Positions 1-58,923 of a DNA stretch of 58,923 bases are shown here, one piece after another. The position numbers and the translations under genes are program-made. Below the pieces are notes generated by a model. It worked only from the letters and a program-made list of their open reading frames with translations, was not told the DNA's origin and did no database searches. Location: positions 1 to 58,923 of the forward strand of contig JAFUEP010000014.1 of assembly GCA_017470345.1 (NCBI GenBank). Reading direction: 5' to 3'. The DNA is from Prevotella sp. GTDB taxonomy: Bacteria; Bacteroidota; Bacteroidia; Bacteroidales; Bacteroidaceae. How positions within the stretch are numbered: position 1 is the first letter of the stretch; each line of letters opens with the position of its first letter.

Positions 1-120
1 AGATCATTCGACAACTTCATCGTCAATATGCTTGGAGCCTTAGCTGCGTATTGTTTCTTTCCAAAGAAACCAAGCATCGCTTGCGAAAGAGCCATAGACA
101 CTCAACTCACACTATTCTGA
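1..120 (+). CDS. C-terminal end of an IS transposase (partial)
   Basis: An open frame enters from the left edge and stops with TGA at 118-120. Its 39 residues include NFIVNMLGALAAYCFFPKKP, which resembles the C-terminal end of DDE transposases of Bacteroidota insertion sequences (IS982-like is my best guess, from memory). The A+T-rich bases after the stop, about 121-140, could hold the right terminal repeat of the element, but the left end is outside the window, so this cannot be confirmed. The position suggests the element inserted into the regulator gene that follows. Confidence 0.45.
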   Translation, partial: RSFDNFIVNMLGALAAYCFFPKKPSIACERAIDTQLTLF

Positions 121-147
121 ATTCGTCGAACTCACGTTAAACAAAAG

Positions 148-606
148 TTGCTTTACAAAGAACTTGAAGAATTAAAACTGGAGACAATCACTCAGAAAAA
201 CAGAATCAGCGAACTGAACTCAAATGGAACTACACTGGAGTGGATTGAAAATTCCAAGAAGTTTGCAGAGACGCCTATATTCAAGAGGATTATGTATGCA
301 GCAAATCATCCATTAGAGCCCGTTCGGGAAAGTGAGTGGCAGGAACTTTCTATTGCGTTCTCTACTCATTTTCCTGCGCTTTACCATGATATCACTCACC
401 AGTTGGAGAAAACCGGACAACTTAAGTTTAAGGTATGCATCCTGACGGCAATGGGGCTGCGAAATGGTGAGCAAGCTTGTTTGTTAGACAAATCGAAACA
501 AACAATTACTAATACCATGTCGGCATTAAACAAGATGCTATTCGGCAACAGCTCGTCTAGGACTTTATTCAAAAATCTCGTGGAAAAATATAACATTTTC
601 CTATAA
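148..606 (+). pseudogene. 5'-truncated HTH transcriptional regulator
   Basis: The frame is open from 121 to 606, but the first usable start is TTG at 148 and no ATG lies near it. Residues 1-35 are charged and look like the end of a coiled coil. Residues 95-152 form a LuxR-like helix-turn-helix with the order LKFKVCILTAMGL ... SKQTITNTMSALNKMLFG. This layout matches the C-terminal half of Bacteroidota regulators that carry TPR repeats, a membrane segment, a coiled coil and an HTH; that N-terminal part is missing here. The transposase remnant just upstream is in the same frame, so an insertion probably removed the 5' end. It is a paralogue of the protein at 3450-3812. Expression of the remnant is doubtful. 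Confidence 0.55.
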
Positions 607-732
607 ATTCTTCTCATTTTTATTTCTTTGTCTTTATCCGCTTATTCATTGGGAAATGCCCTTATACAAATGGTATTAACGTTTTTTTAGTTTTTGTCGG
701 TTTACTATTTTGTACTTTTCAACCGAAAATCT

Positions 733-764
733 TTTGTCTGCAAAAGAGGAAAATTATACTTTTG
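733..764 (+). promoter_or_regulatory. Bacteroidota-type promoter for the DUF3244 gene
   Basis: TTTG at 733-736 is followed after 20 bases by TACTTTTG at 757-764. This matches the primary sigma factor consensus of the phylum (TTTG, 19-21 bases, TAnnTTTG). The start codon lies 30 bases downstream. Confidence 0.75.
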
Positions 765-794
765 CACTGCTTATGAACTAAATAAACATTGATT

Positions 795-1160
795 ATGAAA
801 AAGAAAATATTATTTTGTTTTTTGATTATGACTGCACTGTCATTTTCTGCTGTAAATGCAATAAACCCAATCTTATTGCAAGTGGGGATTATTGATCCGG
901 AAACTACTCAGGACAACCCGCAACGTGCACCTATTGCCCGCCCAGGTATCAATCTGGCTGGTCACACACTCTACTTTAATAATGTAGGGAACGACTTAGT
1001 ATTAGTGCTTCTTGATGAGGAAGGTGAGGAAACTTACACGACCTTAGTTCTTACAGGCACTACCACTGTTGTTCTTCCTTCGTCGCTCTCTGGTGACTAT
1101 CAGCTACAGCTCTATTCGGCCGTCAGCATTTATTACTTCTACGCTGATGTAACACTCTAA
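795..1160 (+). CDS. DUF3244-family secreted protein
   Basis: A 121-residue protein starting at ATG 795; the in-frame TTG at 789 is less likely. Residues 1-20 form a signal peptide (KKK, then a hydrophobic stretch ending SAVNA). The rest is a small beta-sandwich-like domain with alternating strands around HTLYFNNVGNDLVLVLLDEEGEE and a closing LSGDYQLQLYS segment, the pattern of Bacteroidota DUF3244 proteins. These are short exported proteins of unknown role, often found near regulators or in variable islands. It has its own promoter at 733-764. No catalytic residues are evident. Confidence 0.7.
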   Translation: MKKKILFCFLIMTALSFSAVNAINPILLQVGIIDPETTQDNPQRAPIARPGINLAGHTLYFNNVGNDLVLVLLDEEGEETYTTLVLTGTTTVVLPSSLSGDYQLQLYSAVSIYYFYADVTL

Positions 1161-1167
1161 TTCTGAC

Positions 1168-1250
1168 AATTGCTTGTGCCCAGCCAACATTTTGCTGCTT
1201 AGCAGTGGTAAACGTATGCTTATCGAAAGATAGCTTTCACACAAGCAATT
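1168..1250. other. Possible structured RNA or operator between two genes
   Basis: An 11-base perfect inverted repeat (AATTGCTTGTG at 1168-1178, CACAAGCAATT at 1240-1250) encloses a small hairpin CTGC-TTA-GCAG and a second hairpin with a GAAA tetraloop (TATC-GAAA-GATA). Together they could fold as a three-way junction. No T-run follows, so it is not an ordinary terminator. Nothing else is visible in 1161-1338. Confidence 0.35.
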
Positions 1251-1338
1251 TGAGACGGATTAAGTCAAATTAATGACGAGGATTTTGAAGCTCCGTACTT
1301 AGCAAAGGCTCTATTATTAACATCCGATACTTAAGTGT

Positions 1339-3432
1339 ATGATGAATCAAGTTATTCTTAATGGCAGTCTGCCATTTGGTTCCCAGGTGTCAGATACAGA
1401 CACAATCTATGTGATCATGAATGATTTTACTATCAGTGAGAGTGTTACTGTCGGCGAAAACAGCATCCTTCGGTTTAATGGCGGTTCTCTTAGTGGATGT
1501 ACGGCAGGAAGCGAAATCCAGGGCAATAACATACGAATTGAGAGTCCACTTGTTAAAATCTTCAACGGGATCTCTTTCAAAGGAGATTTCCTTAATGGTC
1601 AAATCTTTGAGATAGAATGGTTTGTCGACACTTTCGAAACATCTTTTCTCGCAGGCACGACCAAAGATGCTCACGACGAACTGCAGTCTGCACTGAACAG
1701 CGGTGTAAAGATCATGCGTTTCAACAACGAACGCTATTATCCGATATGTAGTACCATCACGGTCAATGGCGATCTAGACATCATTGGCTGGACCAGGTAT
1801 TTGGATAGTACTTATAAGTTTAAGCAGCCTTGCATTTACAGTTTATGTGTAGCGACGCTGTTTGAATACAACTTCATATCAATCAGTCACCTTCCAAAGA
1901 CGCGTCTCGACATCAACGGTTTGAATTTCTATTGTGCGACGAGCAATGCTAGCCAGAACGGCAACAATGCAAGAACCGGCAATGTTGATACCCCTATTGT
2001 CAGAATAAACAATATGGGGACGGAAACGCTATGGGGGCTTCATGTTGACGTGAACATTACCTCAGTGAACAATGAGACTACGAAACAGCCGAACTGGACC
2101 GGACTTGAGATAAACGGAGTCTCAGGCTCTATTACATTCATAGAAATACATGGCTATGTTTCTTCGGTCTACAGGGCTTACAAAATCAACGCAGGAGCGC
2201 ATTGGGTCTCTGACACCAAGATTTTCGGAAACAGCATGTGTGTTCTTGGCGGTGTGTTTAACGGCGGCCATCCGGTAAGGAACTACGGCTCACATCAGCC
2301 ATTGGGTGTATTCTCCGAAGAGTTCAACGGTGAAAGCTATTTCAAGGCCAGACAGTTTGAAAACTATGGCTATGTATGGGATGTTGGTGAGTATAATACA
2401 GAAACACAAGGCTGGTCTTGCTGTTATATTGCATCCCCCTTAGACGAAGGAAAGGGCTTCACCTATGATGACAGCCAGCAGAAGTTTGGACCGGTTGGGG
2501 TGGAAATGCCCACTGACGTATTCTATCCCAACCTGCTTGCCGACGCTTATAAATACCGTAATGGACTGACTGATATAACTGTGAATACTGTTGTATCCCA
2601 TAAAGTGGGCGGCGTTGACGTTTTCGACAACCTGCCATTCAAACGCTATGAGTTCCCTGCCCATCTGATGCGCTCCGACAATCTAGCCTACCATGCAGCA
2701 TTCCATAGCGATGCCAGCTTTGCATGGCTTGGCAATAACAATATCAAGTATAAGTATAAGACAACCATCGTATTTAGCGGGCAGACCATGCGCCTTGCCT
2801 CACAAGACAATCCGCCTCTATATCTTGCTCCGATTCTTGCCGTAACGGGAAATAACACGATTAACGGATTTGAGGTCGTCGTGAACTACAAGGATGAGAA
2901 TGGCGTGTTATTGAAGACCCTGCCGTTTCACTTCTCCAGTGCTGACGAGGGCGACTGTCTGAGTTCTCCATTCCGATTCGGCAAATATGTCAAAATACGC
3001 AATATCTTCTTGGATGGCAGGACATCCAATAACAGCACGACAGAAATCATATACACAGAGCATCTCGAGAATCAAGCACTCGTCCGGCGGCCAGTATTCT
3101 TTATTCCCAACTATCATGCTGACAAAATCATAAGAGCAGGAGGTGACAATGGCATGGTAGCGATGACTGAATATGACGTCGGTGAAACCTATTATCACAC
3201 TTCGAGAGGACAACTCTGGTGGAATGGAAGCAAATGGACAGAATATGACGGTGCCAATGCCAGTGTGCGTCGCAGCGGCACCTTTGCCCAGCGTCCAACA
3301 ACAGGCATTTATGTTGGGTTCAGATATTTCTGTACTTCTGGTGCCAGCGTACAGGGCACGGCCATGACCAACATTGAGATTTTCTATACAGGGGCGTCGT
3401 GGGTTGACGCATTAGGAAGAACTGTTTCATAG
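1339..3432 (+). CDS. Phage-tail-fibre-like beta-helix protein
   Basis: A 697-residue protein (696 if started at the second ATG, 1342) with no signal peptide. The first ~100 residues contain the pattern IYVIMNDFTISESVTVGENS ... LRFNGGSLSG ... GISFKGDFLNGQIFEIEWF, which is typical of the N-terminal beta-helix of Bacteroidales phage tail fibres and receptor-binding proteins. The middle is rich in Asn, Gly and Thr, consistent with a right-handed beta-helix. The last ~60 residues (GETYYHTSRGQLWWNGSKW, then GTFAQRPTTGIYVGFRYF) resemble the repeated tip domains of such fibres. No other phage structural genes are in the window, so it is either a prophage remnant or domesticated. GC is well below the later part of the window. 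Confidence 0.6.
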   Translation: MMNQVILNGSLPFGSQVSDTDTIYVIMNDFTISESVTVGENSILRFNGGSLSGCTAGSEIQGNNIRIESPLVKIFNGISFKGDFLNGQIFEIEWFVDTFETSFLAGTTKDAHDELQSALNSGVKIMRFNNERYYPICSTITVNGDLDIIGWTRYLDSTYKFKQPCIYSLCVATLFEYNFISISHLPKTRLDINGLNFYCATSNASQNGNNARTGNVDTPIVRINNMGTETLWGLHVDVNITSVNNETTKQPNWTGLEINGVSGSITFIEIHGYVSSVYRAYKINAGAHWVSDTKIFGNSMCVLGGVFNGGHPVRNYGSHQPLGVFSEEFNGESYFKARQFENYGYVWDVGEYNTETQGWSCCYIASPLDEGKGFTYDDSQQKFGPVGVEMPTDVFYPNLLADAYKYRNGLTDITVNTVVSHKVGGVDVFDNLPFKRYEFPAHLMRSDNLAYHAAFHSDASFAWLGNNNIKYKYKTTIVFSGQTMRLASQDNPPLYLAPILAVTGNNTINGFEVVVNYKDENGVLLKTLPFHFSSADEGDCLSSPFRFGKYVKIRNIFLDGRTSNNSTTEIIYTEHLENQALVRRPVFFIPNYHADKIIRAGGDNGMVAMTEYDVGETYYHTSRGQLWWNGSKWTEYDGANASVRRSGTFAQRPTTGIYVGFRYFCTSGASVQGTAMTNIEIFYTGASWVDALGRTVS

Positions 3433-3449
3433 CTATCAGAATAACACAC

Positions 3450-3812
3450 ATGGAGCAAACGACATCCACAAAACTGGAAAGGCTGACAACTGAGAATTTC
3501 TATCACAAACTGATGCTGAGCGAAGGCTGTGCCCCCATAAAGATGACCGACGAGGACTGGACGCGACTTGGGAAGTGCATCGACGACATATACGACCACT
3601 TCACCTGTCGGCTGCTGGCAATAGCCAGACTGTCGGGCAGGGAGCTGAAGATCTGCTATATGGTCAAGCTGAACGTCCCACCTGTAAACATGTCATCGTT
3701 GCTCTATGTGTCAAAGGCGGCCATCACACTGGCGCGCCGCCGACTGCATAAGAAGCTGACAGGCAAAGAGGGCACGGCATCACAGTTCGATGAGTTGATA
3801 CGCAACTTTTAA
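3450..3812 (+). CDS. Small LuxR-like HTH protein
   Basis: A 120-residue protein starting 17 bases after the tail-fibre-like gene, so probably cotranscribed. Residues 1-65 are helical with a W-x2-L-x3-I pattern. Residues 66-120 (ELKICYMVKLNV ... VSKAAITLARRRLHKKLTGK ... FDELIRNF) form the helix-turn-helix seen at the C terminus of Bacteroidota TPR/HTH regulators. It aligns over nearly its whole length with the last ~115 residues of the truncated regulator at 148-606, but has an intact ATG start. It lacks the usual TPR repeats and membrane segment, so it would be a free DNA-binding protein. Target unknown. Confidence 0.6.
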   Translation: MEQTTSTKLERLTTENFYHKLMLSEGCAPIKMTDEDWTRLGKCIDDIYDHFTCRLLAIARLSGRELKICYMVKLNVPPVNMSSLLYVSKAAITLARRRLHKKLTGKEGTASQFDELIRNF

Positions 3813-3887
3813 TCGGTATTCTTCTGACAAAAAGAGGACTCCCCTATCCATCGGATATCAGTATAGAAATCGCGAAAGACAAGAGAA

Positions 3888-3936
3888 TGGTTTACAAATG
3901 GTTTACTTCTAATCATGGTAAACCATTTGTAAACCA
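3888..3936. repeat. 19-bp perfect inverted repeat upstream of the CotH gene
   Basis: TGGTTTACAAATGGTTTAC at 3888-3906 is repeated in reverse complement at 3918-3936 with 11 bases between. Each arm itself holds two copies of GGTTTAC, so four copies of one heptamer are arranged symmetrically. No T-run follows on either strand, which favours an operator over a terminator. Confidence 0.7.
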
Positions 3937-3999
3937 CAAGATAAACATCATTCCTAAATTTTTTCGAAATTTGTAGGTTAGAAAAAATCTTTTGAAGGA

Positions 4000-5802
4000 A
4001 TGAGGAAAATGAAATCAAAGATAGTGGTGATAGTAGTATTGATTGTAGGACTCTGGTACTGGAAAAGTCCCATAAAAGCTCAGACCACCACTTTTGACAA
4101 AGCTATTGCCGCTGCCGGTCTCGACAATGTGACTCGCGATTATAGCGATTCAGACATCATCGAAGTGGAGGAACCCCTTTGCGCCTACGCCAACATAACT
4201 GGCCTTGACACGATGCCGCAGGCAAAGGGTTATCCTCAGAACGCGTGGATGGACGTCTATCTGGGCAATGGATGCTTTTTTCGCAAGCGGGCCATTATCG
4301 ATGCTCAGGGCAACAGTTCACTGGCTTTTGAAAAGAAGAACTTCAAGGTCGACTTCTGTGACGACGAGTGGGCGGGTGAGGTGACCCCTAAAATATCCTT
4401 TGGAGACTGGGTGAAGCAGGACTCATATCACTTCAAAGCCTATTACACCGACTATCTGCGCGGTGCCGGCACCGTTGCATTAGATCTTTATGACCAGATA
4501 GCACAGAGTTCCGGACGCCCCTGGACGCGCGCCCTCGACCATATAGCCAAGCCGAAAGCCGACGCCCGCTGCTATCCCCTCGGTTTCCCTTGCATCGTCT
4601 ACCTGAACGGCGAATTCTATGGCATCTTCGCCTGGCAACTGAAGAAACACCGTGACAACATGAATCAAAAAAGGGATGTTGCCACACATATACATCTTGA
4701 CGGCACGTTAAACGATGACACTTTCTGGAAGAGCGACGCTATCGACTGGACGAAATTCGAGGTGCGTAATCCGAAGGAGCTCTACTGCATGGACGGCACG
4801 CTCTATGACGGCGACCATCCGAAAGAACTCATCGACGAAGGTTCACCCTTCTTCTCCGATAACGACCCTGAAGTTAAGTCCCGCAAGGAACTTACGGCCC
4901 AAGTGAAGCACCACATTGAGCGTCTGAACCAGATGAATGCGGTTCTACTGGCTTTGAAACAGCAAGGCAACGTCGACGAGGTGCGTCAGGCATTTGAAGA
5001 ATCCTTCGACGTGACGACACTTGTGGACTATGCCTGCCATCACCACGTAACTGCCAACTTTGACGGCTTCAGCAAGAACTGGCAGTGGTTCACCTACGAC
5101 GGCAAGAAATGGTATGTTACGCCATACGATCTGGACTGCACCTTCGGCAACCATTTCTCGGGTAACTTTGTAAGCGATGCACAATATACCGGAGTCTGCG
5201 ATCGACTGGAAGCCCTATATCCCATAGGCCCCGTCGACTGGCTTGCAAACTACTATCAAGACCAAATAAAACAACGCTATCATGAATTGAGGCAGGAGAG
5301 TATTATTGATGCCGTCAACATATGCAGCCTGCTCAGCGAGTGGTACACCCATGTGGGGGAGGATAACTATGCCCGAGAGTGGGAACGCTGGCCCAACAGC
5401 AAGTGCATCTCTGAGACTATCGCCAACGACGGCTGGCAACAGTCTGACTGGAGCAATTACTGGAATCTTCCCACCTGGAACGACTCTACGGCTTACAATA
5501 CTGGCAACCGCGTCGTTCTGAACTCTATGACATGGGAAGCTACTGCACCCACCATCGGTGTGAAGCCCTGGGCCCAACTAGGCTACACCGACAGTCTGGA
5601 GCGCTTCATGACATGGATCGACAAAAGAATCGCCCTGCTCGATAAGCACTTCGATTACAACGGATTAACTACCGTCATGAGCCATTCCGAGAACGACAGT
5701 TCTAAGACTGGCAAAAACGTCTATACACTTTCGGGCCAGCGCCTGAGCAAACCACGTAATGGCTTGAATATTGTGGATGGTAAAAAGATCTGGATGAGAT
5801 AG
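4000..5802 (+). CDS. CotH-family secreted protein with C-terminal sorting-like tail
   Basis: A 600-residue protein with an N-terminal signal or anchor (residues 5-27, ending near PIKAQ). Residues ~80-440 match the CotH kinase-like fold: AIIDAQGNSSLAFEKKNFKV, then PLGFPCIVYLNGEFYGIFAW, later WYVTPYDLDCTFGNHF. CotH of Bacillus is an atypical protein kinase; the substrate of the bacteroidotal proteins is not known. Residues ~490-530 (WNDSTAYNTGNRVVLNSMTW) resemble a small CBM5/12-like chitin-binding repeat. The last 25 residues (LSGQRLSKP ... GKKIWMR) are the tail shared by six proteins in this window. A second CotH protein is encoded at 32896-34779. Confidence 0.75.
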   Translation: MRKMKSKIVVIVVLIVGLWYWKSPIKAQTTTFDKAIAAAGLDNVTRDYSDSDIIEVEEPLCAYANITGLDTMPQAKGYPQNAWMDVYLGNGCFFRKRAIIDAQGNSSLAFEKKNFKVDFCDDEWAGEVTPKISFGDWVKQDSYHFKAYYTDYLRGAGTVALDLYDQIAQSSGRPWTRALDHIAKPKADARCYPLGFPCIVYLNGEFYGIFAWQLKKHRDNMNQKRDVATHIHLDGTLNDDTFWKSDAIDWTKFEVRNPKELYCMDGTLYDGDHPKELIDEGSPFFSDNDPEVKSRKELTAQVKHHIERLNQMNAVLLALKQQGNVDEVRQAFEESFDVTTLVDYACHHHVTANFDGFSKNWQWFTYDGKKWYVTPYDLDCTFGNHFSGNFVSDAQYTGVCDRLEALYPIGPVDWLANYYQDQIKQRYHELRQESIIDAVNICSLLSEWYTHVGEDNYAREWERWPNSKCISETIANDGWQQSDWSNYWNLPTWNDSTAYNTGNRVVLNSMTWEATAPTIGVKPWAQLGYTDSLERFMTWIDKRIALLDKHFDYNGLTTVMSHSENDSSKTGKNVYTLSGQRLSKPRNGLNIVDGKKIWMR

Positions 5803-5832
5803 GGCTGACTCGAAGGAACCTATTAGTCAGAC

Positions 5833-5858
5833 ACCTTATTCCTGTATAGAAATAAGGT
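5833..5858 (+). terminator. Weak hairpin after the CotH gene
   Basis: ACCTTATT at 5833-5840 pairs with AATAAGGT at 5851-5858 around a 10-base loop. The bases after it are A/T-rich (ATATATACTTTTT) rather than a clean T-run, so termination is only possible. Confidence 0.35.
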
Positions 5859-5903
5859 ATATATACTTTTTGTGGCGATTTATACTTTTTTTTGTGGAAA
5901 CAA

Positions 5904-5934
5904 TTTGTATTGTCAGAAAAAAAGCGTATTTTTG
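5904..5934 (+). promoter_or_regulatory. Promoter of the LRR protein gene
   Basis: TTTG at 5904-5907, 19 bases, then TATTTTTG at 5927-5934. This is a full match to the Bacteroidota promoter consensus, and the start codon is 56 bases downstream. Confidence 0.75.
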
Positions 5935-5990
5935 CAATTGGATATATCTCGTATTAAGACAAACGACGTGAATCATAAAATGTATATATT

Positions 5991-8048
5991 ATGAAAACAA
6001 GGCTCATAATGTTAATCATGGCGCTGGGGCTGTTTGCGACCGGTGTTTCTGCAGATAACTATGTGAAGGTGGGCGACTTGTGGTATCAAACGTTCGACGA
6101 CTTTTATCGCAGCCAGGCTTGGGTCATTGCCCCAAAAGACAACAGCACATACTCTGGAGACATCGTGATACCGGACGCTATTGAGGTTGAAGGGAATTAT
6201 CAATCTTACTATTACAGTGTTACGGGCATCCTCGGTCAAGCATTTCAGGGCTGTAGCGACCTGACCGTTCATCTCCCCAAGACCATCAAGAGCATCACTC
6301 CTAATGTCTTCCAAGGATGCTCAGGCGTCACCCTGGTGATTGATGACCTTCATTATTTGTTTAGTCTGGCTGCTCACTATACTCGAACAGTTACAGGACA
6401 TTCAGAAATCGTCCCGTCTGAAGAGAAGCTCATGGAAGGGGTGGAATGGCTGGAAATGGATGGGCAGCGGCTAACCTCGATTGAGATTCCTGATGACATC
6501 GCTATCGTCGGCGACGCCTTAAGAGGTTACGATAAGCTCGTTTCTCTCACCTTGCCGGCATCTTTAAGATCTTTCAGCGGCTATGCTTGCTTCCAGGGAT
6601 GTCAAAACCTTACCTCCATATATATGAAGCAAGAGGCGCCTATCCCCATTCCTTATCATACGTTTGAAGACATCAGCCCGACGTGTGTGCTGTATGTTCC
6701 AAAAGGAACGAAAGACGACTATATGGAAATGGGCTGGAACGAAGAAGTCTTTGGAGGTGGTGTCATGGAGACCGACCAGGCCCCTGTGGTTACAGGAGTC
6801 GGCATTGTCAAAAAGAATTTCCCCGATGCAAATCTCCGCAAACACCTACGCTCTTTGGTAGCAGGCATGGACAACATTTTCACAGAGGATGAAATCGCCT
6901 CGATCACCGAAATCAATTGTGGACAAAAGGGCATTGAGTCGTTGGAAGGGATAAATCTCTTCACTAACCTGAGCACACTGGACTGTTCCGGCAACATGCT
7001 GGTAGAGCTGGATCTAAAGGCGATGTCTTCACTCACCAGCCTGAACTGCAACTCATGCCAATTGACCTTGATTGATCTCTCCAAGTTTCCCAACTTGCAG
7101 CAATTGCGGTGTGGCGGCAATAAACTGACGTCACTCGACGTCTCATGCTGTCCACTCCTGAAACGGTTGCACTGCCACAGCAACCAACTGACTGAGTTGG
7201 ATCTCTCCGCACTTAGCAACCTTTGGGAATTATACTGCTATTCCAACGCCATAACGTCGCTCGACCTCACCAAGGCGTCCATGCTGGAATTCTTCTATTG
7301 CTCCGACAATCCTCTGGGGCGTCTTGACCTGACCGAAAACTTGTCGCTCAAAACTTTGGGTGCCAACAACTGTCAGCTGACAGAACTCCTGCTGCCGACC
7401 ACCGACACATTCAAGGAATTAATATGCATGAACAACAAGCTGGAGAGCCTGGATCTTACGCATTTCCCCAAATTGTCAACTTTGAAATGCTCTGACAACT
7501 CCCTGAGGGCTCTTGACCTGACAAACAACACAAAGCTGAAAGTGTTAGAGACCGACAGGTGCCAGCTGACAGAGCTCTTGCTCCCGCAGTCATCCACACT
7601 CGAAAAGTTCTATTGCCAGTGCAACCAACTGGAAAGTCTGAACGTCTCGGGGCTTCAGGTGGTCAGCACAATATACTGCGCCAACAATAAGATCAGCGGT
7701 GAAAAGATGAGCGAGCTCGTTGAGAGTCTGCGATCCTTTGCAGTATTCTTATACGGATCAGGAGATCTCTATCTTATCGATGCAGATGGCGACGGCAACA
7801 CCATCACCAATACACAGCTACAAACCGCCAGGAGTAAGAAATGGAATGTGTGGCAAGGAGACATCGAAACCAACCGATGGTTCTCCATGGTCCCAGAAGA
7901 CGACACCCCCACCGCCATCGAGACTCCGCACCTTGAGGCTGGCGACAGCGGCGACCACGACACCATCTACAACCTCAGCGGCCAACGCCTGCATAGACTA
8001 CAGACAGGCCTGAATATTGTGAATGGGAAAAAAGTCTGGGTGAGATAA
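5991..8048 (+). CDS. Secreted leucine-rich-repeat protein (BspA/internalin-like)
   Basis: 685 residues. Residues 1-21 are a signal peptide ending GVSA. Residues ~25-245 contain BspA-type LRR_5 repeats (VTGILGQAFQGCSDLTVHLP). Residues ~270-320 form an internalin-like cap (FPDANLRKHLRSLV ... INCGQKGIESLEGI). Residues ~320-580 hold about a dozen 21-22-residue repeats of the form L-x-x-L-x-C-x-x-N-x-L-x-x-L-D-L, with Cys at the position before x-x-N in many copies. DADGDGNTITN near residue 607 resembles a calcium-binding loop. The last 25 residues (LSGQRLHRL ... GKKVWVR) form the shared tail. Such proteins usually bind host or dietary surfaces. It is monocistronic with its own promoter. Confidence 0.85.
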   Translation: MKTRLIMLIMALGLFATGVSADNYVKVGDLWYQTFDDFYRSQAWVIAPKDNSTYSGDIVIPDAIEVEGNYQSYYYSVTGILGQAFQGCSDLTVHLPKTIKSITPNVFQGCSGVTLVIDDLHYLFSLAAHYTRTVTGHSEIVPSEEKLMEGVEWLEMDGQRLTSIEIPDDIAIVGDALRGYDKLVSLTLPASLRSFSGYACFQGCQNLTSIYMKQEAPIPIPYHTFEDISPTCVLYVPKGTKDDYMEMGWNEEVFGGGVMETDQAPVVTGVGIVKKNFPDANLRKHLRSLVAGMDNIFTEDEIASITEINCGQKGIESLEGINLFTNLSTLDCSGNMLVELDLKAMSSLTSLNCNSCQLTLIDLSKFPNLQQLRCGGNKLTSLDVSCCPLLKRLHCHSNQLTELDLSALSNLWELYCYSNAITSLDLTKASMLEFFYCSDNPLGRLDLTENLSLKTLGANNCQLTELLLPTTDTFKELICMNNKLESLDLTHFPKLSTLKCSDNSLRALDLTNNTKLKVLETDRCQLTELLLPQSSTLEKFYCQCNQLESLNVSGLQVVSTIYCANNKISGEKMSELVESLRSFAVFLYGSGDLYLIDADGDGNTITNTQLQTARSKKWNVWQGDIETNRWFSMVPEDDTPTAIETPHLEAGDSGDHDTIYNLSGQRLHRLQTGLNIVNGKKVWVR

Positions 8049-8072
8049 CACATTCCACAACCACATGGAAAT

Positions 8073-8116
8073 TTGGGGATTTCGGAGTTCTTTGTATATG
8101 ACTCAGGAATCCCCAA
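8073..8116. terminator. Hairpin between convergent genes
   Basis: TTGGGGATT at 8073-8081 pairs with AATCCCCAA at 8108-8116, and inner GAGT/ACTC extend the stem. It lies between the LRR gene (+) and the kinase gene (-) and could end transcription from the left. The T-run after it is short (TTCGTTTT). Confidence 0.5.
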
Positions 8117-8196
8117 TTCGTTTTGGAGAACATTTGTCACTGATCAACTGAATTTGCAAATATCCTATTGTCACTCGGCATATAATGGAGCTGACG

Positions 8197-9123
8197 TCAC
8201 TTGCTCACAAGCGTGAACTCAAAGCGGAGGCCGCCCTCGGGATTGTTGCGGGCGACAATCGAGCCGCCATGGAGCAGGACGGCATTCTTCACGATGGCGA
8301 GGCCCAGGCCGGTGCCTCCAAGCTGGCGGCTGCGGTCCTTGTCGAGCCGGTAGAATCGCTCGAAGATACGGGGCAGATGCTTCTCCTCCACACCGATTCC
8401 ATTATCACTGAAGACGAACTGCCAGGCCCCATGGACGGGCTGGGCGGAGAGCTCGATGGCGGTGCCCCGGCCGGCATAGTTGATGGCATTGTCGGTCAGG
8501 TTGCGGAAGATGCCGTAGAGCAGCTGCCAGTTGCCCCGGATGCAGATGTCCTGCGGCAGACAGTTGCGGAAGGTCATCTGCCTGTCGGCCAGCGCCAGAG
8601 CCGACTCATCGACGATGTCGGCCACCATGGCCGACACATCGACGCGCTCACGCTTCAGCATCTGCGGCGCATAGTCCATCTGGTTGAGCAGCGAGAGGTC
8701 CTGCAGCAGGGCTGTCAGCCGCCGGGCCTGAGCGTTGGTGCGACGGATGAACTGCAGGCGCGTGGCGTCGCTGATGTCGGGCGTCTCGAGGATGGTGTCG
8801 GTATAGCCGAGGATGCTGGCCACGGGCGTCTTCAGCTCGTGGGCGATGTTCTGGGTCAGCTCGCGGCGCATCTGGCTCTGCCGCTCATGCTGTTCGCGGC
8901 TGATGCGCTGGTCCATGCGGCGGGCATAGCGGAAGAGGAGCCATCCCAGCCCCGCCATGACGACGAGCGAGAAGAGCAGCAGGTGCCAGTCGCTAACCTC
9001 GCCGAACGGCTCGGAGAACTTGCGGTCGTAGTCCTCAAACACAAGAAAGATGACAGCATAGAGGGCAAACACTACCATCACGCTGATCCACATCTTGCGT
9101 CCTTCGGTCATTCTCTTTCCCAT
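8197..9123 (-). CDS. Sensor histidine kinase, PhoR-like
   Basis: 308 residues with two membrane helices (about 11-29 and 48-66) separated by a very short 18-residue periplasmic loop. The HisKA domain carries the phospho-acceptor His95 in QNIAHELKTP. The HATPase domain has the N box NLTDNAINYA, the G1 box DNGIGVEE and the G2 box GGTGLGLAIV. The gene starts 21 bases after the response regulator stops, so they are cotranscribed. The short sensory loop suggests it senses through a partner protein, as PhoR does. The Na/phosphate cotransporter upstream on the same strand, with a PhoU-like domain, makes phosphate a reasonable but unproven signal. Confidence 0.85.
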   Translation of the reverse strand: MGKRMTEGRKMWISVMVVFALYAVIFLVFEDYDRKFSEPFGEVSDWHLLLFSLVVMAGLGWLLFRYARRMDQRISREQHERQSQMRRELTQNIAHELKTPVASILGYTDTILETPDISDATRLQFIRRTNAQARRLTALLQDLSLLNQMDYAPQMLKRERVDVSAMVADIVDESALALADRQMTFRNCLPQDICIRGNWQLLYGIFRNLTDNAINYAGRGTAIELSAQPVHGAWQFVFSDNGIGVEEKHLPRIFERFYRLDKDRSRQLGGTGLGLAIVKNAVLLHGGSIVARNNPEGGLRFEFTLVSK

Positions 9124-9144
9124 GACACGTCCCTCCCCTACTGC

Positions 9145-9849
9145 TTATTCAAACATATAGCCGAAGCCCTGGCGGGCTACGATGTTGAGGGCATAGCGGC
9201 CCAGCTTCTTGCGCAGACGCGTGATGTTGACGTCGACCGTGCGGTCCGTCACGACGACATCTTGAGGCCAGGCTCCGTCGAGCAGTTCCTGGCGCGAGAG
9301 CACCTGTCCGCGACGCTTCATTAGCAGGCTCAGCAACTCGAACTCCGTCTTCGTCAGGGCGACGTCCTCGCCGTCGACGCTCACGCGCTTGCCAGCCTCG
9401 TCGAGCGTCAGGCCCTCATGCTGCAGCATGGGCGCAGACTGCACGTGGCGAGACTGACTCCTGTTCAGCACCGCCTTGACCCTTGCCACGACCTCGCGCA
9501 CGAAGAAAGGCTTCGTCACGTAGTCGTCGGCCCCCAGTCCGAAGCCCTGCAGGGCGTCGTCCTCCGTATCCTTAGCCGTGAGGAAGATGATGGGGATGTG
9601 AGCCGTGCGCGCATCGCGCTTCAAGAGCTCAGCCAGTTCGAAGCCCGACATGCCCGGCATCATCACGTCGAGCATCAGCAAGTCGAAATTGTCGCCCTGC
9701 AGCAGTCGCTCCTGCGCCTGGTCGGCAGAATAGGCGGCCTCGGCCTCAAAGCCCGCCGCACAGAGGTTGAAGAGCAGAATCTCACACAGGTCCTGCTCGT
9801 CGTCGACGACCAGTATCCGCTTCTTTTTCATAGGCATCATCGCTTCCAT
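9145..9849 (-). CDS. OmpR/PhoB-family response regulator
   Basis: 234 residues from ATG at 9849; an equally plausible start is the ATG at 9831 (MKKKRILVVDD), and an upstream TTG at 9864 is unlikely. The receiver domain has the acidic pair D16-D17, phospho-acceptor D61 in LLMLDVMMPG, T in FLTAKD and K in VTKPF. The C-terminal winged helix (residues ~140-234) has the usual RTVDVNITRLRKKLG recognition region and the final GFGYMFE. It is the partner of the kinase at 8197-9123. It has its own promoter at 9964-9995, and a long inverted repeat lies in the untranslated leader. Confidence 0.9.
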   Translation of the reverse strand: MEAMMPMKKKRILVVDDEQDLCEILLFNLCAAGFEAEAAYSADQAQERLLQGDNFDLLMLDVMMPGMSGFELAELLKRDARTAHIPIIFLTAKDTEDDALQGFGLGADDYVTKPFFVREVVARVKAVLNRSQSRHVQSAPMLQHEGLTLDEAGKRVSVDGEDVALTKTEFELLSLLMKRRGQVLSRQELLDGAWPQDVVVTDRTVDVNITRLRKKLGRYALNIVARQGFGYMFE

Positions 9850-9884
9850 GCTTCTATATAACAATAGTTATTAAGCCGTTTTGC

Positions 9885-9954
9885 AGTAGGAGGCGACGTG
9901 TCTCACGTCGCATCGATCTGCTGGATTGCGACGTGAGACACGTCGTCTCCTACT
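9885..9954. repeat. 28-bp inverted repeat in the response-regulator leader
   Basis: The arms are 9885-9912 and 9927-9954, with one mismatch and a 14-base spacer. Each arm also contains its own small palindrome, CGACGTG-TCT-CACGTCG. On the minus strand it lies between the promoter and the start codon, so it would form a very stable hairpin at the 5' end of the mRNA. Confidence 0.85.
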
Positions 9955-9963
9955 TGTGCGCTG

Positions 9964-9995
9964 CAAAGTTACGCAGAAACCGCCGAACTTCCAAA
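9964..9995 (-). promoter_or_regulatory. Promoter of the response regulator-kinase operon
   Basis: Read on the minus strand: TTTG (9995-9992), 20 bases, TAACTTTG (9971-9964). This is a full consensus match. The spacer is almost entirely occupied by the hairpin at 9980-10005. Confidence 0.75.
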
Positions 9996-10005
9996 CATTC
10001 GGCGG
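9980..10005 (-). terminator. Terminator-like hairpin after the cotransporter gene
   Basis: CCGCCGAA at 9980-9987 pairs with TTCGGCGG at 9998-10005 around a 10-base loop. It follows the cotransporter stop codon (10020) by 14 bases. On the minus strand only TTT follows; the good T-run (six T) is on the plus strand. Confidence 0.6.
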
Positions 10006-10019
10006 TTTTTTCTTGTTGT

Positions 10020-11726
10020 TTACCGGTCAGCAAAGCCGCTGCTGACGCCCATACGGGCCTGCACGACGTTGACGACATAGTCGGCGAGCTTCTCGCACTC
10101 GTTGATGAGGTCGGCATAGAGTGTGCCCGTCGCGTAGTCGTATTCGCGCTCGTTGACTGACCGCATGTTGTCGGTCTTCAGCCGCTGGCGCATCTGGTTG
10201 ATGTCGTTCTCGATCCGATAGGTGTCGCGGATGTCATAGTCGCGACTGTGGCCCTGCATGACGGTGTTCATCTGCGTCAGGGCCTCGTCGGCCAGCGCCA
10301 TCATCGCCCCGAGCTTGGTGCGGAGCTCCACGGGCAGCGGACGCCCCGTCTCGTTGCGGCGGCTCAGGGTGCGGGCCAGCTTGTAGCAGGCGTCGCCGAT
10401 CGACTCCAGCTCGCTGATCTCGCGCATCATCTGGCGCACCTTGCCCTTCGTCACGTCGCTCAGGTGGTTGTCGCTCACCTGCTCCAGATAGCGGGCAATC
10501 TCGATCTCCATGCGGTCGGTGAAGTCCTCGCGGCGGCCTATCTGGTCGTAGAGGCTGGCGAACTTGTCGTCGTCCTTCTCGTCGATCAGCTGGCGCACCA
10601 TGCCGAACATCTCCTGCACGGAGCGGCTGAAGCGGCCCGTCTCCTTCTGGGCCTGCAGGATGGCAATTTCAGGCGTCTGCATCAGGTTGGCCTGAATATA
10701 CTGCAGTCGGAACTCCTCATCCTCGGCCTGACGCTTGTCGGGCATCAGCCAGCAGACGATGCGCTCCATCTGGGGGATGAAGCCGATGAGCAGGGCCGTG
10801 TTGGTCACGTTGAAACAGGTGTGGAACGTGGCCAGCACGACGGGCAGCCGGGCGACGCTGCCGGCCCCGGGCGTCGTGTCGTAGCCCGCCAGCCGACAGA
10901 CCATGTCGACGAAGGGATAGAACACGCAGAGCACCCAGATGACGCCAAACACATTGAACAGCAGATGGGCCAGCGCCGCCCGCCGCGCCTGCGTGTTGGC
11001 CCCCAGTGCGGCGAGGTTGGCCGTGGCCGTGGTGCCGATGTTCTCGCCCATGACGAGGGCTATGCCCAGATAGATGGGCAGCACGCCCGTGGAGCAGAGC
11101 AGGATGGTGATGGCCATGACGGCTGCCGACGACTGTACGATGCAGGTGATGAGGGTGCCGATGGCGAGGAAGGCCAGGATGGTCCAGTAGCTGCCCGTGT
11201 CGAACGAGGCGAAGAAGCTGACGACCTGCTCGTTGTGCTCCAGGTCCATCTCCTTGCCGGCCGTGCTGAGCATCACCAGCGAGAGGAACATGAAGGCGAT
11301 GCCGAAGAGGAAGTCGCCCACGAAGCGGTGGCGCTTCTTGTAGATGAGCACCATGCCGACGAAGAAAGCCGGAAAGACGACGTTGGTCAGGTCGACATTG
11401 TAGCCCAGCGACATGATCCAGGCCGTCAGCGTCGTGCCGATGTTGGCACCCATGATGACCGAGATGGCCTGGCCGAGCGAGAGCAGCCCGGCGGAGACGA
11501 ACGAGACGGTCATCACCGTCGTGGCCGACGACGACTGCACGGCGCACGTCACGAACGCGCCCATCAGCATGCCCGTCAGCCGGTTGGTGGTCATCTTGCC
11601 CAGGATATGGCGCAGCTGCGGACCGGCCATCTTCTGCAGCGCGTCGCTCATCATCTTCATACCATAGATGAGCAGGCCGAGGGCGCCCAGCAGCTTCATT
11701 GAGATCAAAACGTAATCTTGTGACAT
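10020..11726 (-). CDS. Na+/phosphate cotransporter with C-terminal PhoU-like domain
   Basis: 568 residues from ATG at 11726; the frame extends upstream to a TTG that would add 18 unlikely residues. The membrane part (residues ~5-320) has two inverted NaPi repeats, each with the signature QSSSATT / QSSAAVM and the partner motifs GANIGTT / GENIGTT. Residues ~350-568 are helical, with two PhoU-like stretches. The protein imports inorganic phosphate driven by sodium; the PhoU-like part is thought to regulate it. It lies directly upstream of the two-component genes on the same strand. Confidence 0.9.
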   Translation of the reverse strand: MSQDYVLISMKLLGALGLLIYGMKMMSDALQKMAGPQLRHILGKMTTNRLTGMLMGAFVTCAVQSSSATTVMTVSFVSAGLLSLGQAISVIMGANIGTTLTAWIMSLGYNVDLTNVVFPAFFVGMVLIYKKRHRFVGDFLFGIAFMFLSLVMLSTAGKEMDLEHNEQVVSFFASFDTGSYWTILAFLAIGTLITCIVQSSAAVMAITILLCSTGVLPIYLGIALVMGENIGTTATANLAALGANTQARRAALAHLLFNVFGVIWVLCVFYPFVDMVCRLAGYDTTPGAGSVARLPVVLATFHTCFNVTNTALLIGFIPQMERIVCWLMPDKRQAEDEEFRLQYIQANLMQTPEIAILQAQKETGRFSRSVQEMFGMVRQLIDEKDDDKFASLYDQIGRREDFTDRMEIEIARYLEQVSDNHLSDVTKGKVRQMMREISELESIGDACYKLARTLSRRNETGRPLPVELRTKLGAMMALADEALTQMNTVMQGHSRDYDIRDTYRIENDINQMRQRLKTDNMRSVNEREYDYATGTLYADLINECEKLADYVVNVVQARMGVSSGFADR

Positions 11727-11749
11727 ATTGTTTTTCGCTATTTTTGCCG

Positions 11750-11781
11750 CAAAATTACGAAGAAAGGCCGCGCCCGACAAG
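11750..11781 (-). promoter_or_regulatory. Probable promoter of the cotransporter gene
   Basis: On the minus strand TAATTTTG (11757-11750) has CTTG 20 bases upstream (11781-11778). The -33 element is one base off consensus. The start codon is 23 bases downstream, which supports the ATG at 11726. Confidence 0.6.
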
Positions 11782-11864
11782 AAAAACCGGTTACAATGTC
11801 GTTACACGACGGGATTGTAACCGCATTGTAACCACCCGGCGGCGGCTGACAGCTGTAGCCTTAC

Positions 11865-11899
11865 AGAAAAAAGAGAGGCCCGTCCTTCACGGACGAGCC
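11865..11899 (-). terminator. Rho-independent terminator of the ferredoxin gene
   Basis: On the minus strand a 9-bp stem (GGCTCGTCC with GGACGGGCC, one G-T pair) with a 5-base loop is followed by TCTCTTTTTT. It starts 37 bases after the ferredoxin stop. Confidence 0.85.
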
Positions 11900-11936
11900 C
11901 CCATAGCTTTGGTTTATGAAGCTAAATGTCAATCGA

Positions 11937-12104
11937 TTAGCCCAGGCTGATAGCCTCAGAGGGGCAGACGCTTGCGCAGGTGCCACACTCGGTGCACAGA
12001 TCGGGATCAATTGAATACTTTTCGCCCTCAGAGATGGCCTCGACGGGGCACTCACCTTGACAGGTACCGCATGCGATACAGTCGTCACCAATTACGTATG
12101 CCAT
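11937..12104 (-). CDS. 2[4Fe-4S] ferredoxin
   Basis: A 55-residue protein with two clostridial-type cluster motifs: C9-x2-C12-x2-C15-x3-C19-P and C37-x2-C40-x2-C43-x3-C47-P. This size and spacing is the classical low-potential bacterial ferredoxin, a soluble electron carrier for anaerobic enzymes such as pyruvate:ferredoxin oxidoreductase. It is flanked by its own promoter and a strong terminator, so it is monocistronic and probably highly expressed. It suits an obligate anaerobe. Confidence 0.95.
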   Translation of the reverse strand: MAYVIGDDCIACGTCQGECPVEAISEGEKYSIDPDLCTECGTCASVCPSEAISLG

Positions 12105-12151
12105 AATTCTATTAGTTTAAAATGGTTTGTTAATACTCAAAATTTGCGATG

Positions 12152-12184
12152 CAAAGATACGAACTTTTCTGGAATAATACCAAC
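12152..12184 (-). promoter_or_regulatory. Promoter of the ferredoxin gene
   Basis: TATCTTTG on the minus strand (12159-12152), with GTTG 21 bases upstream (12184-12181). The -7 element is perfect; the -33 element is degenerate. The leader is about 45 bases. Confidence 0.6.
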
Positions 12185-12278
12185 TTTTAGTGAGGTTTTT
12201 TCTTAATTTATACATCGTCGAAATAATTACGGATATAATAACGGGGCCAAAATCGCGTTATTATCAATAGACAACGTG

Positions 12279-13013
12279 ATGAACAGACGAATCATAATCA
12301 CCATCTGCCTCGCCATGGCCATGATCTGCGGCGCGGCTCAGGAGCGGCGCGTGCAGAACAAACCGTACATCGACTTGCGCCCCATGCACTTCGGCATCAG
12401 CATCGGCGTGAACCTCCAGGACATCGAGCTGCAGAACGTAGGGCCACAAATGATTGAAGGAATGGGCGAGCGCACCGTGCTCGTCGATGCCGACACGTGG
12501 AACCCGGGATTCTCCGTCGGCGTGCTCGCCGACATGCGCCTCCACCAGCACCTGGCCCTGCGCATCGCCCCGATGATGCACTTCGGGTCGAAGCACCTCG
12601 TCTTCCGCGACCTCGACGACCTGAACGACGCAGGACAGCCGCGCGAGTCGACGCAGGACATGAAGAACACGTACATCTCCGTGCCCGTCGACCTGAAGAT
12701 CTCGGCCGAGCGCTTCAACAACTACCGCCCCTACCTCCTGGCGGGCGTCAACCCGATGATCAACCTCTCAGGCAAGGACCAGGACTTCCTGCAGCTGAAA
12801 CGCTACGACACGATGCTCGAGGTGGGCTTCGGCTGCGACTTCTACCTGCCCTTCTTCAAGCTCTGCCCAGAACTGAAGTTCTGCTTCTCGCTGGCCGACG
12901 TACTCAACAAGAAGCATGCCGACGAGCTGACCGACGTCAACAAACGCATCTTCACCCAAAGCACCAACCGCGCCGTCAGCAAGATGGTCGTCCTCACCTT
13001 CTTCTTCGAATAA
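12279..13013 (+). CDS. porT: PorT, type IX secretion outer-membrane protein
   Basis: 244 residues from ATG at 12279; a GTG three bases earlier is in frame. Residues 1-20 form a signal peptide ending CGAAQ. The body is an outer-membrane beta-barrel with motifs of the PorT/SprT family: HFGISIGVNLQD near the N terminus, PGFSVGVLADMRLHQHLALR, then VPVDLKISAERFNNYRPYLL, and the closing PELKFCFSLADVL and VSKMVVLTFFFE with terminal aromatic residues. PorT is required for type IX secretion in Porphyromonas. Its presence fits the shared C-terminal tails on six proteins in the window. It is monocistronic; no clear promoter is seen. The stop codon abuts the inverted-repeat cassette that follows. Confidence 0.85.
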   Translation: MNRRIIITICLAMAMICGAAQERRVQNKPYIDLRPMHFGISIGVNLQDIELQNVGPQMIEGMGERTVLVDADTWNPGFSVGVLADMRLHQHLALRIAPMMHFGSKHLVFRDLDDLNDAGQPRESTQDMKNTYISVPVDLKISAERFNNYRPYLLAGVNPMINLSGKDQDFLQLKRYDTMLEVGFGCDFYLPFFKLCPELKFCFSLADVLNKKHADELTDVNKRIFTQSTNRAVSKMVVLTFFFE

Positions 13014-13145
13014 GACATCAAGCACGGCTTGACATCAGGTACGATTTGACATCAAGACAACAAGACAATAAGGACGGGTTGACATCAAGACAACAAGGCA
13101 ATAAGGACGGGTTGACATCAAGACATCAAGTACAACAAGACAATA
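13011..13145 (+). repeat. Left inverted repeat of the GxxExxY cassette, with tandem repeats
   Basis: Starting at the porT stop codon, 13011-13072 matches the reverse complement of 13681-13740 at most positions. Copies of a ~33-base unit (GACATCAAGACAACAAG-type) follow, at least two clear and one degenerate, up to about 13145. Confidence 0.8.
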
Positions 13146-13158
13146 GGGCTTGTCGTAG

Positions 13159-13250
13159 AAACTTGCGACACGTCGTGACGACATGGCGTCACGACGTGAC
13201 GGAATGAAATCACGACGTGACGGCATGCCGTCACGTCGTGTCGTAAGTTT
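13159..13250. repeat. 92-bp palindromic element, copy 1
   Basis: The ends are inverted (AAACTT-G-CGACACG and CGTGTCG-T-AAGTTT). The inside is made of ~21-base units, each carrying a near-palindrome of the type GTCACGWCGTGAC and the linker GGCATG. Other copies are at 34827-34918, 45600-45691 and 54222-54313, all 92 bp. A reading frame runs through it (MPSRRDx heptads), but it is intergenic each time and I do not consider it coding. Confidence 0.85.
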
Positions 13251-13275
13251 ATCGCGCCTTTCTTTGGGATGAACT

Positions 13276-13674
13276 TTACAGGTTTTGCCGCTTTAGGAGA
13301 AGCTGCGCGTAATCACGATATTTCCGTTGAATCTGTATCTTATCAGAACCGAAGTTAATAAGCAGGCCATGATCAATGCCCGTCGCGGTCAGATAGTTGA
13401 CAAGCTGAACTTCATGCAGCACGGTCAACGTACTGATGGCTTTCAACTCAATGATCACATCATCCCCGACCATCATGTCAGCCCGGTAGTTTCCCACTTC
13501 CTTGCCCTTGTACATCACCTTGATTGGCACCTCCGTCTTCACATCAAGACCTCTGCTCTTCATCTCAAAAAACATGGCGTTCTTATAGACATTCTCTTCA
13601 AACCCAGGGGTAAAGAAATGTCTCACCTCTCTGGCACAATCTTTGATCGTCTCTATCAGTTCTTCAACATCCAT
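13276..13674 (-). CDS. GxxExxY protein (PD-(D/E)xK nuclease-like)
   Basis: A 132-residue protein with the family signature G-F-E-E-N-V-Y at residues 24-30. It also has the nuclease-like D-x-(n)-E-L-K element in ADMMVGDDVIIELKA, where E and K of the PD-(D/E)xK core are kept, and the final LLINFGSDKIQIQR. The family is widespread in Bacteroidota and other bacteria; its function is not established. Length is normal. The gene is flanked by inverted repeats that begin at the stop codons of both neighbours, and its GC is lower than theirs, which suggests it travels as a cassette. Confidence 0.85.
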   Translation of the reverse strand: MDVEELIETIKDCAREVRHFFTPGFEENVYKNAMFFEMKSRGLDVKTEVPIKVMYKGKEVGNYRADMMVGDDVIIELKAISTLTVLHEVQLVNYLTATGIDHGLLINFGSDKIQIQRKYRDYAQLLLKRQNL

Positions 13675-13680
13675 ACTGCT

Positions 13681-13740
13681 TAATTGTCTTGTTGTCTTGA
13701 TGTCAAATCGTCTTGATGTAAAGCCGTCTTGATGTCCTTA
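13681..13740 (-). repeat. Right inverted repeat of the GxxExxY cassette
   Basis: This is the reverse-complement partner of 13011-13072, including the block GATTTGACATCAAGACAACA. It ends exactly at the stop codon of the metallophosphatase gene (13738-13740). Confidence 0.8.
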
Positions 13741-14577
13741 CTCCATGGTGAGCGTCAGCTTGCCGACGAAGGCGGCATGCTTGCCGTTCTGGTCGACGGC
13801 GACGCGGCGTCCGCTCTTGTCGTTGACCCACTCGAGCTGCTCGAGATAGGTGTGGGAATGTCCGCCGAGGACGACGTCGATGCCCGATGTCTCCTGGATG
13901 ACGCGATTGTCAGGGAAGTCGGTGATCTCCCAGCCCAGGTGGCTGATGCAGATGACGAGGTCGCACTTCTGCTGCGTCTTCAGCTCGTCGACCATCCGCT
14001 GGGCCACCTCGCTGGGGTTCAGGTACTTCAGCGGCCCGTAGTTCTTCTCGAAGACCAGCCCGTCGAGCTTGGGTGCCAGGGCGAAGACGCCGATCTTGAT
14101 GCCCTTGCGCTCGAGGATGACGTATGGCTTGACGATCTCGGCCAGCTCCGTGCCCGTGAAGTCATAGTTAGAGCAGACGATGGGGAAGTTGGCCAAGCGG
14201 AAGATGCGCGTCATGTTCTCCAGTCCGAAGTCGAACTCATGGTTGCCGATGGTCACGGCATCGTAGTGCATCTCGTTCATCAGTCCCACCTCGACGTCGC
14301 CCTTGAACATCGTGTAGTACGAGGAGCCCTGCGAGAAGTCGCCGCTGTCGAAGAGCAGCAGGTCGGGGTCCTTGCGGCGCTCCTGCTTGACGAGGCTGAC
14401 GCGTCGCAGGAATCCTCCGCGTCCGGCCAGCATCGTGTCGGCCAGGTGCTCGTTGAGCGGCATGATGCACGAGTGGGTGTCGTTGGTGTGCAGGATGGTG
14501 AGCGTCTTAGGCTTCTTAGCCTGGGCGCCGGTGGCGCAAACGAGCGCCAGTAATATAATAATAATGTGGTGTCGCAT
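13738..14577 (-). CDS. Metallophosphatase, N-terminal half of a split 5'-nucleotidase
   Basis: 279 residues from ATG at 14577; the frame is open upstream only because a simple repeat lies there. A signal peptide (residues 1-20, ending GAQA) precedes the metallophosphatase domain: LHTNDTHS, DSGDFSQGS, TIGNHEFDFG, and later ISHLGW and VLGGHSHT. These provide the Asp, His and Asn ligands of the dinuclear metal site. UshA-type 5'-nucleotidases have this domain fused to a C-terminal substrate-binding domain; here that domain is a separate gene immediately upstream in the operon. It should act on nucleotides or related phosphoesters in the periplasm. Confidence 0.9.
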   Translation of the reverse strand: MRHHIIIILLALVCATGAQAKKPKTLTILHTNDTHSCIMPLNEHLADTMLAGRGGFLRRVSLVKQERRKDPDLLLFDSGDFSQGSSYYTMFKGDVEVGLMNEMHYDAVTIGNHEFDFGLENMTRIFRLANFPIVCSNYDFTGTELAEIVKPYVILERKGIKIGVFALAPKLDGLVFEKNYGPLKYLNPSEVAQRMVDELKTQQKCDLVICISHLGWEITDFPDNRVIQETSGIDVVLGGHSHTYLEQLEWVNDKSGRRVAVDQNGKHAAFVGKLTLTME

Positions 14578-14655
14578 AATCTTAATCATTTTCAATCTCC
14601 AATCCTCAATCTTCAATTTCCAATCTTCAATCCTCAATCTTCAATTTTCAATCTT
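14578..14655 (-). repeat. Purine-rich junction repeat between two cotranscribed genes
   Basis: On the minus strand it reads as repeated ATTGAAGATTG / ATTGAGGATTGG units. It supplies the last residues and the stop of the upstream gene (RIKIEN*) and runs up to the next start codon. Confidence 0.7.
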
Positions 14656-15408
14656 AATTCGTCCTTCAACCTTGGCGCTGACCTCGAGCCCCTGCTCATA
14701 GAGCGACTTGAAATAGTCGACGATGATGAAGCGCGTGTTGTTCGCCTCCTCCTGAGGCGAGTTCAGGTTGGTGTATTCGCGGAAGGCACGCAGCCCGTCG
14801 TTGCCCTGAGCCAGATAGTCGATCGTCGCGATGCGATAAGTCTTGCGCGGGTCGATGGGCTCACCGTTGAGGCGGGCCGAGCGGAGCTTGCCGTCAGACG
14901 TGATCGTCAGCTCCACGCCGTGGCTGACGCCCTCGCCGCCGCGATGGGCTATCTGCTCAAAGAGCTCCGTGACGCGGTCGCCCGTCAGCGTGAGGAAGCA
15001 GATTTTGTTCTCGAACGGAGCGATGGCCAGCACGTCGCCGTAGGTCACCATGCCCTTGGTCAGCGCCGAACGGATGCCCCCGACGTTGTAGACGGCAAAC
15101 TGCGGCTTCTCGCCATAGTCCTTCGCCGCCCACATCAGGATGTCGGGCAGCAGGTTCGACAGGTCGCTCTCAGGCCGCTGGGCCGCCATGTCGTGGGCAG
15201 CATATCCCACGACGGGCCCCATCACCGAGTCGACCTTATGCTTGTAGGGGGCCAGGAAGGCCTCTGCCTGCGCGTCGGGCTGCACGTCGTAGCGTGCATC
15301 GACGACGAGGCGCGTGCGGCTGACGTTGGTCAGCCTGTAGTGTGTGGTACAGGCCGTCATCGCCGTTGCTGCAGCCACCACGCACCATGTCTTAATTAGA
15401 TTATTCAT
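14641..15408 (-). CDS. Lipoprotein, C-terminal half of a split 5'-nucleotidase
   Basis: 255 residues from ATG at 15408; ATGs at 15414 and 15420 are alternatives. The first 20 residues are a lipoprotein signal with the lipobox TAMTAC. The rest is the 5'-nucleotidase C-terminal domain: SDLSNLLPDILMWAA, the substrate-binding NVGGIRSALTKG, ENKICFLTLTGDRV, and the aromatic or small-residue segment near YLAQGNDGLRAF that stacks on the base. It has no metal-site motifs, so it needs the metallophosphatase encoded just downstream. Both are exported, one lipid-anchored. Its promoter overlaps the divergent rplS promoter. Confidence 0.85.
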   Translation of the reverse strand: MNNLIKTWCVVAAATAMTACTTHYRLTNVSRTRLVVDARYDVQPDAQAEAFLAPYKHKVDSVMGPVVGYAAHDMAAQRPESDLSNLLPDILMWAAKDYGEKPQFAVYNVGGIRSALTKGMVTYGDVLAIAPFENKICFLTLTGDRVTELFEQIAHRGGEGVSHGVELTITSDGKLRSARLNGEPIDPRKTYRIATIDYLAQGNDGLRAFREYTNLNSPQEEANNTRFIIVDYFKSLYEQGLEVSAKVEGRIKIEN

Positions 15409-15432
15409 AGCCATATACATAAAAATTTTGTG

Positions 15433-15464
15433 CAAAATTACTAAAAAAGTTTGGTATGTGCAAA
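15433..15464 (-). promoter_or_regulatory. Promoter of the split nucleotidase operon
   Basis: On the minus strand: TTTG (15464-15461), 20 bases, TAATTTTG (15440-15433). This is a full consensus match, and it overlaps the rplS promoter on the other strand. Confidence 0.8.
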
Positions 15465-15480
15465 TTTTTTTGTACCTTTG
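15450..15480 (+). promoter_or_regulatory. Promoter of rplS
   Basis: TTTG at 15450-15453, 19 bases, TACCTTTG at 15473-15480. The leader to the start codon is about 90 bases. Confidence 0.8.
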
Positions 15481-15493
15481 CACCCGCTTTTCG

Positions 15494-15540
15494 GCACGGG
15501 TCGCTGGCAGGAAGTAACGAGTGGCCTGTTATGCCCGTGC
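15494..15540 (+). promoter_or_regulatory. Structured leader of rplS
   Basis: GCACGGG at 15494-15500 pairs with CCCGTGC at 15534-15540, enclosing an inner GGCAGG/CCTGTT pairing. It sits in the 5' untranslated region of a ribosomal protein gene, where autoregulatory leaders are common. The match to any named leader family is not established. Confidence 0.45.
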
Positions 15541-15577
15541 AGGAACGATACAACAAATTTAATTATCAAACAAAGTA

Positions 15578-15943
15578 ATGGATTTAATTAAAGTTGCTGA
15601 AGAAGCATTTGCAACCGGCAAGAAGCACCCCCAGTTCAAGGCTGGTGACACGGTGACTGTCGCTTACAAAATTATCGAGGGTTCGAAGGAGCGTATCCAG
15701 CTCTATCGTGGCGTGGTCATCAAGATCAGCGGCCATCAGGAGAAGAAGCGCTTCACTGTTCGCAAGATGTCTGGCACCGTGGGTGTGGAGCGTATCTTCC
15801 CCCTGGAGTCGCCCAACATCGAGAGCATCGAGGTCAACAAGGTAGGTAAGGTGCGTCGCGCCAAGCTCTACTATCTGCGCAAGCTCACGGGTAAGGCTGC
15901 CCGTATCAAGGAGAAGCGCTCGGCTATCAAGAAGGAAGACTAA
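15578..15943 (+). CDS. rplS: 50S ribosomal protein L19
   Basis: 121 residues, full length for the family. The L19 pattern is clear: [46 protein letters not shown], then [20 protein letters not shown] and [15 protein letters not shown]. The protein sits at the 30S-50S interface of the ribosome. The gene is monocistronic, with its own promoter, a structured leader and a strong terminator. Confidence 0.98.
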
Positions 15944-15975
15944 ATCAAGAGAGAATCCTTCAATACCCCACCATA

Positions 15976-16020
15976 GAGCATCGTCTGCCCCACTCTTCCG
16001 AGGCAGACGATGTTCTTTTT
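15976..16020 (+). terminator. Rho-independent terminator of rplS
   Basis: A 14-base stem (GAGCATCGTCTGCC with GGCAGACGATGTTC) and a 12-base loop are followed by TTTTT. Confidence 0.9.
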
Positions 16021-16049
16021 CGGGGGTCGGCACAGTCGTCACGGCGAAG

Positions 16050-16197
16050 CGTTTCACGAGCGCGACCGGGCTGTCGGTTAAAGCCGTCCTGAAGGCTTTA
16101 ACCTGTTATGAGATAGCGTTTTGCCAGAGTCCTGTTCATGCTCGCCGGAAGGACATAAGGTAAAAGAATTCGGGTAATTCCGGAAGCCCGTGAAACA
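16050..16197. other. Possible structured RNA upstream of nrdD
   Basis: GTTTCACG near 16051 can pair with CGTGAAAC near 16189. They enclose a perfect 10-bp hairpin (GGTTAAAGCC at 16076-16085, GGCTTTAACC at 16094-16103), a GTCCT/AGGAC pairing and a small GAATT/AATTC hairpin. There is no open frame of note. It lies after the rplS terminator and before the nrdD promoter, so if transcribed it would be a separate RNA. Confidence 0.35.
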
Positions 16198-16301
16198 GCA
16201 AAGTTTTCCAAAAGTTTTCATAACCGACTGACACTGTGCGACTTGACATTTTTTAACCAGAAAAAAGTTTCCCAAAACGAACAACTCTGGAAAATAATTC
16301 T

Positions 16302-16309
16302 TATCTTTG
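16302..16309 (+). promoter_or_regulatory. -7 element of the nrdD promoter
   Basis: TATCTTTG lies 44 bases before the nrdD ATG. No TTTG is found 19-21 bases upstream, so the promoter may need an activator. Confidence 0.5.
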
Positions 16310-16353
16310 CATCCGATTATTCAGATAACCCCAAAAACAATCACGACAGTATT

Positions 16354-18585
16354 ATGATACAGACAGTAGTGAAGCGCGACGGGCGAATCGTCGGCTTCAA
16401 CGAACAGAAGGTGATGGCTGCCATCCGCAAGGCCATGATGCACACCGACAAGGGTGAGGACGAGCGTCTGCTCAACGTGATCACCGACCACATCGCCCAG
16501 CGCGGACAGACGCAGATGACGGTCGAGGAGATCCAGGACATGGTGGAGGTGGAGCTGATGAAGTCGAGCCGCAAGGACGTGGCCCAGAAGTATATCGCCT
16601 ACCGCAACCAGCGCTCGATAGCGCGCAAGGCCAAGACGCGCGACATCTTCCTCGACATCGTCAACGTGAAGTCGAACGACATCACCCGCGAGAATGCCAA
16701 CATGAACGCCGACACGCCTGCCGGCATGATGATGAAGTTTGCCTCGGAAACGACCAAGCCCTTCGTCGACGACTACCTGCTGTCGCCCGAGGTGCGCGAC
16801 GCCGTGGAGCATAACTACCTGCACATCCACGACAAGGACTACTATCCGACGAAGTCGTTCACCTGCGTGCAGCACCCGCTCGACAATATCCTCAACTGCG
16901 GCTTCATCGCCGGCCACGGCGCATCGCGCCCCGCCAAGCGCATCGAGACGGCCTCGGTGCTGGCCTGCATCTCGCTGGAGTGCGCCCAGAACGAGATGCA
17001 CGGCGGACAGGCCATCCCGGCCTTCGACTTCTATCTGGCCCCCTTCGTGCGGCTGACGTACAAGGAGGAGCTGAAATACCTTGAAGAGCTCTACGGGCAG
17101 GACTTCTCCGAGCTCTACGACGAGCCGCTGATGGACTATCTGAAGCAGCCGCTCGACGGGCTGGAGGGCCTCGACCGCGTGCGCCAGCATGCCATGAACA
17201 AGACCGTCAGCCGCGTCCACCAGGCCATGGAAGCCTTCATCCACAACATGAACACCATCCACTCGCGCGGCGGCAACCAGGTGGTCTTCTCATCGATTAA
17301 CTACGGTACGGACACGTCGGCCGAGGGCCGCTGCATCATGCGCGAGATCCTGCTGTCGACCTACGAGGGCGTGGGCAACGGCGAGACGGCTATCTTCCCC
17401 ATTCAGATATGGAAGAAGAAGCGCGGCGTCAACTATCTGCCCGAGGACCGCAACTTCGACCTCTACCAGCTGGCCTGCAAGGTGACGGCCCGCCGATTCT
17501 TCCCTAACTTCCTCAACCTCGACGCCTCGTTCAACCAGACCGACGAGTGGCGCGCCGACGACCCCAAGCGCTACCTCCACGAGGTGGCCACGATGGGCTG
17601 CCGCACGCGTGTCTTCGAGAACCGCTTCGGCCCGAAGACGTCGATCGGCCGCGGCAACATCTCGTTCACGACCATCAACATCGTGCGGCTGGCCATCGAG
17701 TGCATGGGCATCGAGGACAAGGAGCAGCGCATCGCCCGCTTCATGGCCAAGCTCGACGAGCTGCTCGAGGTGGCCGCCCGTCAGCTCGACGAGCGCTTCC
17801 AGTTCCAGCGGACGGCCTACGTCAAGCAGTTCCCCCTGCTGATGAAGAGCCTCTGGATCGGCGCCGACAAGCTGGGCCCCAACGACACCGTCGAGAGCGT
17901 CATCAACCAGGGCACGCTCGGCATCGGCTTCATCGGACTGGCCGAATGTCTCGTCGCCCTCATCGGCAAGCACCACGGCGAGTCGGAGGAGGCTCAGGCG
18001 CTGGGCCTGAAGATCGTGACCTACATGCGCGACCGCATCAACGACTTCTCCGAGCGCTATCACCACAACTACTCCGTGCTGGCCACGCCTGCCGAGGGAC
18101 TGGCCGGCAAGTTCACGAAGAAAGACCGCAAGGAGTTCGGCGTGCTGAAGGGCATCACCGACCGCGACTACTACACGAATTCGAACCACGTGCCCGTCTA
18201 CTACAAGTGCTCGGCCCGCCATAAGGCCGAGGTGGAGGCGCCCTATCACAATCTGACGCGCGGCGGACACATCTTCTACGTCGAGATCGACGGCGACGCC
18301 ACCCACAACCCGCAGGTCATCATGTCGGTCGTCGACATGATGGACCGCCTCGACATGGGCTACGGCTCCGTCAACCACAACCGCAACCGCTGCATGGACT
18401 GCGGCTATGAGAACGCCACGCAGGACCTGCAGCAGTGTCCCCGCTGCGGCTCAACCCACATCGACCGCCTGCAGCGCATCACGGGCTACCTCGTCGGCAC
18501 GACCGACCGCTGGAACTCGGGCAAGCTGGCCGAGCTCAACGACCGCGTCACCCACATCGACGACGGCGAGCAGAAGCTGTTCTAA
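16354..18585 (+). CDS. nrdD: Anaerobic (class III) ribonucleoside-triphosphate reductase
   Basis: 743 residues from ATG at 16354; the open frame upstream of it is untranslated leader. The N-terminal ~90 residues are an ATP cone (VVKRDGRIVGFNEQKV). The catalytic glycyl-radical barrel follows (ECAQNEMHGGQAIPAFDFY; NTIHSRGGNQVVFSSINYGTDT). The C terminus has the four-cysteine zinc site (CMDCGYE and CPRCGS) and the glycyl-radical loop RITGYLVGTTDRWN. The enzyme makes deoxynucleotides under anaerobic conditions and needs the NrdG activase, encoded 26 kb away at 44961. The stop codon overlaps that of the convergent GH2 gene by 4 bases. Confidence 0.97.
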   Translation: MIQTVVKRDGRIVGFNEQKVMAAIRKAMMHTDKGEDERLLNVITDHIAQRGQTQMTVEEIQDMVEVELMKSSRKDVAQKYIAYRNQRSIARKAKTRDIFLDIVNVKSNDITRENANMNADTPAGMMMKFASETTKPFVDDYLLSPEVRDAVEHNYLHIHDKDYYPTKSFTCVQHPLDNILNCGFIAGHGASRPAKRIETASVLACISLECAQNEMHGGQAIPAFDFYLAPFVRLTYKEELKYLEELYGQDFSELYDEPLMDYLKQPLDGLEGLDRVRQHAMNKTVSRVHQAMEAFIHNMNTIHSRGGNQVVFSSINYGTDTSAEGRCIMREILLSTYEGVGNGETAIFPIQIWKKKRGVNYLPEDRNFDLYQLACKVTARRFFPNFLNLDASFNQTDEWRADDPKRYLHEVATMGCRTRVFENRFGPKTSIGRGNISFTTINIVRLAIECMGIEDKEQRIARFMAKLDELLEVAARQLDERFQFQRTAYVKQFPLLMKSLWIGADKLGPNDTVESVINQGTLGIGFIGLAECLVALIGKHHGESEEAQALGLKIVTYMRDRINDFSERYHHNYSVLATPAEGLAGKFTKKDRKEFGVLKGITDRDYYTNSNHVPVYYKCSARHKAEVEAPYHNLTRGGHIFYVEIDGDATHNPQVIMSVVDMMDRLDMGYGSVNHNRNRCMDCGYENATQDLQQCPRCGSTHIDRLQRITGYLVGTTDRWNSGKLAELNDRVTHIDDGEQKLF

Positions 18586-21341
18586 TCGTCGCCGGCGATG
18601 TCGGCGAAGCGCATCAAGTAAGTGTCATACTGAGTGACAAAGGGATGCAGAGGCTGTGGAATGCCAGCCGGGCTTGTGAATAATCTGCTGACAAGCCCCG
18701 GACATCGGTCCTTATCGATCCGATAAAGACTGAAACTGGCACCGACAGGCTCTGCATCCTTGTTTTTTATGGCCGGGAAGTGCGTCTTGGCGAACTTCGG
18801 CCCCTGTCCGGCCACGGCGGCATTGATCGTGACGACCAGTCCGCGGTCGGTCTGCTCGAAGTTAAGGTCAAGGCTGTCGCCCACGAAGAGCAGGCCATTG
18901 CCCTCCTTGTCAGTGAACAGGGCGGCATCCACACCCGCATGATTACCCTCGAAGTAGAGGTCGTCCTTATGCTTGCCCCACAATCCGTAGCGGCAGGCCT
19001 GATGGCGGCCGGGATAGGCCGCGAAGGGCCCCTGGCCTAACCATTGTACGCGGTCGATGCGCTCGTCGAGCAGGAAGGCCAGCCCCAGCTCGGCGCGGAA
19101 GACGTCGGCCGTGTCGGGCGTCAGCGTGAAGCGGTAGTCATGGCCGTCGTGCTCCACCTGAGCCTTCACCTCACTGTTGCCGATTGGCAACAGATATTTC
19201 TCCGATATTCTTTCTTTCTGAGTGACGCGCTCTGCCAGCGTCGGCTTGCGGCCGGCCCGCACCATCGGTCCGCGCTGCACCATCGCCATCGCGTCGCCAT
19301 CGCTGCCCTGCCATTGCCATTCGGGCTTATGCAGCACAAACGACTGCTGCAGGAAGCGACGGCCCTCGCGGTCGGCGATGTCGACGTGGAGCAGGGCGAG
19401 GCGGTCGGCGGCGAGCGTCGCGGGGAGGGCGAGGTCGTAGGTGGTGGAGTCGTGCGGGGCGCAGGCTGGTGAGAAGGCGCCGCGGGCAATCGTGTCGCGG
19501 TCGGCAGTGAGGGCCCAGCTGAAGCTGACGTTGTCCTTCAGGTTGAGGAAGTCGTAGCGGTTGGCGATGACGAGGCGGAGGGTCGCGTTGGCAACGCGAC
19601 ATACTGAACGGACGGCAGCGCGGGCGTAGTTGTGCTGCAGCTCGTAGTAGTTGGGCAGCGGGGTGCGGTCGGCGTAGAGGAGGCCATCGGTGCCTTTGTT
19701 GCCATACATCTCGAAGCCGCCGTCGGGCGAGGTGAAGACGCGCTCCTCGTAGCCATACTTGTGGGCGGCAGCAAATTGTTCACTATTCACTTTTCCTTTT
19801 TCCCATCCAAACGGCATGCCCTGGTCGACCCATTCCCAGACGGAGCCGCCGGCGATGCAGGGTGTGCGCTCGATGATCTCCCACTGGCGGTCGTGATCCT
19901 CGAAGGAGATGCCCAGCGTGTGGCAATACTCAGTGAAGATGACGGGGCGGTCGGCCCGCTGGTAGAAGTCGGCAATCTGCGACGTCGTCGGATAATGAGG
20001 AGCATAGACATCGGCCACGGCCGGGAAGTCATAGTCGAAGCGGCGGAAATAGCTGCCCACCTGCGGATAGCAGACGGGGCGGCTGTCGTCGAGCTGCTTC
20101 TTGACATAGTCGCCCAGCCGGATGCAGATGTCGGTCAGGGGATTCTCGTTGCCCAGGCTCCAGATGATCACCGAGGGATGGTTCTTGTCGCGGCTGATGG
20201 TGGCCTGCGCGCGCTGCTGCAGCACGGGATAGAACTCCTCCTTCGACAGATTCTTGTCGCCAAAGCCGAAGGGCACCTCGTCAATGATGTAGAAGCCGAG
20301 CGAATCAGCCAGCTCATAGAACCGCGGCTCGCGCGGATAGTGGCTCGTGCGGATATAGTTGACCGAGGCCTCCTTCATCAGGCGCATATCGCGGAGGGTG
20401 AGGTCGTCACTGACGACCTTCACGCTGACGGGGTCCGTGGCGTGGCTGGTGACGCCCCGCAGCTTGATGGGCTGTCCGTTCAGTTTGAGGATATTGCCCT
20501 CGACGGTCAGCTCGCGGAATCCAAACCGATGCTCAAACGTCTGCAGGACGCCCTTCTTGTTGCGGAGCGTCGTGCGCAGGGTGTAAAGGTAAGGCGTCTC
20601 AGCCGTCCAGAGATGCGGACGGTCCACGCGGTCGGTGCCGACCACGCGGCCCTGAGCGTCCAGAATCTCATAGCTCACCGTCGCCCCTTTCGGGTTGGCA
20701 ATCGCTGTTTCGACCTCCACCTCACCGCTGTTGCGGGTGCGGATGGTCAGGTCGCTGAGGTGCGTCCGTGGCACGGCCATGAGCGTCACGTCGCGGAAGA
20801 TGCCGCATGGCGCCCAGTCGTCGTTATAGTCGAAGTCGGAGCCGGGAAACTGCGTGATGACGCGCATGGCCAGCTGCTGCTCGCGCTGCTTCCTGTTGAT
20901 GAAAGGCGTCACGTCGAACAGCGCAGTGTTGTAGGCCGAGCGCCACTGCCCTGCGGCCTGTCCGTTGACAAAGAGGTCGTATCCATAGAGCACGCCGTCG
21001 AGGCGCAGCACGATGCGCATGTCGCGCCACTCGTCGGGCACCAGGAACGTCGTCCGATAGTAGCCCGTCAGCGCCCGCGCCTTGTCGTAGCTGGGCTGGC
21101 AGAACCCGTAGGCCTCCCAGCATCCCGGCACGGGTATCGGCCGCCACGTCTGGTCCGCCTCAGGCACGCCACCAGTGTGGTCGTCGATTCCGTCGACGAC
21201 CTTCAGCATCCACTCGCCGTTCAGGCTGCGCATCATCCGCGCATCAGTCACAGGCAGAATCTGCGCCATCGCGCCACTACATGACAAGACGACAAGCGTC
21301 AAGCCCATCAGCCTCCGTAACCCCATTCCTATTGACATCAT
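18582..21341 (-). CDS. GH2 beta-galactosidase, secreted
   Basis: 919 residues with a signal peptide (residues ~6-27, ending GAMAQ; the ATG at 21326 is an alternative start). The domain order is that of LacZ-type GH2: sugar-binding jelly roll, immunoglobulin-like domain, TIM barrel from ~285, and C-terminal beta-sandwich domains. The acid/base is E399 in SLGNENP and the nucleophile is E471 in FTEYCH. Residues 515-526 (KGKVNSEQFAAA) are encoded by a short repeat that appears inserted in frame. In this locus it probably removes galactose from rhamnogalacturonan side chains. It is the second gene of an operon with the DUF362 fusion gene. Confidence 0.92.
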   Translation of the reverse strand: MMSIGMGLRRLMGLTLVVLSCSGAMAQILPVTDARMMRSLNGEWMLKVVDGIDDHTGGVPEADQTWRPIPVPGCWEAYGFCQPSYDKARALTGYYRTTFLVPDEWRDMRIVLRLDGVLYGYDLFVNGQAAGQWRSAYNTALFDVTPFINRKQREQQLAMRVITQFPGSDFDYNDDWAPCGIFRDVTLMAVPRTHLSDLTIRTRNSGEVEVETAIANPKGATVSYEILDAQGRVVGTDRVDRPHLWTAETPYLYTLRTTLRNKKGVLQTFEHRFGFRELTVEGNILKLNGQPIKLRGVTSHATDPVSVKVVSDDLTLRDMRLMKEASVNYIRTSHYPREPRFYELADSLGFYIIDEVPFGFGDKNLSKEEFYPVLQQRAQATISRDKNHPSVIIWSLGNENPLTDICIRLGDYVKKQLDDSRPVCYPQVGSYFRRFDYDFPAVADVYAPHYPTTSQIADFYQRADRPVIFTEYCHTLGISFEDHDRQWEIIERTPCIAGGSVWEWVDQGMPFGWEKGKVNSEQFAAAHKYGYEERVFTSPDGGFEMYGNKGTDGLLYADRTPLPNYYELQHNYARAAVRSVCRVANATLRLVIANRYDFLNLKDNVSFSWALTADRDTIARGAFSPACAPHDSTTYDLALPATLAADRLALLHVDIADREGRRFLQQSFVLHKPEWQWQGSDGDAMAMVQRGPMVRAGRKPTLAERVTQKERISEKYLLPIGNSEVKAQVEHDGHDYRFTLTPDTADVFRAELGLAFLLDERIDRVQWLGQGPFAAYPGRHQACRYGLWGKHKDDLYFEGNHAGVDAALFTDKEGNGLLFVGDSLDLNFEQTDRGLVVTINAAVAGQGPKFAKTHFPAIKNKDAEPVGASFSLYRIDKDRCPGLVSRLFTSPAGIPQPLHPFVTQYDTYLMRFADIAGDD
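19765..19796 (-). repeat. In-frame repeat insertion inside the GH2 gene
   Basis: The plus strand reads GCGGCAGCAAA followed by TTCACTATTCAC-type simple repeat. The same 11-base motif with a simple repeat occurs inside the GH105 gene, and a close variant inside the kinase gene at 45959-46003. Confidence 0.6.
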
Positions 21342-21363
21342 AATTAATCTTCAATTTAAATAG

Positions 21364-21449
21364 ATGAAAAATGAAAGATGAAAAGTGAAAAATATGATTA
21401 GACTTGAGCATAGTCAGAACTAATCATATCTTTCATCTTTCATTTCTCA
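21364..21449. repeat. Junction repeat with inverted arms
   Basis: AATGAAAGATGAAA...ATATGATTAG appears on one side and its reverse complement on the other, with an 18-base spacer and an 8-base insertion in one arm. It lies between the stop of the DUF362 gene (it supplies IEN and TGA) and the GH2 start. Confidence 0.7.
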
Positions 21450-23582
21450 ATTCTCAATCCTCCTGTATTTCAGGTCAATCTTCGTGTATCGATGCTCCTT
21501 GTCCCAATGTTCAAACAGGCCCAGCGGCTTGTCCAGCGGGCGGCCATCCTGACGATAGACGGTGCCGCTCGGCGCATTGGGAATGGAGGCTGCCTCGCGG
21601 AGATACTCGTCGCAATAGTTCAGACTTCCGAACTCCGGCCACTCGCTGATGATGATGTCCATGGCCACGGCGTCGCACGCCACCTCGTCCTGCGCGACGA
21701 TGAGCGAGCAGGCCCAGTCGCCGCCAAAGGGCTCCTTCATCCACTTCGGATTCGGCGCGCCGTTGACGTCGCGCGAGCCGTAGGTGCCGTCGATGATGTA
21801 GAGCAGCGCCTTCTGCCCCAGGTTCTTATGCGCCATCCAGTCGACGAAGGTCTTATATTGCGGTTTGCCGTTTCGCTTATCCTGCGAGACGTTGTTGTGG
21901 GCATTCTGCCGCCAGAGCAGGTTGATGTCCGTCGCGCCATACCAGTTCTTCGCCGTCAGCGTCACGCCCGGGCCGTTGTGCGTCTTGAGCAGGGCCGAGT
22001 TGATGAGGTAGTCGGCGTCGACGATACACTTGGCCAGTCCGCGCGCCATCTTGCCGTTGTCTACCGAGTAGACGATCTGCTCTGGATAGTATTCGCACTT
22101 CTCACGGCCCTCGCCGCCCAGGTTGTCGACGAAGCGCACCCCTGGGAACTCGCGGTGCACCTTATTATAAATGCTGTCAGTGATGGCCCTTGAGGGCTCG
22201 CACAGCACGATGTCCTGCGGACGCACGCCGCCGTCGCCGACCATCGAGCGCACCAGGGCCAGCGTGACGAAGGGCGACGAGTTGAGCTCGATGGTGTCGC
22301 GATGGGTGATGGCGTTGTTCAGGTTGAGCTTGACGGCGATTGACTCGCCCCGCTTATAGCCCCGCGATCCGCGCCCGTGCGTCTTGTTGAAGTGGCGGAA
22401 GAGCGCCTTCCAGGCCTTCCCGGCCGTCGCCTCGCCCGTCAGCGCGATGACGGCCTCACGGATCATGCGGTCGGCCTTCGCCTGGTCGTTCCATCGGTCC
22501 TCGACCCACAGGCCCGTCTTGCCGTCCCATCGGGCCACGCCGGGCGCATGCACCCACGCCACGCGACCCGGATGGATGCCGCGGCCCTCGCCCATCGGCT
22601 GGTTGGGGCCGACGAAGAGCTTAGGCTTGCGACCGTTGAACTCGCCGAAGAAGAGGCGGTCGCGGTCGACGGGCTGGCTGAGCAGCTGGATGGTCGTCGA
22701 GGGGCCCAGGTCGGGCTGGCGCCATGCCTTGAGCTGCCACACGACGCGCCCATCCTTGTCCACCTCCAGAGCCTGTACGGGCGCGTTGAGCGTGTCCATC
22801 GGCGTCTTGTTCCATTCGTTATACCAGTTGTTGAAGATGTGGCCGCCGTTCTTCAGGCGCACCGTCTTCTGCGGCTGCGTCACGCCATAGTCGGTCGTGT
22901 TCAGCTGCCACAGCACGTGGCCCTGGCGGTCGATCTCCTGAATCAGCCCCTTGCGGCCCGTGATGAGCAGCGTGCCCTTGGGCAGCTCCTCGACCGACCA
23001 CGGCAGGAAGCCGTCCCAGCGGTCCACCTCGCGGCCCTCACTCGTGAATTCGTGGATGCAGCCTAGGGCCATGTTGGCCACGAGCAGCGTGCCGCGCGAG
23101 CTGAGGCGCGCATTGCGGAACTGTCCGTGGACGGAGCCCTTCTCGCTCGTCGGCAGCTCAAACTCGCGCACGATGCGCGTCGAGGGAATCTCCATGACGA
23201 CGCACTTGGCCGGGCGGCCGTTCTGGACGAACACCACGTGGCTACGGCCTATGGGCTGGACGGTGTGGATCTCGGTGCCCTCGGGGGCCGCGTATTGCCA
23301 GACGGTCTCGTTCTGCTGCGTCACCTCGGCGATGCCATACTGGTGGGCCAGCAGGATGTTTCCATCTTTCATCAGCACGGCGTCGCTGATCTCGCCCTTG
23401 TGCAGCCGGTCCTGATAGGCCCAGCTGACCTGTCCGTCCTTGACGATGAACATACGGCGCTGCTTACTCTGTCCGGCGTAGAAGAAGTCGTGGCGGGCGA
23501 GCGACTGGTCGATGTCCTGCGCTGCCAGTCCCACGACCGTCAGCAGCATCATTGCAATACCTGTCAGTTTTCTGATCATCAT
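21447..23582 (-). CDS. PQQ-like beta-propeller fused to a DUF362 domain, secreted
   Basis: 711 residues. A signal peptide (residues 1-21) is followed by a propeller-like region (about 30-320) with repeated strands such as VWQYAAPEGTEIHTVQPIGR, WSVEELPKGTLLITGR and ILLAHQYGIAEV. From about 330 to 711 the sequence is DUF362-like (IHPGRVAWVHAPGVARWDG ... VKLNLNN ... LLKTHNGPGVTLTAKNWYG ... DGTYGSRDVNGAPNPKW). DUF362 has no firmly assigned reaction; some members are linked to iron-sulfur proteins, but no cluster-binding cysteines are seen here. It lies first in the operon with the GH2 enzyme. The fusion is unusual. The promoter and putative operator lie about 250 bases upstream. Confidence 0.75.
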   Translation of the reverse strand: MMIRKLTGIAMMLLTVVGLAAQDIDQSLARHDFFYAGQSKQRRMFIVKDGQVSWAYQDRLHKGEISDAVLMKDGNILLAHQYGIAEVTQQNETVWQYAAPEGTEIHTVQPIGRSHVVFVQNGRPAKCVVMEIPSTRIVREFELPTSEKGSVHGQFRNARLSSRGTLLVANMALGCIHEFTSEGREVDRWDGFLPWSVEELPKGTLLITGRKGLIQEIDRQGHVLWQLNTTDYGVTQPQKTVRLKNGGHIFNNWYNEWNKTPMDTLNAPVQALEVDKDGRVVWQLKAWRQPDLGPSTTIQLLSQPVDRDRLFFGEFNGRKPKLFVGPNQPMGEGRGIHPGRVAWVHAPGVARWDGKTGLWVEDRWNDQAKADRMIREAVIALTGEATAGKAWKALFRHFNKTHGRGSRGYKRGESIAVKLNLNNAITHRDTIELNSSPFVTLALVRSMVGDGGVRPQDIVLCEPSRAITDSIYNKVHREFPGVRFVDNLGGEGREKCEYYPEQIVYSVDNGKMARGLAKCIVDADYLINSALLKTHNGPGVTLTAKNWYGATDINLLWRQNAHNNVSQDKRNGKPQYKTFVDWMAHKNLGQKALLYIIDGTYGSRDVNGAPNPKWMKEPFGGDWACSLIVAQDEVACDAVAMDIIISEWPEFGSLNYCDEYLREAASIPNAPSGTVYRQDGRPLDKPLGLFEHWDKEHRYTKIDLKYRRIEN

Positions 23583-23734
23583 ATTCTTAATAACTCTTAT
23601 GCCTCAAATTTGTTTTATTCTTGCAGATTCTTTTTTCGCTGTATTAATCCCGAAAACAACCTCGTTACCTCATCAGCAAGCTAATCAAACCTATCCGGTG
23701 TTTGCATTGCAAAACACATTTCCAACATACTTAC

Positions 23735-23772
23735 AAACTAACTAAAACTAACTAAAACTAACTATAACTTAT
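23735..23772. repeat. Short tandem repeat in the DUF362 leader
   Basis: ACTAACTAAA is repeated about three times. It lies in the ~240-base leader of the operon on the minus strand. Confidence 0.6.
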
Positions 23773-23827
23773 GAAAAAAACTCTACGCACCGCCCTCACG
23801 GCCGTGCAGGCTTCATGATTCTGCGTG

Positions 23828-23896
23828 CAAAGTTAAGGTTTTAGGCCGAATAGCTGCATACTATAAATCGTCAAATGAAATACCTTTTCCCGTCAT
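23828..23896 (-). promoter_or_regulatory. Promoter and putative operator of the DUF362-GH2 operon (site A)
   Basis: On the plus strand, CAAAGTTA (23828-23835, the -7 element TAACTTTG on the minus strand) is followed after 25 bases by a 36-base block (23861-23896) beginning CTATAAA and ending CGTCAT. The same block, 26 of 36 positions identical, lies at exactly the same distance from the -7 element upstream of the three-gene operon (site B). Confidence 0.65.
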
Positions 23897-23978
23897 CCCC
23901 CAAAATGAGCCGTCCAACGGCCCCGAACCAGGCCTTCGGCAGGGCTTCCGGGCTCCAAAAACAGCACCCCGCAAAACT

Positions 23979-24063
23979 ATTTTCAAGGCTTGAAAATAAT
24001 AAACCACGTCGTGAAAATATATTTTCAAGCCTTGAAAATAATAAACCGCGGCGTGGAAATAAG
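23979..24063. repeat. Two 42-base direct repeats with palindromic cores
   Basis: ATTTTCAAGGCTTGAAAAT (23979-23997) and ATTTTCAAGCCTTGAAAAT (24021-24039) are each followed by AATAAACC and a C/G-rich segment. The period is 42 bases. The open frame across this stretch (23875-24147) has low-complexity composition and is not supported as a gene. Confidence 0.7.
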
Positions 24064-24118
24064 AATGTGCGGCGAGGCGGGAGGACAGTTGGGGCGGCTT
24101 ACGGTGTTTTTTATAAAC

Positions 24119-24547
24119 AACGAATTAAGACAAATTTCACGAATTGACACGAATTAATATTGATTTCACGAATTGTTTTTCTATTTCACGAATTGCAGTT
24201 GATTTCACGAATTGGCTGCGCATGGGTAATTGCTGCTTCACTAGGGTTGGGGGTGGGGTCTCTAACTTTAATAATTGTATTTCAAGCGTAGAATCTTGTA
24301 AAACCTCACGATTTATATTACCTATGCGCAGCCAATTCGTGAAATCAACTGCAATTCGTAAAATAGAAAACAATTCGTGTAATCAACCGCAATTCGTGAA
24401 ATCAAACACAATTCGTGAAATAGAAATATAATTCGTGAAATAGAAATATAATTCGTGTAATAGAAAACAATTCGTGTAATAGAAAACAATTCGTGAAATC
24501 AATATTAATTCGTGTCAATTCGTGTAATTCGTCTTAATTCGTTGTAT
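24119..24547. repeat. Large imperfect inverted repeat built of AATTCGTG units
   Basis: The left arm (about 24119-24229) carries five CACGAATT units. The right arm (about 24320-24547) is its reverse complement, with additional tandem units of 19-20 bases inserted (AATTCGTGAAATAGAAATAT type). The arms meet in GGCTGCGCATGGGTAAT / ATTACCTATGCGCAGCC and are separated by ~90 bases. It occupies most of the ~1 kb gene-free region 23583-24634. Confidence 0.85.
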
Positions 24548-24548
24548 T

Positions 24549-24588
24549 AAAAAAAACAGCCCCGCTCCTAAGCCAGGAGTGGGGGCTG
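24549..24588 (-). terminator. Rho-independent terminator of the three-gene operon
   Basis: On the minus strand the stem CAGCCCC..ACTCCT / AGGAG.GGGGCTG is followed by eight T. It lies 46 bases after the stop of the gene at 24635. Confidence 0.9.
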
Positions 24589-24634
24589 AAACTAAAGGCG
24601 CGACAGAGTTGTCGTCGCGGCAGGCACGACGCGC

Positions 24635-26929
24635 TTATCTGACGATCATCTTCTTGCCGCCGATGATGTAGAGGCCCTTGGCGGGCTTGCTGACACGCTG
24701 GCCGCTGAGGTTGAAGATGGCATCGCAGACGGGAGCCTGAGCCTTGACCTCAGTGACGAGCGTGGGCACGTCCTCGTCGGTCTGCATGGCCTCGATGTAG
24801 TAGATGTGGCAGCCGGCGGTGTTGTAGACGATGATATCGCTCGTCTCAGGCACGAACCACGACTGCTCGGTGTAGGTCGTGGGCAGAGCCACCTCGGCAC
24901 CGTCGGCATCCTTGAGGGGATCGCCGCTGATGACGGGCTTGCCGTTCTCGTCGACAGCCTTCACATAGAGGCGCACGCCACGGGCATCGGTGGACTTATG
25001 CGACTCGACGCCCATCTTAATCTCCGTACCACCCTTCACTCTGGGGATGACGAAGCAGACCATGTTCTTGCCGCCACCGCCCAGCCAGAGATACTGCGGA
25101 CCATTGTAGGTGCCGAGCGACGTCGAGGGATAGTCGACGGCGATGGCCAGCGAGCGGTTGTTGGTGTAGGTAGCGCCGAAGTCGAGCCCGCGGAGCTCCT
25201 CGATGACCTCGCCGTTGGCCTTGAGCTCGCCGCCCTCGGCATCAGTCAGCCAGAAGCACTTGTCGGCCGTAGCCTCAGGAGCCACGGCACCCTCGCCGGC
25301 ATCGGCCTTCTTCTCGATGTCGCTCCATCCGACGAGGGAGCTCTCGGCAGCGTCAGCCTTCAGGTTGGCAATCGTGGCCTCGCTCCACTTGGTGAATTCC
25401 CAGCGGGTCACCTCGTTGACGACGGCACCGTCCTCGCTCTGGATGACAATGTAGTCGAGCGAGCCGGCTGTACCCGATCCACCGACGAAGGTCAGGTCGG
25501 CTGCCTCCTCGAGCGTGAACGCCTCGCTGGTGGTCTCGCGCCATGAGCCTGCAGAGGCAATCTCAAGCACCTGTGTCTCGCCGGCCTTGAAGGTATAGGC
25601 ACCGCCGTAAGCAGCAGCGATGAGCGTATAGGTTCCAGGAGCGAGTTTCAAGAGCTTGGCATCATCAGAAGTCCAGGCACCGGCACGGTAAGAGCAACGG
25701 TCAGCCACGGTGCTGGTGTTGCAGACGTTCAGGCCCTTGACGTCCTCAGCCTCAAGCAGGCAGATGACGTTAGCCGTCTCGGTCTGAGCGTAGACAGCCT
25801 CGATGCGCTTGTTGTCCTCATCGAGCTTGAAGGTGCCATTGTATACCTGGTCGATAGGATCTTTCTTAAAGAGCGTGCCGTCAACGTTGAAGTAGCGGGG
25901 GAAGGGATAGCTGACTGTCTCGTCCTCATAGTAAGCATCCTCCCTCAGCGTTCCCAGTACATTCGTGCCGTCGGTAGCGACAATGGTGTAGCTAAAGAGC
26001 GGAGCCTTCTCGCAACGCACGGTGACAACGGTGTTGTTGCTGCTGTCAACGAGTTTGTCGTCGCTGTCGTCATCCAGAATGTAATACTTCACGCCGTCAG
26101 CCCAGACGGGCTCGTCCGTATTGATCTCGACCTGAGAGGCTTCCTCAGCTGCGCCCTCGACGGTCTTCACGACCTGGTCAGTTTCCACGTCGACATAGTT
26201 GATGACGTACTTATAGAGCGTTTTCTTCTCGCTGGTGATGCTCAGATTGTCCATGCAGAAGGAGCGCTGCTTATTGGTGCAGTTGTCAGTGATGACGATC
26301 TTGGCCAGATCCATTTTCACGCCGCTCAGGTTGGCGGCATACGTCACGTTGAGCATGCTCTTCTTACAAGGCAGATAGGTGAAGTTAAACGTCACGGCGC
26401 CGAGTCCATGCACCTTCATGGTCACCGTCGGTGTGTAGTTCTCGGTGAGCACGTAGTGCTGTGAGTGGTCATAGCCGTTGGCACTCTTGTTGTTGTTGAA
26501 ATTAGCCTGCCCCATGAACTGCGCGAAGCCTGCGGCCGTCTTGTCGCCGAGGACGACGTCAGTGACCTGCGTAGCGTTGATGTTGTAGGTGTAGCCCACG
26601 AGCGTGACGCCCTCAGAGTTGACGAGCGAGATAGTGGTTGTCTGGCTGGAACCTACCCATCCGTGCATAGCCTTGAAGCTGACGGTCACTTCCTCATCGT
26701 CTCCGATAGCATAGGCCTCCGCGCTGCCGTTGACGGCAAAGTTGGCCGTGGCGGTGGTGTTGCTGACCAGTAGCACTTCGCCCACGTCGGTGGCGTTAAC
26801 AACCTCGCCGGCGTCGAAGGGAGCCGTCGTCTCCTCGAAGTCAGCGCTGTAGGGCAGTGCGTCGATTTGGGCCATAGCGGCCGTTGCGCCCATCATGAGG
26901 GCCACGAGTGTAAACATTTTCTTTTTCAT
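24635..26929 (-). CDS. Secreted protein with the shared CBM-like module, third gene of the operon
   Basis: 764 residues with a signal peptide ending AAMAQ. Residues ~25-235 look like a beta-sandwich binding domain (YSADFEETTAPFDAG ... FCMDNLSI). MucBP-like repeats follow (YVINYVDVETDQVVKTVEG). Residues ~515-715 hold the module shared with the two neighbouring genes, marked by RWEFTKWSEATIANLKADAA, DYPSTSLGTY, YLWLGGGGKN, VESHKSTDARG and NTAGCHIYYIEA. The last 25 residues are the common tail (LSGQRVSKP ... GKKMIVR). No catalytic domain is visible, so binding or display of glycan is the likely role. It starts 30 bases after the PL11 gene ends. Confidence 0.7.
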   Translation of the reverse strand: MKKKMFTLVALMMGATAAMAQIDALPYSADFEETTAPFDAGEVVNATDVGEVLLVSNTTATANFAVNGSAEAYAIGDDEEVTVSFKAMHGWVGSSQTTTISLVNSEGVTLVGYTYNINATQVTDVVLGDKTAAGFAQFMGQANFNNNKSANGYDHSQHYVLTENYTPTVTMKVHGLGAVTFNFTYLPCKKSMLNVTYAANLSGVKMDLAKIVITDNCTNKQRSFCMDNLSITSEKKTLYKYVINYVDVETDQVVKTVEGAAEEASQVEINTDEPVWADGVKYYILDDDSDDKLVDSSNNTVVTVRCEKAPLFSYTIVATDGTNVLGTLREDAYYEDETVSYPFPRYFNVDGTLFKKDPIDQVYNGTFKLDEDNKRIEAVYAQTETANVICLLEAEDVKGLNVCNTSTVADRCSYRAGAWTSDDAKLLKLAPGTYTLIAAAYGGAYTFKAGETQVLEIASAGSWRETTSEAFTLEEAADLTFVGGSGTAGSLDYIVIQSEDGAVVNEVTRWEFTKWSEATIANLKADAAESSLVGWSDIEKKADAGEGAVAPEATADKCFWLTDAEGGELKANGEVIEELRGLDFGATYTNNRSLAIAVDYPSTSLGTYNGPQYLWLGGGGKNMVCFVIPRVKGGTEIKMGVESHKSTDARGVRLYVKAVDENGKPVISGDPLKDADGAEVALPTTYTEQSWFVPETSDIIVYNTAGCHIYYIEAMQTDEDVPTLVTEVKAQAPVCDAIFNLSGQRVSKPAKGLYIIGGKKMIVR

Positions 26930-26959
26930 AGACTCATAAATGTTTTTAGGGATTGGTAA

Positions 26960-29900
26960 TTATTTGATAAACTTTCGTCCATCGATGATGTAGAGGCCTC
27001 TTGAGGGTCGGACGACTCTCTGGCCGTTGAGGTTATAGATGACGTCAGCGGCAGGCCGGACGAGCCCGACAGGGCGGATGGCGTCGGGGGCGGCAGCGGC
27101 CACGGTGGCCTCGATGTCGTAGATGTGGCATCCGCTGGTGTTCTTGACGTAGATGTCGGTCGTGCCGCCGATGCCGGTGACGCCGTCGGGCAGTGTCCAT
27201 TCGCTCCAGGTGTAGGTCGACTTGGCGTCAGGGGTGAAGTTGTCGCCGATGCGCACCAGGCTGCCGTTGTCGGCCATGGCGTAGATGCCCACGCCGCGGC
27301 CCTGGCCGTTGCGGTGCGACTCGACGCTCATGGTGATGTCCGAGCCTACGACGACGTCAGGGATGTAGAAGCAGTAGGGTGGCTGATTGCCGATGCCCAG
27401 CCAGAGATACTGTCCTCCGGCATAGGTGCCGATGTCGGTCGAGGCGTAGTCGATGGCGATGGCCAGCGAGCGGCCCTGACAGTAGGCATCGTTGAACATC
27501 AGTCCACGCAGCTCGGCGATGGGCTGGCCGTTGGCCGTGACCTCACCGGCCTGCTGGTCCTGCAGCCAGAAGCAGCGGTCGTCGACGGCCACCATCTTGT
27601 TGAGGTATTCCACGTCGCTCCATCCCGTCTCGTCGCCCAGCGCGGCGTCGGCCTTGAGGTTGTCGACGGTCTGCTGGCTCCACTTCGAGAAGTCCCAGCG
27701 GTGCAGCTCGCCCGTCGCCTGCTCGTTGCTCCGGCAGACGACGCTGAAGCTGACGGGCACGCGGCCGGCCTTGGTGCCGGTCAGGGTCAGGTTGAACGTG
27801 TAGCTGCCGGCCTCATGGAAGGTGCCACTGACGCTGAGCGTGGGGTTCTCCTCGCCCTCGATGCTGAGTGCGACGCCCTCAGGCAGTCCCTCGCGGCTCT
27901 CGCCGTTGACGCTATAGCCGTCGTAGGCCATCGATGCCGTGTTGCTGGTGGTGAAGGTCCAGCTGAAGGGCTCGTCGATGGACACCACAAAGCGCCGGCC
28001 GGCATCGCTCATCGTCGGCATGTTCTGGTCGGGCAGGTAGTAGCCCAGGTGAGGCGGCTGGTTGTAGGCCACGTTCTGCCAGCAGACGCCCATGCGATAG
28101 GTGTGGTCGTGCATCAGCGTGGGCACGCGGTAGGTCGTGGGCGTGTTGGTCGAGTAGATGGCCAGACAGGTCTCGGCGTCGCTGGCCCTGTAGAGGACGA
28201 CCTCCTCGCGCCAGTCGCCCAGGATGTCAGCCGAGAGGCAGGGCGTGTTCTTCGAGCCGTTGCAGGTCGAGCTGGGCCCGTAGTCGCCGAAGGTCATGAT
28301 GCGCGACGCACCGCCCTCGCGGCTCCACTTGTCGATCTTGCTGCCGTCGAGCAGCTCCTCCTGCAGGTCGCCGTCCCAGTAGACGCGGAAGTTGGACGAG
28401 CCTTTCTTCGTCGAGACGGCTTCGCCAGTTATGGCGCTGCGCACCTCGGCCTCCTTGCTCCAGAAGACGGCGCCGCGCACGTCGGTGCCGAAGGTGCCGG
28501 CTATGCCGCGACCGTTGTCCACGCCGGCCGGACCGCCCTTGAGCAGGATCTCGCCAGTGCGGGCGTCGTGGACGTCCCATGCGTAGGTGCCTTTCTCCTC
28601 GTGCACCTGAAACATCTCCAGACCCGGGCGGTCAGGGTTGAGGTCGCTCAGGTGGAGCGCGTCGCCGTGGCCGAAGCCGGTGCCGTAGAGGAGCGTGCCG
28701 TCGTCGTCGAGGGCTCCGGCGCCCCAGACGATCTCGTCGCGACCGTCGCCGTCGACGTCGGCTATCGACATGTTGTGGTTGCCGTTGCCGTACATCGTGC
28801 CGCTGCCGCCACCGCTGGTGGGCGTGCAGCCCGAGTAGGTCTTCGTCGTGCCCTTGCCGTCAGCGTCGTAGGTTGTGAGCTTATAGCTGGTCTTCGAGGC
28901 GTGTGCACTGAACCACTTCTGGTGCAGCTGCTGTCCGTCGAAGCTGACAGCCCAGATGTAGGCATAGGTGTAGTAGCCACGGCAGAAGATGCCGCAGGCG
29001 GGACGGTCGGGGCCGTCGAGCTGTGCCACGCCGGCCAGGAAGCGCTCGCCGCGGTTGCCGTAGCTGGCATAGTCGGTGCGGCCGCTGCGGTCGTCCCAGT
29101 TGAACGAGCCGGTGGCGGCACCGCCGTAACCGGTATCGCGGTTGGGATTGTAGAAGATGGTGTGCACGGCCTCGCCCGTCAGTCCGTTGAAGACGGTGAG
29201 CCACTCCTGTCCGCCGACGACCTTACCGTCGCCATTGCGGTGGTCGACAGTGTTATCGACATTCTGGATGGCGGTCTCCGTGGCCACGCTGCTGACGTAC
29301 TGGCCCTTGCTGTCCTTCGAGCCGGGGCCCGTCTTGAGCATCATCTCGGCCAGTCCGTCGCCGTCGAAGTCGTAGACCATGAACTGCGTGTAGTGGGCGC
29401 CGGCGCGGATGTTTGGTCCGAGATCGATGCGCCAGAGCCGCTTGCCGTTGAGCTTGTAGCAGTCGATGAAGACGTTGTCGGTCATGCCGCCCTGCGAGTT
29501 GTCCTTGGCGTTCGAGGGGTTCCACTTGACGAAGATCTCGTACTCGCCGTCGCCGTCGACATCGCCCACGGAGCAGTCGTTGGGGTCGTAGGTGCCGCCT
29601 TGGGTGCCGCGTGCCGGCCGCTGGAGCACCAGCTTGAGGTAGCGCTGGGTCCAGGGGGCGACGGCCTCGGTGGTGTCGACGGCTGAACCGTCGACCACAG
29701 TGACGACCTGATAACGGCTCGTGGAGCGGCCGGCGGCGTCGCTGTAGTTGGTGGCATAGAGGTCCTTGGCTATGCTCTGGCCGTCGCGCAGCAGCTCGAA
29801 GGTCGTGGCGGGGTCGTCATAGCCCAGTGAGCGCCAGCTGACGAAGATGCCCGAGCCGGCGGCCGGCAGGGCGATGAGTCCGCGGTCGAGGCGCTCCATC

Positions 29901-29998
29901 TGGCTGACGGGGGTGGACTGAGCCCACACCCCCGTCGATGCCAGTGTCGTTAAGCATGCCATCACGAGACGGCACAGGAATCGTTTTCTATCTGACAT
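26960..29998 (-). CDS. Rhamnogalacturonan lyase, PL11, with CBM-like module
   Basis: 1012 residues from ATG at 29998, which overlaps the stop of the preceding gene by 11 bases. A signal peptide ends VWAQ. Residues ~33-650 are the eight-bladed propeller of PL11 (YesW-like): MERLDRGLIALPAAGSGIFV, VGDVDGDGEYEIFVKWNP, VYDFDGDGLAEMMLKTGPG, DVDGDGRDEIVWGAGALDDD, and LMHDHTYRMGVCWQNVAYNQ. The DxDGDG loops bind calcium. The enzyme cleaves the rhamnogalacturonan I backbone by beta-elimination. An Ig-like region (~655-760), the shared module (~765-965) and the common tail (LNGQRVVRP ... GRKFIK) follow. Confidence 0.92.
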   Translation of the reverse strand: MSDRKRFLCRLVMACLTTLASTGVWAQSTPVSQMERLDRGLIALPAAGSGIFVSWRSLGYDDPATTFELLRDGQSIAKDLYATNYSDAAGRSTSRYQVVTVVDGSAVDTTEAVAPWTQRYLKLVLQRPARGTQGGTYDPNDCSVGDVDGDGEYEIFVKWNPSNAKDNSQGGMTDNVFIDCYKLNGKRLWRIDLGPNIRAGAHYTQFMVYDFDGDGLAEMMLKTGPGSKDSKGQYVSSVATETAIQNVDNTVDHRNGDGKVVGGQEWLTVFNGLTGEAVHTIFYNPNRDTGYGGAATGSFNWDDRSGRTDYASYGNRGERFLAGVAQLDGPDRPACGIFCRGYYTYAYIWAVSFDGQQLHQKWFSAHASKTSYKLTTYDADGKGTTKTYSGCTPTSGGGSGTMYGNGNHNMSIADVDGDGRDEIVWGAGALDDDGTLLYGTGFGHGDALHLSDLNPDRPGLEMFQVHEEKGTYAWDVHDARTGEILLKGGPAGVDNGRGIAGTFGTDVRGAVFWSKEAEVRSAITGEAVSTKKGSSNFRVYWDGDLQEELLDGSKIDKWSREGGASRIMTFGDYGPSSTCNGSKNTPCLSADILGDWREEVVLYRASDAETCLAIYSTNTPTTYRVPTLMHDHTYRMGVCWQNVAYNQPPHLGYYLPDQNMPTMSDAGRRFVVSIDEPFSWTFTTSNTASMAYDGYSVNGESREGLPEGVALSIEGEENPTLSVSGTFHEAGSYTFNLTLTGTKAGRVPVSFSVVCRSNEQATGELHRWDFSKWSQQTVDNLKADAALGDETGWSDVEYLNKMVAVDDRCFWLQDQQAGEVTANGQPIAELRGLMFNDAYCQGRSLAIAIDYASTDIGTYAGGQYLWLGIGNQPPYCFYIPDVVVGSDITMSVESHRNGQGRGVGIYAMADNGSLVRIGDNFTPDAKSTYTWSEWTLPDGVTGIGGTTDIYVKNTSGCHIYDIEATVAAAAPDAIRPVGLVRPAADVIYNLNGQRVVRPSRGLYIIDGRKFIK

Positions 29999-32678
29999 AA
30001 TGCTTCTTTCCGTTCGTGATATAGATGCCTCGCTGCGGCGCACCGCTGACGCGGCGGCCCTGCAGGTCGTAGACCTTGCCGTCGATAGTGAGCTGGGCGT
30101 TGTCAGTCTCGACGTCCTTGATGGCGTCGAACTCGCCCCTGGCCTTGACCAGCACGGTGAAGATGTTGACGTCCTTGGCCTTCTCGACCGAGCATATCTT
30201 GATGAAAGCAGGACGGGGAGGCTTGAAGCGGACGGCACCGCGCTTCCAGACGCGGAACGACTTCTCGCTCGAGCCGTCGTAGTAGGGTTTCGACAGACTC
30301 TTGATGCTGCCCACCTTTCGCCAGCCGTCAGTCTGCAAGAGCGTGTCGGTCGTCACCATAATATCGAGCACATCAGCTGAGTCGAAGTTCTTGCCCGAAT
30401 AGTAGACAGAGACTTCCAGTTCTCCTGAGAGCGGCCGCTTGCACTCCAGCGAGAGCGAGACGGGGTCGAGGCGTCCGTCGCCGTCGGTCTTCTTGACGAC
30501 CTGGAACTGCATGGCGTTGTTGGTGATCTCGCCGTCAGAGTACATGTCGTCGAAGACCGTCTCGGGGTTATATCCGTTGGCCATGGCTACGTTATGCGTG
30601 GGCGTGGCCTTGGTGTAGTAGAGGCCCTGTCCGTAGGTGCGCACCTGCCAGTCGTCGGAGAGCGTCATGAGGATCATCGAGTCGCGCGGTGCATAGTAGT
30701 GGACGATGCTGTCCTCGCCATAGACGTCCTGCAGGATCTCCTCGCGGATGACCTCGTCACTATAGAAGTTGTAGCCGCCGTCGGGCACCTTGTTGGCCAC
30801 GTCGTTATAGGAGGCGCCCGAGAACTTGGTCAGCACGTCGGTGTAGACCACGTCGGTGACGTTGACCTGGCGCGTGGCCAGTTCCGAGCGCAGCTTGACG
30901 CTGTCGCCCTCGACGAAGGCGCCGACGAGGGCGTTGTCCTTCAGCACGAACGGCTCGGTGTAGAGCTGCGAGCGGTTCGGGTCGCTGCTGCCGATGAGGT
31001 TGAAGAAGATCTGGTCGGTCTCACTGCTGCCACTGAGGCTGACGACGGTCTGTCCGTCGGCATCGGTGCTGAGGGCAATGACGGGCGCATCAGCCTGATC
31101 CTTCAGGTCAATGGCCATCTCGGCCACTTCGCTCATCGGGTAGCCGTCGCCGCGAGCCACGGCCTTGACCGTGACGCCCTCGGCCGTGACGACGAAGGGC
31201 TCCGTGTAGGGCGTGCTCAGCTCGTTGGGTTCCGAGCCGTCGAGGGTGTAGAACACCTGTGCGCCGGGGACGCCGCTGGCGATGGTCACCTCGGTGGCCA
31301 GCTTCTTATAGCTCAGCGTGATGGTAGGCTTCGGAGCCTGCGAGATGGCAGCCTTCGAGGCGCCCAGCAGGGCCACGGCGTTGCCGATGACCTGGGCAGC
31401 CGTCGGGGCATCGGGCAGCACCTCCTGCGTGTAGGGCAGATAGAGGAAACCGTTGTGGCCCATGTTGTGCGCATGGATGGCCACGTAGTCCTCGCTGCCG
31501 TAAGGCCGTGCCAGGACGGCGTCGGCGGCGAAGTCGCCAGCCAGCGTGAGCACGGGATACGTCACGTCATTGGTCACCTGCAGCACGAAGACGGGCGTCT
31601 CGGCATCGGGGTCCTCGATGAGCTCGATGTCGCGGAAGAGCGGATGCGACGCATTGGAGACGGTGGCAAACTGGATGTCGCCCATTGTGGCCTCACCGCA
31701 TCCCCAGGCAGCATAGAGATTGGGATTCAGGTTAAGCATCGGCAAGAAGGGCCGCAGCGCCTTCAGGTTGCTGACGACGTCGTCGCCCGTCACCGTCGAA
31801 CTGATGACCACGGCGTCATAGGCGGCCAGGTCGTCGCGGGTGAGCGTTGCCGTGGCCTCGATGGGTGTCACGTCGAGCGACTCAATGCCCAGCATCGTCG
31901 CGTAGGTCAGGTCGCTGTCCAGGCTGCCGCTGTAGAGCAGAGCCGTCGGGCGTTTCTTGTCCTTGTCCTCCACGCCCACCTCTATACTATAAAGGTGGCA
32001 GCCGCTGGTATTATAGACGATGATGTCGACCAGCCCGTCGCCGTCCTCGTCGGTGGCGCCTTCAGGCATCTCCCAGTTCTCCCAGGTGTTGGTATCCTTC
32101 GTCGTCGGGGTGAAGTTGTCGCCGATGCGCGTGGCGTCGCTGATCGAGCCGACGTAGAGGCCGATGCCGCGGGCGTCGCTGGGCTTATGCGACTCGACGA
32201 CGAAGGTCATCTTCTCGCCGATGGCCACGTTGTGGATCGTGAAGCACACCATGTTCTTGCCGCCACCGCCCAGCCACAGATACTGCGGGCCGTCGTAGGT
32301 GCCGAGCGACGTCGACGGATAGTCGACGGCGATGGCCAGCGAGCGGTTCTTGCTGTAGCTCTCGCCGAAGTCGAGGCCCTCAAGCTCGACGATGGGCTCA
32401 CCGTTGGCCGTCAGCGTGCCGTAGCCGCCCTCGTCGGCGTCATACCAGAAGCACTTGCCTTTAGTGGCTTCCGGGGCGACGGCGCCTTCCTTGTCGTCAG
32501 CACGTTTCTCGATGTCGCTCCATCCCTTGGCGGGTCGTGTCTGCGCGGCCTCAGCCTGCAGGTTAGCGACGGTCTGCGGGCTCCAGTTGGTGAAGTCCCA
32601 GTGTCTGTAGCCTTGCGCGTCGGCTCCTAATGCCACGGCGAGCAAAGCAGTGATGATGAGAGTAAGTTTCTTGTTCAT
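29988..32678 (-). CDS. Secreted multidomain protein: CBM-like module, GATase-like domain, chitobiase-type repeats
   Basis: 896 residues from ATG at 32678. The signal peptide ends LGADAQ. The shared module follows at once (HWDFTNWSPQTVANLQAEAA to NTSGCHLYSIEV, residues ~22-225). Residues ~235-440 look like a ThuA or glutamine-amidotransferase-like fold (TALLYSGSLDSDLTYATMLG; YDAVVISSTVTGDDVVSNLK) without an obvious catalytic Cys. Two chitobiase C-terminal-like repeats come next (AQVFYTLDGSEPNELSTPYT; IFFNLIGSSDPNRSQLYTEP). A long C-terminal region and the tail (LQGRRVSGA ... GKKHYVR) end the protein. It is the first gene of the PL11 operon. Function not known; glycan binding is likely. Confidence 0.65.
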   Translation of the reverse strand: MNKKLTLIITALLAVALGADAQGYRHWDFTNWSPQTVANLQAEAAQTRPAKGWSDIEKRADDKEGAVAPEATKGKCFWYDADEGGYGTLTANGEPIVELEGLDFGESYSKNRSLAIAVDYPSTSLGTYDGPQYLWLGGGGKNMVCFTIHNVAIGEKMTFVVESHKPSDARGIGLYVGSISDATRIGDNFTPTTKDTNTWENWEMPEGATDEDGDGLVDIIVYNTSGCHLYSIEVGVEDKDKKRPTALLYSGSLDSDLTYATMLGIESLDVTPIEATATLTRDDLAAYDAVVISSTVTGDDVVSNLKALRPFLPMLNLNPNLYAAWGCGEATMGDIQFATVSNASHPLFRDIELIEDPDAETPVFVLQVTNDVTYPVLTLAGDFAADAVLARPYGSEDYVAIHAHNMGHNGFLYLPYTQEVLPDAPTAAQVIGNAVALLGASKAAISQAPKPTITLSYKKLATEVTIASGVPGAQVFYTLDGSEPNELSTPYTEPFVVTAEGVTVKAVARGDGYPMSEVAEMAIDLKDQADAPVIALSTDADGQTVVSLSGSSETDQIFFNLIGSSDPNRSQLYTEPFVLKDNALVGAFVEGDSVKLRSELATRQVNVTDVVYTDVLTKFSGASYNDVANKVPDGGYNFYSDEVIREEILQDVYGEDSIVHYYAPRDSMILMTLSDDWQVRTYGQGLYYTKATPTHNVAMANGYNPETVFDDMYSDGEITNNAMQFQVVKKTDGDGRLDPVSLSLECKRPLSGELEVSVYYSGKNFDSADVLDIMVTTDTLLQTDGWRKVGSIKSLSKPYYDGSSEKSFRVWKRGAVRFKPPRPAFIKICSVEKAKDVNIFTVLVKARGEFDAIKDVETDNAQLTIDGKVYDLQGRRVSGAPQRGIYITNGKKHYVR

Positions 32679-32728
32679 AACGCTTCGGTTTTTTGTTAAT
32701 ATTCTGGTTTTGATGTTAATTCCGTGGG

Positions 32729-32797
32729 CAAAGTTAGCCGGTTTGCGCGAGAACGTAGGTGCTATAAAACGCCAAAAAGCATACTCTTTTTCGTCAT
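32729..32797 (-). promoter_or_regulatory. Promoter and putative operator of the PL11 operon (site B)
   Basis: The -7 element TAACTTTG on the minus strand (32736-32729) is followed, 25 bases further upstream, by the block CTATAAA...CGTCAT at 32762-32797. The block and its distance match site A. It also lies 47 bases before the -7 element of the divergent CotH gene, so it may serve both. Confidence 0.65.
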
Positions 32798-32844
32798 GCA
32801 CGAAAAAAGTGCCCTCACGGCGGCAGTTTCTCGTCTTTTTTCTT

Positions 32845-32852
32845 TAGTTTTG
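32845..32852 (+). promoter_or_regulatory. -7 element of the second CotH gene
   Basis: TAGTTTTG at 32845-32852. A start site just after it means the in-frame ATG at 32857 is too early, which favours 32890 or 32896. Confidence 0.55.
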
Positions 32853-32895
32853 CATCATGTTCACCAGCACGGACACCTTATTAAAATATATGACG

Positions 32896-34779
32896 ATGAA
32901 GAGAACAGCAACCATGCTCCTCGCGGCACTCCTGACGACGGCCATGCCGCTGCGGGCCCAGCAGTTCAGCCTGCCGCACGGCCTCTACAGCCAGCTGACC
33001 ACGCTGCGGCTGACGCCCAACGACCCCGATGCACAGGTCTACTACACGCTCGACTGCTCAGAGCCGACGGCCGAGAGCCTGCCCTACACGTCGCCCATCG
33101 TGCTCAGCAAGACGACCGTCGTCAGGGCCGTCGAGGTGAAGGACGGCCAGCCGCTGGAGCGCTCCGTGACGCAGACCTACGTCTTCGCCAAGTCGGTCAT
33201 CGAGCAGCCCGCCGAGCCCGAGGGGTTCCCCACCCGATGGGGTCGCTTCATCCAGACGCGCGGCACGGCCCCCGCCGACTACGAGATGGACCCGGAGCTG
33301 ACGGCCGACGCCGACGTCCGCGCCCGCATCGCCGACGCCCTCAGCGAGCTGCCCCTGCTGTCGCTCGTCAGCGACCGCGACCACTTCTTCGGCCTCGACA
33401 ACGACCCCGACCGCGGCGGCATCTACATCTACACGGGTGCGCCCATCGGCAACGGCGCCGGACGCGACTGGGTGCGCCCCTGCTCCGTCGAGCTCATGGG
33501 CGGACCGCAGCAGCACGACCTGACCACGACGTGCGCCATCACCCTGCACGGCGGCCACGGCCGCGTGCCCGAGAAGAACCCCAAGCACTCCTTCCGCCTC
33601 AGTTTTAAGGACGAATACGGGCCATCGAAGCTCAACTATCCCGTCTTCGGCGAGGAGGGCGTGGCGGAGTTCAACAAGCTCATCGTGCGCACCTTCTTCG
33701 GCAACTCGTGGCAACACTGGAAGGAGGACAGCCGCACCCGCGCACAGTACACCCGCGACCTCTGGGCCCGGCAGATGCAGCGCCGCCTGGGCCATCCCTT
33801 TGCCGACGGCATCTACGTCCACCTCTTCATCGACGGCCTCTACTGGGGCCTCTACAACCTCGCCGAGCGCATCGACGACAGCTACTGCAAGGAGCACTTC
33901 GGCGGGCGGAAAGAGGACTACGACGTCGTCAAGGTCGAGGAGCTCAGCGGCCGCCAGGTCGTCGAGGCGGCCGACGGCACGCTCGACAAGTGGGACGAGA
34001 TGATCAGCCTCGTCCGACGGGCCGCCACCGACGACGACAGCTACTTCCGCCTGCAGGGCCTCGACGCCCAAGGACAGCCCGACCCGACGCTGGAGCCCCT
34101 GCTCGACGTCGACGCCTTCATCGACTACATGCTCATCAACCACTACGGCGGCAACACCGACTGGGACATCCACAACTGGTATGCCTTCCGCAACCGCACC
34201 CGGGCCGACCGCGGCTTCCAGTTCATCTGCTGGGACACGGAGAGCATCTTCGAGAGCCTCACCGACAACCGCCTAAAGCTCAACAACGCGGGCTGCCCCT
34301 CGGAGATCTTCACCTGTCTGATGAACAACCGCCACTTCCAGGACCGCTACGTCGACCGCGCCTCAGAGTTGCTCACTGGCGACGGACAGCTGACCGAGCC
34401 GCACGTCGTAGCCCTATGGGACAGCCTCTACGCCACCATCCACAACAGCCTCTACGCCGAGTCGGCACGATGGGGCGACTATCGGCGCGACGTCCACCCC
34501 TACTCCACCCGCGGACAGTTCTACACCGTCGACGGACCCTTCGCCACGGAGCGTCAGCGCCTGCTCGACGACTACTTCCCCCGTCGCAGCGCCCAGCTGC
34601 TCAGCGACATCCGCGCCATGGGCTGGACCTCGTCGGGCATCGCACAGGTCAGCGCGCAGCCCGAGCCGCCGACCTACTACGACCTGCAGGGCCGGCGTGT
34701 CGCCCAGCCCACGCCCGGCCGCCCGCTCGCCCGCGGCATCTACGTCAGCCGGGGTCGCAAGGTCCGTATCGTCCGCTGA
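32896..34779 (+). CDS. CotH-family secreted protein with chitobiase-type domain
   Basis: 627 residues from ATG at 32896; the ATG at 32890 is equally possible. The signal peptide ends PLRAQ. Residues ~25-90 form a chitobiase C-terminal-like fold (AQVYYTLDCSEPTAESLPYT). The CotH kinase-like domain spans ~125-530: SVELMGGPQQHD, TLHGGHGRVPEKNPKHSFRL, GIYVHLFIDGLYWGLYNLAE and FQFICWDTESIFES. The last ~33 residues carry the common tail (LQGRRVAQP ... GRKVRIVR). It is divergent from the PL11 operon and shares its putative operator, so it is probably induced by the same glycan. CotH substrates in this phylum are unknown. Confidence 0.8.
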   Translation: MKRTATMLLAALLTTAMPLRAQQFSLPHGLYSQLTTLRLTPNDPDAQVYYTLDCSEPTAESLPYTSPIVLSKTTVVRAVEVKDGQPLERSVTQTYVFAKSVIEQPAEPEGFPTRWGRFIQTRGTAPADYEMDPELTADADVRARIADALSELPLLSLVSDRDHFFGLDNDPDRGGIYIYTGAPIGNGAGRDWVRPCSVELMGGPQQHDLTTTCAITLHGGHGRVPEKNPKHSFRLSFKDEYGPSKLNYPVFGEEGVAEFNKLIVRTFFGNSWQHWKEDSRTRAQYTRDLWARQMQRRLGHPFADGIYVHLFIDGLYWGLYNLAERIDDSYCKEHFGGRKEDYDVVKVEELSGRQVVEAADGTLDKWDEMISLVRRAATDDDSYFRLQGLDAQGQPDPTLEPLLDVDAFIDYMLINHYGGNTDWDIHNWYAFRNRTRADRGFQFICWDTESIFESLTDNRLKLNNAGCPSEIFTCLMNNRHFQDRYVDRASELLTGDGQLTEPHVVALWDSLYATIHNSLYAESARWGDYRRDVHPYSTRGQFYTVDGPFATERQRLLDDYFPRRSAQLLSDIRAMGWTSSGIAQVSAQPEPPTYYDLQGRRVAQPTPGRPLARGIYVSRGRKVRIVR

Positions 34780-34826
34780 GCCGTTCCCCTCCACTCCCCT
34801 GCACACCTGGCAAAAACCTGGATAAT

Positions 34827-34918
34827 GATCTTTCGTCACGGCGTGACCGCATGCCGTCACGTCGTGATTTCATGCCGTCACGTCGTGATTTCATGCCGTC
34901 ACGACGTGACGAAAGTTT
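34827..34918. repeat. 92-bp palindromic element, copy 2
   Basis: Same architecture as the copy at 13159-13250; it ends CGTGACGAAAGTTT. It lies between two genes on the plus strand. In this copy two inner units face the opposite way (CGTGATTTCATG). Confidence 0.85.
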
Positions 34919-34970
34919 CCTGCCGGCCGTCGTCAGGGTCCGGGAATAGCCCTCTCTGTCGTCATTCGGC

Positions 34971-35043
34971 ATACACTTTTCCGTCAAAACTAAAAAAAGA
35001 GGGCACGGGCCGATGGCCGTCTGACTTTTTATTCATATATTTG
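34971..35043 (+). promoter_or_regulatory. Promoter region of the hybrid regulator gene (site C)
   Basis: TATATTTG at 35036-35043 is the -7 element. ATACACTTTTCCGTCAA at 34971-34987 matches the core of sites A and B (ATAC, 2 bases, TTT, 2-3 bases, CGTCA) and lies 48 bases upstream of it. At the second CotH gene the distance is 47. The A-run and G/C-rich stretch between are also similar to those before the CotH gene. Confidence 0.5.
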
Positions 35044-35070
35044 CACCAAGAAAACTAATCAACCAGGCCT

Positions 35071-38000
35071 ATGCTCCGAAAGTCGTTCTTCATCTTGCTC
35101 ACCGTCCTGTGCCTCCACGCTGCAGCACAGGCCGTCGACCGCCGGCAGGAAGGGCCGTCGGCCGGTACAGCCGTGAGCACCCACATCAACTCGGCCGACG
35201 GACTGTCGAACGACTTCGTCATCGCCCTCGCCGTCGACGGACAGGGCTACACGTGGGTGGCCACCGAGGCCGGCGTCAACCGCATCGCAGGCAAGACCTG
35301 CCAGCCCTTCCCCACGACCGAGCAGGTGGCCGGCCACCGCATCACCGCCCTCTACTGGCACGAGCCGACCGGCCAGATGCTCATCGGCTCGGAGAAGGGA
35401 CTGACCATCCACGACCCCGCCACGGGCACGACGCAGGACCTGACCATGGCCGACGGACTGGCCCCGTCGAGCATCGACGGCATCGTCGCTGCCGGCAGCA
35501 AGGCCGGCCAGTCAGCGAAAGCCGGCGCCGTCGACGGCGACATCTGGCTGGTCTATGGCAACGGACAGGTGCAGCGCTTCGACTGCCGGAGCCACGCTGC
35601 GGGCGACCTGCCCCTGAGCCAGCTACGCAAGAACCGCTGCGCCCTCGACGACGGCGCCGGCCACCTCTACCTGGGCCACAGCCACGACGGCATGACGGTG
35701 GTCAACCTGGCCGACGGCTCGTCGCGCAACTACAGGCACCAGGCCGGCGACAGCCAAAGTCTGCCGGGCGACAACGTGCGCAAGATCTATCAGGACCACC
35801 AGCAGCGCATCTGGGTGGGCACCGACCACGGGCTGGCCCGCTTCGACCCCGCCACGGGCACCTTCAGCGAGGTGCGCCGACAGGGCGACCGCCACGACGA
35901 CAACGTCTACGACATCCTGCAGATGGCCGACGGACGCCTGTGGGTGGCCACCGACATCGGCGGCATCCGCATCCTCGACCCCGCCGCGCCGTCGCTGCGC
36001 TATGACGACACGCGGGTGAAGCTGTCGTCGAAGAACTCACGCGCCATCGTCCAGGACGAGTACGGCAACATCTGGGTGGGCCATCACAGCACGGGCGTCG
36101 ACTTCATCAGCGCCCGCCGCAGCGAGTTCAGCCTGCTCAACTTCACCGACCACGAGAACGAGCGCTACCCCATCTACGCCATCGCGCGCGACAAGGACCG
36201 CGGCTTCTGGGTGGGCACCGAGAACGAGCTGTCGCTATGGCAGGACGGGCGGATGGTGGGCTGCTGGTCCGCACGCGACGTCTCGACCCGAGAATACTCA
36301 CTGCCGCGCTGCCTGATGGCCGACGACGACGGAACGGTCTGGATCGGCGTCGACGACCAGGGTGTCTTCCGCTTCGACCGCCGCACGGAGCGCTTCGAGC
36401 AGATTCCGCTCGAGCCCGAGGGTGCCGACATCCACTCGTTTGCCAAGGACGCCGAGGGGCGCGTCTGGATAGGCAGCGAGTTCGGCGTCTACGTCTATGG
36501 CAAAGGACAGATCACGCGCCATGAGGGCATCAGCCAGACCATCCACGCGCCGGCCACGAGCATCATCCACACCGCCCCCGACCGGCTCTTCATCGCCACG
36601 CTGGGCGACGGCATCTATGCCTACGACCTGCGCACGGGCACCAGCCGCCACGTTAGCATGAGCGACGGACTGCCGTCGGGCAAGATCAACCACGTCGTCC
36701 GCCGCGGCGACCGGGGGCTGTGGCTGGCCACCGACGGCGGACTGGTCAGTCTGGACGACCCCGCCACGCTGACCGGCATCAGCACCTACGGACGCGAGGC
36801 CGGACTGGCCGACAGCCACGTGCTGGCGCTGCAGCCCGACGCAGACGGCCGCGTATGGGTCAGCACCTACGCCGGCATCTCGTGCTTCGTCGAGAACACG
36901 GGCCGTTTCTACAACTACAACCACCTGGACACCCAGCAGCCCAACGGATTCGCCAGCGGCGCCGCCATCACCGACGACGACGGCACCGTCTACTTCGGGT
37001 CGGCATCGGGCGTCTGCCGCTTCAACCCCCGCGAGATGGACAACAAGGAGCAGGTGTCGGCCGTGCAGATCGTCGCGTGCGAGGCCTACAACCCCGTGGG
37101 ACCGGGCACCGTCATCCGCCAGCTGACACCCGACGCCCGGGGGCAGGTCAGGACGACCTACCGCCAGAACACGCTGCGGCTGAACTTCACCGTGCGCAAC
37201 TATGCCCAGATGGAGCACGTGGAGTACGCCTACATGATGAAAGGCATGGACAGCAAGTGGTATGACATCGGCAACGACCACGACGTCGTCTTCCGCGGAC
37301 TGCAGCCCGGCCGCTACACCTTCATCCTCAGGGCCAAGCTGAAGAGCCAGGACTGGGACGAGGCACAGCAGACGCAGCTCAGCATCACCATCGCGCCGCC
37401 CTTCTGGCAGACGTGGTGGGCCTACCTGATCTATGCGCTGGCGCTCATCGCTTGGGCCCTGTGGCTCTCACGCTCCTACAAGCGCAAGCTGGCGCTGCGG
37501 AACTCGCTCGAGCTGGCGCGCCGCGAGAGTCAGCAGAAGCAGGCCATGAACGAGGAGCGACTCCGATTCTTCACTAACATCACCCACGAGCTGCGCACCC
37601 CCCTGACCCTCATCCTCGGCCCGCTGGAGGACCTGGCGGCCGACCGGCAGCTGACGCCCCAGACGCGCCGCCGCGTGACGATGATCCAGAAGAGTGCCGA
37701 GCAGCTGCGCAGCCTCATCAGCGAGATCCTGGAATTCCGCAAGACGGAGACGCAGAACCGCCGGCTCACCGTGGCCCGCGGCGACCTGGGGCGCTTCGTG
37801 CGCGAGATATGCGTGAACTATAAGGAGCTATACCGCAACCCGCGGGTGCAGTTCGGCTACGAAATCGCCGACGACCTGCCGGAGGTCTACTTCGACTCGG
37901 AGATCGTCACGACCGTGCTCAACAACTTCATCTCGAATGCCATCAAGTACACCCAGGAGGGCAGCATCAACGTGACGCTGAGACAGGACGGCGGACGGCT

Positions 38001-39102
38001 GACACTGAGCGTCAGCGACACGGGCTACGGCATCAAGGCCGACGCACTGCCACACATCTTCGACCGCTACTATCAGGCAAAGGGCTCGCACCAGGCTTCG
38101 GGCACCGGCATCGGACTGGCACTCGTCAAGTCGCTGGCCGACCTGCACGAGGCGGAGCTGGGCGTCGACAGCGAGGAGGGCCGTGGCAGCCGCTTCTCGT
38201 TTGCGCTGACCATCGACAACACCTACCCGCAGGCGCTCCACAAGGAGGACGTCGCCCCGCCGCTGACGGCCGGGCAGCAGGAGGTGGCGAAGGAGACGGC
38301 CGAGGGCTCCGACCAGACGCCGACGCTGCTCGTCGTCGAGGACAACGCCGACATCCGCGAATACATCGCCGAGTCGTTCTCAGACGACTTCCGCATCCTC
38401 CAGGCTGCCGACGGACAGGAGGGTGTCGAGCTGGCCACGAGCCACACGCCCGACATCATCGTCAGCGACATCATGATGCCGCGACTGAACGGCATCCAGC
38501 TCACCCGGCAGCTGAAGAACGACATCCGCACCAGCCACATTCCCATCATCCTGCTGACGGCCAAGGTGAGCGACGACGACAAGGAGGAGGGATACGACAG
38601 CGGGGCCGACTCATACCTGACAAAGCCCTTCACGGCCAAGCTGCTCGCCAGCCGCATCCAGAACCTGCTGACCGCTCGGCGGCGGCTGATGGAGAGCGTC
38701 ACCCGACATCCCGCGGCCGACGCCTCTGTGCCTGCTGACACCGCGACGGAGCCGCGGCTGAGCCGCCTCGACCAGGAGTTCCTCGACAAGCTGAACGGCA
38801 TCATCCGCGAGAACATCATGAGCCAGGACATCGACCTGCCCTTCGTCACGGACAAGATGGCCATGAGCCACAGCACGTTCTATCGCAAGGTGAAGGCGCT
38901 GACGGGCATGACGGCCGTCGAGTATATCCGCAAGTTCCGCCTGCTGCACTGCTATCAACTGCTGGAGAGCGGCGACTACAACGTCAGCGAGGCGGCCATG
39001 ATGACGGGCTTCGTGCAGATGGCTCACTTCCGCGAGACGTTCAAGAAGGAGTTTGGCATACTGCCGTCAGAAGTGATTAAGCGTAAGACTAATAAAAACT
39101 AA
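35071..39102 (+). CDS. Hybrid two-component system regulator (HTCS)
   Basis: 1343 residues. A signal peptide (ending AAAQA) is followed by a periplasmic two-propeller sensor with many reg_prop repeats (GNIWVGHHSTG; GTVWIGVDDQGVFRFDRRTE; GRVWVSTYAGISCF) and a Y_Y_Y domain (~680-780). A membrane helix lies at ~785-805. HisKA has H839 in NITHELRTPLTL, and the HATPase has GTGIGLALVKSL. A receiver has D1133 in SDIMMPRLNG, and the C-terminal ~100 residues are an AraC-type HTH. HTCS proteins bind oligosaccharides and activate glycan-utilisation genes. Here it heads an operon with lyase and hydrolase genes rather than standing alone. Confidence 0.95.
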   Translation: MLRKSFFILLTVLCLHAAAQAVDRRQEGPSAGTAVSTHINSADGLSNDFVIALAVDGQGYTWVATEAGVNRIAGKTCQPFPTTEQVAGHRITALYWHEPTGQMLIGSEKGLTIHDPATGTTQDLTMADGLAPSSIDGIVAAGSKAGQSAKAGAVDGDIWLVYGNGQVQRFDCRSHAAGDLPLSQLRKNRCALDDGAGHLYLGHSHDGMTVVNLADGSSRNYRHQAGDSQSLPGDNVRKIYQDHQQRIWVGTDHGLARFDPATGTFSEVRRQGDRHDDNVYDILQMADGRLWVATDIGGIRILDPAAPSLRYDDTRVKLSSKNSRAIVQDEYGNIWVGHHSTGVDFISARRSEFSLLNFTDHENERYPIYAIARDKDRGFWVGTENELSLWQDGRMVGCWSARDVSTREYSLPRCLMADDDGTVWIGVDDQGVFRFDRRTERFEQIPLEPEGADIHSFAKDAEGRVWIGSEFGVYVYGKGQITRHEGISQTIHAPATSIIHTAPDRLFIATLGDGIYAYDLRTGTSRHVSMSDGLPSGKINHVVRRGDRGLWLATDGGLVSLDDPATLTGISTYGREAGLADSHVLALQPDADGRVWVSTYAGISCFVENTGRFYNYNHLDTQQPNGFASGAAITDDDGTVYFGSASGVCRFNPREMDNKEQVSAVQIVACEAYNPVGPGTVIRQLTPDARGQVRTTYRQNTLRLNFTVRNYAQMEHVEYAYMMKGMDSKWYDIGNDHDVVFRGLQPGRYTFILRAKLKSQDWDEAQQTQLSITIAPPFWQTWWAYLIYALALIAWALWLSRSYKRKLALRNSLELARRESQQKQAMNEERLRFFTNITHELRTPLTLILGPLEDLAADRQLTPQTRRRVTMIQKSAEQLRSLISEILEFRKTETQNRRLTVARGDLGRFVREICVNYKELYRNPRVQFGYEIADDLPEVYFDSEIVTTVLNNFISNAIKYTQEGSINVTLRQDGGRLTLSVSDTGYGIKADALPHIFDRYYQAKGSHQASGTGIGLALVKSLADLHEAELGVDSEEGRGSRFSFALTIDNTYPQALHKEDVAPPLTAGQQEVAKETAEGSDQTPTLLVVEDNADIREYIAESFSDDFRILQAADGQEGVELATSHTPDIIVSDIMMPRLNGIQLTRQLKNDIRTSHIPIILLTAKVSDDDKEEGYDSGADSYLTKPFTAKLLASRIQNLLTARRRLMESVTRHPAADASVPADTATEPRLSRLDQEFLDKLNGIIRENIMSQDIDLPFVTDKMAMSHSTFYRKVKALTGMTAVEYIRKFRLLHCYQLLESGDYNVSEAAMMTGFVQMAHFRETFKKEFGILPSEVIKRKTNKN

Positions 39103-39118
39103 TCCAGACAAAGACAAG

Positions 39119-40447
39119 ATGAAAAGATTGTTATTCTTAGGCATGGCCATGACATGGGCTGCAGCGACAATGGCCCAGATTGGCACCCGCTTCCCTTCGG
39201 AGCGGAAAGTGATCAACGACCCGAAGACGGGCGTAGAACTCGTATTCCTCACCAGCAAGAGCGGCACGGGCGACTCGAAGATCTATCAGACCCACAACCA
39301 ATGGACGGCCGACGGCCAGTGGGTCATCTTCCGCTCCAACCGCGTCAAGGGTGAAGCCATGGCCGTCAACGAGGAGACGGGCGACATCGTCCAGGTGACC
39401 GAGGGCGGATTCACGGGCATGCTCTGCGTGGCCCGCAAGTCGATGAACCTCTACATCATGCGCACGGCCAAGGACAAGGACGGCCGGCGCACGGGCATGG
39501 AGGTGGTCGAGATCAACCTGGGCTCGCTGCTCAGCGACGCCATGGCCGGCACGGTGAAGAAGAAGGCCTACGAGCGGCTCTGCGGCACCATCCCCGCCGA
39601 GATGTGCTCCGAGGGCGACATGGCCCTCGACGGCAGCGAGGAGTTCGTCTACTTCCGACTCGACAAGGAGTTCGCCCGCAAGTATCCCATTGCCGAGCAG
39701 ATTGCCCCTAACTTCGGACCGCGGAAGATGGGCGCCGGACCCGGCGGCATCGGCAAGATGGACCTCCGCACGGGCAAGAGCGAGCCCGTCGTGGCCGTCC
39801 ACTTCAAGGTGGGCCACATCCAGGGCAACCCCTGGCATCCGGGCGAGGTCGTCTTCTGCTGGGAGACAGGCGGCAAGGCCCCCATCCGAGCATGGGTCTG
39901 CAATGCCGACGGCACGGGGCTCCGTCCTGTCTATCGCGAGACGGAGCACGACTGGGTGACCCACGAGGCGGTCATCAGTGAGGACGAGGTGGTCATGGCC
40001 ATCATCGGCCACCGCCCCATCGCCAAGGGTGAACAGAAGAAGATCGACGGGCTGGAGGACTTTGCCACGTCGGACGACTGGGGACCCTCAGGCACGAAGG
40101 AGTATGCCACGGGCATCGCCGTGGTCAATCTGCGCACACGTGAGCTGACGCTGGAGGGACAGGTGCCGGGCGACAACTTCTGGCATGTGGCAGGCTCGAG
40201 CGACGGTCACTGGGTGGCCGGCGACGACTTTGCCCGCGAGCTGTGGCTCATCGACCGCCACACGGGCGAGCGCATCCTGCTCTCGGCCGGACATAAGACG
40301 ACGGCGCGCGACCACGTCCACCCGACGTTCAAGCCCGACGGCACGGAGATCGAGATTCAGTCGGCCATGCTCTCCGACGACGGCCGCTCGATGAACATCT
40401 GCATCGTCCGTCTGCCGCAGCACCTCATCGACCGCTACAAGAAATAA
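39119..40447 (+). CDS. Oligogalacturonate lyase-like protein (PL22-type propeller)
   Basis: 442 residues, starting 16 bases after the HTCS stop. The signal peptide ends ATMAQ. The rest is a beta-propeller of the oligogalacturonate lyase type: FPSERKVINDPKTGVELVFL at the start, then THNQWTADGQWVIFRSNR, HIQGNPWHPGEVVFCWETGG, DWVTHEAVISEDEVVM and HVHPTFKPDGTEIEIQSAML. Conserved His residues in these blocks are the expected Mn ligands. Members split short oligogalacturonates into unsaturated products. The export signal is notable, since the classical enterobacterial enzyme is cytoplasmic. It fits a pectin pathway with the GH105 enzyme downstream. Confidence 0.8.
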   Translation: MKRLLFLGMAMTWAAATMAQIGTRFPSERKVINDPKTGVELVFLTSKSGTGDSKIYQTHNQWTADGQWVIFRSNRVKGEAMAVNEETGDIVQVTEGGFTGMLCVARKSMNLYIMRTAKDKDGRRTGMEVVEINLGSLLSDAMAGTVKKKAYERLCGTIPAEMCSEGDMALDGSEEFVYFRLDKEFARKYPIAEQIAPNFGPRKMGAGPGGIGKMDLRTGKSEPVVAVHFKVGHIQGNPWHPGEVVFCWETGGKAPIRAWVCNADGTGLRPVYRETEHDWVTHEAVISEDEVVMAIIGHRPIAKGEQKKIDGLEDFATSDDWGPSGTKEYATGIAVVNLRTRELTLEGQVPGDNFWHVAGSSDGHWVAGDDFARELWLIDRHTGERILLSAGHKTTARDHVHPTFKPDGTEIEIQSAMLSDDGRSMNICIVRLPQHLIDRYKK

Positions 40448-40467
40448 TAAAAAAGAGGGAAACGAAT

Positions 40468-42183
40468 ATGAAGAACAGGATTATCATATCACTGCTGGTC
40501 CTGATGGCAATATGCGGTTGCCATCAGAACAAATCGGCTGACAAGGAACTGCCGGCGGCGCCCCACCTGGAGCGCCGCGGCGACGTGACGCAACTCATCG
40601 TCAAGGGTGAGCCATGGCTGGTGCTGGGCTGCGAACTGGGCAACTCGACGTCGTCGAGCCGCGAGTATCTGGCGCCCTACTGGCAGCAACTGAAGGACGC
40701 CGGCGTCAACACGGTGCTGGCCGTCGTCTCGTGGGAACAGACTGAGCCCGAGGAGGGGCAGTTCGACTTCACCGTCGTCGACCATCTGCTGGCCGACGCC
40801 CGTGCCAACGGGATGAAGCTGGCCCTGCTGTGGTTCGGCTCATGGAAGAACGGCATCACGAGCTACACGCCGACGTGGGTGAAGCGCGACACGGGCCGCT
40901 TCCCCCTGGCCAGGACGCCCGAGGGCAAGCCGCTGCCCATCCTCACCACGCTGGGGCTGGAGACCTGCCATGCCGACGCACGGGCCTTCGCCGCCATGAT
41001 GCGCCACCTGAAGGAGGTCGACGCCCGCGAGCAGACCGTCGTGATGATCCAGATGGAGAACGAGGTGGGACTGCACGGTCATCCCCGCGACTACTGCGAC
41101 CTGGCCGAGAAGGCCTATAAGGACCAGGTGCCCAAGGCGCTGACCGACTGGCTCACGGCCCACCGGGAGACGCTGCTGCCCGAGACGCGCCAGGCGTGGG
41201 AGCAGGGCGGCTGCAAGACCGAGGGCACATGGGAGGAGGTGTTCAGCCCCGCCGACCGCGCCGCCGAGATCTTCATGGCCTGGCACTACGCCGCCTACAT
41301 GGACCGCATCACCGCGGCCGGCAAGCAGGAGTACGACCTGCCCACGTTTGTCAACGCATGGATCGTGCAGCCCGAGGACACCCGTCCGGGCAACTACCCC
41401 TCCGGCGGTCCGCAGGCCCAGAACCACGACATCTGGCGCGCCGCCGCCCCGCACATCGACATCCTCTCGCCCGACATCTATCTGAACGACTTCCCGACCA
41501 TCGTGCAGATGTATGCCCGTTCGGCGAACCCGGTCTTCATCCCCGAGTCGCGCTCAGGCCAAAACGGCGCCGCCAACGCCGCCTATGCCATCGGCGCCCG
41601 TGGGGCCATCGGCTATTCGCCCTTCGGATTCGAGCGCAACTGCTCTGCCGACGAGAACGCCACCTTCCGCAGCTTCTACCGCACGGCCGCACGCATGGCG
41701 CCGCAGCTGCTGGCCGCCCAGGCCGAAGGGCGCATCGGCGCCGCCTGGCTGAAGGGCTCAGAGCCCCTGCGGGTGAAGGACACCATCCGGCTGGGCGACG
41801 TCGACATCGTCTGCGAGCTCATCTCGAGCGGCATGCGCAACGGCGGCGCACCACAGCTGACGGGCGGCACCTACGACCCGGCGGCCATCGGCTATGCCAT
41901 CGCCATCCGCGAGACCGACGACAGCTACCTGCTGCTGGGCTCCAACGTGCGCATCACCTTCCTGCCGCACGACGGCCAGGGCATCATCGGACTGGCCAAG
42001 GTCACCGAGGGATGCTTCGACTGTCAGGGCCGATGGAAAGAGGGCCGATGGCTCAACGGCGACGAGATCCAGCTGCGCTACGACCTGCTCTATGCCGTCG
42101 ACGAGGGCTACTCGGGCCAGGGTCTGAACTTCGGCAAGGCCGAGCCGTCGCTGCAGCGCGTCGAACTGTTTAAATACGAATAG
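40468..42183 (+). CDS. GH35 beta-galactosidase lipoprotein with DUF5597 domain
   Basis: 571 residues with a lipoprotein signal (lipobox near AICGC, residues 15-19). The TIM barrel is of the GH35/GH42 type, with ERRGDVTQLIVKGEPWLVLG, SWEQTEPEEGQFDFTVVDHL and LLWFGSWKNG. The probable acid/base is E199 in MIQMENEVG and the probable nucleophile is E360 in FIPESR. The C-terminal ~150 residues look like DUF5597, as in the Cellvibrio GH35 enzyme. As a surface or periplasmic lipoprotein it would release galactose from pectic or xyloglucan-like oligosaccharides. It is third in the HTCS operon. Confidence 0.85.
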   Translation: MKNRIIISLLVLMAICGCHQNKSADKELPAAPHLERRGDVTQLIVKGEPWLVLGCELGNSTSSSREYLAPYWQQLKDAGVNTVLAVVSWEQTEPEEGQFDFTVVDHLLADARANGMKLALLWFGSWKNGITSYTPTWVKRDTGRFPLARTPEGKPLPILTTLGLETCHADARAFAAMMRHLKEVDAREQTVVMIQMENEVGLHGHPRDYCDLAEKAYKDQVPKALTDWLTAHRETLLPETRQAWEQGGCKTEGTWEEVFSPADRAAEIFMAWHYAAYMDRITAAGKQEYDLPTFVNAWIVQPEDTRPGNYPSGGPQAQNHDIWRAAAPHIDILSPDIYLNDFPTIVQMYARSANPVFIPESRSGQNGAANAAYAIGARGAIGYSPFGFERNCSADENATFRSFYRTAARMAPQLLAAQAEGRIGAAWLKGSEPLRVKDTIRLGDVDIVCELISSGMRNGGAPQLTGGTYDPAAIGYAIAIRETDDSYLLLGSNVRITFLPHDGQGIIGLAKVTEGCFDCQGRWKEGRWLNGDEIQLRYDLLYAVDEGYSGQGLNFGKAEPSLQRVELFKYE

Positions 42184-42184
42184 C

Positions 42185-43306
42185 ATGAAAAGACTAGCAA
42201 CGCTGACGATGGCCATGCTCGCCGCCATGACGCTGCCGGCACAGCCGAACGCCATACAGGTCGAGGAGCCGGGCTTCCGCGTCTTCCAGTTTCCGCGCAC
42301 TCAGATCCCGCGCATCGACGGCGAGTTCTCTGACTGGGACATCGTGCCCGACGCCTATGCCGTCACCATCGACGACATGCAGGACGACACGGGGCGCCAC
42401 CCGACCGCCGACAGGCAGACGCTCGACGTGCGGGTGAAGGTAGGGTGGGTCAAGGGGCTCAACCGCCTCTACTTCCTCTACGAGGCCTACGACGACTTCT
42501 GGGACTTCAACCAGCTCAGCCTCCACAACGACACCTACGAGGTGGTGGTCGATGCCGACCTTTCGGGCGGGCCCCACACCGACGAGTTCAGGCTCAACCC
42601 CAAGGTGCAGTCGCGCATGGACGCCTTCTTCGAGATGCAGAACCAGCACGCCCAGAACTACCACATCATGACGCCGCCCACCGAGGGCAAGTCGTGGACC
42701 ATGGTGTGGGGGCCGCAGCAGTGGCTCAAGTATCTGCCCTATGCCAACTATGCCTACGACTACAGCTTCAGCCACGGACAGAGCGGACGACTACGCATGG
42801 AGTTCTACATCACGCCCTTCGACTACGCCAGCCCCGACGGGCCGGAGAAGTCGACGGAGAGCCGACTCTACGAGAACAAGAAGATAGGGCTCTGCTGGGC
42901 CGTCATCGACTACGACGGCCAGCGTGAGAGCAACGGCTTCTGGAACCTCTCGCGCCACCACCAGATGTATGGCAACGCCTCCATGCAGCGGCTCTTCACG
43001 CTGATGCCCCTCGAGCCGCAGCTGCGCAAACCCGTAGAGTGCGACTGGACCTTCACCGTCGTGCCCGACACGCGCACCGTCGCCTTCCGCGACCAGAGCT
43101 ACGGCAACATCACCCGCTGGCACTGGGACTTCGGCGACGGCACGACCTCCGACGAACAGCACCCTGTCCATACCTACAACCGCGACTTCGCCCACTACGT
43201 CGTCACGCTCACCGTCGAGGGGCCTGCCGGTTCCGCACGCTCGTGCAAGGTGTGGGAGGTGTGCGTACGCGACCTCCACAAACCGTCGCTGACGCCGTAC
43301 GACTGA
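42185..43306 (+). CDS. Secreted CBM9-like and PKD domain protein
   Basis: 373 residues, starting 1 base after the GH35 stop codon ends, so translation is probably coupled. The signal peptide ends LPAQ. Residues ~35-270 resemble a CBM9/DOMON-like sugar-binding sandwich (IPRIDGEFSDWDIVPDAY; LYFLYEAYDDFWDF; YEVVVDADLSGG). Residues ~285-355 are a PKD domain with the signature WHWDFGDGTTSDEQHPVHTY. No catalytic residues are evident. The product is likely a cell-surface or periplasmic glycan-binding protein taking the place of a SusD/SusE-like binder in this locus, which is an inference. Confidence 0.65.
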   Translation: MKRLATLTMAMLAAMTLPAQPNAIQVEEPGFRVFQFPRTQIPRIDGEFSDWDIVPDAYAVTIDDMQDDTGRHPTADRQTLDVRVKVGWVKGLNRLYFLYEAYDDFWDFNQLSLHNDTYEVVVDADLSGGPHTDEFRLNPKVQSRMDAFFEMQNQHAQNYHIMTPPTEGKSWTMVWGPQQWLKYLPYANYAYDYSFSHGQSGRLRMEFYITPFDYASPDGPEKSTESRLYENKKIGLCWAVIDYDGQRESNGFWNLSRHHQMYGNASMQRLFTLMPLEPQLRKPVECDWTFTVVPDTRTVAFRDQSYGNITRWHWDFGDGTTSDEQHPVHTYNRDFAHYVVTLTVEGPAGSARSCKVWEVCVRDLHKPSLTPYD

Positions 43307-43320
43307 CACCACGTTTTTCT

Positions 43321-43378
43321 ACCACGAATTAAACGAATTAAACGAATTTTTCCTACTACGAAATAAGACAAATTTCAC
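43321..43378. repeat. Short repeat of ACGAATTAA units
   Basis: ACGAATTAA appears in tandem, followed by AGACAAATTTCACGAAT, the same units as in the large inverted repeat at 24119-24547. It fills the gap before the GH105 gene. Confidence 0.6.
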
Positions 43379-43394
43379 GAATCTATAAATAATA

Positions 43395-44873
43395 ATGAGA
43401 CGAATAGCTTTTATTGTTTGCATGATTTGCTGCACCGTGGGGATGAAAGCCCAGACGGCCGTCAACGACAACAACACGCCGCTCCATCTGATGAAGCCCA
43501 ACTACCGCGTGGGCTACGGCATCCCGACGAAGGACGAGGTGAAGCAGGTGATGGACCGCATGCTGCGCTATATCGATGCGGAGACGCCCGCCGAGCTTGT
43601 CGACAGCCGCACGGGCCAGAGAGTGACCGACCTGAAGAAGATTGACGAGAAGACCCAGCTGAAGCAGGGCGGATTCCGCCTGACCAGCTATGAGTGGGGC
43701 GTCACCTACTCAGCCGTCCTGGCTGCCTATGAGGCGACGGGCGACCAGGCCTATGCCGACTACCTCAACCAGCGCTATCAGCTGCTGGCCGACATCGTCC
43801 CGGCGTTCCGCCGACTCCACGAGAAGGGCAAGCGCATCGACGGCAACATCCGCCGCGTCATCGATCCGCACGCCCTCGACGATGCCGGTGCCGTCTGCTG
43901 CTCGATGATCAAGAGCGTTCTTAATGTAGAGGGTAGAACGGAGAATGTAGAGTTTGCTACCGCTGTACCATCAAGTGCGGCAGCAAACTCTACACTCTAC
44001 ACTCTACACTCTACACTAAAAACTCATCTCACTCCGCTCATTGACAACTACATCGACTACATCATGAACCGCGAGTATCGCCTGGCCGACGGCACCTTCG
44101 CCCGACTTCGCCCGCAGAAGAACACCGTCTGGCTCGACGACATGTTCATGGGCATACCCGCCGTGGCCTACATGGGCCGGCTGACGGGCGATGCGAAATA
44201 CTACGACGAGGCCGCGCGGCAGGTCATCCAGTTCACCCAGCGCATGTGGGTGCCCGAGAAACAGCTCTTCCGCCACGGGTGGGTCGAGGCCATGGAGCCC
44301 CACCCCGCCTTCTTTTGGGGCCGTGCCAACGGATGGGCCATCCTGACCCTCTGCGAGGTGCTCGACGTGCTGCCTGCCGACCATCCCCGCCGGCCCGAGA
44401 TCATGCAGCTGCTGCGCAGCCACGCCCAGGGACTCGCCGCCCTGCAGCACCACGACGGCTTCTGGCACCAGCTGCTCGACCGCTCCGACACCTATCTCGA
44501 GACGTCGGCCACCGCCATCTACACCGCCTGTCTGGCCCACGCCGTCTGCCAGGGATGGCTCGACGCCAAGGTCTACGGCCCCGTCGCCCTGCTGGGCTGG
44601 CATGCCGTCGCCTCGGCCGTCAACGACCGCGGACAAGTCGAGGGCGTCTGCGTCGGCACCGGCATGGGCTTCGACCCCTCGTTCTATGCCTACCGCCCAG
44701 TCCACGTCATGGCCGCCCACGGCTACGGGCCCGCCATATGGGCCGGCGCCGAAGTCATCCGTCTGCTCGCCCGGCAGCACCCCAAGATGAACGACTCGGC
44801 CGTGCAGTTCTACGACGAGGAGGTGCCCACCGACCAGCCCATCTTCAACTACGACGGCAAGATCCGGTTCTGA
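43395..44873 (+). CDS. GH105 unsaturated rhamnogalacturonyl hydrolase
   Basis: 492 residues with a signal peptide ending GMKAQ. The (alpha/alpha)6 barrel has the family markers DPHALDDAGAVCCSM (D162/D163), NTVWLDDMFMG (D248/D249), PAFFWGRANGWAI and ETSATAIYTACLAHAV. GH105 enzymes remove the 4,5-unsaturated uronic acid left by PL11 or PL22 lyases, so the pathway is complete within this locus. Residues ~177-209 (NVEGRTENV ... STLYTLHSTL) come from a ~100-base inverted repeat inserted in frame between two barrel helices. It is the last gene of the HTCS operon. Confidence 0.9.
   Translation: MRRIAFIVCMICCTVGMKAQTAVNDNNTPLHLMKPNYRVGYGIPTKDEVKQVMDRMLRYIDAETPAELVDSRTGQRVTDLKKIDEKTQLKQGGFRLTSYEWGVTYSAVLAAYEATGDQAYADYLNQRYQLLADIVPAFRRLHEKGKRIDGNIRRVIDPHALDDAGAVCCSMIKSVLNVEGRTENVEFATAVPSSAAANSTLYTLHSTLKTHLTPLIDNYIDYIMNREYRLADGTFARLRPQKNTVWLDDMFMGIPAVAYMGRLTGDAKYYDEAARQVIQFTQRMWVPEKQLFRHGWVEAMEPHPAFFWGRANGWAILTLCEVLDVLPADHPRRPEIMQLLRSHAQGLAALQHHDGFWHQLLDRSDTYLETSATAIYTACLAHAVCQGWLDAKVYGPVALLGWHAVASAVNDRGQVEGVCVGTGMGFDPSFYAYRPVHVMAAHGYGPAIWAGAEVIRLLARQHPKMNDSAVQFYDEEVPTDQPIFNYDGKIRF
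43922..44020. repeat. In-frame inverted repeat inside the GH105 gene
   Basis: TAGAGTTTGCTACCGC (43948-43963) and GCGGCAGCAAACTCTA (43977-43992) form a stem with one mismatch. They are flanked by opposite simple repeats (GTAGAG units on the left, CTCTACA units on the right). The length keeps the frame open. Confidence 0.8.
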
Positions 44874-44903
44874 CGAAAAAAAAGATAGCCACATATTGCG
44901 GCC

Positions 44904-44950
44904 GTGTCGCTTTTTATTTGTAACTTTGCATGCACAATAAAAAGCGACAC
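44904..44950 (+). promoter_or_regulatory. nrdG promoter inside a perfect 14-bp inverted repeat
   Basis: GTGTCGCTTTTTAT (44904-44917) and ATAAAAAGCGACAC (44937-44950) flank 19 bases containing the -7 element TAACTTTG (44921-44928). A repressor binding there would cover the promoter. Confidence 0.8.
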
Positions 44951-44960
44951 GCACACACAC

Positions 44961-45461
44961 ATGCTACAAATACTCAACATCATCGAAGACACCATGGTGG
45001 ACGGTCCGGGATTCCGGACCTCCATCTATTGCGCAGGATGCCGTCACGGATGCGAGGGATGCCACAACCCGCAGTCGTGGGACTTCGAGGGCGGCCACCC
45101 CATGACCACCGACGACATCATGCGCATCATCGTGGCCGACCCCTACGCCAACGTCACCTTCTCCGGCGGCGACCCGATGTATCAGCCCGAGGGCTTCGCC
45201 GAGCTGGCCCGCGCCATCCATGAACACACGAGTAAGGACATCTGGTGCTACACGGGCTTCACCTTCGAAGCCCTCCTCCACATGCCCCGCCAGCGCCAGC
45301 TCCTCAACCTCATCGACGTCCTCGTCGACGGCCCCTTCCTTAAGGCCCAGCGCGACGAGACCCTCATCTTCCGCGGCTCGCGCAACCAGCGCATCATCGA
45401 CGTCCAGGCCTCCATCGCCCAGGGCCGCACCGTCATGCTCAGCTACACCGCAGCGCTGTGA
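44961..45461 (+). CDS. nrdG: Anaerobic ribonucleotide reductase-activating protein (radical SAM)
   Basis: 166 residues from ATG at 44961. The short radical-SAM enzyme has the cluster motif C-x3-C-x2-C in CRHGCEGC, preceded by VDGPGFRTSIY and followed by HNPQSWDF. The glycine-rich SAM-binding FSGGDPM comes next. NrdG cleaves S-adenosylmethionine to generate the glycyl radical on NrdD. The two genes are normally adjacent; here a ~26-kb glycan locus separates them, and nrdG has its own promoter. Confidence 0.95.
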   Translation: MLQILNIIEDTMVDGPGFRTSIYCAGCRHGCEGCHNPQSWDFEGGHPMTTDDIMRIIVADPYANVTFSGGDPMYQPEGFAELARAIHEHTSKDIWCYTGFTFEALLHMPRQRQLLNLIDVLVDGPFLKAQRDETLIFRGSRNQRIIDVQASIAQGRTVMLSYTAAL

Positions 45462-45485
45462 GCCCCCCTGCCCAAGGACTTTATC

Positions 45486-45555
45486 AGATAATAGATAAAA
45501 GATAATAGATTATAGATGTCGCACTTGCCGCAGGTGTCACGTGAGGACACGTGAC
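45486..45555. repeat. Simple repeat and CACGTGAC inverted repeat after nrdG
   Basis: AGATAATAGAT units run from 45486 to about 45519. GTCACGTG (45536-45543) and CACGTGAC (45548-45555) form an 8-bp inverted repeat resembling the arms at 9885-9954. No gene is seen in 45462-45754. Confidence 0.6.
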
Positions 45556-45599
45556 CTCCTAAATCGTACCAAGTTATTTTTTTACGGTCACTTAAAATA

Positions 45600-45691
45600 A
45601 AACTCTCGCCACGTCGTGACGGCATGGCGTCACGGCGTGACGGCATGAAATCACGACGTGACGGCATGACGTCACGTCGTGACGAGAGTTT
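45600..45691. repeat. 92-bp palindromic element, copy 3
   Basis: Terminal inverted AAACTCTCG / CGAGAGTTT and four CACGWCGTGACGG-type units with a 21-base period. It lies between convergent nrdG and the kinase gene. Confidence 0.9.
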
Positions 45692-45754
45692 GACGAAGTG
45701 TCCTGCTTAATAAAGTTCTACGGCTGTCGCCGCCTTGCCGACGGGCGGGGCGGG

Positions 45755-46633
45755 CTATACGGGCATGGTGAGGATGAATCCGGCGCGGCAGCTGTCCTGC
45801 TGCTTCTCAGCCAGGTCGAGCATGCCGCCCTGCTGCACCATCATGCGTCGGCTGAGCGACAGGCCGATGCCGCTGCCCCGGCGCTTGGTGGTGAAGAAGG
45901 GCACGAAGAGCGACTGTCGGTTCTCGGCCGGCACGGGCAGTCCGTCGTTGCCGATGTAGAGTGAATAGTGATCAGTGATCAGTGAATAGTTTGTTTCCGC
46001 TTGAGGGGCCAAAACCATCCTCTTGGCCTGCGCCTCGACGGCGTTCTTGGTCAGGTTGATCAGCACCTGGCGCAGCATGCCGCTGTCAGCGCGGACGGTG
46101 AGGTCGGCCGGCACGTCGATCACCCATTCCAGCTCGGGGTAGGCCTTTCGGACATCGTCGAGCATCGGGCGCAGCACCACGTCGGCCATGACGGGCTGCT
46201 CGAGTTGCGACATCTTTCGATAGTTGCTGACAAAGTCGCTCAGGTGGCGGCTCGTGTCGTAGATGGCCCGCACGCCGTCCTCCAGGGGCGTGCCCTTCAC
46301 GTCCGTGCGGGCGAGCATCGACTGGCTGATGCTGGTGATGGGGGCCGTGGCGTTCATCATCTCGTGGGTCAGCACGCGCGTCAGCCTCTCCCACGACTCC
46401 ACCTCGTTTTGGCTGACCTGCCGCCGGATGGTCTCGCCCAGCTGGTTGAGCGTCTCCTGCATGGCCCGCTCGCCGGGCAGCAGTCCGTCGGTAGGCAGTC
46501 GGAAGGTGAAGTCGCGGTTGCGCATGGCCTCCTGCATCAGCCGTGCCCGCAGCCTCAGCCGCCGCTGATGGCGCACAAACCACCAGACAAACAACAATAG
46601 TCCAACACCTATTATAATAAAAAGACTAATCAT
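45755..46633 (-). CDS. Sensor histidine kinase partner of the REC-Fis regulator
   Basis: 292 residues from ATG at 46633; a GTG at 46642 is in frame. One N-terminal membrane helix (residues ~3-20), no periplasmic domain, a linker, then HisKA with H90 in VLTHEMMNATAPI. The HATPase has NLTKNAVEAQ, IGNDGLPVP and GSGIGLSLSRRM, the pattern of NtrB-type kinases. Residues ~209-225 (PQAETNYSLITDHYS) are encoded by a simple repeat inserted in frame inside the ATPase domain. It follows the regulator gene on the minus strand with only a purine-rich junction repeat between. With no sensory domain, the signal may come through the membrane helix or a permease. Confidence 0.88.
   Translation of the reverse strand: MISLFIIIGVGLLLFVWWFVRHQRRLRLRARLMQEAMRNRDFTFRLPTDGLLPGERAMQETLNQLGETIRRQVSQNEVESWERLTRVLTHEMMNATAPITSISQSMLARTDVKGTPLEDGVRAIYDTSRHLSDFVSNYRKMSQLEQPVMADVVLRPMLDDVRKAYPELEWVIDVPADLTVRADSGMLRQVLINLTKNAVEAQAKRMVLAPQAETNYSLITDHYSLYIGNDGLPVPAENRQSLFVPFFTTKRRGSGIGLSLSRRMMVQQGGMLDLAEKQQDSCRAGFILTMPV
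45959..46003. repeat. In-frame repeat insertion inside the kinase gene
   Basis: GTGAATAGTGATCAGTGATC-type repeats are followed by TTTGTTTCCGC (45990-46000), a variant of the TTTGCTACCGC motif in the GH105 insertion. Confidence 0.65.
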
Positions 46634-46664
46634 ACTTCTCACCTCTCACTTCTCACCTCTCACT
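46634..46664 (-). repeat. Purine-rich junction repeat between regulator and kinase
   Basis: On the minus strand AGTGAGAGGTGAGAAGTGAG-type repeat fills the whole gap between the regulator stop and the kinase ATG. It contains GAGG, a possible ribosome-binding sequence, and several TGA triplets. Confidence 0.7.
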
Positions 46665-47192
46665 TTAAGAAAGCCGTTTCATCTTGTTGTAGAGCGTCTG
46701 TCGGGTGATGCCCAGCAGCTCGGCCGCCAGCGTGAGGTTGCCGTGGCAGCGGTCGATGGTGCGGCGGATGTGGTCGCGCTCCACCTCGTCGAGGCTGACG
46801 ACCTCCTGCTGCATGTCGAGCACGTCCTTCAGCTTGCGCACCAGCTCGTCGTTGTCCCACGGCTTGGTGATGAAGTCGGCGGCGCCGCTCTTCAGCCCCT
46901 TCACGGCCAGCGCCACGTCGGCGTATGCCGTCAGCAGGACGACGGGCGTCTGTGGGTGCGCCCTGCGGATGGTTCGCAGCCAGAAGAGACCCTCCTGTCC
47001 GCTGTTCACGCCGAGCGTGAAGTTCATGTCGAGCAGGACGATGTCGATCTTTTCCTGGGCCATCGTCTTCAGTATGTCGTCAGGGCGCTCCAGGGTCAGG
47101 ATGCGCTCGAAGGTGGCGTCGAGCAGATAGCGCATCGCCGTGAGGATCGAGGCGTTGTCGTCGACGACCAGTATGGTTCCGTATTGCTTCAT
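46665..47192 (-). CDS. Response regulator: receiver plus Fis-type HTH, no AAA+ domain
   Basis: 175 residues. The receiver (1-120) has D11-D12, phospho-acceptor D55 in IVLLDMNFTLG, and K in FITKPW. After a short linker the C-terminal Fis-type HTH (HIRRTIDRCHGNLTLAAELL, then GITRQTLYNKMKRL) ends the protein. NtrC-family regulators place a sigma-54-activating AAA+ domain between these two; it is absent here, as in the RegA/PrrA type. The likely target is the palindrome TGTCTAATTTTTAGACA found upstream of four nearby operons. The promoter (47198-47205) is so close that the mRNA may be leaderless. Confidence 0.9.
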   Translation of the reverse strand: MKQYGTILVVDDNASILTAMRYLLDATFERILTLERPDDILKTMAQEKIDIVLLDMNFTLGVNSGQEGLFWLRTIRRAHPQTPVVLLTAYADVALAVKGLKSGAADFITKPWDNDELVRKLKDVLDMQQEVVSLDEVERDHIRRTIDRCHGNLTLAAELLGITRQTLYNKMKRLS

Positions 47193-47197
47193 GGCTG

Positions 47198-47205
47198 CAA
47201 AGTTA
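47198..47205 (-). promoter_or_regulatory. -7 element of the regulator-kinase operon
   Basis: TAACTTTG on the minus strand, ending 5 bases before the ATG. The operator palindrome lies 32 bases upstream, between this and the divergent HlyD promoter. Confidence 0.6.
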
Positions 47206-47222
47206 CGAAGAATCTGTCAAAT

Positions 47223-47311
47223 AATCATACGACGGACTGTCTAATTTTTAGACGATTTGCACCCGTCGGCCCGGAAAAGCTTGGCAGCATGAGATAAAAG
47301 ATGTAACTTTG
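47223..47311 (+). promoter_or_regulatory. Composite operator-promoter, site 1 (HlyD operon)
   Basis: AATCATAC (47223-47230), 7 bases, TGTCTAATTTTTAGACG (47238-47254), 25 bases, CTTG (47280-47283), 20 bases, TAACTTTG (47304-47311). The last base of the palindrome is changed compared with the other sites. Confidence 0.85.
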
Positions 47312-47334
47312 CCGTCAGAAATCAACGACACGTC

Positions 47335-48588
47335 ATGGACAGAAAAATAGAGAAGACCAAGATGCAGCGGCTGATGAGCCGGTGGCCATACGCGGCGGGC
47401 GGGCTTGTGCTCATCGCCGTCATCGGATGGATTGCCTTCGGCAGCCATGCGGCGACGCTACGGGTCGACCGCGACGAACTGACCGTCAGCGAGGTGCTGC
47501 GGGCCGAGTTTAAGGACTACGTCAGGACCAACGGGCAGGTGATGCCCATCCAGGTGGTGCAGATCTCGCCCGAGGAGGGCGGCATCGTCGTGGAGAAGGT
47601 GGTCGAGGAGGGGTCGCACGTCCGCAAGGGCGACGTCATCATCCGTCTGTCGAACTCCGGGCTCGACCTGCAGATCCTGAACGCCGAGGCGGAGCTGGCC
47701 GAGAAGCAGAACCTGCTGCGCAACACGCAGGTGGCGATGCAGCAGGACCGCCTCAGCAACCAGACGGAACAGGCCCAGCTCGACATGGACACCGAGCGCA
47801 AGCAGCGGGCCTACGACCAGAGCCGCCGCCTCTACGAGCAGAAGCTCATCAGCCGCGAGGAGTTCATCCAGTCGGAGGAGGACTATCGGCTGTCGGAGAA
47901 GAAGCGGCGGCTGGTGAGCCAGCGGCTGAAGCAGGACTCGATCTACCGCACGGTGCAGATGGACCAGATGGAGGACAACCTGGAGAACATGCGGCGCAAC
48001 GTCGTCCTCGTCCGCCAGCGCAAGGACAAGCTCGAGGTGCGCTCCGCCATCGACGGCGAGCTGGGACTGCTCGACGTGGAGCTGGGCCAGAGCATCTCGC
48101 CCGGCCAGATGGTCGGACAGCTGAACGACCTCTCTGACTATAAGGTGCAGGCCGAGATTGACGAGCACTACATCGACCGCGTGCGCCAGGGACTCGCCGC
48201 CACCTTCCAGCGTGGGGGCAAGACGTTTGAGCTGCAGGTGCGCAAGGTCTATCCCGAGGTGCGCCAGGGCAAGTTCCGCTGCGACTTCATCTTCCGTGGC
48301 GAGCGGCCGGAGAACATCCGCACGGGCCAGACCTACTACATCGACCTCGAGCTGGGCCAGCCCGAGCAGGCCGTGCTCATCCCCCGCGGCACGTTCTTCC
48401 AGACCACGGGCGGCCAGTGGATTTTTGTTTTAGACAAAAACGGACAGAAGGCCTATCGCCGCCAGATACGCATCGGCCGCCAGAACCCGCAGCACTACGA
48501 GGTGCTCGAGGGTCTGGAGCCCGGCGAGCGCGTCGTCACCAGCGGCTACGAGGCGTTCAAGGACAACGAGGTGCTGGTCCTGAAGTGA
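47335..48588 (+). CDS. HlyD/RND-type periplasmic adaptor protein
   Basis: 417 residues. One N-terminal membrane helix (residues ~18-38), then the biotinyl-lipoyl-like half (ISPEEGGIVVEKVVEEGSHV), a long coiled-coil hairpin (~110-225), the second lipoyl-like half (RSAIDGELGLLDVELGQSIS) and a beta-barrel/membrane-proximal part (NIRTGQTYYIDLELG; ETRQ-type end with VLEGLEPGERVVTSGYEAFK). Such adaptors link an inner-membrane ABC permease to an outer-membrane channel. It is first in the operon with the FtsX-type permease at 48619 and a lipoprotein. Confidence 0.9.
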   Translation: MDRKIEKTKMQRLMSRWPYAAGGLVLIAVIGWIAFGSHAATLRVDRDELTVSEVLRAEFKDYVRTNGQVMPIQVVQISPEEGGIVVEKVVEEGSHVRKGDVIIRLSNSGLDLQILNAEAELAEKQNLLRNTQVAMQQDRLSNQTEQAQLDMDTERKQRAYDQSRRLYEQKLISREEFIQSEEDYRLSEKKRRLVSQRLKQDSIYRTVQMDQMEDNLENMRRNVVLVRQRKDKLEVRSAIDGELGLLDVELGQSISPGQMVGQLNDLSDYKVQAEIDEHYIDRVRQGLAATFQRGGKTFELQVRKVYPEVRQGKFRCDFIFRGERPENIRTGQTYYIDLELGQPEQAVLIPRGTFFQTTGGQWIFVLDKNGQKAYRRQIRIGRQNPQHYEVLEGLEPGERVVTSGYEAFKDNEVLVLK

Positions 48589-48618
48589 GAAATGAGAAGT
48601 GAAAAGTAAGAAGTGAAT
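48589..48618 (+). repeat. Purine-rich junction repeat between HlyD and permease genes
   Basis: GAGAAATGAGAAGTGAAAAG-type repeat spans the gap from the adaptor stop to the permease ATG (48619). Confidence 0.65.
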
Positions 48619-51015
48619 ATGAGAGAGCTATTACGTAACCTTTGGTATATGGCGCGCCGCTTCAAGACGGCGACAGTGCTCAACTTCTTGGGGCTGACGG
48701 TGGCCTTCGCCGCCTTCTATCTGCTGATGACACAGGTGGACTACGCCCGCTCGTACAACGCCTGCATCAAGGATGCCGACCGCGTCTTCCGCGTGGAGTC
48801 GAAGATGGGCGACGACTATCCGTGGGGCACCAACTGCAACCGCCCCACTCTGACGCAGATCGCCCAGCTGCCGCAGGTGGAGGCCATGAGCGAGCAGGGC
48901 GGCTGGTCGCCCACACGCGAGTTCATCAAGGACGGCAGCGTGGTGGAGCACAGTTGTCTCGGCACTAACCTGACGCCCTTCGGGGCCGTCGCCGCCCGCT
49001 GCCTCAGCGGCAAGCTGTCGTGGGAGGCCTACAGCGACCACACGCTCATCATCCCCGCCTCACTGGCGCGGAAGCTCTTCGGGCGGGTCGACGTGGCCGG
49101 CGAGCCGCTCTACTCGAAGAGCGACACCCTGACCGTGCAGGGCGTCTATGAGGACTTTCCCGATAACTGTTCGATGAAGAACCATGTCTATTGGGCCACG
49201 CAGCAGGACCTCGACAGCTGGAGCGAATGGAGCTACGTGGCCTACGTGAAGCTGCGCGAGGGCGTCGACCCAAAGACGATGCTGACGGGGCTCTCCCGGC
49301 AGCTCAAGGAGCAGATGTGGCGGACGCAGTGGGGCGGCGCGCTGGCTGCCGGTGCGGTCAGTGCCGACCAGGAGCAGGAGATGCGCGCCAGCTTCGACAA
49401 GTATTACAAGCACTACGACTACCGTCTGACGCCCGTGCGCCAGACCTATTTCTCAGGCGTGGCCGGCGACGACAAGGGTAACCCCGCCATGCTCTTCATC
49501 CTGGAGCTGGCCTGCGTGCTCATCATCGTCACCAGCGCCGTCAACTTTCTCAACTTCACGCTGGCACAGAGCCCCATGCGCATCAAGAGCATCAACACGC
49601 GGCGCGTGCTGGGCGAGTCGGCCACGGCGCTGCGCCTGCGCCTCATTGCCGAGAGCGTGCTGTGGGCGCTGCTGGCCTGCGGCGCGGGCCTCGTCGTGTG
49701 TGTTGCTGTAGTACAGCAACAGACGGAACTGCTGCTGGGCTCGCTCGCCGTGGCCGACCACGTATGGCTGGTCGGGCTGATGCTGCTCCTGGCCGTGGCG
49801 GTGGGCGTGGCCGCGGGCGTCTATCCCGCCTTCTTCGCCACCTCGTTCCAGCCCGCGCTGGCACTGAAGGGCTCGTTCGGACTGACGCCCAAGGGCCGGC
49901 GGCTGCGCTCCGTGCTCGTCGGCCTGCAGCTCGGCATCGCCCTGCTCGTGGTCACCTACATCGGCATCCTGCTCCTCCAGAGCCGCTACATCTACGACAG
50001 CGACTACGGTTTCCAGAAGGACGAGGTGCTCTACGTGCAGCTCACCTCGGAGCTGTGGGGCAAGAAGGACGCCATCCGCGCCGAGCTGATGCAGCAGGGC
50101 GGCGTCAGTGACGTGAGCTTCTCGCGCTTCGTGCTCGGCAATGCCGACAGCTACATGGGCTGGGGACGCGGCGACGACGACCACCACATCACCTTCACCT
50201 GCATGCCCGTCGACCACCACTTCCTGCGCACCATGGGCATCAAGGTCATCGAGGGGCGCGACTTCAACGAGCACGACGGCGACTGCTACATCATCAACGA
50301 GGCGGCCCGCCGGCAGTGGCCCTGGGTGGAGATGGACAAGAAGCTGCTATCGAACGACTTCCCCGTCGTCGGCGTCTGCGAGAACATCCGCTTCATGTCC
50401 ACCCGCAAGGACCGCCAGCAGGAGCCCCTCGCCTTCATCATCTTCGGCAAGGACCACATCGACTGGGGCGACCAGCTGGGCATTGCCAACATCCGCGTGG
50501 CGGCCGGCGTCGACAAGGTGGACACGCGCCGCAAGCTGGGCGACGTGCTCACAGCGATGGGCAACGGCGAGCGCGTGGAGCCGAAGTTCCTCGACCAGCA
50601 GCTGGAGCGGCTCTATCAGGAGGAGTTCCGCTTCATCCGCCAGGTGGGCTGGTTCGCCGTGCTCTGCCTCGTCATCACGCTCATCGGCGTCTTCTGCCTG
50701 ACGATGTTCGAGACGGAGTATCGCCGCAAGGAGATCGGCATCCGCAAGGTCTTCGGTTCGTCGACGCAGGAAATCCTGCGGATGCTCTGCCGCCACTACG
50801 GCCTGCTGCTCGTCGTCAGCTTCGTCGTCAGCACTCCCCTCGCCTACCACATCGGCCGACAGTGGCTCCAAGGCTTTGCCGAGCGCATCGCCATCCCCTG
50901 GTGGATCTTCCCTCTGGCGCTGCTCGCCGTCGGCTTCGTCACGCTGGCCACCGTCGTCACTCAGAGCTGGCGCACAGCCAGCGAGAATCCCGTGAACAGC
51001 ATCAAGACGGAATGA
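48619..51015 (+). CDS. FtsX/MacB-type ABC permease, large form (1)
   Basis: 798 residues from ATG at 48619; a GTG six bases earlier is in frame. Predicted topology: one N-terminal helix (~20-40), a MacB-like periplasmic core, three helices (~285-455), a second periplasmic core, and three C-terminal helices (~680-795). Each half ends in an FtsX-like domain, the second with RRKEIGIRKVFGSSTQEILR. The final residues TASENPVNSIKTE match the ends of the two other permeases in the window. It has no ATP-binding domain. With the HlyD adaptor it could export a peptide, lipid or lipoprotein if an ATPase is supplied elsewhere. Confidence 0.88.
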   Translation: MRELLRNLWYMARRFKTATVLNFLGLTVAFAAFYLLMTQVDYARSYNACIKDADRVFRVESKMGDDYPWGTNCNRPTLTQIAQLPQVEAMSEQGGWSPTREFIKDGSVVEHSCLGTNLTPFGAVAARCLSGKLSWEAYSDHTLIIPASLARKLFGRVDVAGEPLYSKSDTLTVQGVYEDFPDNCSMKNHVYWATQQDLDSWSEWSYVAYVKLREGVDPKTMLTGLSRQLKEQMWRTQWGGALAAGAVSADQEQEMRASFDKYYKHYDYRLTPVRQTYFSGVAGDDKGNPAMLFILELACVLIIVTSAVNFLNFTLAQSPMRIKSINTRRVLGESATALRLRLIAESVLWALLACGAGLVVCVAVVQQQTELLLGSLAVADHVWLVGLMLLLAVAVGVAAGVYPAFFATSFQPALALKGSFGLTPKGRRLRSVLVGLQLGIALLVVTYIGILLLQSRYIYDSDYGFQKDEVLYVQLTSELWGKKDAIRAELMQQGGVSDVSFSRFVLGNADSYMGWGRGDDDHHITFTCMPVDHHFLRTMGIKVIEGRDFNEHDGDCYIINEAARRQWPWVEMDKKLLSNDFPVVGVCENIRFMSTRKDRQQEPLAFIIFGKDHIDWGDQLGIANIRVAAGVDKVDTRRKLGDVLTAMGNGERVEPKFLDQQLERLYQEEFRFIRQVGWFAVLCLVITLIGVFCLTMFETEYRRKEIGIRKVFGSSTQEILRMLCRHYGLLLVVSFVVSTPLAYHIGRQWLQGFAERIAIPWWIFPLALLAVGFVTLATVVTQSWRTASENPVNSIKTE

Positions 51016-51083
51016 AAAATAATGCGGTCGGCCATGCAATAAACCGTCGTCGGCGTCGTTTTAGAGTAAAAAAAGGAATGATT

Positions 51084-51722
51084 ATGAAGAATCTATTGTT
51101 TTCAGTGCTGGCCGTGGCCATGCTGGCCGCCTGCGACCGTGGCCCCACGTTCCACGGACTGACCGAGCAGGATAAAGAGGACTATGCCCAGGGCATCATG
51201 GGCGAATATCCGGGCCGCTACAGCATTATCTATACCGACCGCCAGACCAAGCAAACGAACCGCGAGGACATCGACGACGTCACGTTCAGCGTCAGCAACC
51301 TGACCGCTCACACCGTCATCTTCAACGGCTTCCCCCTGCGTCTGCTCACCCGCGTGGTCGACGACCCCGAGCTGAGCCAGGCCCTCAGCGCCCTGCCCGA
51401 CATGGGACTGACGGGCAGCTATGCGTTCGTGAAGGAGGCGGAGGCCGGCCAGGTGGGGTGGACGCTCGAGATGCACCCCGTGGCGCTGTCGCTGACCTAC
51501 GGCGGGCAGCAGCACAACATCGTGCTGCATTTCCGCAGCCTCTACACCTCCATCACGCTCGCCAAGGGTCAGATACAGGGCGGCACGGCCTTCGGGCAGG
51601 ACCGGCAGCTGTCGCTGGAGCTCACCGACATCTACGAAGGCGACCGACTCTTGCAGTCGTTCAACGACGGCTGGCAGGAGGAGCGCCCCGTGTTTCTGGC
51701 CGTCTTCCGCTTCGGACTGTAA
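51084..51722 (+). CDS. Lipoprotein, DUF4840-like
   Basis: 212 residues from ATG at 51084 (ATG at 51078 possible). The lipoprotein signal has the lipobox LAAC near residue 17. The mature part opens with FHGLTEQDKEDYAQGIMGEY and contains DDVTFSVSNLTAHTVIFNGF, a pattern I associate with DUF4840 lipoproteins, though I am not certain. Its gene follows the permease by 68 bases and the next operator lies just after it, so it closes this operon. A role as exported cargo or accessory factor is possible. Confidence 0.6.
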   Translation: MKNLLFSVLAVAMLAACDRGPTFHGLTEQDKEDYAQGIMGEYPGRYSIIYTDRQTKQTNREDIDDVTFSVSNLTAHTVIFNGFPLRLLTRVVDDPELSQALSALPDMGLTGSYAFVKEAEAGQVGWTLEMHPVALSLTYGGQQHNIVLHFRSLYTSITLAKGQIQGGTAFGQDRQLSLELTDIYEGDRLLQSFNDGWQEERPVFLAVFRFGL

Positions 51723-51725
51723 AAG

Positions 51726-51814
51726 AATCATACACCTCGCTGTCTAATTTTTAGACAATCTGCATCCGCCAGGGCCTCGGGCCTTGGCGGATTCATTTTA
51801 TTGCCTTAACTTTG
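51726..51814 (+). promoter_or_regulatory. Composite operator-promoter, site 2 (second permease)
   Basis: AATCATAC (51726-51733), 7 bases, TGTCTAATTTTTAGACA (51741-51757), 25 bases, CTTG (51783-51786), 20 bases, TAACTTTG (51807-51814). A hairpin-forming CCGCCAGGGCC / GGCCTTGGCGG lies between palindrome and spacer and covers the CTTG. Confidence 0.88.
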
Positions 51815-51838
51815 CAGCATCAAAAGCATTTAGAACGT

Positions 51839-54211
51839 ATGAAGAGTTATTTCAGATTCCTGTCGCGCAACAAGCTATATACCTTTATTAATATAGCCGG
51901 GCTGGTGGTGTCGCTGATGTTCATCATCCTCATGGGCGACTACACCTGGCGCCAGTACAGCATCGACTCATGGCACAAGAATGCCGACCGCATCTGCCTG
52001 ACGGGTAGTGGCGAGGACTTCTTCATGTGGCCGCAAGCGGCAGAGGAGTTCAAGGCGATGTGTCCCGAGGTGGAGAAGACCTGCTGCGTGATGAGTCAGC
52101 AGGGCAAAATCAGGTACGGGCAGCGCGAGGTGAAGAGCACGGCCAGCGACAACGGCATCATCATGCTGGCGGACTCGACGTTCTTCCAGTTCTTCGACTT
52201 CCCATTGGTGCAGGGCGACCGACAGACGGCCCTCGATGCGCCGGACAAGTGCGTCGTGACGGAGCGGCTGGCCCGCCAGCTCTTTGGCGACAAGAACCCC
52301 ATCGGCGAACAGCTGCAGATAGTGGGCGACCGCAATGTGCGGATGAACAATGTTGACCCCTACGACTCGACGCTGGTCTATACTGTGAGCGCCATCGCCA
52401 AAGACTTCGACCACACCGTGCTGCCCAACGAGACGCAAATCATTGCCAGTATGGAGCGCTTCGGCCAAGTGATGGGCTACCGGCTCACCCCCGATGCCTT
52501 CGCCTACGGGCCAACGGGAGCCTGCAAGGCTTTCCTGATGCTGCGACCCGGCACCACGCTCGACGGCAAGAAGAAAACGATAGAGGAACACCTGACGAAG
52601 AACTATATGCTGTGGAGTCGCATGGGCGAACACACCTTCACCGCGACGCCCCTCACCGACATCATGTTTGCACCGCAGAACAACGGCTGGGGTATGCAGA
52701 AGGGCGACCATACACGACTCAGCATCCTGTTGGCCGCCGTGCTGGCCATCCTTTTCTTCGCCATCAGCAACTACATCAACCTGACCGTGGCCAACACAGG
52801 TTTCCGCGCCAAGGAGATGGCCACGCGACGGCTCTTCGGCAGCAGCCAGCGAAAGATTTCACTGAAACTCATGGCCGAATCGACGCTAATGGTGGCGGTC
52901 TGCTTCGCCCTCGGATTAGGCTTGGCCTTCTACTTCCAGGACGATGCCATCGAACTGTTCAGGGGAAAGATAGACTTGGCTAACGATATTCATGTGGGCA
53001 CCGTCAGCGTCTGCCTCGGCTTCATCCTGCTGTTGGGCATCGTCTCGGGCATCATGCCGTCGTGGCAGATAGCCCGTTTCCAGCCCATCGACATCGTGAA
53101 AGGCACGTTCCGCTACCACTCGAAGATGGTGCTGGGCCGGCTGTTTATCATTATGCAGAACGTGGTGACCATCACCATGCTCACCTCGGCACTGGTCATC
53201 TGGCTGCAGCTGCACCACCTCATCCATGCGCCCTTAGGCTTCAACACTGAGAACCTCTACTATGTCAATAGCCCGGAGGGCAAGAGCCAGACGTTGAGAA
53301 ACCAACTGGAAAAACTGCCGTTCGTAGAAGCCATCGGCGAATATAGGGGCACGACCTTCTCTAACTATAACTCGTCGATGCGCTCCATCACCGAAGGAGA
53401 CAAGTTGGTGACCCTGTTCATGACAACCTTGGACTCGACAGCCTTCAACCTCTATGGCCTGCAAGTCCTCAAAGACTACGGCCCGGCGAGTGACGGCTAC
53501 TATCTGAACGAGGAAGCCATGCGCCGTTTCGGCTATGACAGCGACAAGCGGGAGATGACGTGGGGTAAGGACGAGACGAAGCCCATCAGCGGTGTCATCA
53601 AGGACTTCCACCGTGTCAATGTGCTGGGCGACTATGAGCCATTTGCTATCCAGGTTAAGGAACATGTAGAGGCCCCCAACTTCCTCGTCAGGACTAACGG
53701 CGACAAGAACGCCAAGGCGGCCTTCATGCAGATGCTCAAGGCCCTGGACGTGGCTGATGAAGACCTGGATTGGCTTGTCGGCAGCATCGAGGAGAACATC
53801 GCCGACACCTTCGAAGACCAGCAGAATACGCTGAAGATTGTCAGCCTTTTCTCTCTCGTGGCTGTCATCATCAGCGTGCTGGGCTTCGTCGGTATATCGC
53901 TCTTCTTCATCCGCCAGCGCAAGAAGGAGATTGCCATCCGCAAGGTGATGGGCTCTACATCGAGCGAGGTACTGGTGCTGATGCTCCGCACGTTCTCCGC
54001 CCCGCTGCTGGTGTCGTTCGTCATCGCCGTGCCCATCTCCTATTACATCATGCACGACTGGCTCACGAACTTCTCCTATCGCATCGCGCTCAGCCCCTGG
54101 ATATTCGCCGCTGCCGGGTTTACTTGCTTCATCATTTCCCTGCTCACCGTCGTCATCCAGAGCTGGCGCGCTGCGACGGAGAATCCCGTCAGGAACATCA
54201 AGACGGAATAA
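51839..54211 (+). CDS. FtsX/MacB-type ABC permease, large form (2)
   Basis: 790 residues from ATG at 51839; a TTG upstream falls inside the -7 element and is not used. The same two-halves layout as the permease at 48619: N-terminal helix (~12-34), MacB-like core, helices near 300-455, second core, and C-terminal helices (~675-785). FtsX signatures are FRAKEMATRRLFGSSQRKIS and RKKEIAIRKVMGSTSSEVLV. The end is TENPVRNIKTE. It is alone in its transcription unit, with no adaptor or ATPase gene next to it. It is controlled by its own copy of the composite operator. Confidence 0.88.
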   Translation: MKSYFRFLSRNKLYTFINIAGLVVSLMFIILMGDYTWRQYSIDSWHKNADRICLTGSGEDFFMWPQAAEEFKAMCPEVEKTCCVMSQQGKIRYGQREVKSTASDNGIIMLADSTFFQFFDFPLVQGDRQTALDAPDKCVVTERLARQLFGDKNPIGEQLQIVGDRNVRMNNVDPYDSTLVYTVSAIAKDFDHTVLPNETQIIASMERFGQVMGYRLTPDAFAYGPTGACKAFLMLRPGTTLDGKKKTIEEHLTKNYMLWSRMGEHTFTATPLTDIMFAPQNNGWGMQKGDHTRLSILLAAVLAILFFAISNYINLTVANTGFRAKEMATRRLFGSSQRKISLKLMAESTLMVAVCFALGLGLAFYFQDDAIELFRGKIDLANDIHVGTVSVCLGFILLLGIVSGIMPSWQIARFQPIDIVKGTFRYHSKMVLGRLFIIMQNVVTITMLTSALVIWLQLHHLIHAPLGFNTENLYYVNSPEGKSQTLRNQLEKLPFVEAIGEYRGTTFSNYNSSMRSITEGDKLVTLFMTTLDSTAFNLYGLQVLKDYGPASDGYYLNEEAMRRFGYDSDKREMTWGKDETKPISGVIKDFHRVNVLGDYEPFAIQVKEHVEAPNFLVRTNGDKNAKAAFMQMLKALDVADEDLDWLVGSIEENIADTFEDQQNTLKIVSLFSLVAVIISVLGFVGISLFFIRQRKKEIAIRKVMGSTSSEVLVLMLRTFSAPLLVSFVIAVPISYYIMHDWLTNFSYRIALSPWIFAAAGFTCFIISLLTVVIQSWRAATENPVRNIKTE

Positions 54212-54221
54212 CCAGTCCGGA

Positions 54222-54313
54222 AATCTTTCGTCACGTCGTGACGCCATGCCGTCACGGCGTGACGGCATGAAATCACGTCGTGACGGCATGCCGCCACGAC
54301 GTGACGTAAGTTT
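54222..54313. repeat. 92-bp palindromic element, copy 4
   Basis: Same layout as the other three copies, starting AATCTTTCGTCACG and ending CGTGACGTAAGTTT. It lies 10 bases after the permease stop. Confidence 0.85.
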
Positions 54314-54452
54314 GATCTTACTCCCCTATTTGGTCCTGCCTGCAGGTCTGACCTCCCCCTCCCCCGCTTCATTTAACATCACTTAACATCGCAGGGCGCA
54401 AGGTTTTCCCGCCGCGCTGTTTTGTTTTATAGAAACAATCAAGCGAAAAGAC

Positions 54453-55190
54453 ATGAATAGAATTGGAAAAGCGATCATGGGGCTGATGCTCGCAGCACTC
54501 CCCGCAGTGATGAACGGACAGGACATCCATTGGCAGGCGCGCGGCGGCATCGGCCGCTCGACGCTCTTTGCCGGCGTGACGAACATCGAGGACCGCACGG
54601 GCTTCCACGTCGGCGGCGGGGCCGACATCGGACTGTCGAAGAACGGCGTCTGGCGCCTGCAGCCGTCGCTCCAGTTTGTGAGGAAAGGCTGGCGGTTCGA
54701 GGGCTACTACGGCAGCGAGCAAATCATGGAGGCCCGCTTCAGCACGGGCCTCGACTACCTTCAGCTGCCGCTCCAGCTGGCGGCCCGCCTCAGGCTGGGC
54801 GAGCGCTGCTTCCTCACCTTCCGCACGGGCGCCTACGTGGCCTGCGGACTCAGCGGCAAGACCCGCCTGGACGTCGTGAACACCGACCGCTGCGAGACCT
54901 TCGATGTGAACCACTTCAGCCACGCCTTCGACTTCCACTCGTGTGCCTACGACCGCGAGAGCCGCCCGGTCAGCTATCCCGCCTTCAACCGCTGGGATGC
55001 CGGCGCCATCGGGGGCCTCGACCTGACGCTGGGCCACTTCATCATCGGCTACGACGTCTGCGTCGGGCTGACGAGCGTCTCGGACGCGGGCTTCATGGGC
55101 AACCCCGTGGGCAACGCTGCCACGGCCGTCCTCCTGGGCGCCCACCCCAAGAACATCATGGCCGACCTCTCCGTCGGCTATCGGTTCTGA
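54453..55190 (+). CDS. Outer-membrane beta-barrel protein
   Basis: 245 residues with a signal peptide ending NGQ (residues 1-22). The mature part alternates hydrophobic and polar residues in strands typical of an 8-10-strand barrel (FHVGGGADIGLSKNGVWRLQ; LQLPLQLAARLRLGERCFLT; FIIGYDVCVGLTSV) and ends in YRF, with the terminal aromatic needed for outer-membrane insertion. It belongs to the broad PorT/OMP_b-brl class, but no specific function can be assigned. It has no composite operator upstream, and no clear promoter in 54314-54452. It sits between two operator-controlled genes and may be read through from the permease. Confidence 0.7.
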   Translation: MNRIGKAIMGLMLAALPAVMNGQDIHWQARGGIGRSTLFAGVTNIEDRTGFHVGGGADIGLSKNGVWRLQPSLQFVRKGWRFEGYYGSEQIMEARFSTGLDYLQLPLQLAARLRLGERCFLTFRTGAYVACGLSGKTRLDVVNTDRCETFDVNHFSHAFDFHSCAYDRESRPVSYPAFNRWDAGAIGGLDLTLGHFIIGYDVCVGLTSVSDAGFMGNPVGNAATAVLLGAHPKNIMADLSVGYRF

Positions 55191-55270
55191 AAATAAAAAG
55201 TCCATTTAGTGAGCGTTAAGCACATTCGAGTGAGAATACTTCAGGTTAGGCTTAGGGCTGAGTGTCAAAG

Positions 55271-55359
55271 AATCATACGCTTTAGTGTCTAATCTTTAGA
55301 CAAACGGCCTGGCGGCAGGCTGAAATGCTTGGAGGCAGAGGCGAATCGTCGTAACTTTG
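55271..55359 (+). promoter_or_regulatory. Composite operator-promoter, site 3 (secreted protein)
   Basis: AATCATAC (55271-55278), 7 bases, TGTCTAATCTTTAGACA (55286-55302), 25 bases, CTTG (55328-55331), 20 bases, TAACTTTG (55352-55359). One base in the palindrome centre differs. Confidence 0.85.
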
Positions 55360-55406
55360 CATCATCGAAAATGAACAAAACATGTCAAACAACTAAAAAC
55401 ATTACG

Positions 55407-55967
55407 ATGATGAAAAAGATGATGATTCTGATGATGACGATGTGCCTCACGGCACTCGCCACGGAGGCCCAGGTGATGACCTCGGAAACAGTGACCAAGG
55501 TGTATGAGAAGGCGACGACGACCAGGGGCGACGAGTTCGCCTACAATGCAGCGTACGACGACGAGGGCCGCATCGTCGCGACGGACGTCTACAGGAAGCG
55601 CCCGCTGCGCAAAGGCGACGTCCGCCTCGTCCCCACCTGCCGCTACGAGTATGTCTATGCCGCTGACGGACTGCTCAGCAGCCGCGTGATGTACGTGTGG
55701 CGCAGCGACGAATGGCGGCTCGCCGGACGCCATGACTATAGGCTCGCCGAGGGGACCTACACAGTGACTTACAGCCGATGGAGCCGCAGGAAGGCAGCCT
55801 TCGACCAGCCGCTCGGCATGATGACCTACAGCCTGCTCCCCGACGAGTCGGTCTACAGCGTCGCCTGCTATTACCGCCACCACAGGGAGGCGCCCATGGA
55901 GCTGGAGTGGCAGACGCCAGTGGAACCCCAGGCGGCCGGCGCCGACTATTACCTGACCAAGGAGTAA
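55407..55967 (+). CDS. Secreted protein of unknown function under the composite operator
   Basis: 186 residues from ATG at 55407 (55371 is possible but leaves a leader of a few bases). The signal peptide, very rich in Met, ends ATEAQ. The mature protein has Arg- and Tyr-rich beta strands (YNAAYDDEGRIVATDVYRKR; CRYEYVYAADGLLSSRVMYV; RLAGRHDYRLAEGTYTVTYS) like the DUF3836 group of Bacteroides proteins, though that match is tentative. It has its own copy of the operator, so it belongs to the regulon of the REC-Fis regulator and may be cargo of, or helper for, the neighbouring permeases. Confidence 0.65.
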   Translation: MMKKMMILMMTMCLTALATEAQVMTSETVTKVYEKATTTRGDEFAYNAAYDDEGRIVATDVYRKRPLRKGDVRLVPTCRYEYVYAADGLLSSRVMYVWRSDEWRLAGRHDYRLAEGTYTVTYSRWSRRKAAFDQPLGMMTYSLLPDESVYSVACYYRHHREAPMELEWQTPVEPQAAGADYYLTKE

Positions 55968-55984
55968 GGTCAGGAGTGTCTAAT

Positions 55985-56073
55985 AATCACACGCCCGACT
56001 GTCTAATTTTTAGACAATCTGCATCCGCCAGGGCCTCGGGCCTTGGCGGATTCGCGTTTTAGGCGTAACTTTG
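55985..56073 (+). promoter_or_regulatory. Composite operator-promoter, site 4 (third permease)
   Basis: AATCACAC (55985-55992), 7 bases, TGTCTAATTTTTAGACA (56000-56016), 25 bases, CTTG (56042-56045), 20 bases, TAACTTTG (56066-56073). About 55 bases from the palindrome onward are identical to site 2, including the hairpin. Confidence 0.88.
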
Positions 56074-56096
56074 CATCGTCTATATCAATAACACGT

Positions 56097-58511
56097 ATGA
56101 AAAGCTTTTTCAGATTCCTGAGCCGCCACAGGCTGTTTACACTGATCAATATCGTGGGGCTGTGCCTCTCGATGGCGTTCCTGCTGCTGTTGGGCGACCT
56201 GATCTACCGACAGACGACGGTGGAGAACTACCAGACGCGCGCCGACCGCACGTTCGTTGTAGGCAACGAGATGTGCATGATGTCGAACTTCCGTGTAGGC
56301 GAGCGACTGAAAGAGCGTTTCCCTGAGGTGGAGGACTGGTGCTCGATGGCTGGCTACGGCATGACGTTCCACATTGGGGCGCAGAAGGCCGAAACAAAAG
56401 TGCTGGTGACGGGCCAGAACTTCTTCACGTTCTTCGACTACCGTCTGCTGACGGGCGACCGACGGAAGGTGCTCAGCGCACCCAATCAGATTGTGGTGAG
56501 CAAGTCGTTCGCACAGCGCTATTGGCCCGATGAGAGTCCAATAGGCAAGGAGATGGTGCTGGGTGATGACGAAATGGAGTTAGGTGATGCGAACGACGGG
56601 AAAGGCCATATCACTTACACCGTCAGCGGCATCATGGACGACTTCGACCGAAGCATCATCCCCGACGGCTATGACTGCGTGTTCAACGTAGAGAACCTGC
56701 GCCACTTCCACTATTCGGCCTGGAGCGAGCAGATGAACAACGCGTCGTGCTGCGTGCTCTTCCTGATGCAGCGCGAGGGCTGCGACCTGCGAAGCAAAAC
56801 TGGCGATATGATCGACTTTCTGAAGACTTTCTTCTGGCTTTACCAGATGGAGGCCGCAAAGGAACTGACGCTCACGCCGTTCTCCACCATTTACTATGAC
56901 GCGATGGAGTGTTCGTTAGGTCAGGAAGACATCAATCATGGTAGTCGGGAGATGGCACATCTCTATGTAGTTGTTGCCCTACTGGTACTGGTGTTCGCCA
57001 TCTTCAACTACGTGAACCTGAGCGTGTCGCTCACCTCCGAGCGGTCGAAGGAGATGGCCACCCGGCGACTGCTGGGTCTCTCGCGCCTGCAGGTCTTTGC
57101 CCGACTGATAGGCGAGAGCATCCTCTTTACTGCCATTGCCTTCGTCGTTGGCTATCTGATAGCACTCGCCCTGGAGGACAAGGCGATGGAGATGGCCAAC
57201 TGTCCGCTGGATTTGCTGAAGGATACAGGCTTTGGCACTATCATTGCCTTCCTGGCGGGCATCATCCTCGTTGGCTCGTTGGCAGGCTTCGTGCCTGCCA
57301 CGATATTGAGCGGCTACCAGCCTATCGACATCGTGCGCGGCACCTTCCGCCGTCGTGTGCGCCAGCGGTGGAGCCACGCGCTGATGGTCATTCAGGCCGT
57401 CTTTGCCATTGTCATGCTGACCATCACGCTATTGCTGGGCAAAGGCATTCGTGAACTCATGAATCGGCCGCTGGGCTACGACATCGAGAACATTCTCAAG
57501 ACATGGGATGTTGCCGGCTTCAGCGAGAGCCAGCGGCAGACGTTCCGCAGCAAACTGCTGGCACTGCCGGAGGTGGAGACCGTCGGCTTCGGCTATGGCA
57601 CACCATTAGAGGGACTGGAGAACTGGACGATCTCGGCTGACGGGGCAGTGATAAGTCAGCGATTGCTGATAGGCGACAGTTGCTTTTTCAACACCTTGAA
57701 CATCCACCCTGAGAAAACCTACAGCGAGGATGGCTGGGGAGTGAACCACCAACTGCTGCGCCAGTTCGGCAAGAGGGATGAAGAAAGGAGAATCGTCACG
57801 GCTGACGGTACACAGGACTTTGAAGTGGGCGCTGTCTATCCCGATATGGTCTATCAGAACGTGATGCGCGAGGAGGAGCACCCCACCCCGTTCCTAATCC
57901 TCAACGTAGGAGAATTCCTCGACGAAGCCGATATGACTGATAAAATCAACAACTATGTGAACAGGAGTTACGGCAAGCCGCGCCAAGCATTGATTAAATA
58001 TCATGGCAATCGCCAGAAGGTGGAAGATGCCATTAAGCAGCAAATCAGGGCGATGACAGGCCAAGAGGCGGGCGACGTCCACTCACTTGCTCAGAGTCAC
58101 GAGGAGTGGTACAAGGACTACCGGCGGTTCCTCAGCGTGCTGATGGTCTTCACCGTTGTAGCCCTGCTGATAGCCGTGCTCGGCCTGATGGCGATGAACA
58201 GCTATTTCATCAGTCAGCGCCGGCGCGAGATTGCCATCCGTCGCGTCTTTGGGGCAGAGATCAGCAGCATCACCCTGCACCTGCTCCTTGCTGTTGTCGT
58301 CCAGTCGGTCGTTGCTATGGTCATAGCCATTCCCCTATCCTACTGGCTGGCTCCGATGGTGAGCAGCATCTCGGGCCTCACCATCCGTATGGAGTTCATG
58401 CCATTGCTGTTGTCCCTTGTCATTGTACTCGCCGTCAATCTGCTGACAGCATTTTTCCAGAGCTGGCGCGCCGCTACCGAGAATCCTGTCAATAACATCA
58501 AGACGGAGTAA
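56097..58511 (+). CDS. FtsX/MacB-type ABC permease, large form (3)
   Basis: 804 residues from ATG at 56097; the in-frame TTG upstream lies before the promoter. It has the same architecture as the other two: N-terminal helix (~15-37), MacB-like core, three helices (~295-450), second core, and C-terminal helices (~690-800). FtsX signatures are ERSKEMATRRLLGLSRLQVF and RRREIAIRRVFGAEISSITL. It ends TENPVNNIKTE. The N terminus (MKSFFRFLSRHRLFTLINIVG) is close to that of the permease at 51839 (MKSYFRFLSRNKLYTFINIAG), pointing to recent duplication. No ATPase gene is present. Confidence 0.88.
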   Translation: MKSFFRFLSRHRLFTLINIVGLCLSMAFLLLLGDLIYRQTTVENYQTRADRTFVVGNEMCMMSNFRVGERLKERFPEVEDWCSMAGYGMTFHIGAQKAETKVLVTGQNFFTFFDYRLLTGDRRKVLSAPNQIVVSKSFAQRYWPDESPIGKEMVLGDDEMELGDANDGKGHITYTVSGIMDDFDRSIIPDGYDCVFNVENLRHFHYSAWSEQMNNASCCVLFLMQREGCDLRSKTGDMIDFLKTFFWLYQMEAAKELTLTPFSTIYYDAMECSLGQEDINHGSREMAHLYVVVALLVLVFAIFNYVNLSVSLTSERSKEMATRRLLGLSRLQVFARLIGESILFTAIAFVVGYLIALALEDKAMEMANCPLDLLKDTGFGTIIAFLAGIILVGSLAGFVPATILSGYQPIDIVRGTFRRRVRQRWSHALMVIQAVFAIVMLTITLLLGKGIRELMNRPLGYDIENILKTWDVAGFSESQRQTFRSKLLALPEVETVGFGYGTPLEGLENWTISADGAVISQRLLIGDSCFFNTLNIHPEKTYSEDGWGVNHQLLRQFGKRDEERRIVTADGTQDFEVGAVYPDMVYQNVMREEEHPTPFLILNVGEFLDEADMTDKINNYVNRSYGKPRQALIKYHGNRQKVEDAIKQQIRAMTGQEAGDVHSLAQSHEEWYKDYRRFLSVLMVFTVVALLIAVLGLMAMNSYFISQRRREIAIRRVFGAEISSITLHLLLAVVVQSVVAMVIAIPLSYWLAPMVSSISGLTIRMEFMPLLLSLVIVLAVNLLTAFFQSWRAATENPVNNIKTE

Positions 58512-58518
58512 CACCGTT

Positions 58519-58554
58519 GGGCGAAATCTACCTGCGTATGGATAGATTTCGCCC
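58519..58554 (+). terminator. Hairpin after the third permease gene
   Basis: A 12-bp perfect stem (GGGCGAAATCTA with TAGATTTCGCCC) with a 12-base loop. No T-run follows, so its role as terminator is uncertain. Confidence 0.5.
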
Positions 58555-58560
58555 GAATTG

Positions 58561-58592
58561 CTTGTTCATTTCAAACAATTATTGTATCTTTG
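58561..58592 (+). promoter_or_regulatory. Promoter at the right edge
   Basis: CTTG (58561-58564), 20 bases, TATCTTTG (58585-58592), followed by the ATGs at 58616 and 58620. Confidence 0.6.
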
Positions 58593-58615
58593 CACCACGA
58601 ACATATAAAGGAATA

Positions 58616-58923
58616 ATGAATGGAGATCAAACTGAACGATTATCACAAGAAGGTGAATGCCGAGAAAAAGGCAAGTGTAGCGTATTGGATGCAGCATCCG
58701 AAACCGCGCGAAGAGTCCTTGAAGAGATTGAAGCTCTTGCGGGAACAACGGCTTGCAAGCCTGTCCAACTGGTAAGACTGCGCCAATGGGCTCAGGAACA
58801 AGGCTGCTGGTTTGAAGACCGCAGCCTTTTCGGCAGTTTCTTTGACCGCGGGTCTGAGAATGAGACTTATCTGACAGCCGACGGTAATGAAATCATAAAA
58901 CTAAATGATTTCCGTTATTCAGA
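58616..58923 (+). CDS. Polyvalent-protein kinase-like domain protein (partial, runs off the right edge)
   Basis: The visible 102 residues contain SETARRVLEEIEALAG, QLVRLRQWAQEQGCWFED and then SLFGSFFDRGSENETYL ... NEIIKLNDF. The last part resembles the glycine-rich loop and catalytic-type lysine of the kinase-like domain found in polyvalent proteins of Bacteroidota mobile elements; this assignment is from memory of the family. The first ~25 residues look random, so the true start may be further in. Composition is more AT-rich than the permease genes. It suggests that an integrated element begins here. Confidence 0.55.
   Translation, partial: MNGDQTERLSQEGECREKGKCSVLDAASETARRVLEEIEALAGTTACKPVQLVRLRQWAQEQGCWFEDRSLFGSFFDRGSENETYLTADGNEIIKLNDFRYS
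58620..58775 (+). CDS. Possible 51-residue protein overlapping the kinase-like gene
   Basis: From ATG at 58620, one base out of frame with the larger gene, a 51-residue frame reads MEIKLNDYHKKVNAEKKASV and ends RLASLSNW. Its composition is that of a normal soluble helical protein. It is too short to be certain. Either this is the first gene and the kinase-like protein starts after it, or the overlap is chance. Confidence 0.4.
   Translation: MEIKLNDYHKKVNAEKKASVAYWMQHPKPREESLKRLKLLREQRLASLSNW

Follow-up and report, generated by a model that had tools for sequence, protein, structure and literature searches.

A motorless REC-Fis regulator and its predicted tandem-palindrome operators at exporter genes of Prevotella: probable descent from a sigma-54-dependent, NtrC-type system

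The mechanism by which transcription starts differs between the sigma-54 and sigma-70 types, and sigma-54 promoters require activation by an ATP-consuming activator. TAnnTTTG is a promoter motif of Bacteroides, and RegA, PrrA and ActR are two-domain REC-Fis regulators that have no AAA+ domain and use sigma-70. NtrC-type regulators described at sigma-70 promoters include Caulobacter NtrC, Rhodobacter capsulatus NtrC and Vibrio VspR, which are without GAFTGA; the AAA+ domain of the two NtrC proteins is described as still needed (PMC10274813). In a computational survey, FtsX-like permeases are reported to be regulated by sigma-54, with enrichment in Bacteroidia and other groups (PMC12316311). The literature searched, mainly titles and the openings of abstracts, contained no description of a regulon-wide promoter change accompanied by loss of the whole AAA+ domain.

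The locus described here lies in a window of 58,923 nucleotides of a Prevotella genome. It resembles sigma-54-dependent NtrC-type activators in the REC and Fis domains of its regulator, in its tandem palindromic upstream sites and in the kind of target genes found in relatives, but differs from them in having no AAA+ domain and, at the channel promoters of its clade, no -24/-12 box. With the atypical sigma-70 enhancer-binding proteins it shares an NtrC-type regulator that apparently no longer works through sigma-54, but the whole AAA+ domain is gone here and homologous promoters can be traced from sigma-54 to -33/-7. Its two-domain layout without AAA+ is that of RegA/PrrA/ActR, from which it is set apart by model score (NF033791, 66.7 bits against a cut-off of 250). 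The adaptor, the permease matches and an OEP-family channel (present in relatives and in an operon on contig C43 of the same genome) recall MacAB-TolC and DarABC-type tripartite ABC exporters and ADOP permeases, but the window proteins stay under the curated cut-offs: the adaptor scores 220.6 bits to the DarC model (cut-off 450), the window permeases score 187-193 bits to the ADOP model (cut-off 622), and the DarABC equivalog models (NF038010 / NF038008) gave 220.6 of 450 and 47-68 of 700 bits. The features of the window are:

45755..46642, minus strand: partner histidine kinase with one N-terminal hydrophobic segment and an H-box (by eye) and HATPase_c (Pfam)
46665..47192, minus strand: response regulator, 175 aa, REC (7-121) and HTH_8/Fis (134-174) (Pfam, 4.8e-22 and 1.1e-15)
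47198..47205, minus strand: -7 element of the regulator promoter (TAACTTTG; from the sequence, 9 bp from the distal palindrome)
47215..47231, plus strand: site 1 distal palindrome, TGTCAAATAATCATACG
47238..47254, plus strand: site 1 proximal palindrome, TGTCTAATTTTTAGACG
47280..47283, plus strand: site 1 -33 element, CTTG
47304..47311, plus strand: site 1 -7 element, TAACTTTG
47335..48588, plus strand: HlyD/MacA-type periplasmic adaptor, DarC-like but under that model's cut-off (profile searches)
48619..51015, plus strand: FtsX/MacB-type permease, ADOP-like (profile searches)
51084..51722, plus strand: putative lipoprotein, DUF4840 (Pfam; lipoprotein call by eye from the N-terminus)
51718..51734, plus strand: site 2 distal palindrome, TGTAAAAGAATCATACA
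51741..51757, plus strand: site 2 proximal palindrome
51783..51786, plus strand: site 2 -33 element
51807..51814, plus strand: site 2 -7 element
51839..54211, plus strand: FtsX/MacB-type permease (Pfam)
55263..55279, plus strand: site 3 distal palindrome, TGTCAAAGAATCATACG
55286..55302, plus strand: site 3 proximal palindrome, TGTCTAATCTTTAGACA
55328..55331, plus strand: site 3 -33 element
55352..55359, plus strand: site 3 -7 element
55407..55967, plus strand: DUF3836 protein, secreted as judged by eye from its N-terminus (Pfam and translation)
55977..55993, plus strand: site 4 distal palindrome, TGTCTAATAATCACACG
56000..56016, plus strand: site 4 proximal palindrome
56042..56045, plus strand: site 4 -33 element
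56066..56073, plus strand: site 4 -7 element
56097..58511, plus strand: FtsX/MacB-type permease (Pfam)

In the regulator, REC and HTH_8 alone score over the Pfam cut-offs, with no match to the AAA+ domain (PF00158) that lies between REC and HTH in the one AAA+ relative scanned (4.8e-66). Phosphoacceptor residues (DD, D, T and K) are readable in its translation, and these, with the adjoining kinase gene, mark it as a putative two-component response regulator. The window kinase has no PAS match by Pfam; such a match was found in both scanned partner kinases of AAA+ forms and in neither of the two scanned AAA-less partners (window and L202), a split with which the lengths of a few other partner kinases agree.

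All four window sites keep the order and distances that the preliminary description gave them (AATCAYAC, 7 bases, palindrome, 25 bases, CTTG, 20 bases, TAACTTTG), with 49 bp between palindrome and -7 element in every case. The upstream element AATCATAC is present as described there but does not stand on its own, being the right half of a second, distal palindrome 23 bp upstream, and each unit begins 8 bp ahead of the start first assigned to it. The operator unit reads distal palindrome, 6 bp, proximal palindrome TGTCTAATTTTTAGACA (0-1 changes), 25 bp, CTTG, 20 bp and TAACTTTG; that is, two 17-bp palindromes in tandem, their starts 23 bp apart, with 49 bp from the end of the second to a TAnnTTTG -7 element. 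Allowing up to three mismatches, the palindrome has seven matches in the window (0.02 expected from shuffles) at four places, three of which are read on both strands. TAnnTTTG occurs 17 times on the plus strand of the window, and the chance of three more sites at the offset of site 1 is about 2e-11, a figure that ignores common ancestry. The divergent promoter of the regulator has this operator too, 9 bp ahead of its -7 element, and an operator-to--7 spacing of 8-9 bp at the regulator promoter recurs in related loci.

Downstream of the four sites are the genes originally named: an adaptor-permease-lipoprotein operon, a permease, the DUF3836 secreted protein and another permease. The source genome (G000; 2.67 Mb in 68 contigs, 61.6% complete) has seven places where the palindrome occurs with no more than one mismatch, namely the four window sites, two positions on contig C61 and a single one on C43. 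It has the composite pattern without mismatch at six (four in the window and two on C61), while the loose composite pattern (at most three mismatches) has 530 matches against 217 for a reversed control, so that weak matches mean little. The genome-wide search that had been recommended thus returned two extra composite sites and one perfect palindrome, all before ABC-exporter genes, and further permease or ATPase genes with the site, named beforehand as support for the regulon, are found in two C61 permease operons, one with an ATPase, and in the C43 exporter operon. Of the C61 sites, one lies before an FtsX/MacB permease gene and the other before a second such gene that has an ABC ATPase gene behind it. 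Downstream of the C43 palindrome is an ATPase-permease-permease-adaptor-channel operon (five genes, each with Pfam support); this palindrome has its -7 element at 60 bp, and no distal partner was seen. A 119-aa gene, GntR-like by eye, ends just upstream of the C43 palindrome. A two-mismatch palindrome at C45:71132 was left out, no comparably placed TAnnTTTG promoter being seen. The ends of contigs C65 and C61 map to one continuous stretch of a close relative (G343), with an overlap of about 170 bp, and the six composite sites therefore probably form one cluster.

Promoters were compared between 73 stretches with the AAA-less form, 35 with the AAA+ form and 5 with both. In the first group, 69 contain the regulator and four (L010, L117, L120 and L121) were chosen for the operator, as was L116 in the second. 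Among genomes of the genus, the set represents 74 of the 103 with the regulator and 31 of the 34 with the AAA+ form. Outside these counts stand L118 and L119 (single palindromes, other families) and 76 of 80 named loci. When both directions are read, the 92 perfect palindromes of the AAA-less stretches show TAnnTTTG 66 times at exactly 49 bp, a -7 element at 72 bp 18 times (49+23, from the distal palindrome), and -7 elements at 9 and 32 bp, towards the regulator gene, 10 times each; sigma-54-like boxes occur three times, at scattered distances. Among the 57 palindromes of the AAA+ stretches (at most two mismatches), sigma-54 boxes lie at 54-56 bp 17 times and at 75-78 bp nine times, there is no -7 peak at 49 bp, and eight palindromes have a -7 element at 28 bp, which is the regulator's own promoter in the cases read. 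The five stretches with both forms have the 49-bp -7 class five times and a sigma-54 box within two mismatches not once.

Channel genes repeat this division. Open frames matched numbered 71, of which 68 had usable upstream DNA and three were dropped. At AAA-less loci, 47 of 48 channel promoters have the operator, 41 have the -7 element at exactly 49 bp (46 at 48-50 bp) and none has a sigma-54 box, versus the operator at 19 of 19, a sigma-54 box (0-1 mismatch) at 18 and the 49-bp geometry at none in AAA+ loci; one of these boxes is 43 bp below the operator and the rest are at 53-56 bp, and shuffles give a box in 0.4%. The box was defined from AAA+ loci read earlier, which are hence not independent, and it is present in 12 of 12 AAA+ loci outside those that defined it. 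The one channel gene found in the stretches with both forms is preceded by the operator and by a weak box, three mismatches off. Read by eye, seven AAA-less exceptions comprise four at 48 or 50 bp, one at 49 bp after correction of the gene start, and L170 and L210, which have no matching -7 element; AAA+ locus L103 also misfits. One channel per class was verified as belonging to the OEP family. A logo of 86 sites less than 75% identical, chosen for the palindrome and the 49-bp -7 element so that those columns are fixed by choice, brings out three further features, namely the distal palindrome, a cTTGg at -33 and a CA behind the -7 element; cTTGg at the -33 place of sites chosen for TAnnTTTG agrees with the Bacteroidota -33/-7 promoter pattern, which has TTG some 20 bp ahead of TAnnTTTG.

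This comparison with AAA+ relatives lends strong support to the initial suggestion that the operators serve the housekeeping polymerase and not sigma-54, and its AAA+ half agrees with the sigma-54 survey of FtsX-like permeases (PMC12316311). Inspection by eye showed no -24/-12 box at any of the six composite sites of the source genome. Plain sigma-54 control there (rpoN at C15:147066) was considered and set aside; the best match to an AAA+ activator is 5e-7 in this 61.6% complete genome. Spacings off the norm by about 11 bp, namely 60 at the C43 site, 43 versus 54 in L222, and 38/61 (a class that partly consists of regulator-side promoters of the same operators), are suggestive of helical phasing between operator and promoter. 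That the regulator might act at these operators as a repressor or anti-silencer of the exporter operons is unlikely: repression is probable at its own promoter, where the site overlaps the -33 region, but the palindromes of the exporter operons are wholly upstream of -33 at rigid spacing, a usual place for an activator, and the sigma-54 boxes that AAA+ relatives have at these genes depend on activation.

In a tree on the REC and HTH columns, the 36 AAA-less rows (thinned from 73) are one clade (100/100). When the tree is rooted on NtrC-type paralogs, the AAA-less rows fall among AAA+ forms, with group support of 90/88 and no firm sister group; two 147-aa proteins without HTH were left out of the rooted tree because their long branches had spoiled the first one. 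Both trees point to common descent with REC-AAA+-Fis regulators, and on these sequences the AAA-less clade arose once, within this NtrC-type family. Because the stem branch is long (0.58-0.75) and the sister not firm, descent from the exporter-linked subfamily rests also on the operator, the neighbouring genes and the recognition helix, RQTLYNK, which is found in 10 of 15 AAA-less, 14 of 17 AAA+ family and 2 of 18 paralog rows. It is distinctly improbable that the AAA-less regulator is a different REC-Fis protein, arisen or arrived, that took over NtrC-type operators. Such an origin would agree with the long stem, the lack of a firm sister group and the presence of both forms in ten genomes, but its mean identity is 52% (REC) and 52% (HTH) to the AAA+ family versus 42% and 43% to sampled NtrC paralogs, the helix and the exporter neighbours are the same and the kinase is related, and every outgroup row of the rooted tree carries AAA+.

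In a set of 119 relatives that includes G000, a REC-Fis ortholog, full or partial, is present in 13 further genomes and a fragment in one more, all of the same genus. A survey of 398 genomes of the genus, taken from a larger group, found the regulator, whole or in part, in 103 (G000 included; full matches at least 55% identical) and a REC-AAA+-Fis relative, counted down to about E = 5e-35, in 34 (about 45-58% identity over the REC domain). Eight stretches sampled in other families of the order also have an AAA+ form, which in six cases lies beside adaptor, permease or ATPase genes. The composite site (at most one mismatch) is found in 102 of the 398 genomes and the reversed control pattern in four, among the genomes listed. 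Genomes with the regulator have the site in 90 of 103 cases (it is missing in 13) versus 12 of 295 without it, a contrast whose p-value overstates independence because the genomes are related. Of the matches outside regulator-bearing genomes, some resemble chance occurrences and others genuine operators whose genome is incomplete. The matches listed for G392, G163, G024, G384 and G264 (1 to about 20 contigs) are at most about 15 kb from the regulator, and some matches elsewhere are on contigs without it (e.g. G361:C71, G360:C19, G293:C94); one off-regulator-contig match in G429 looks like chance. Four named cultured strains, Prevotella/Xylanibacter ruminicola KHT3, D31d and Ga6B6 and Prevotella sp. 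P6B1, have the motorless form and two 49-bp sites each, near the regulator. Most stretches were chosen near the regulator, so their gene content is partly selected, whereas the genome-wide search of G000 was not so selected.

The regulator is the sole HTH_8 match in G000 (61.6% complete), which together with the genome-by-genome co-occurrence supports its early nomination as the candidate owner of the sites. Ownership by some other DNA-binding protein, for which the GntR-like gene beside the C43 site might speak, is very unlikely, given that sites are found at the regulator gene in many species, its own promoter included, that sites and regulator co-occur, and that AAA+ relatives adjoin palindromes of the same kind. 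The 49-base spacers of sites 2 and 4 are alike at 42 positions, while other pairs of window sites, equal in spacing nonetheless, are alike at 19-24. Recent duplication of one promoter cassette, leaving a constant spacing of no functional meaning, would suit sites 2, 4 and C61:89455 (42-46 of 49 bases in common) but is extremely improbable, as sites 1 and 3 share only 19-27 of 49 with the other five sites and 86 site sequences less than 75% identical keep 49 bp in many species.

Half-sites vary within the AAA-less clade despite a similar core helix. Regulators 55-68% identical to that of the window have mostly TGTATGA half-sites, and those at least 71% identical have TGTCTAA/TGTATAA proximal halves, usually with a TGTATGA-like half in the distal palindrome. 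The rows close to the window regulator and most AAA+ rows have N at residue 169, where many TGTATGA rows have S, A, K or R; a simple code from helix to half-site was rejected, as L100 and L101 (G030, G024) have N169 and still use TGTATGA-like sites. Of the 24 genomes in the more distant, mostly TGTATGA group, 10 have an AAA+ relative alongside the motorless form, versus 0 of 79 in the group of the window regulator (p 8e-8, uncorrected for kinship or completeness), and this co-occurrence supports, tentatively, a takeover in two steps. After duplication of the NtrC-type system, one copy may first have shed the AAA+ motor of its regulator and the PAS domain of its kinase, and driven an exporter operon of its own through TGTATGA operators. 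In a later step, in genomes that no longer had the AAA+ original, this copy may have captured the original's TGTCTAA operators, with conversion of the regulon from sigma-54 to housekeeping promoters. The hybrid distal palindrome, with one TGTCTAA-like and one TGTATGA half, would then be a relic.

The operator architecture, its spacing, the promoter exchange and the single AAA-less clade can be read from the sequences themselves. Taken as a whole, they are best explained, in our judgement with good probability, if the sites are operators of the adjacent two-component system, whose NtrC-type activator lost its motor as the efflux regulon moved to the housekeeping polymerase. The kinase, which has no recognised sensor domain, would phosphorylate the REC-Fis regulator, which would dimerise and bind both palindromes of each operator, centred near -69 and -92 if the -7 element spans about -11 to -4. 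From these positions, on a fixed face of the helix, it would contact the housekeeping (Bacteroidota -33/-7) polymerase directly and so activate it. Spread over several operons, the regulon would comprise a predicted tripartite ABC export machine (adaptor, FtsX/MacB-like permeases and ATPase), together with small secreted proteins and lipoproteins and, in many relatives, an outer-membrane channel. The operator covers the -33 region of the divergent regulator gene and should repress that gene. In BceS-type systems the exporter reports its substrate to the kinase, and since the kinase here has no recognised sensor domain, it may be speculated that this exporter does likewise. The AAA+ motor of a REC-AAA+-Fis activator would have been lost once, and the promoters would have passed from -24/-12 to -33/-7 around a near-identical operator.

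The case bears on how a set of genes can pass, in evolution, between sigma-54 and sigma-70 type transcription. Homologous promoters of related bacteria seem to have been caught on both sides of such a switch, which would have left the operator almost as it was but removed the motor and set a new spacing, and the cultured strains with the motorless form make the switch testable. The comparison also provides an operator and a candidate regulon for an exporter family of rumen and gut Bacteroidota.

Four genomes (loci L202, L203, L205 and L209) encode the AAA-less (REC-Fis) regulator and its AAA+ (NtrC-type) relative about 4 kb or less apart, and there the operators of the AAA-less regulator are of the TGTATGA half-site type. 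At AAA+ loci L099, L103, L104 and L105, the regulator's own promoter is housekeeping-type, with a palindrome about 28 bp upstream of its -7 element, a position that suggests autoregulation.

A conserved ATCTGC lies directly 3' of the proximal palindrome in many of the 86 AAA-less sites (<75% identical) selected for a palindrome and -7 element 49 bp apart. Within permease-promoter spacers, also at the sites of contig C61 of the window's genome, an inverted repeat, ATCCGCCAGGGCC...GGCCTTGGCGGAT, extends to the -33 element; other repeats, of CGTGACGGCATG type, lie between operons:

51758-51763, ATCTGC extension (example)
51758-51806 and 56017-56065, spacer inverted repeat
45600-45690 and 54235-54305, CGTGACGGCATG-type repeats

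Sites 2, 4 and C61:89455 have 42-46 of 49 spacer bases in common, only 15-28 bases in the 60 bp downstream, and permeases 21-30% identical. The spacer likeness and inverted repeat at the permease promoters possibly reflect promoter homogenisation or a candidate site for a second regulator.
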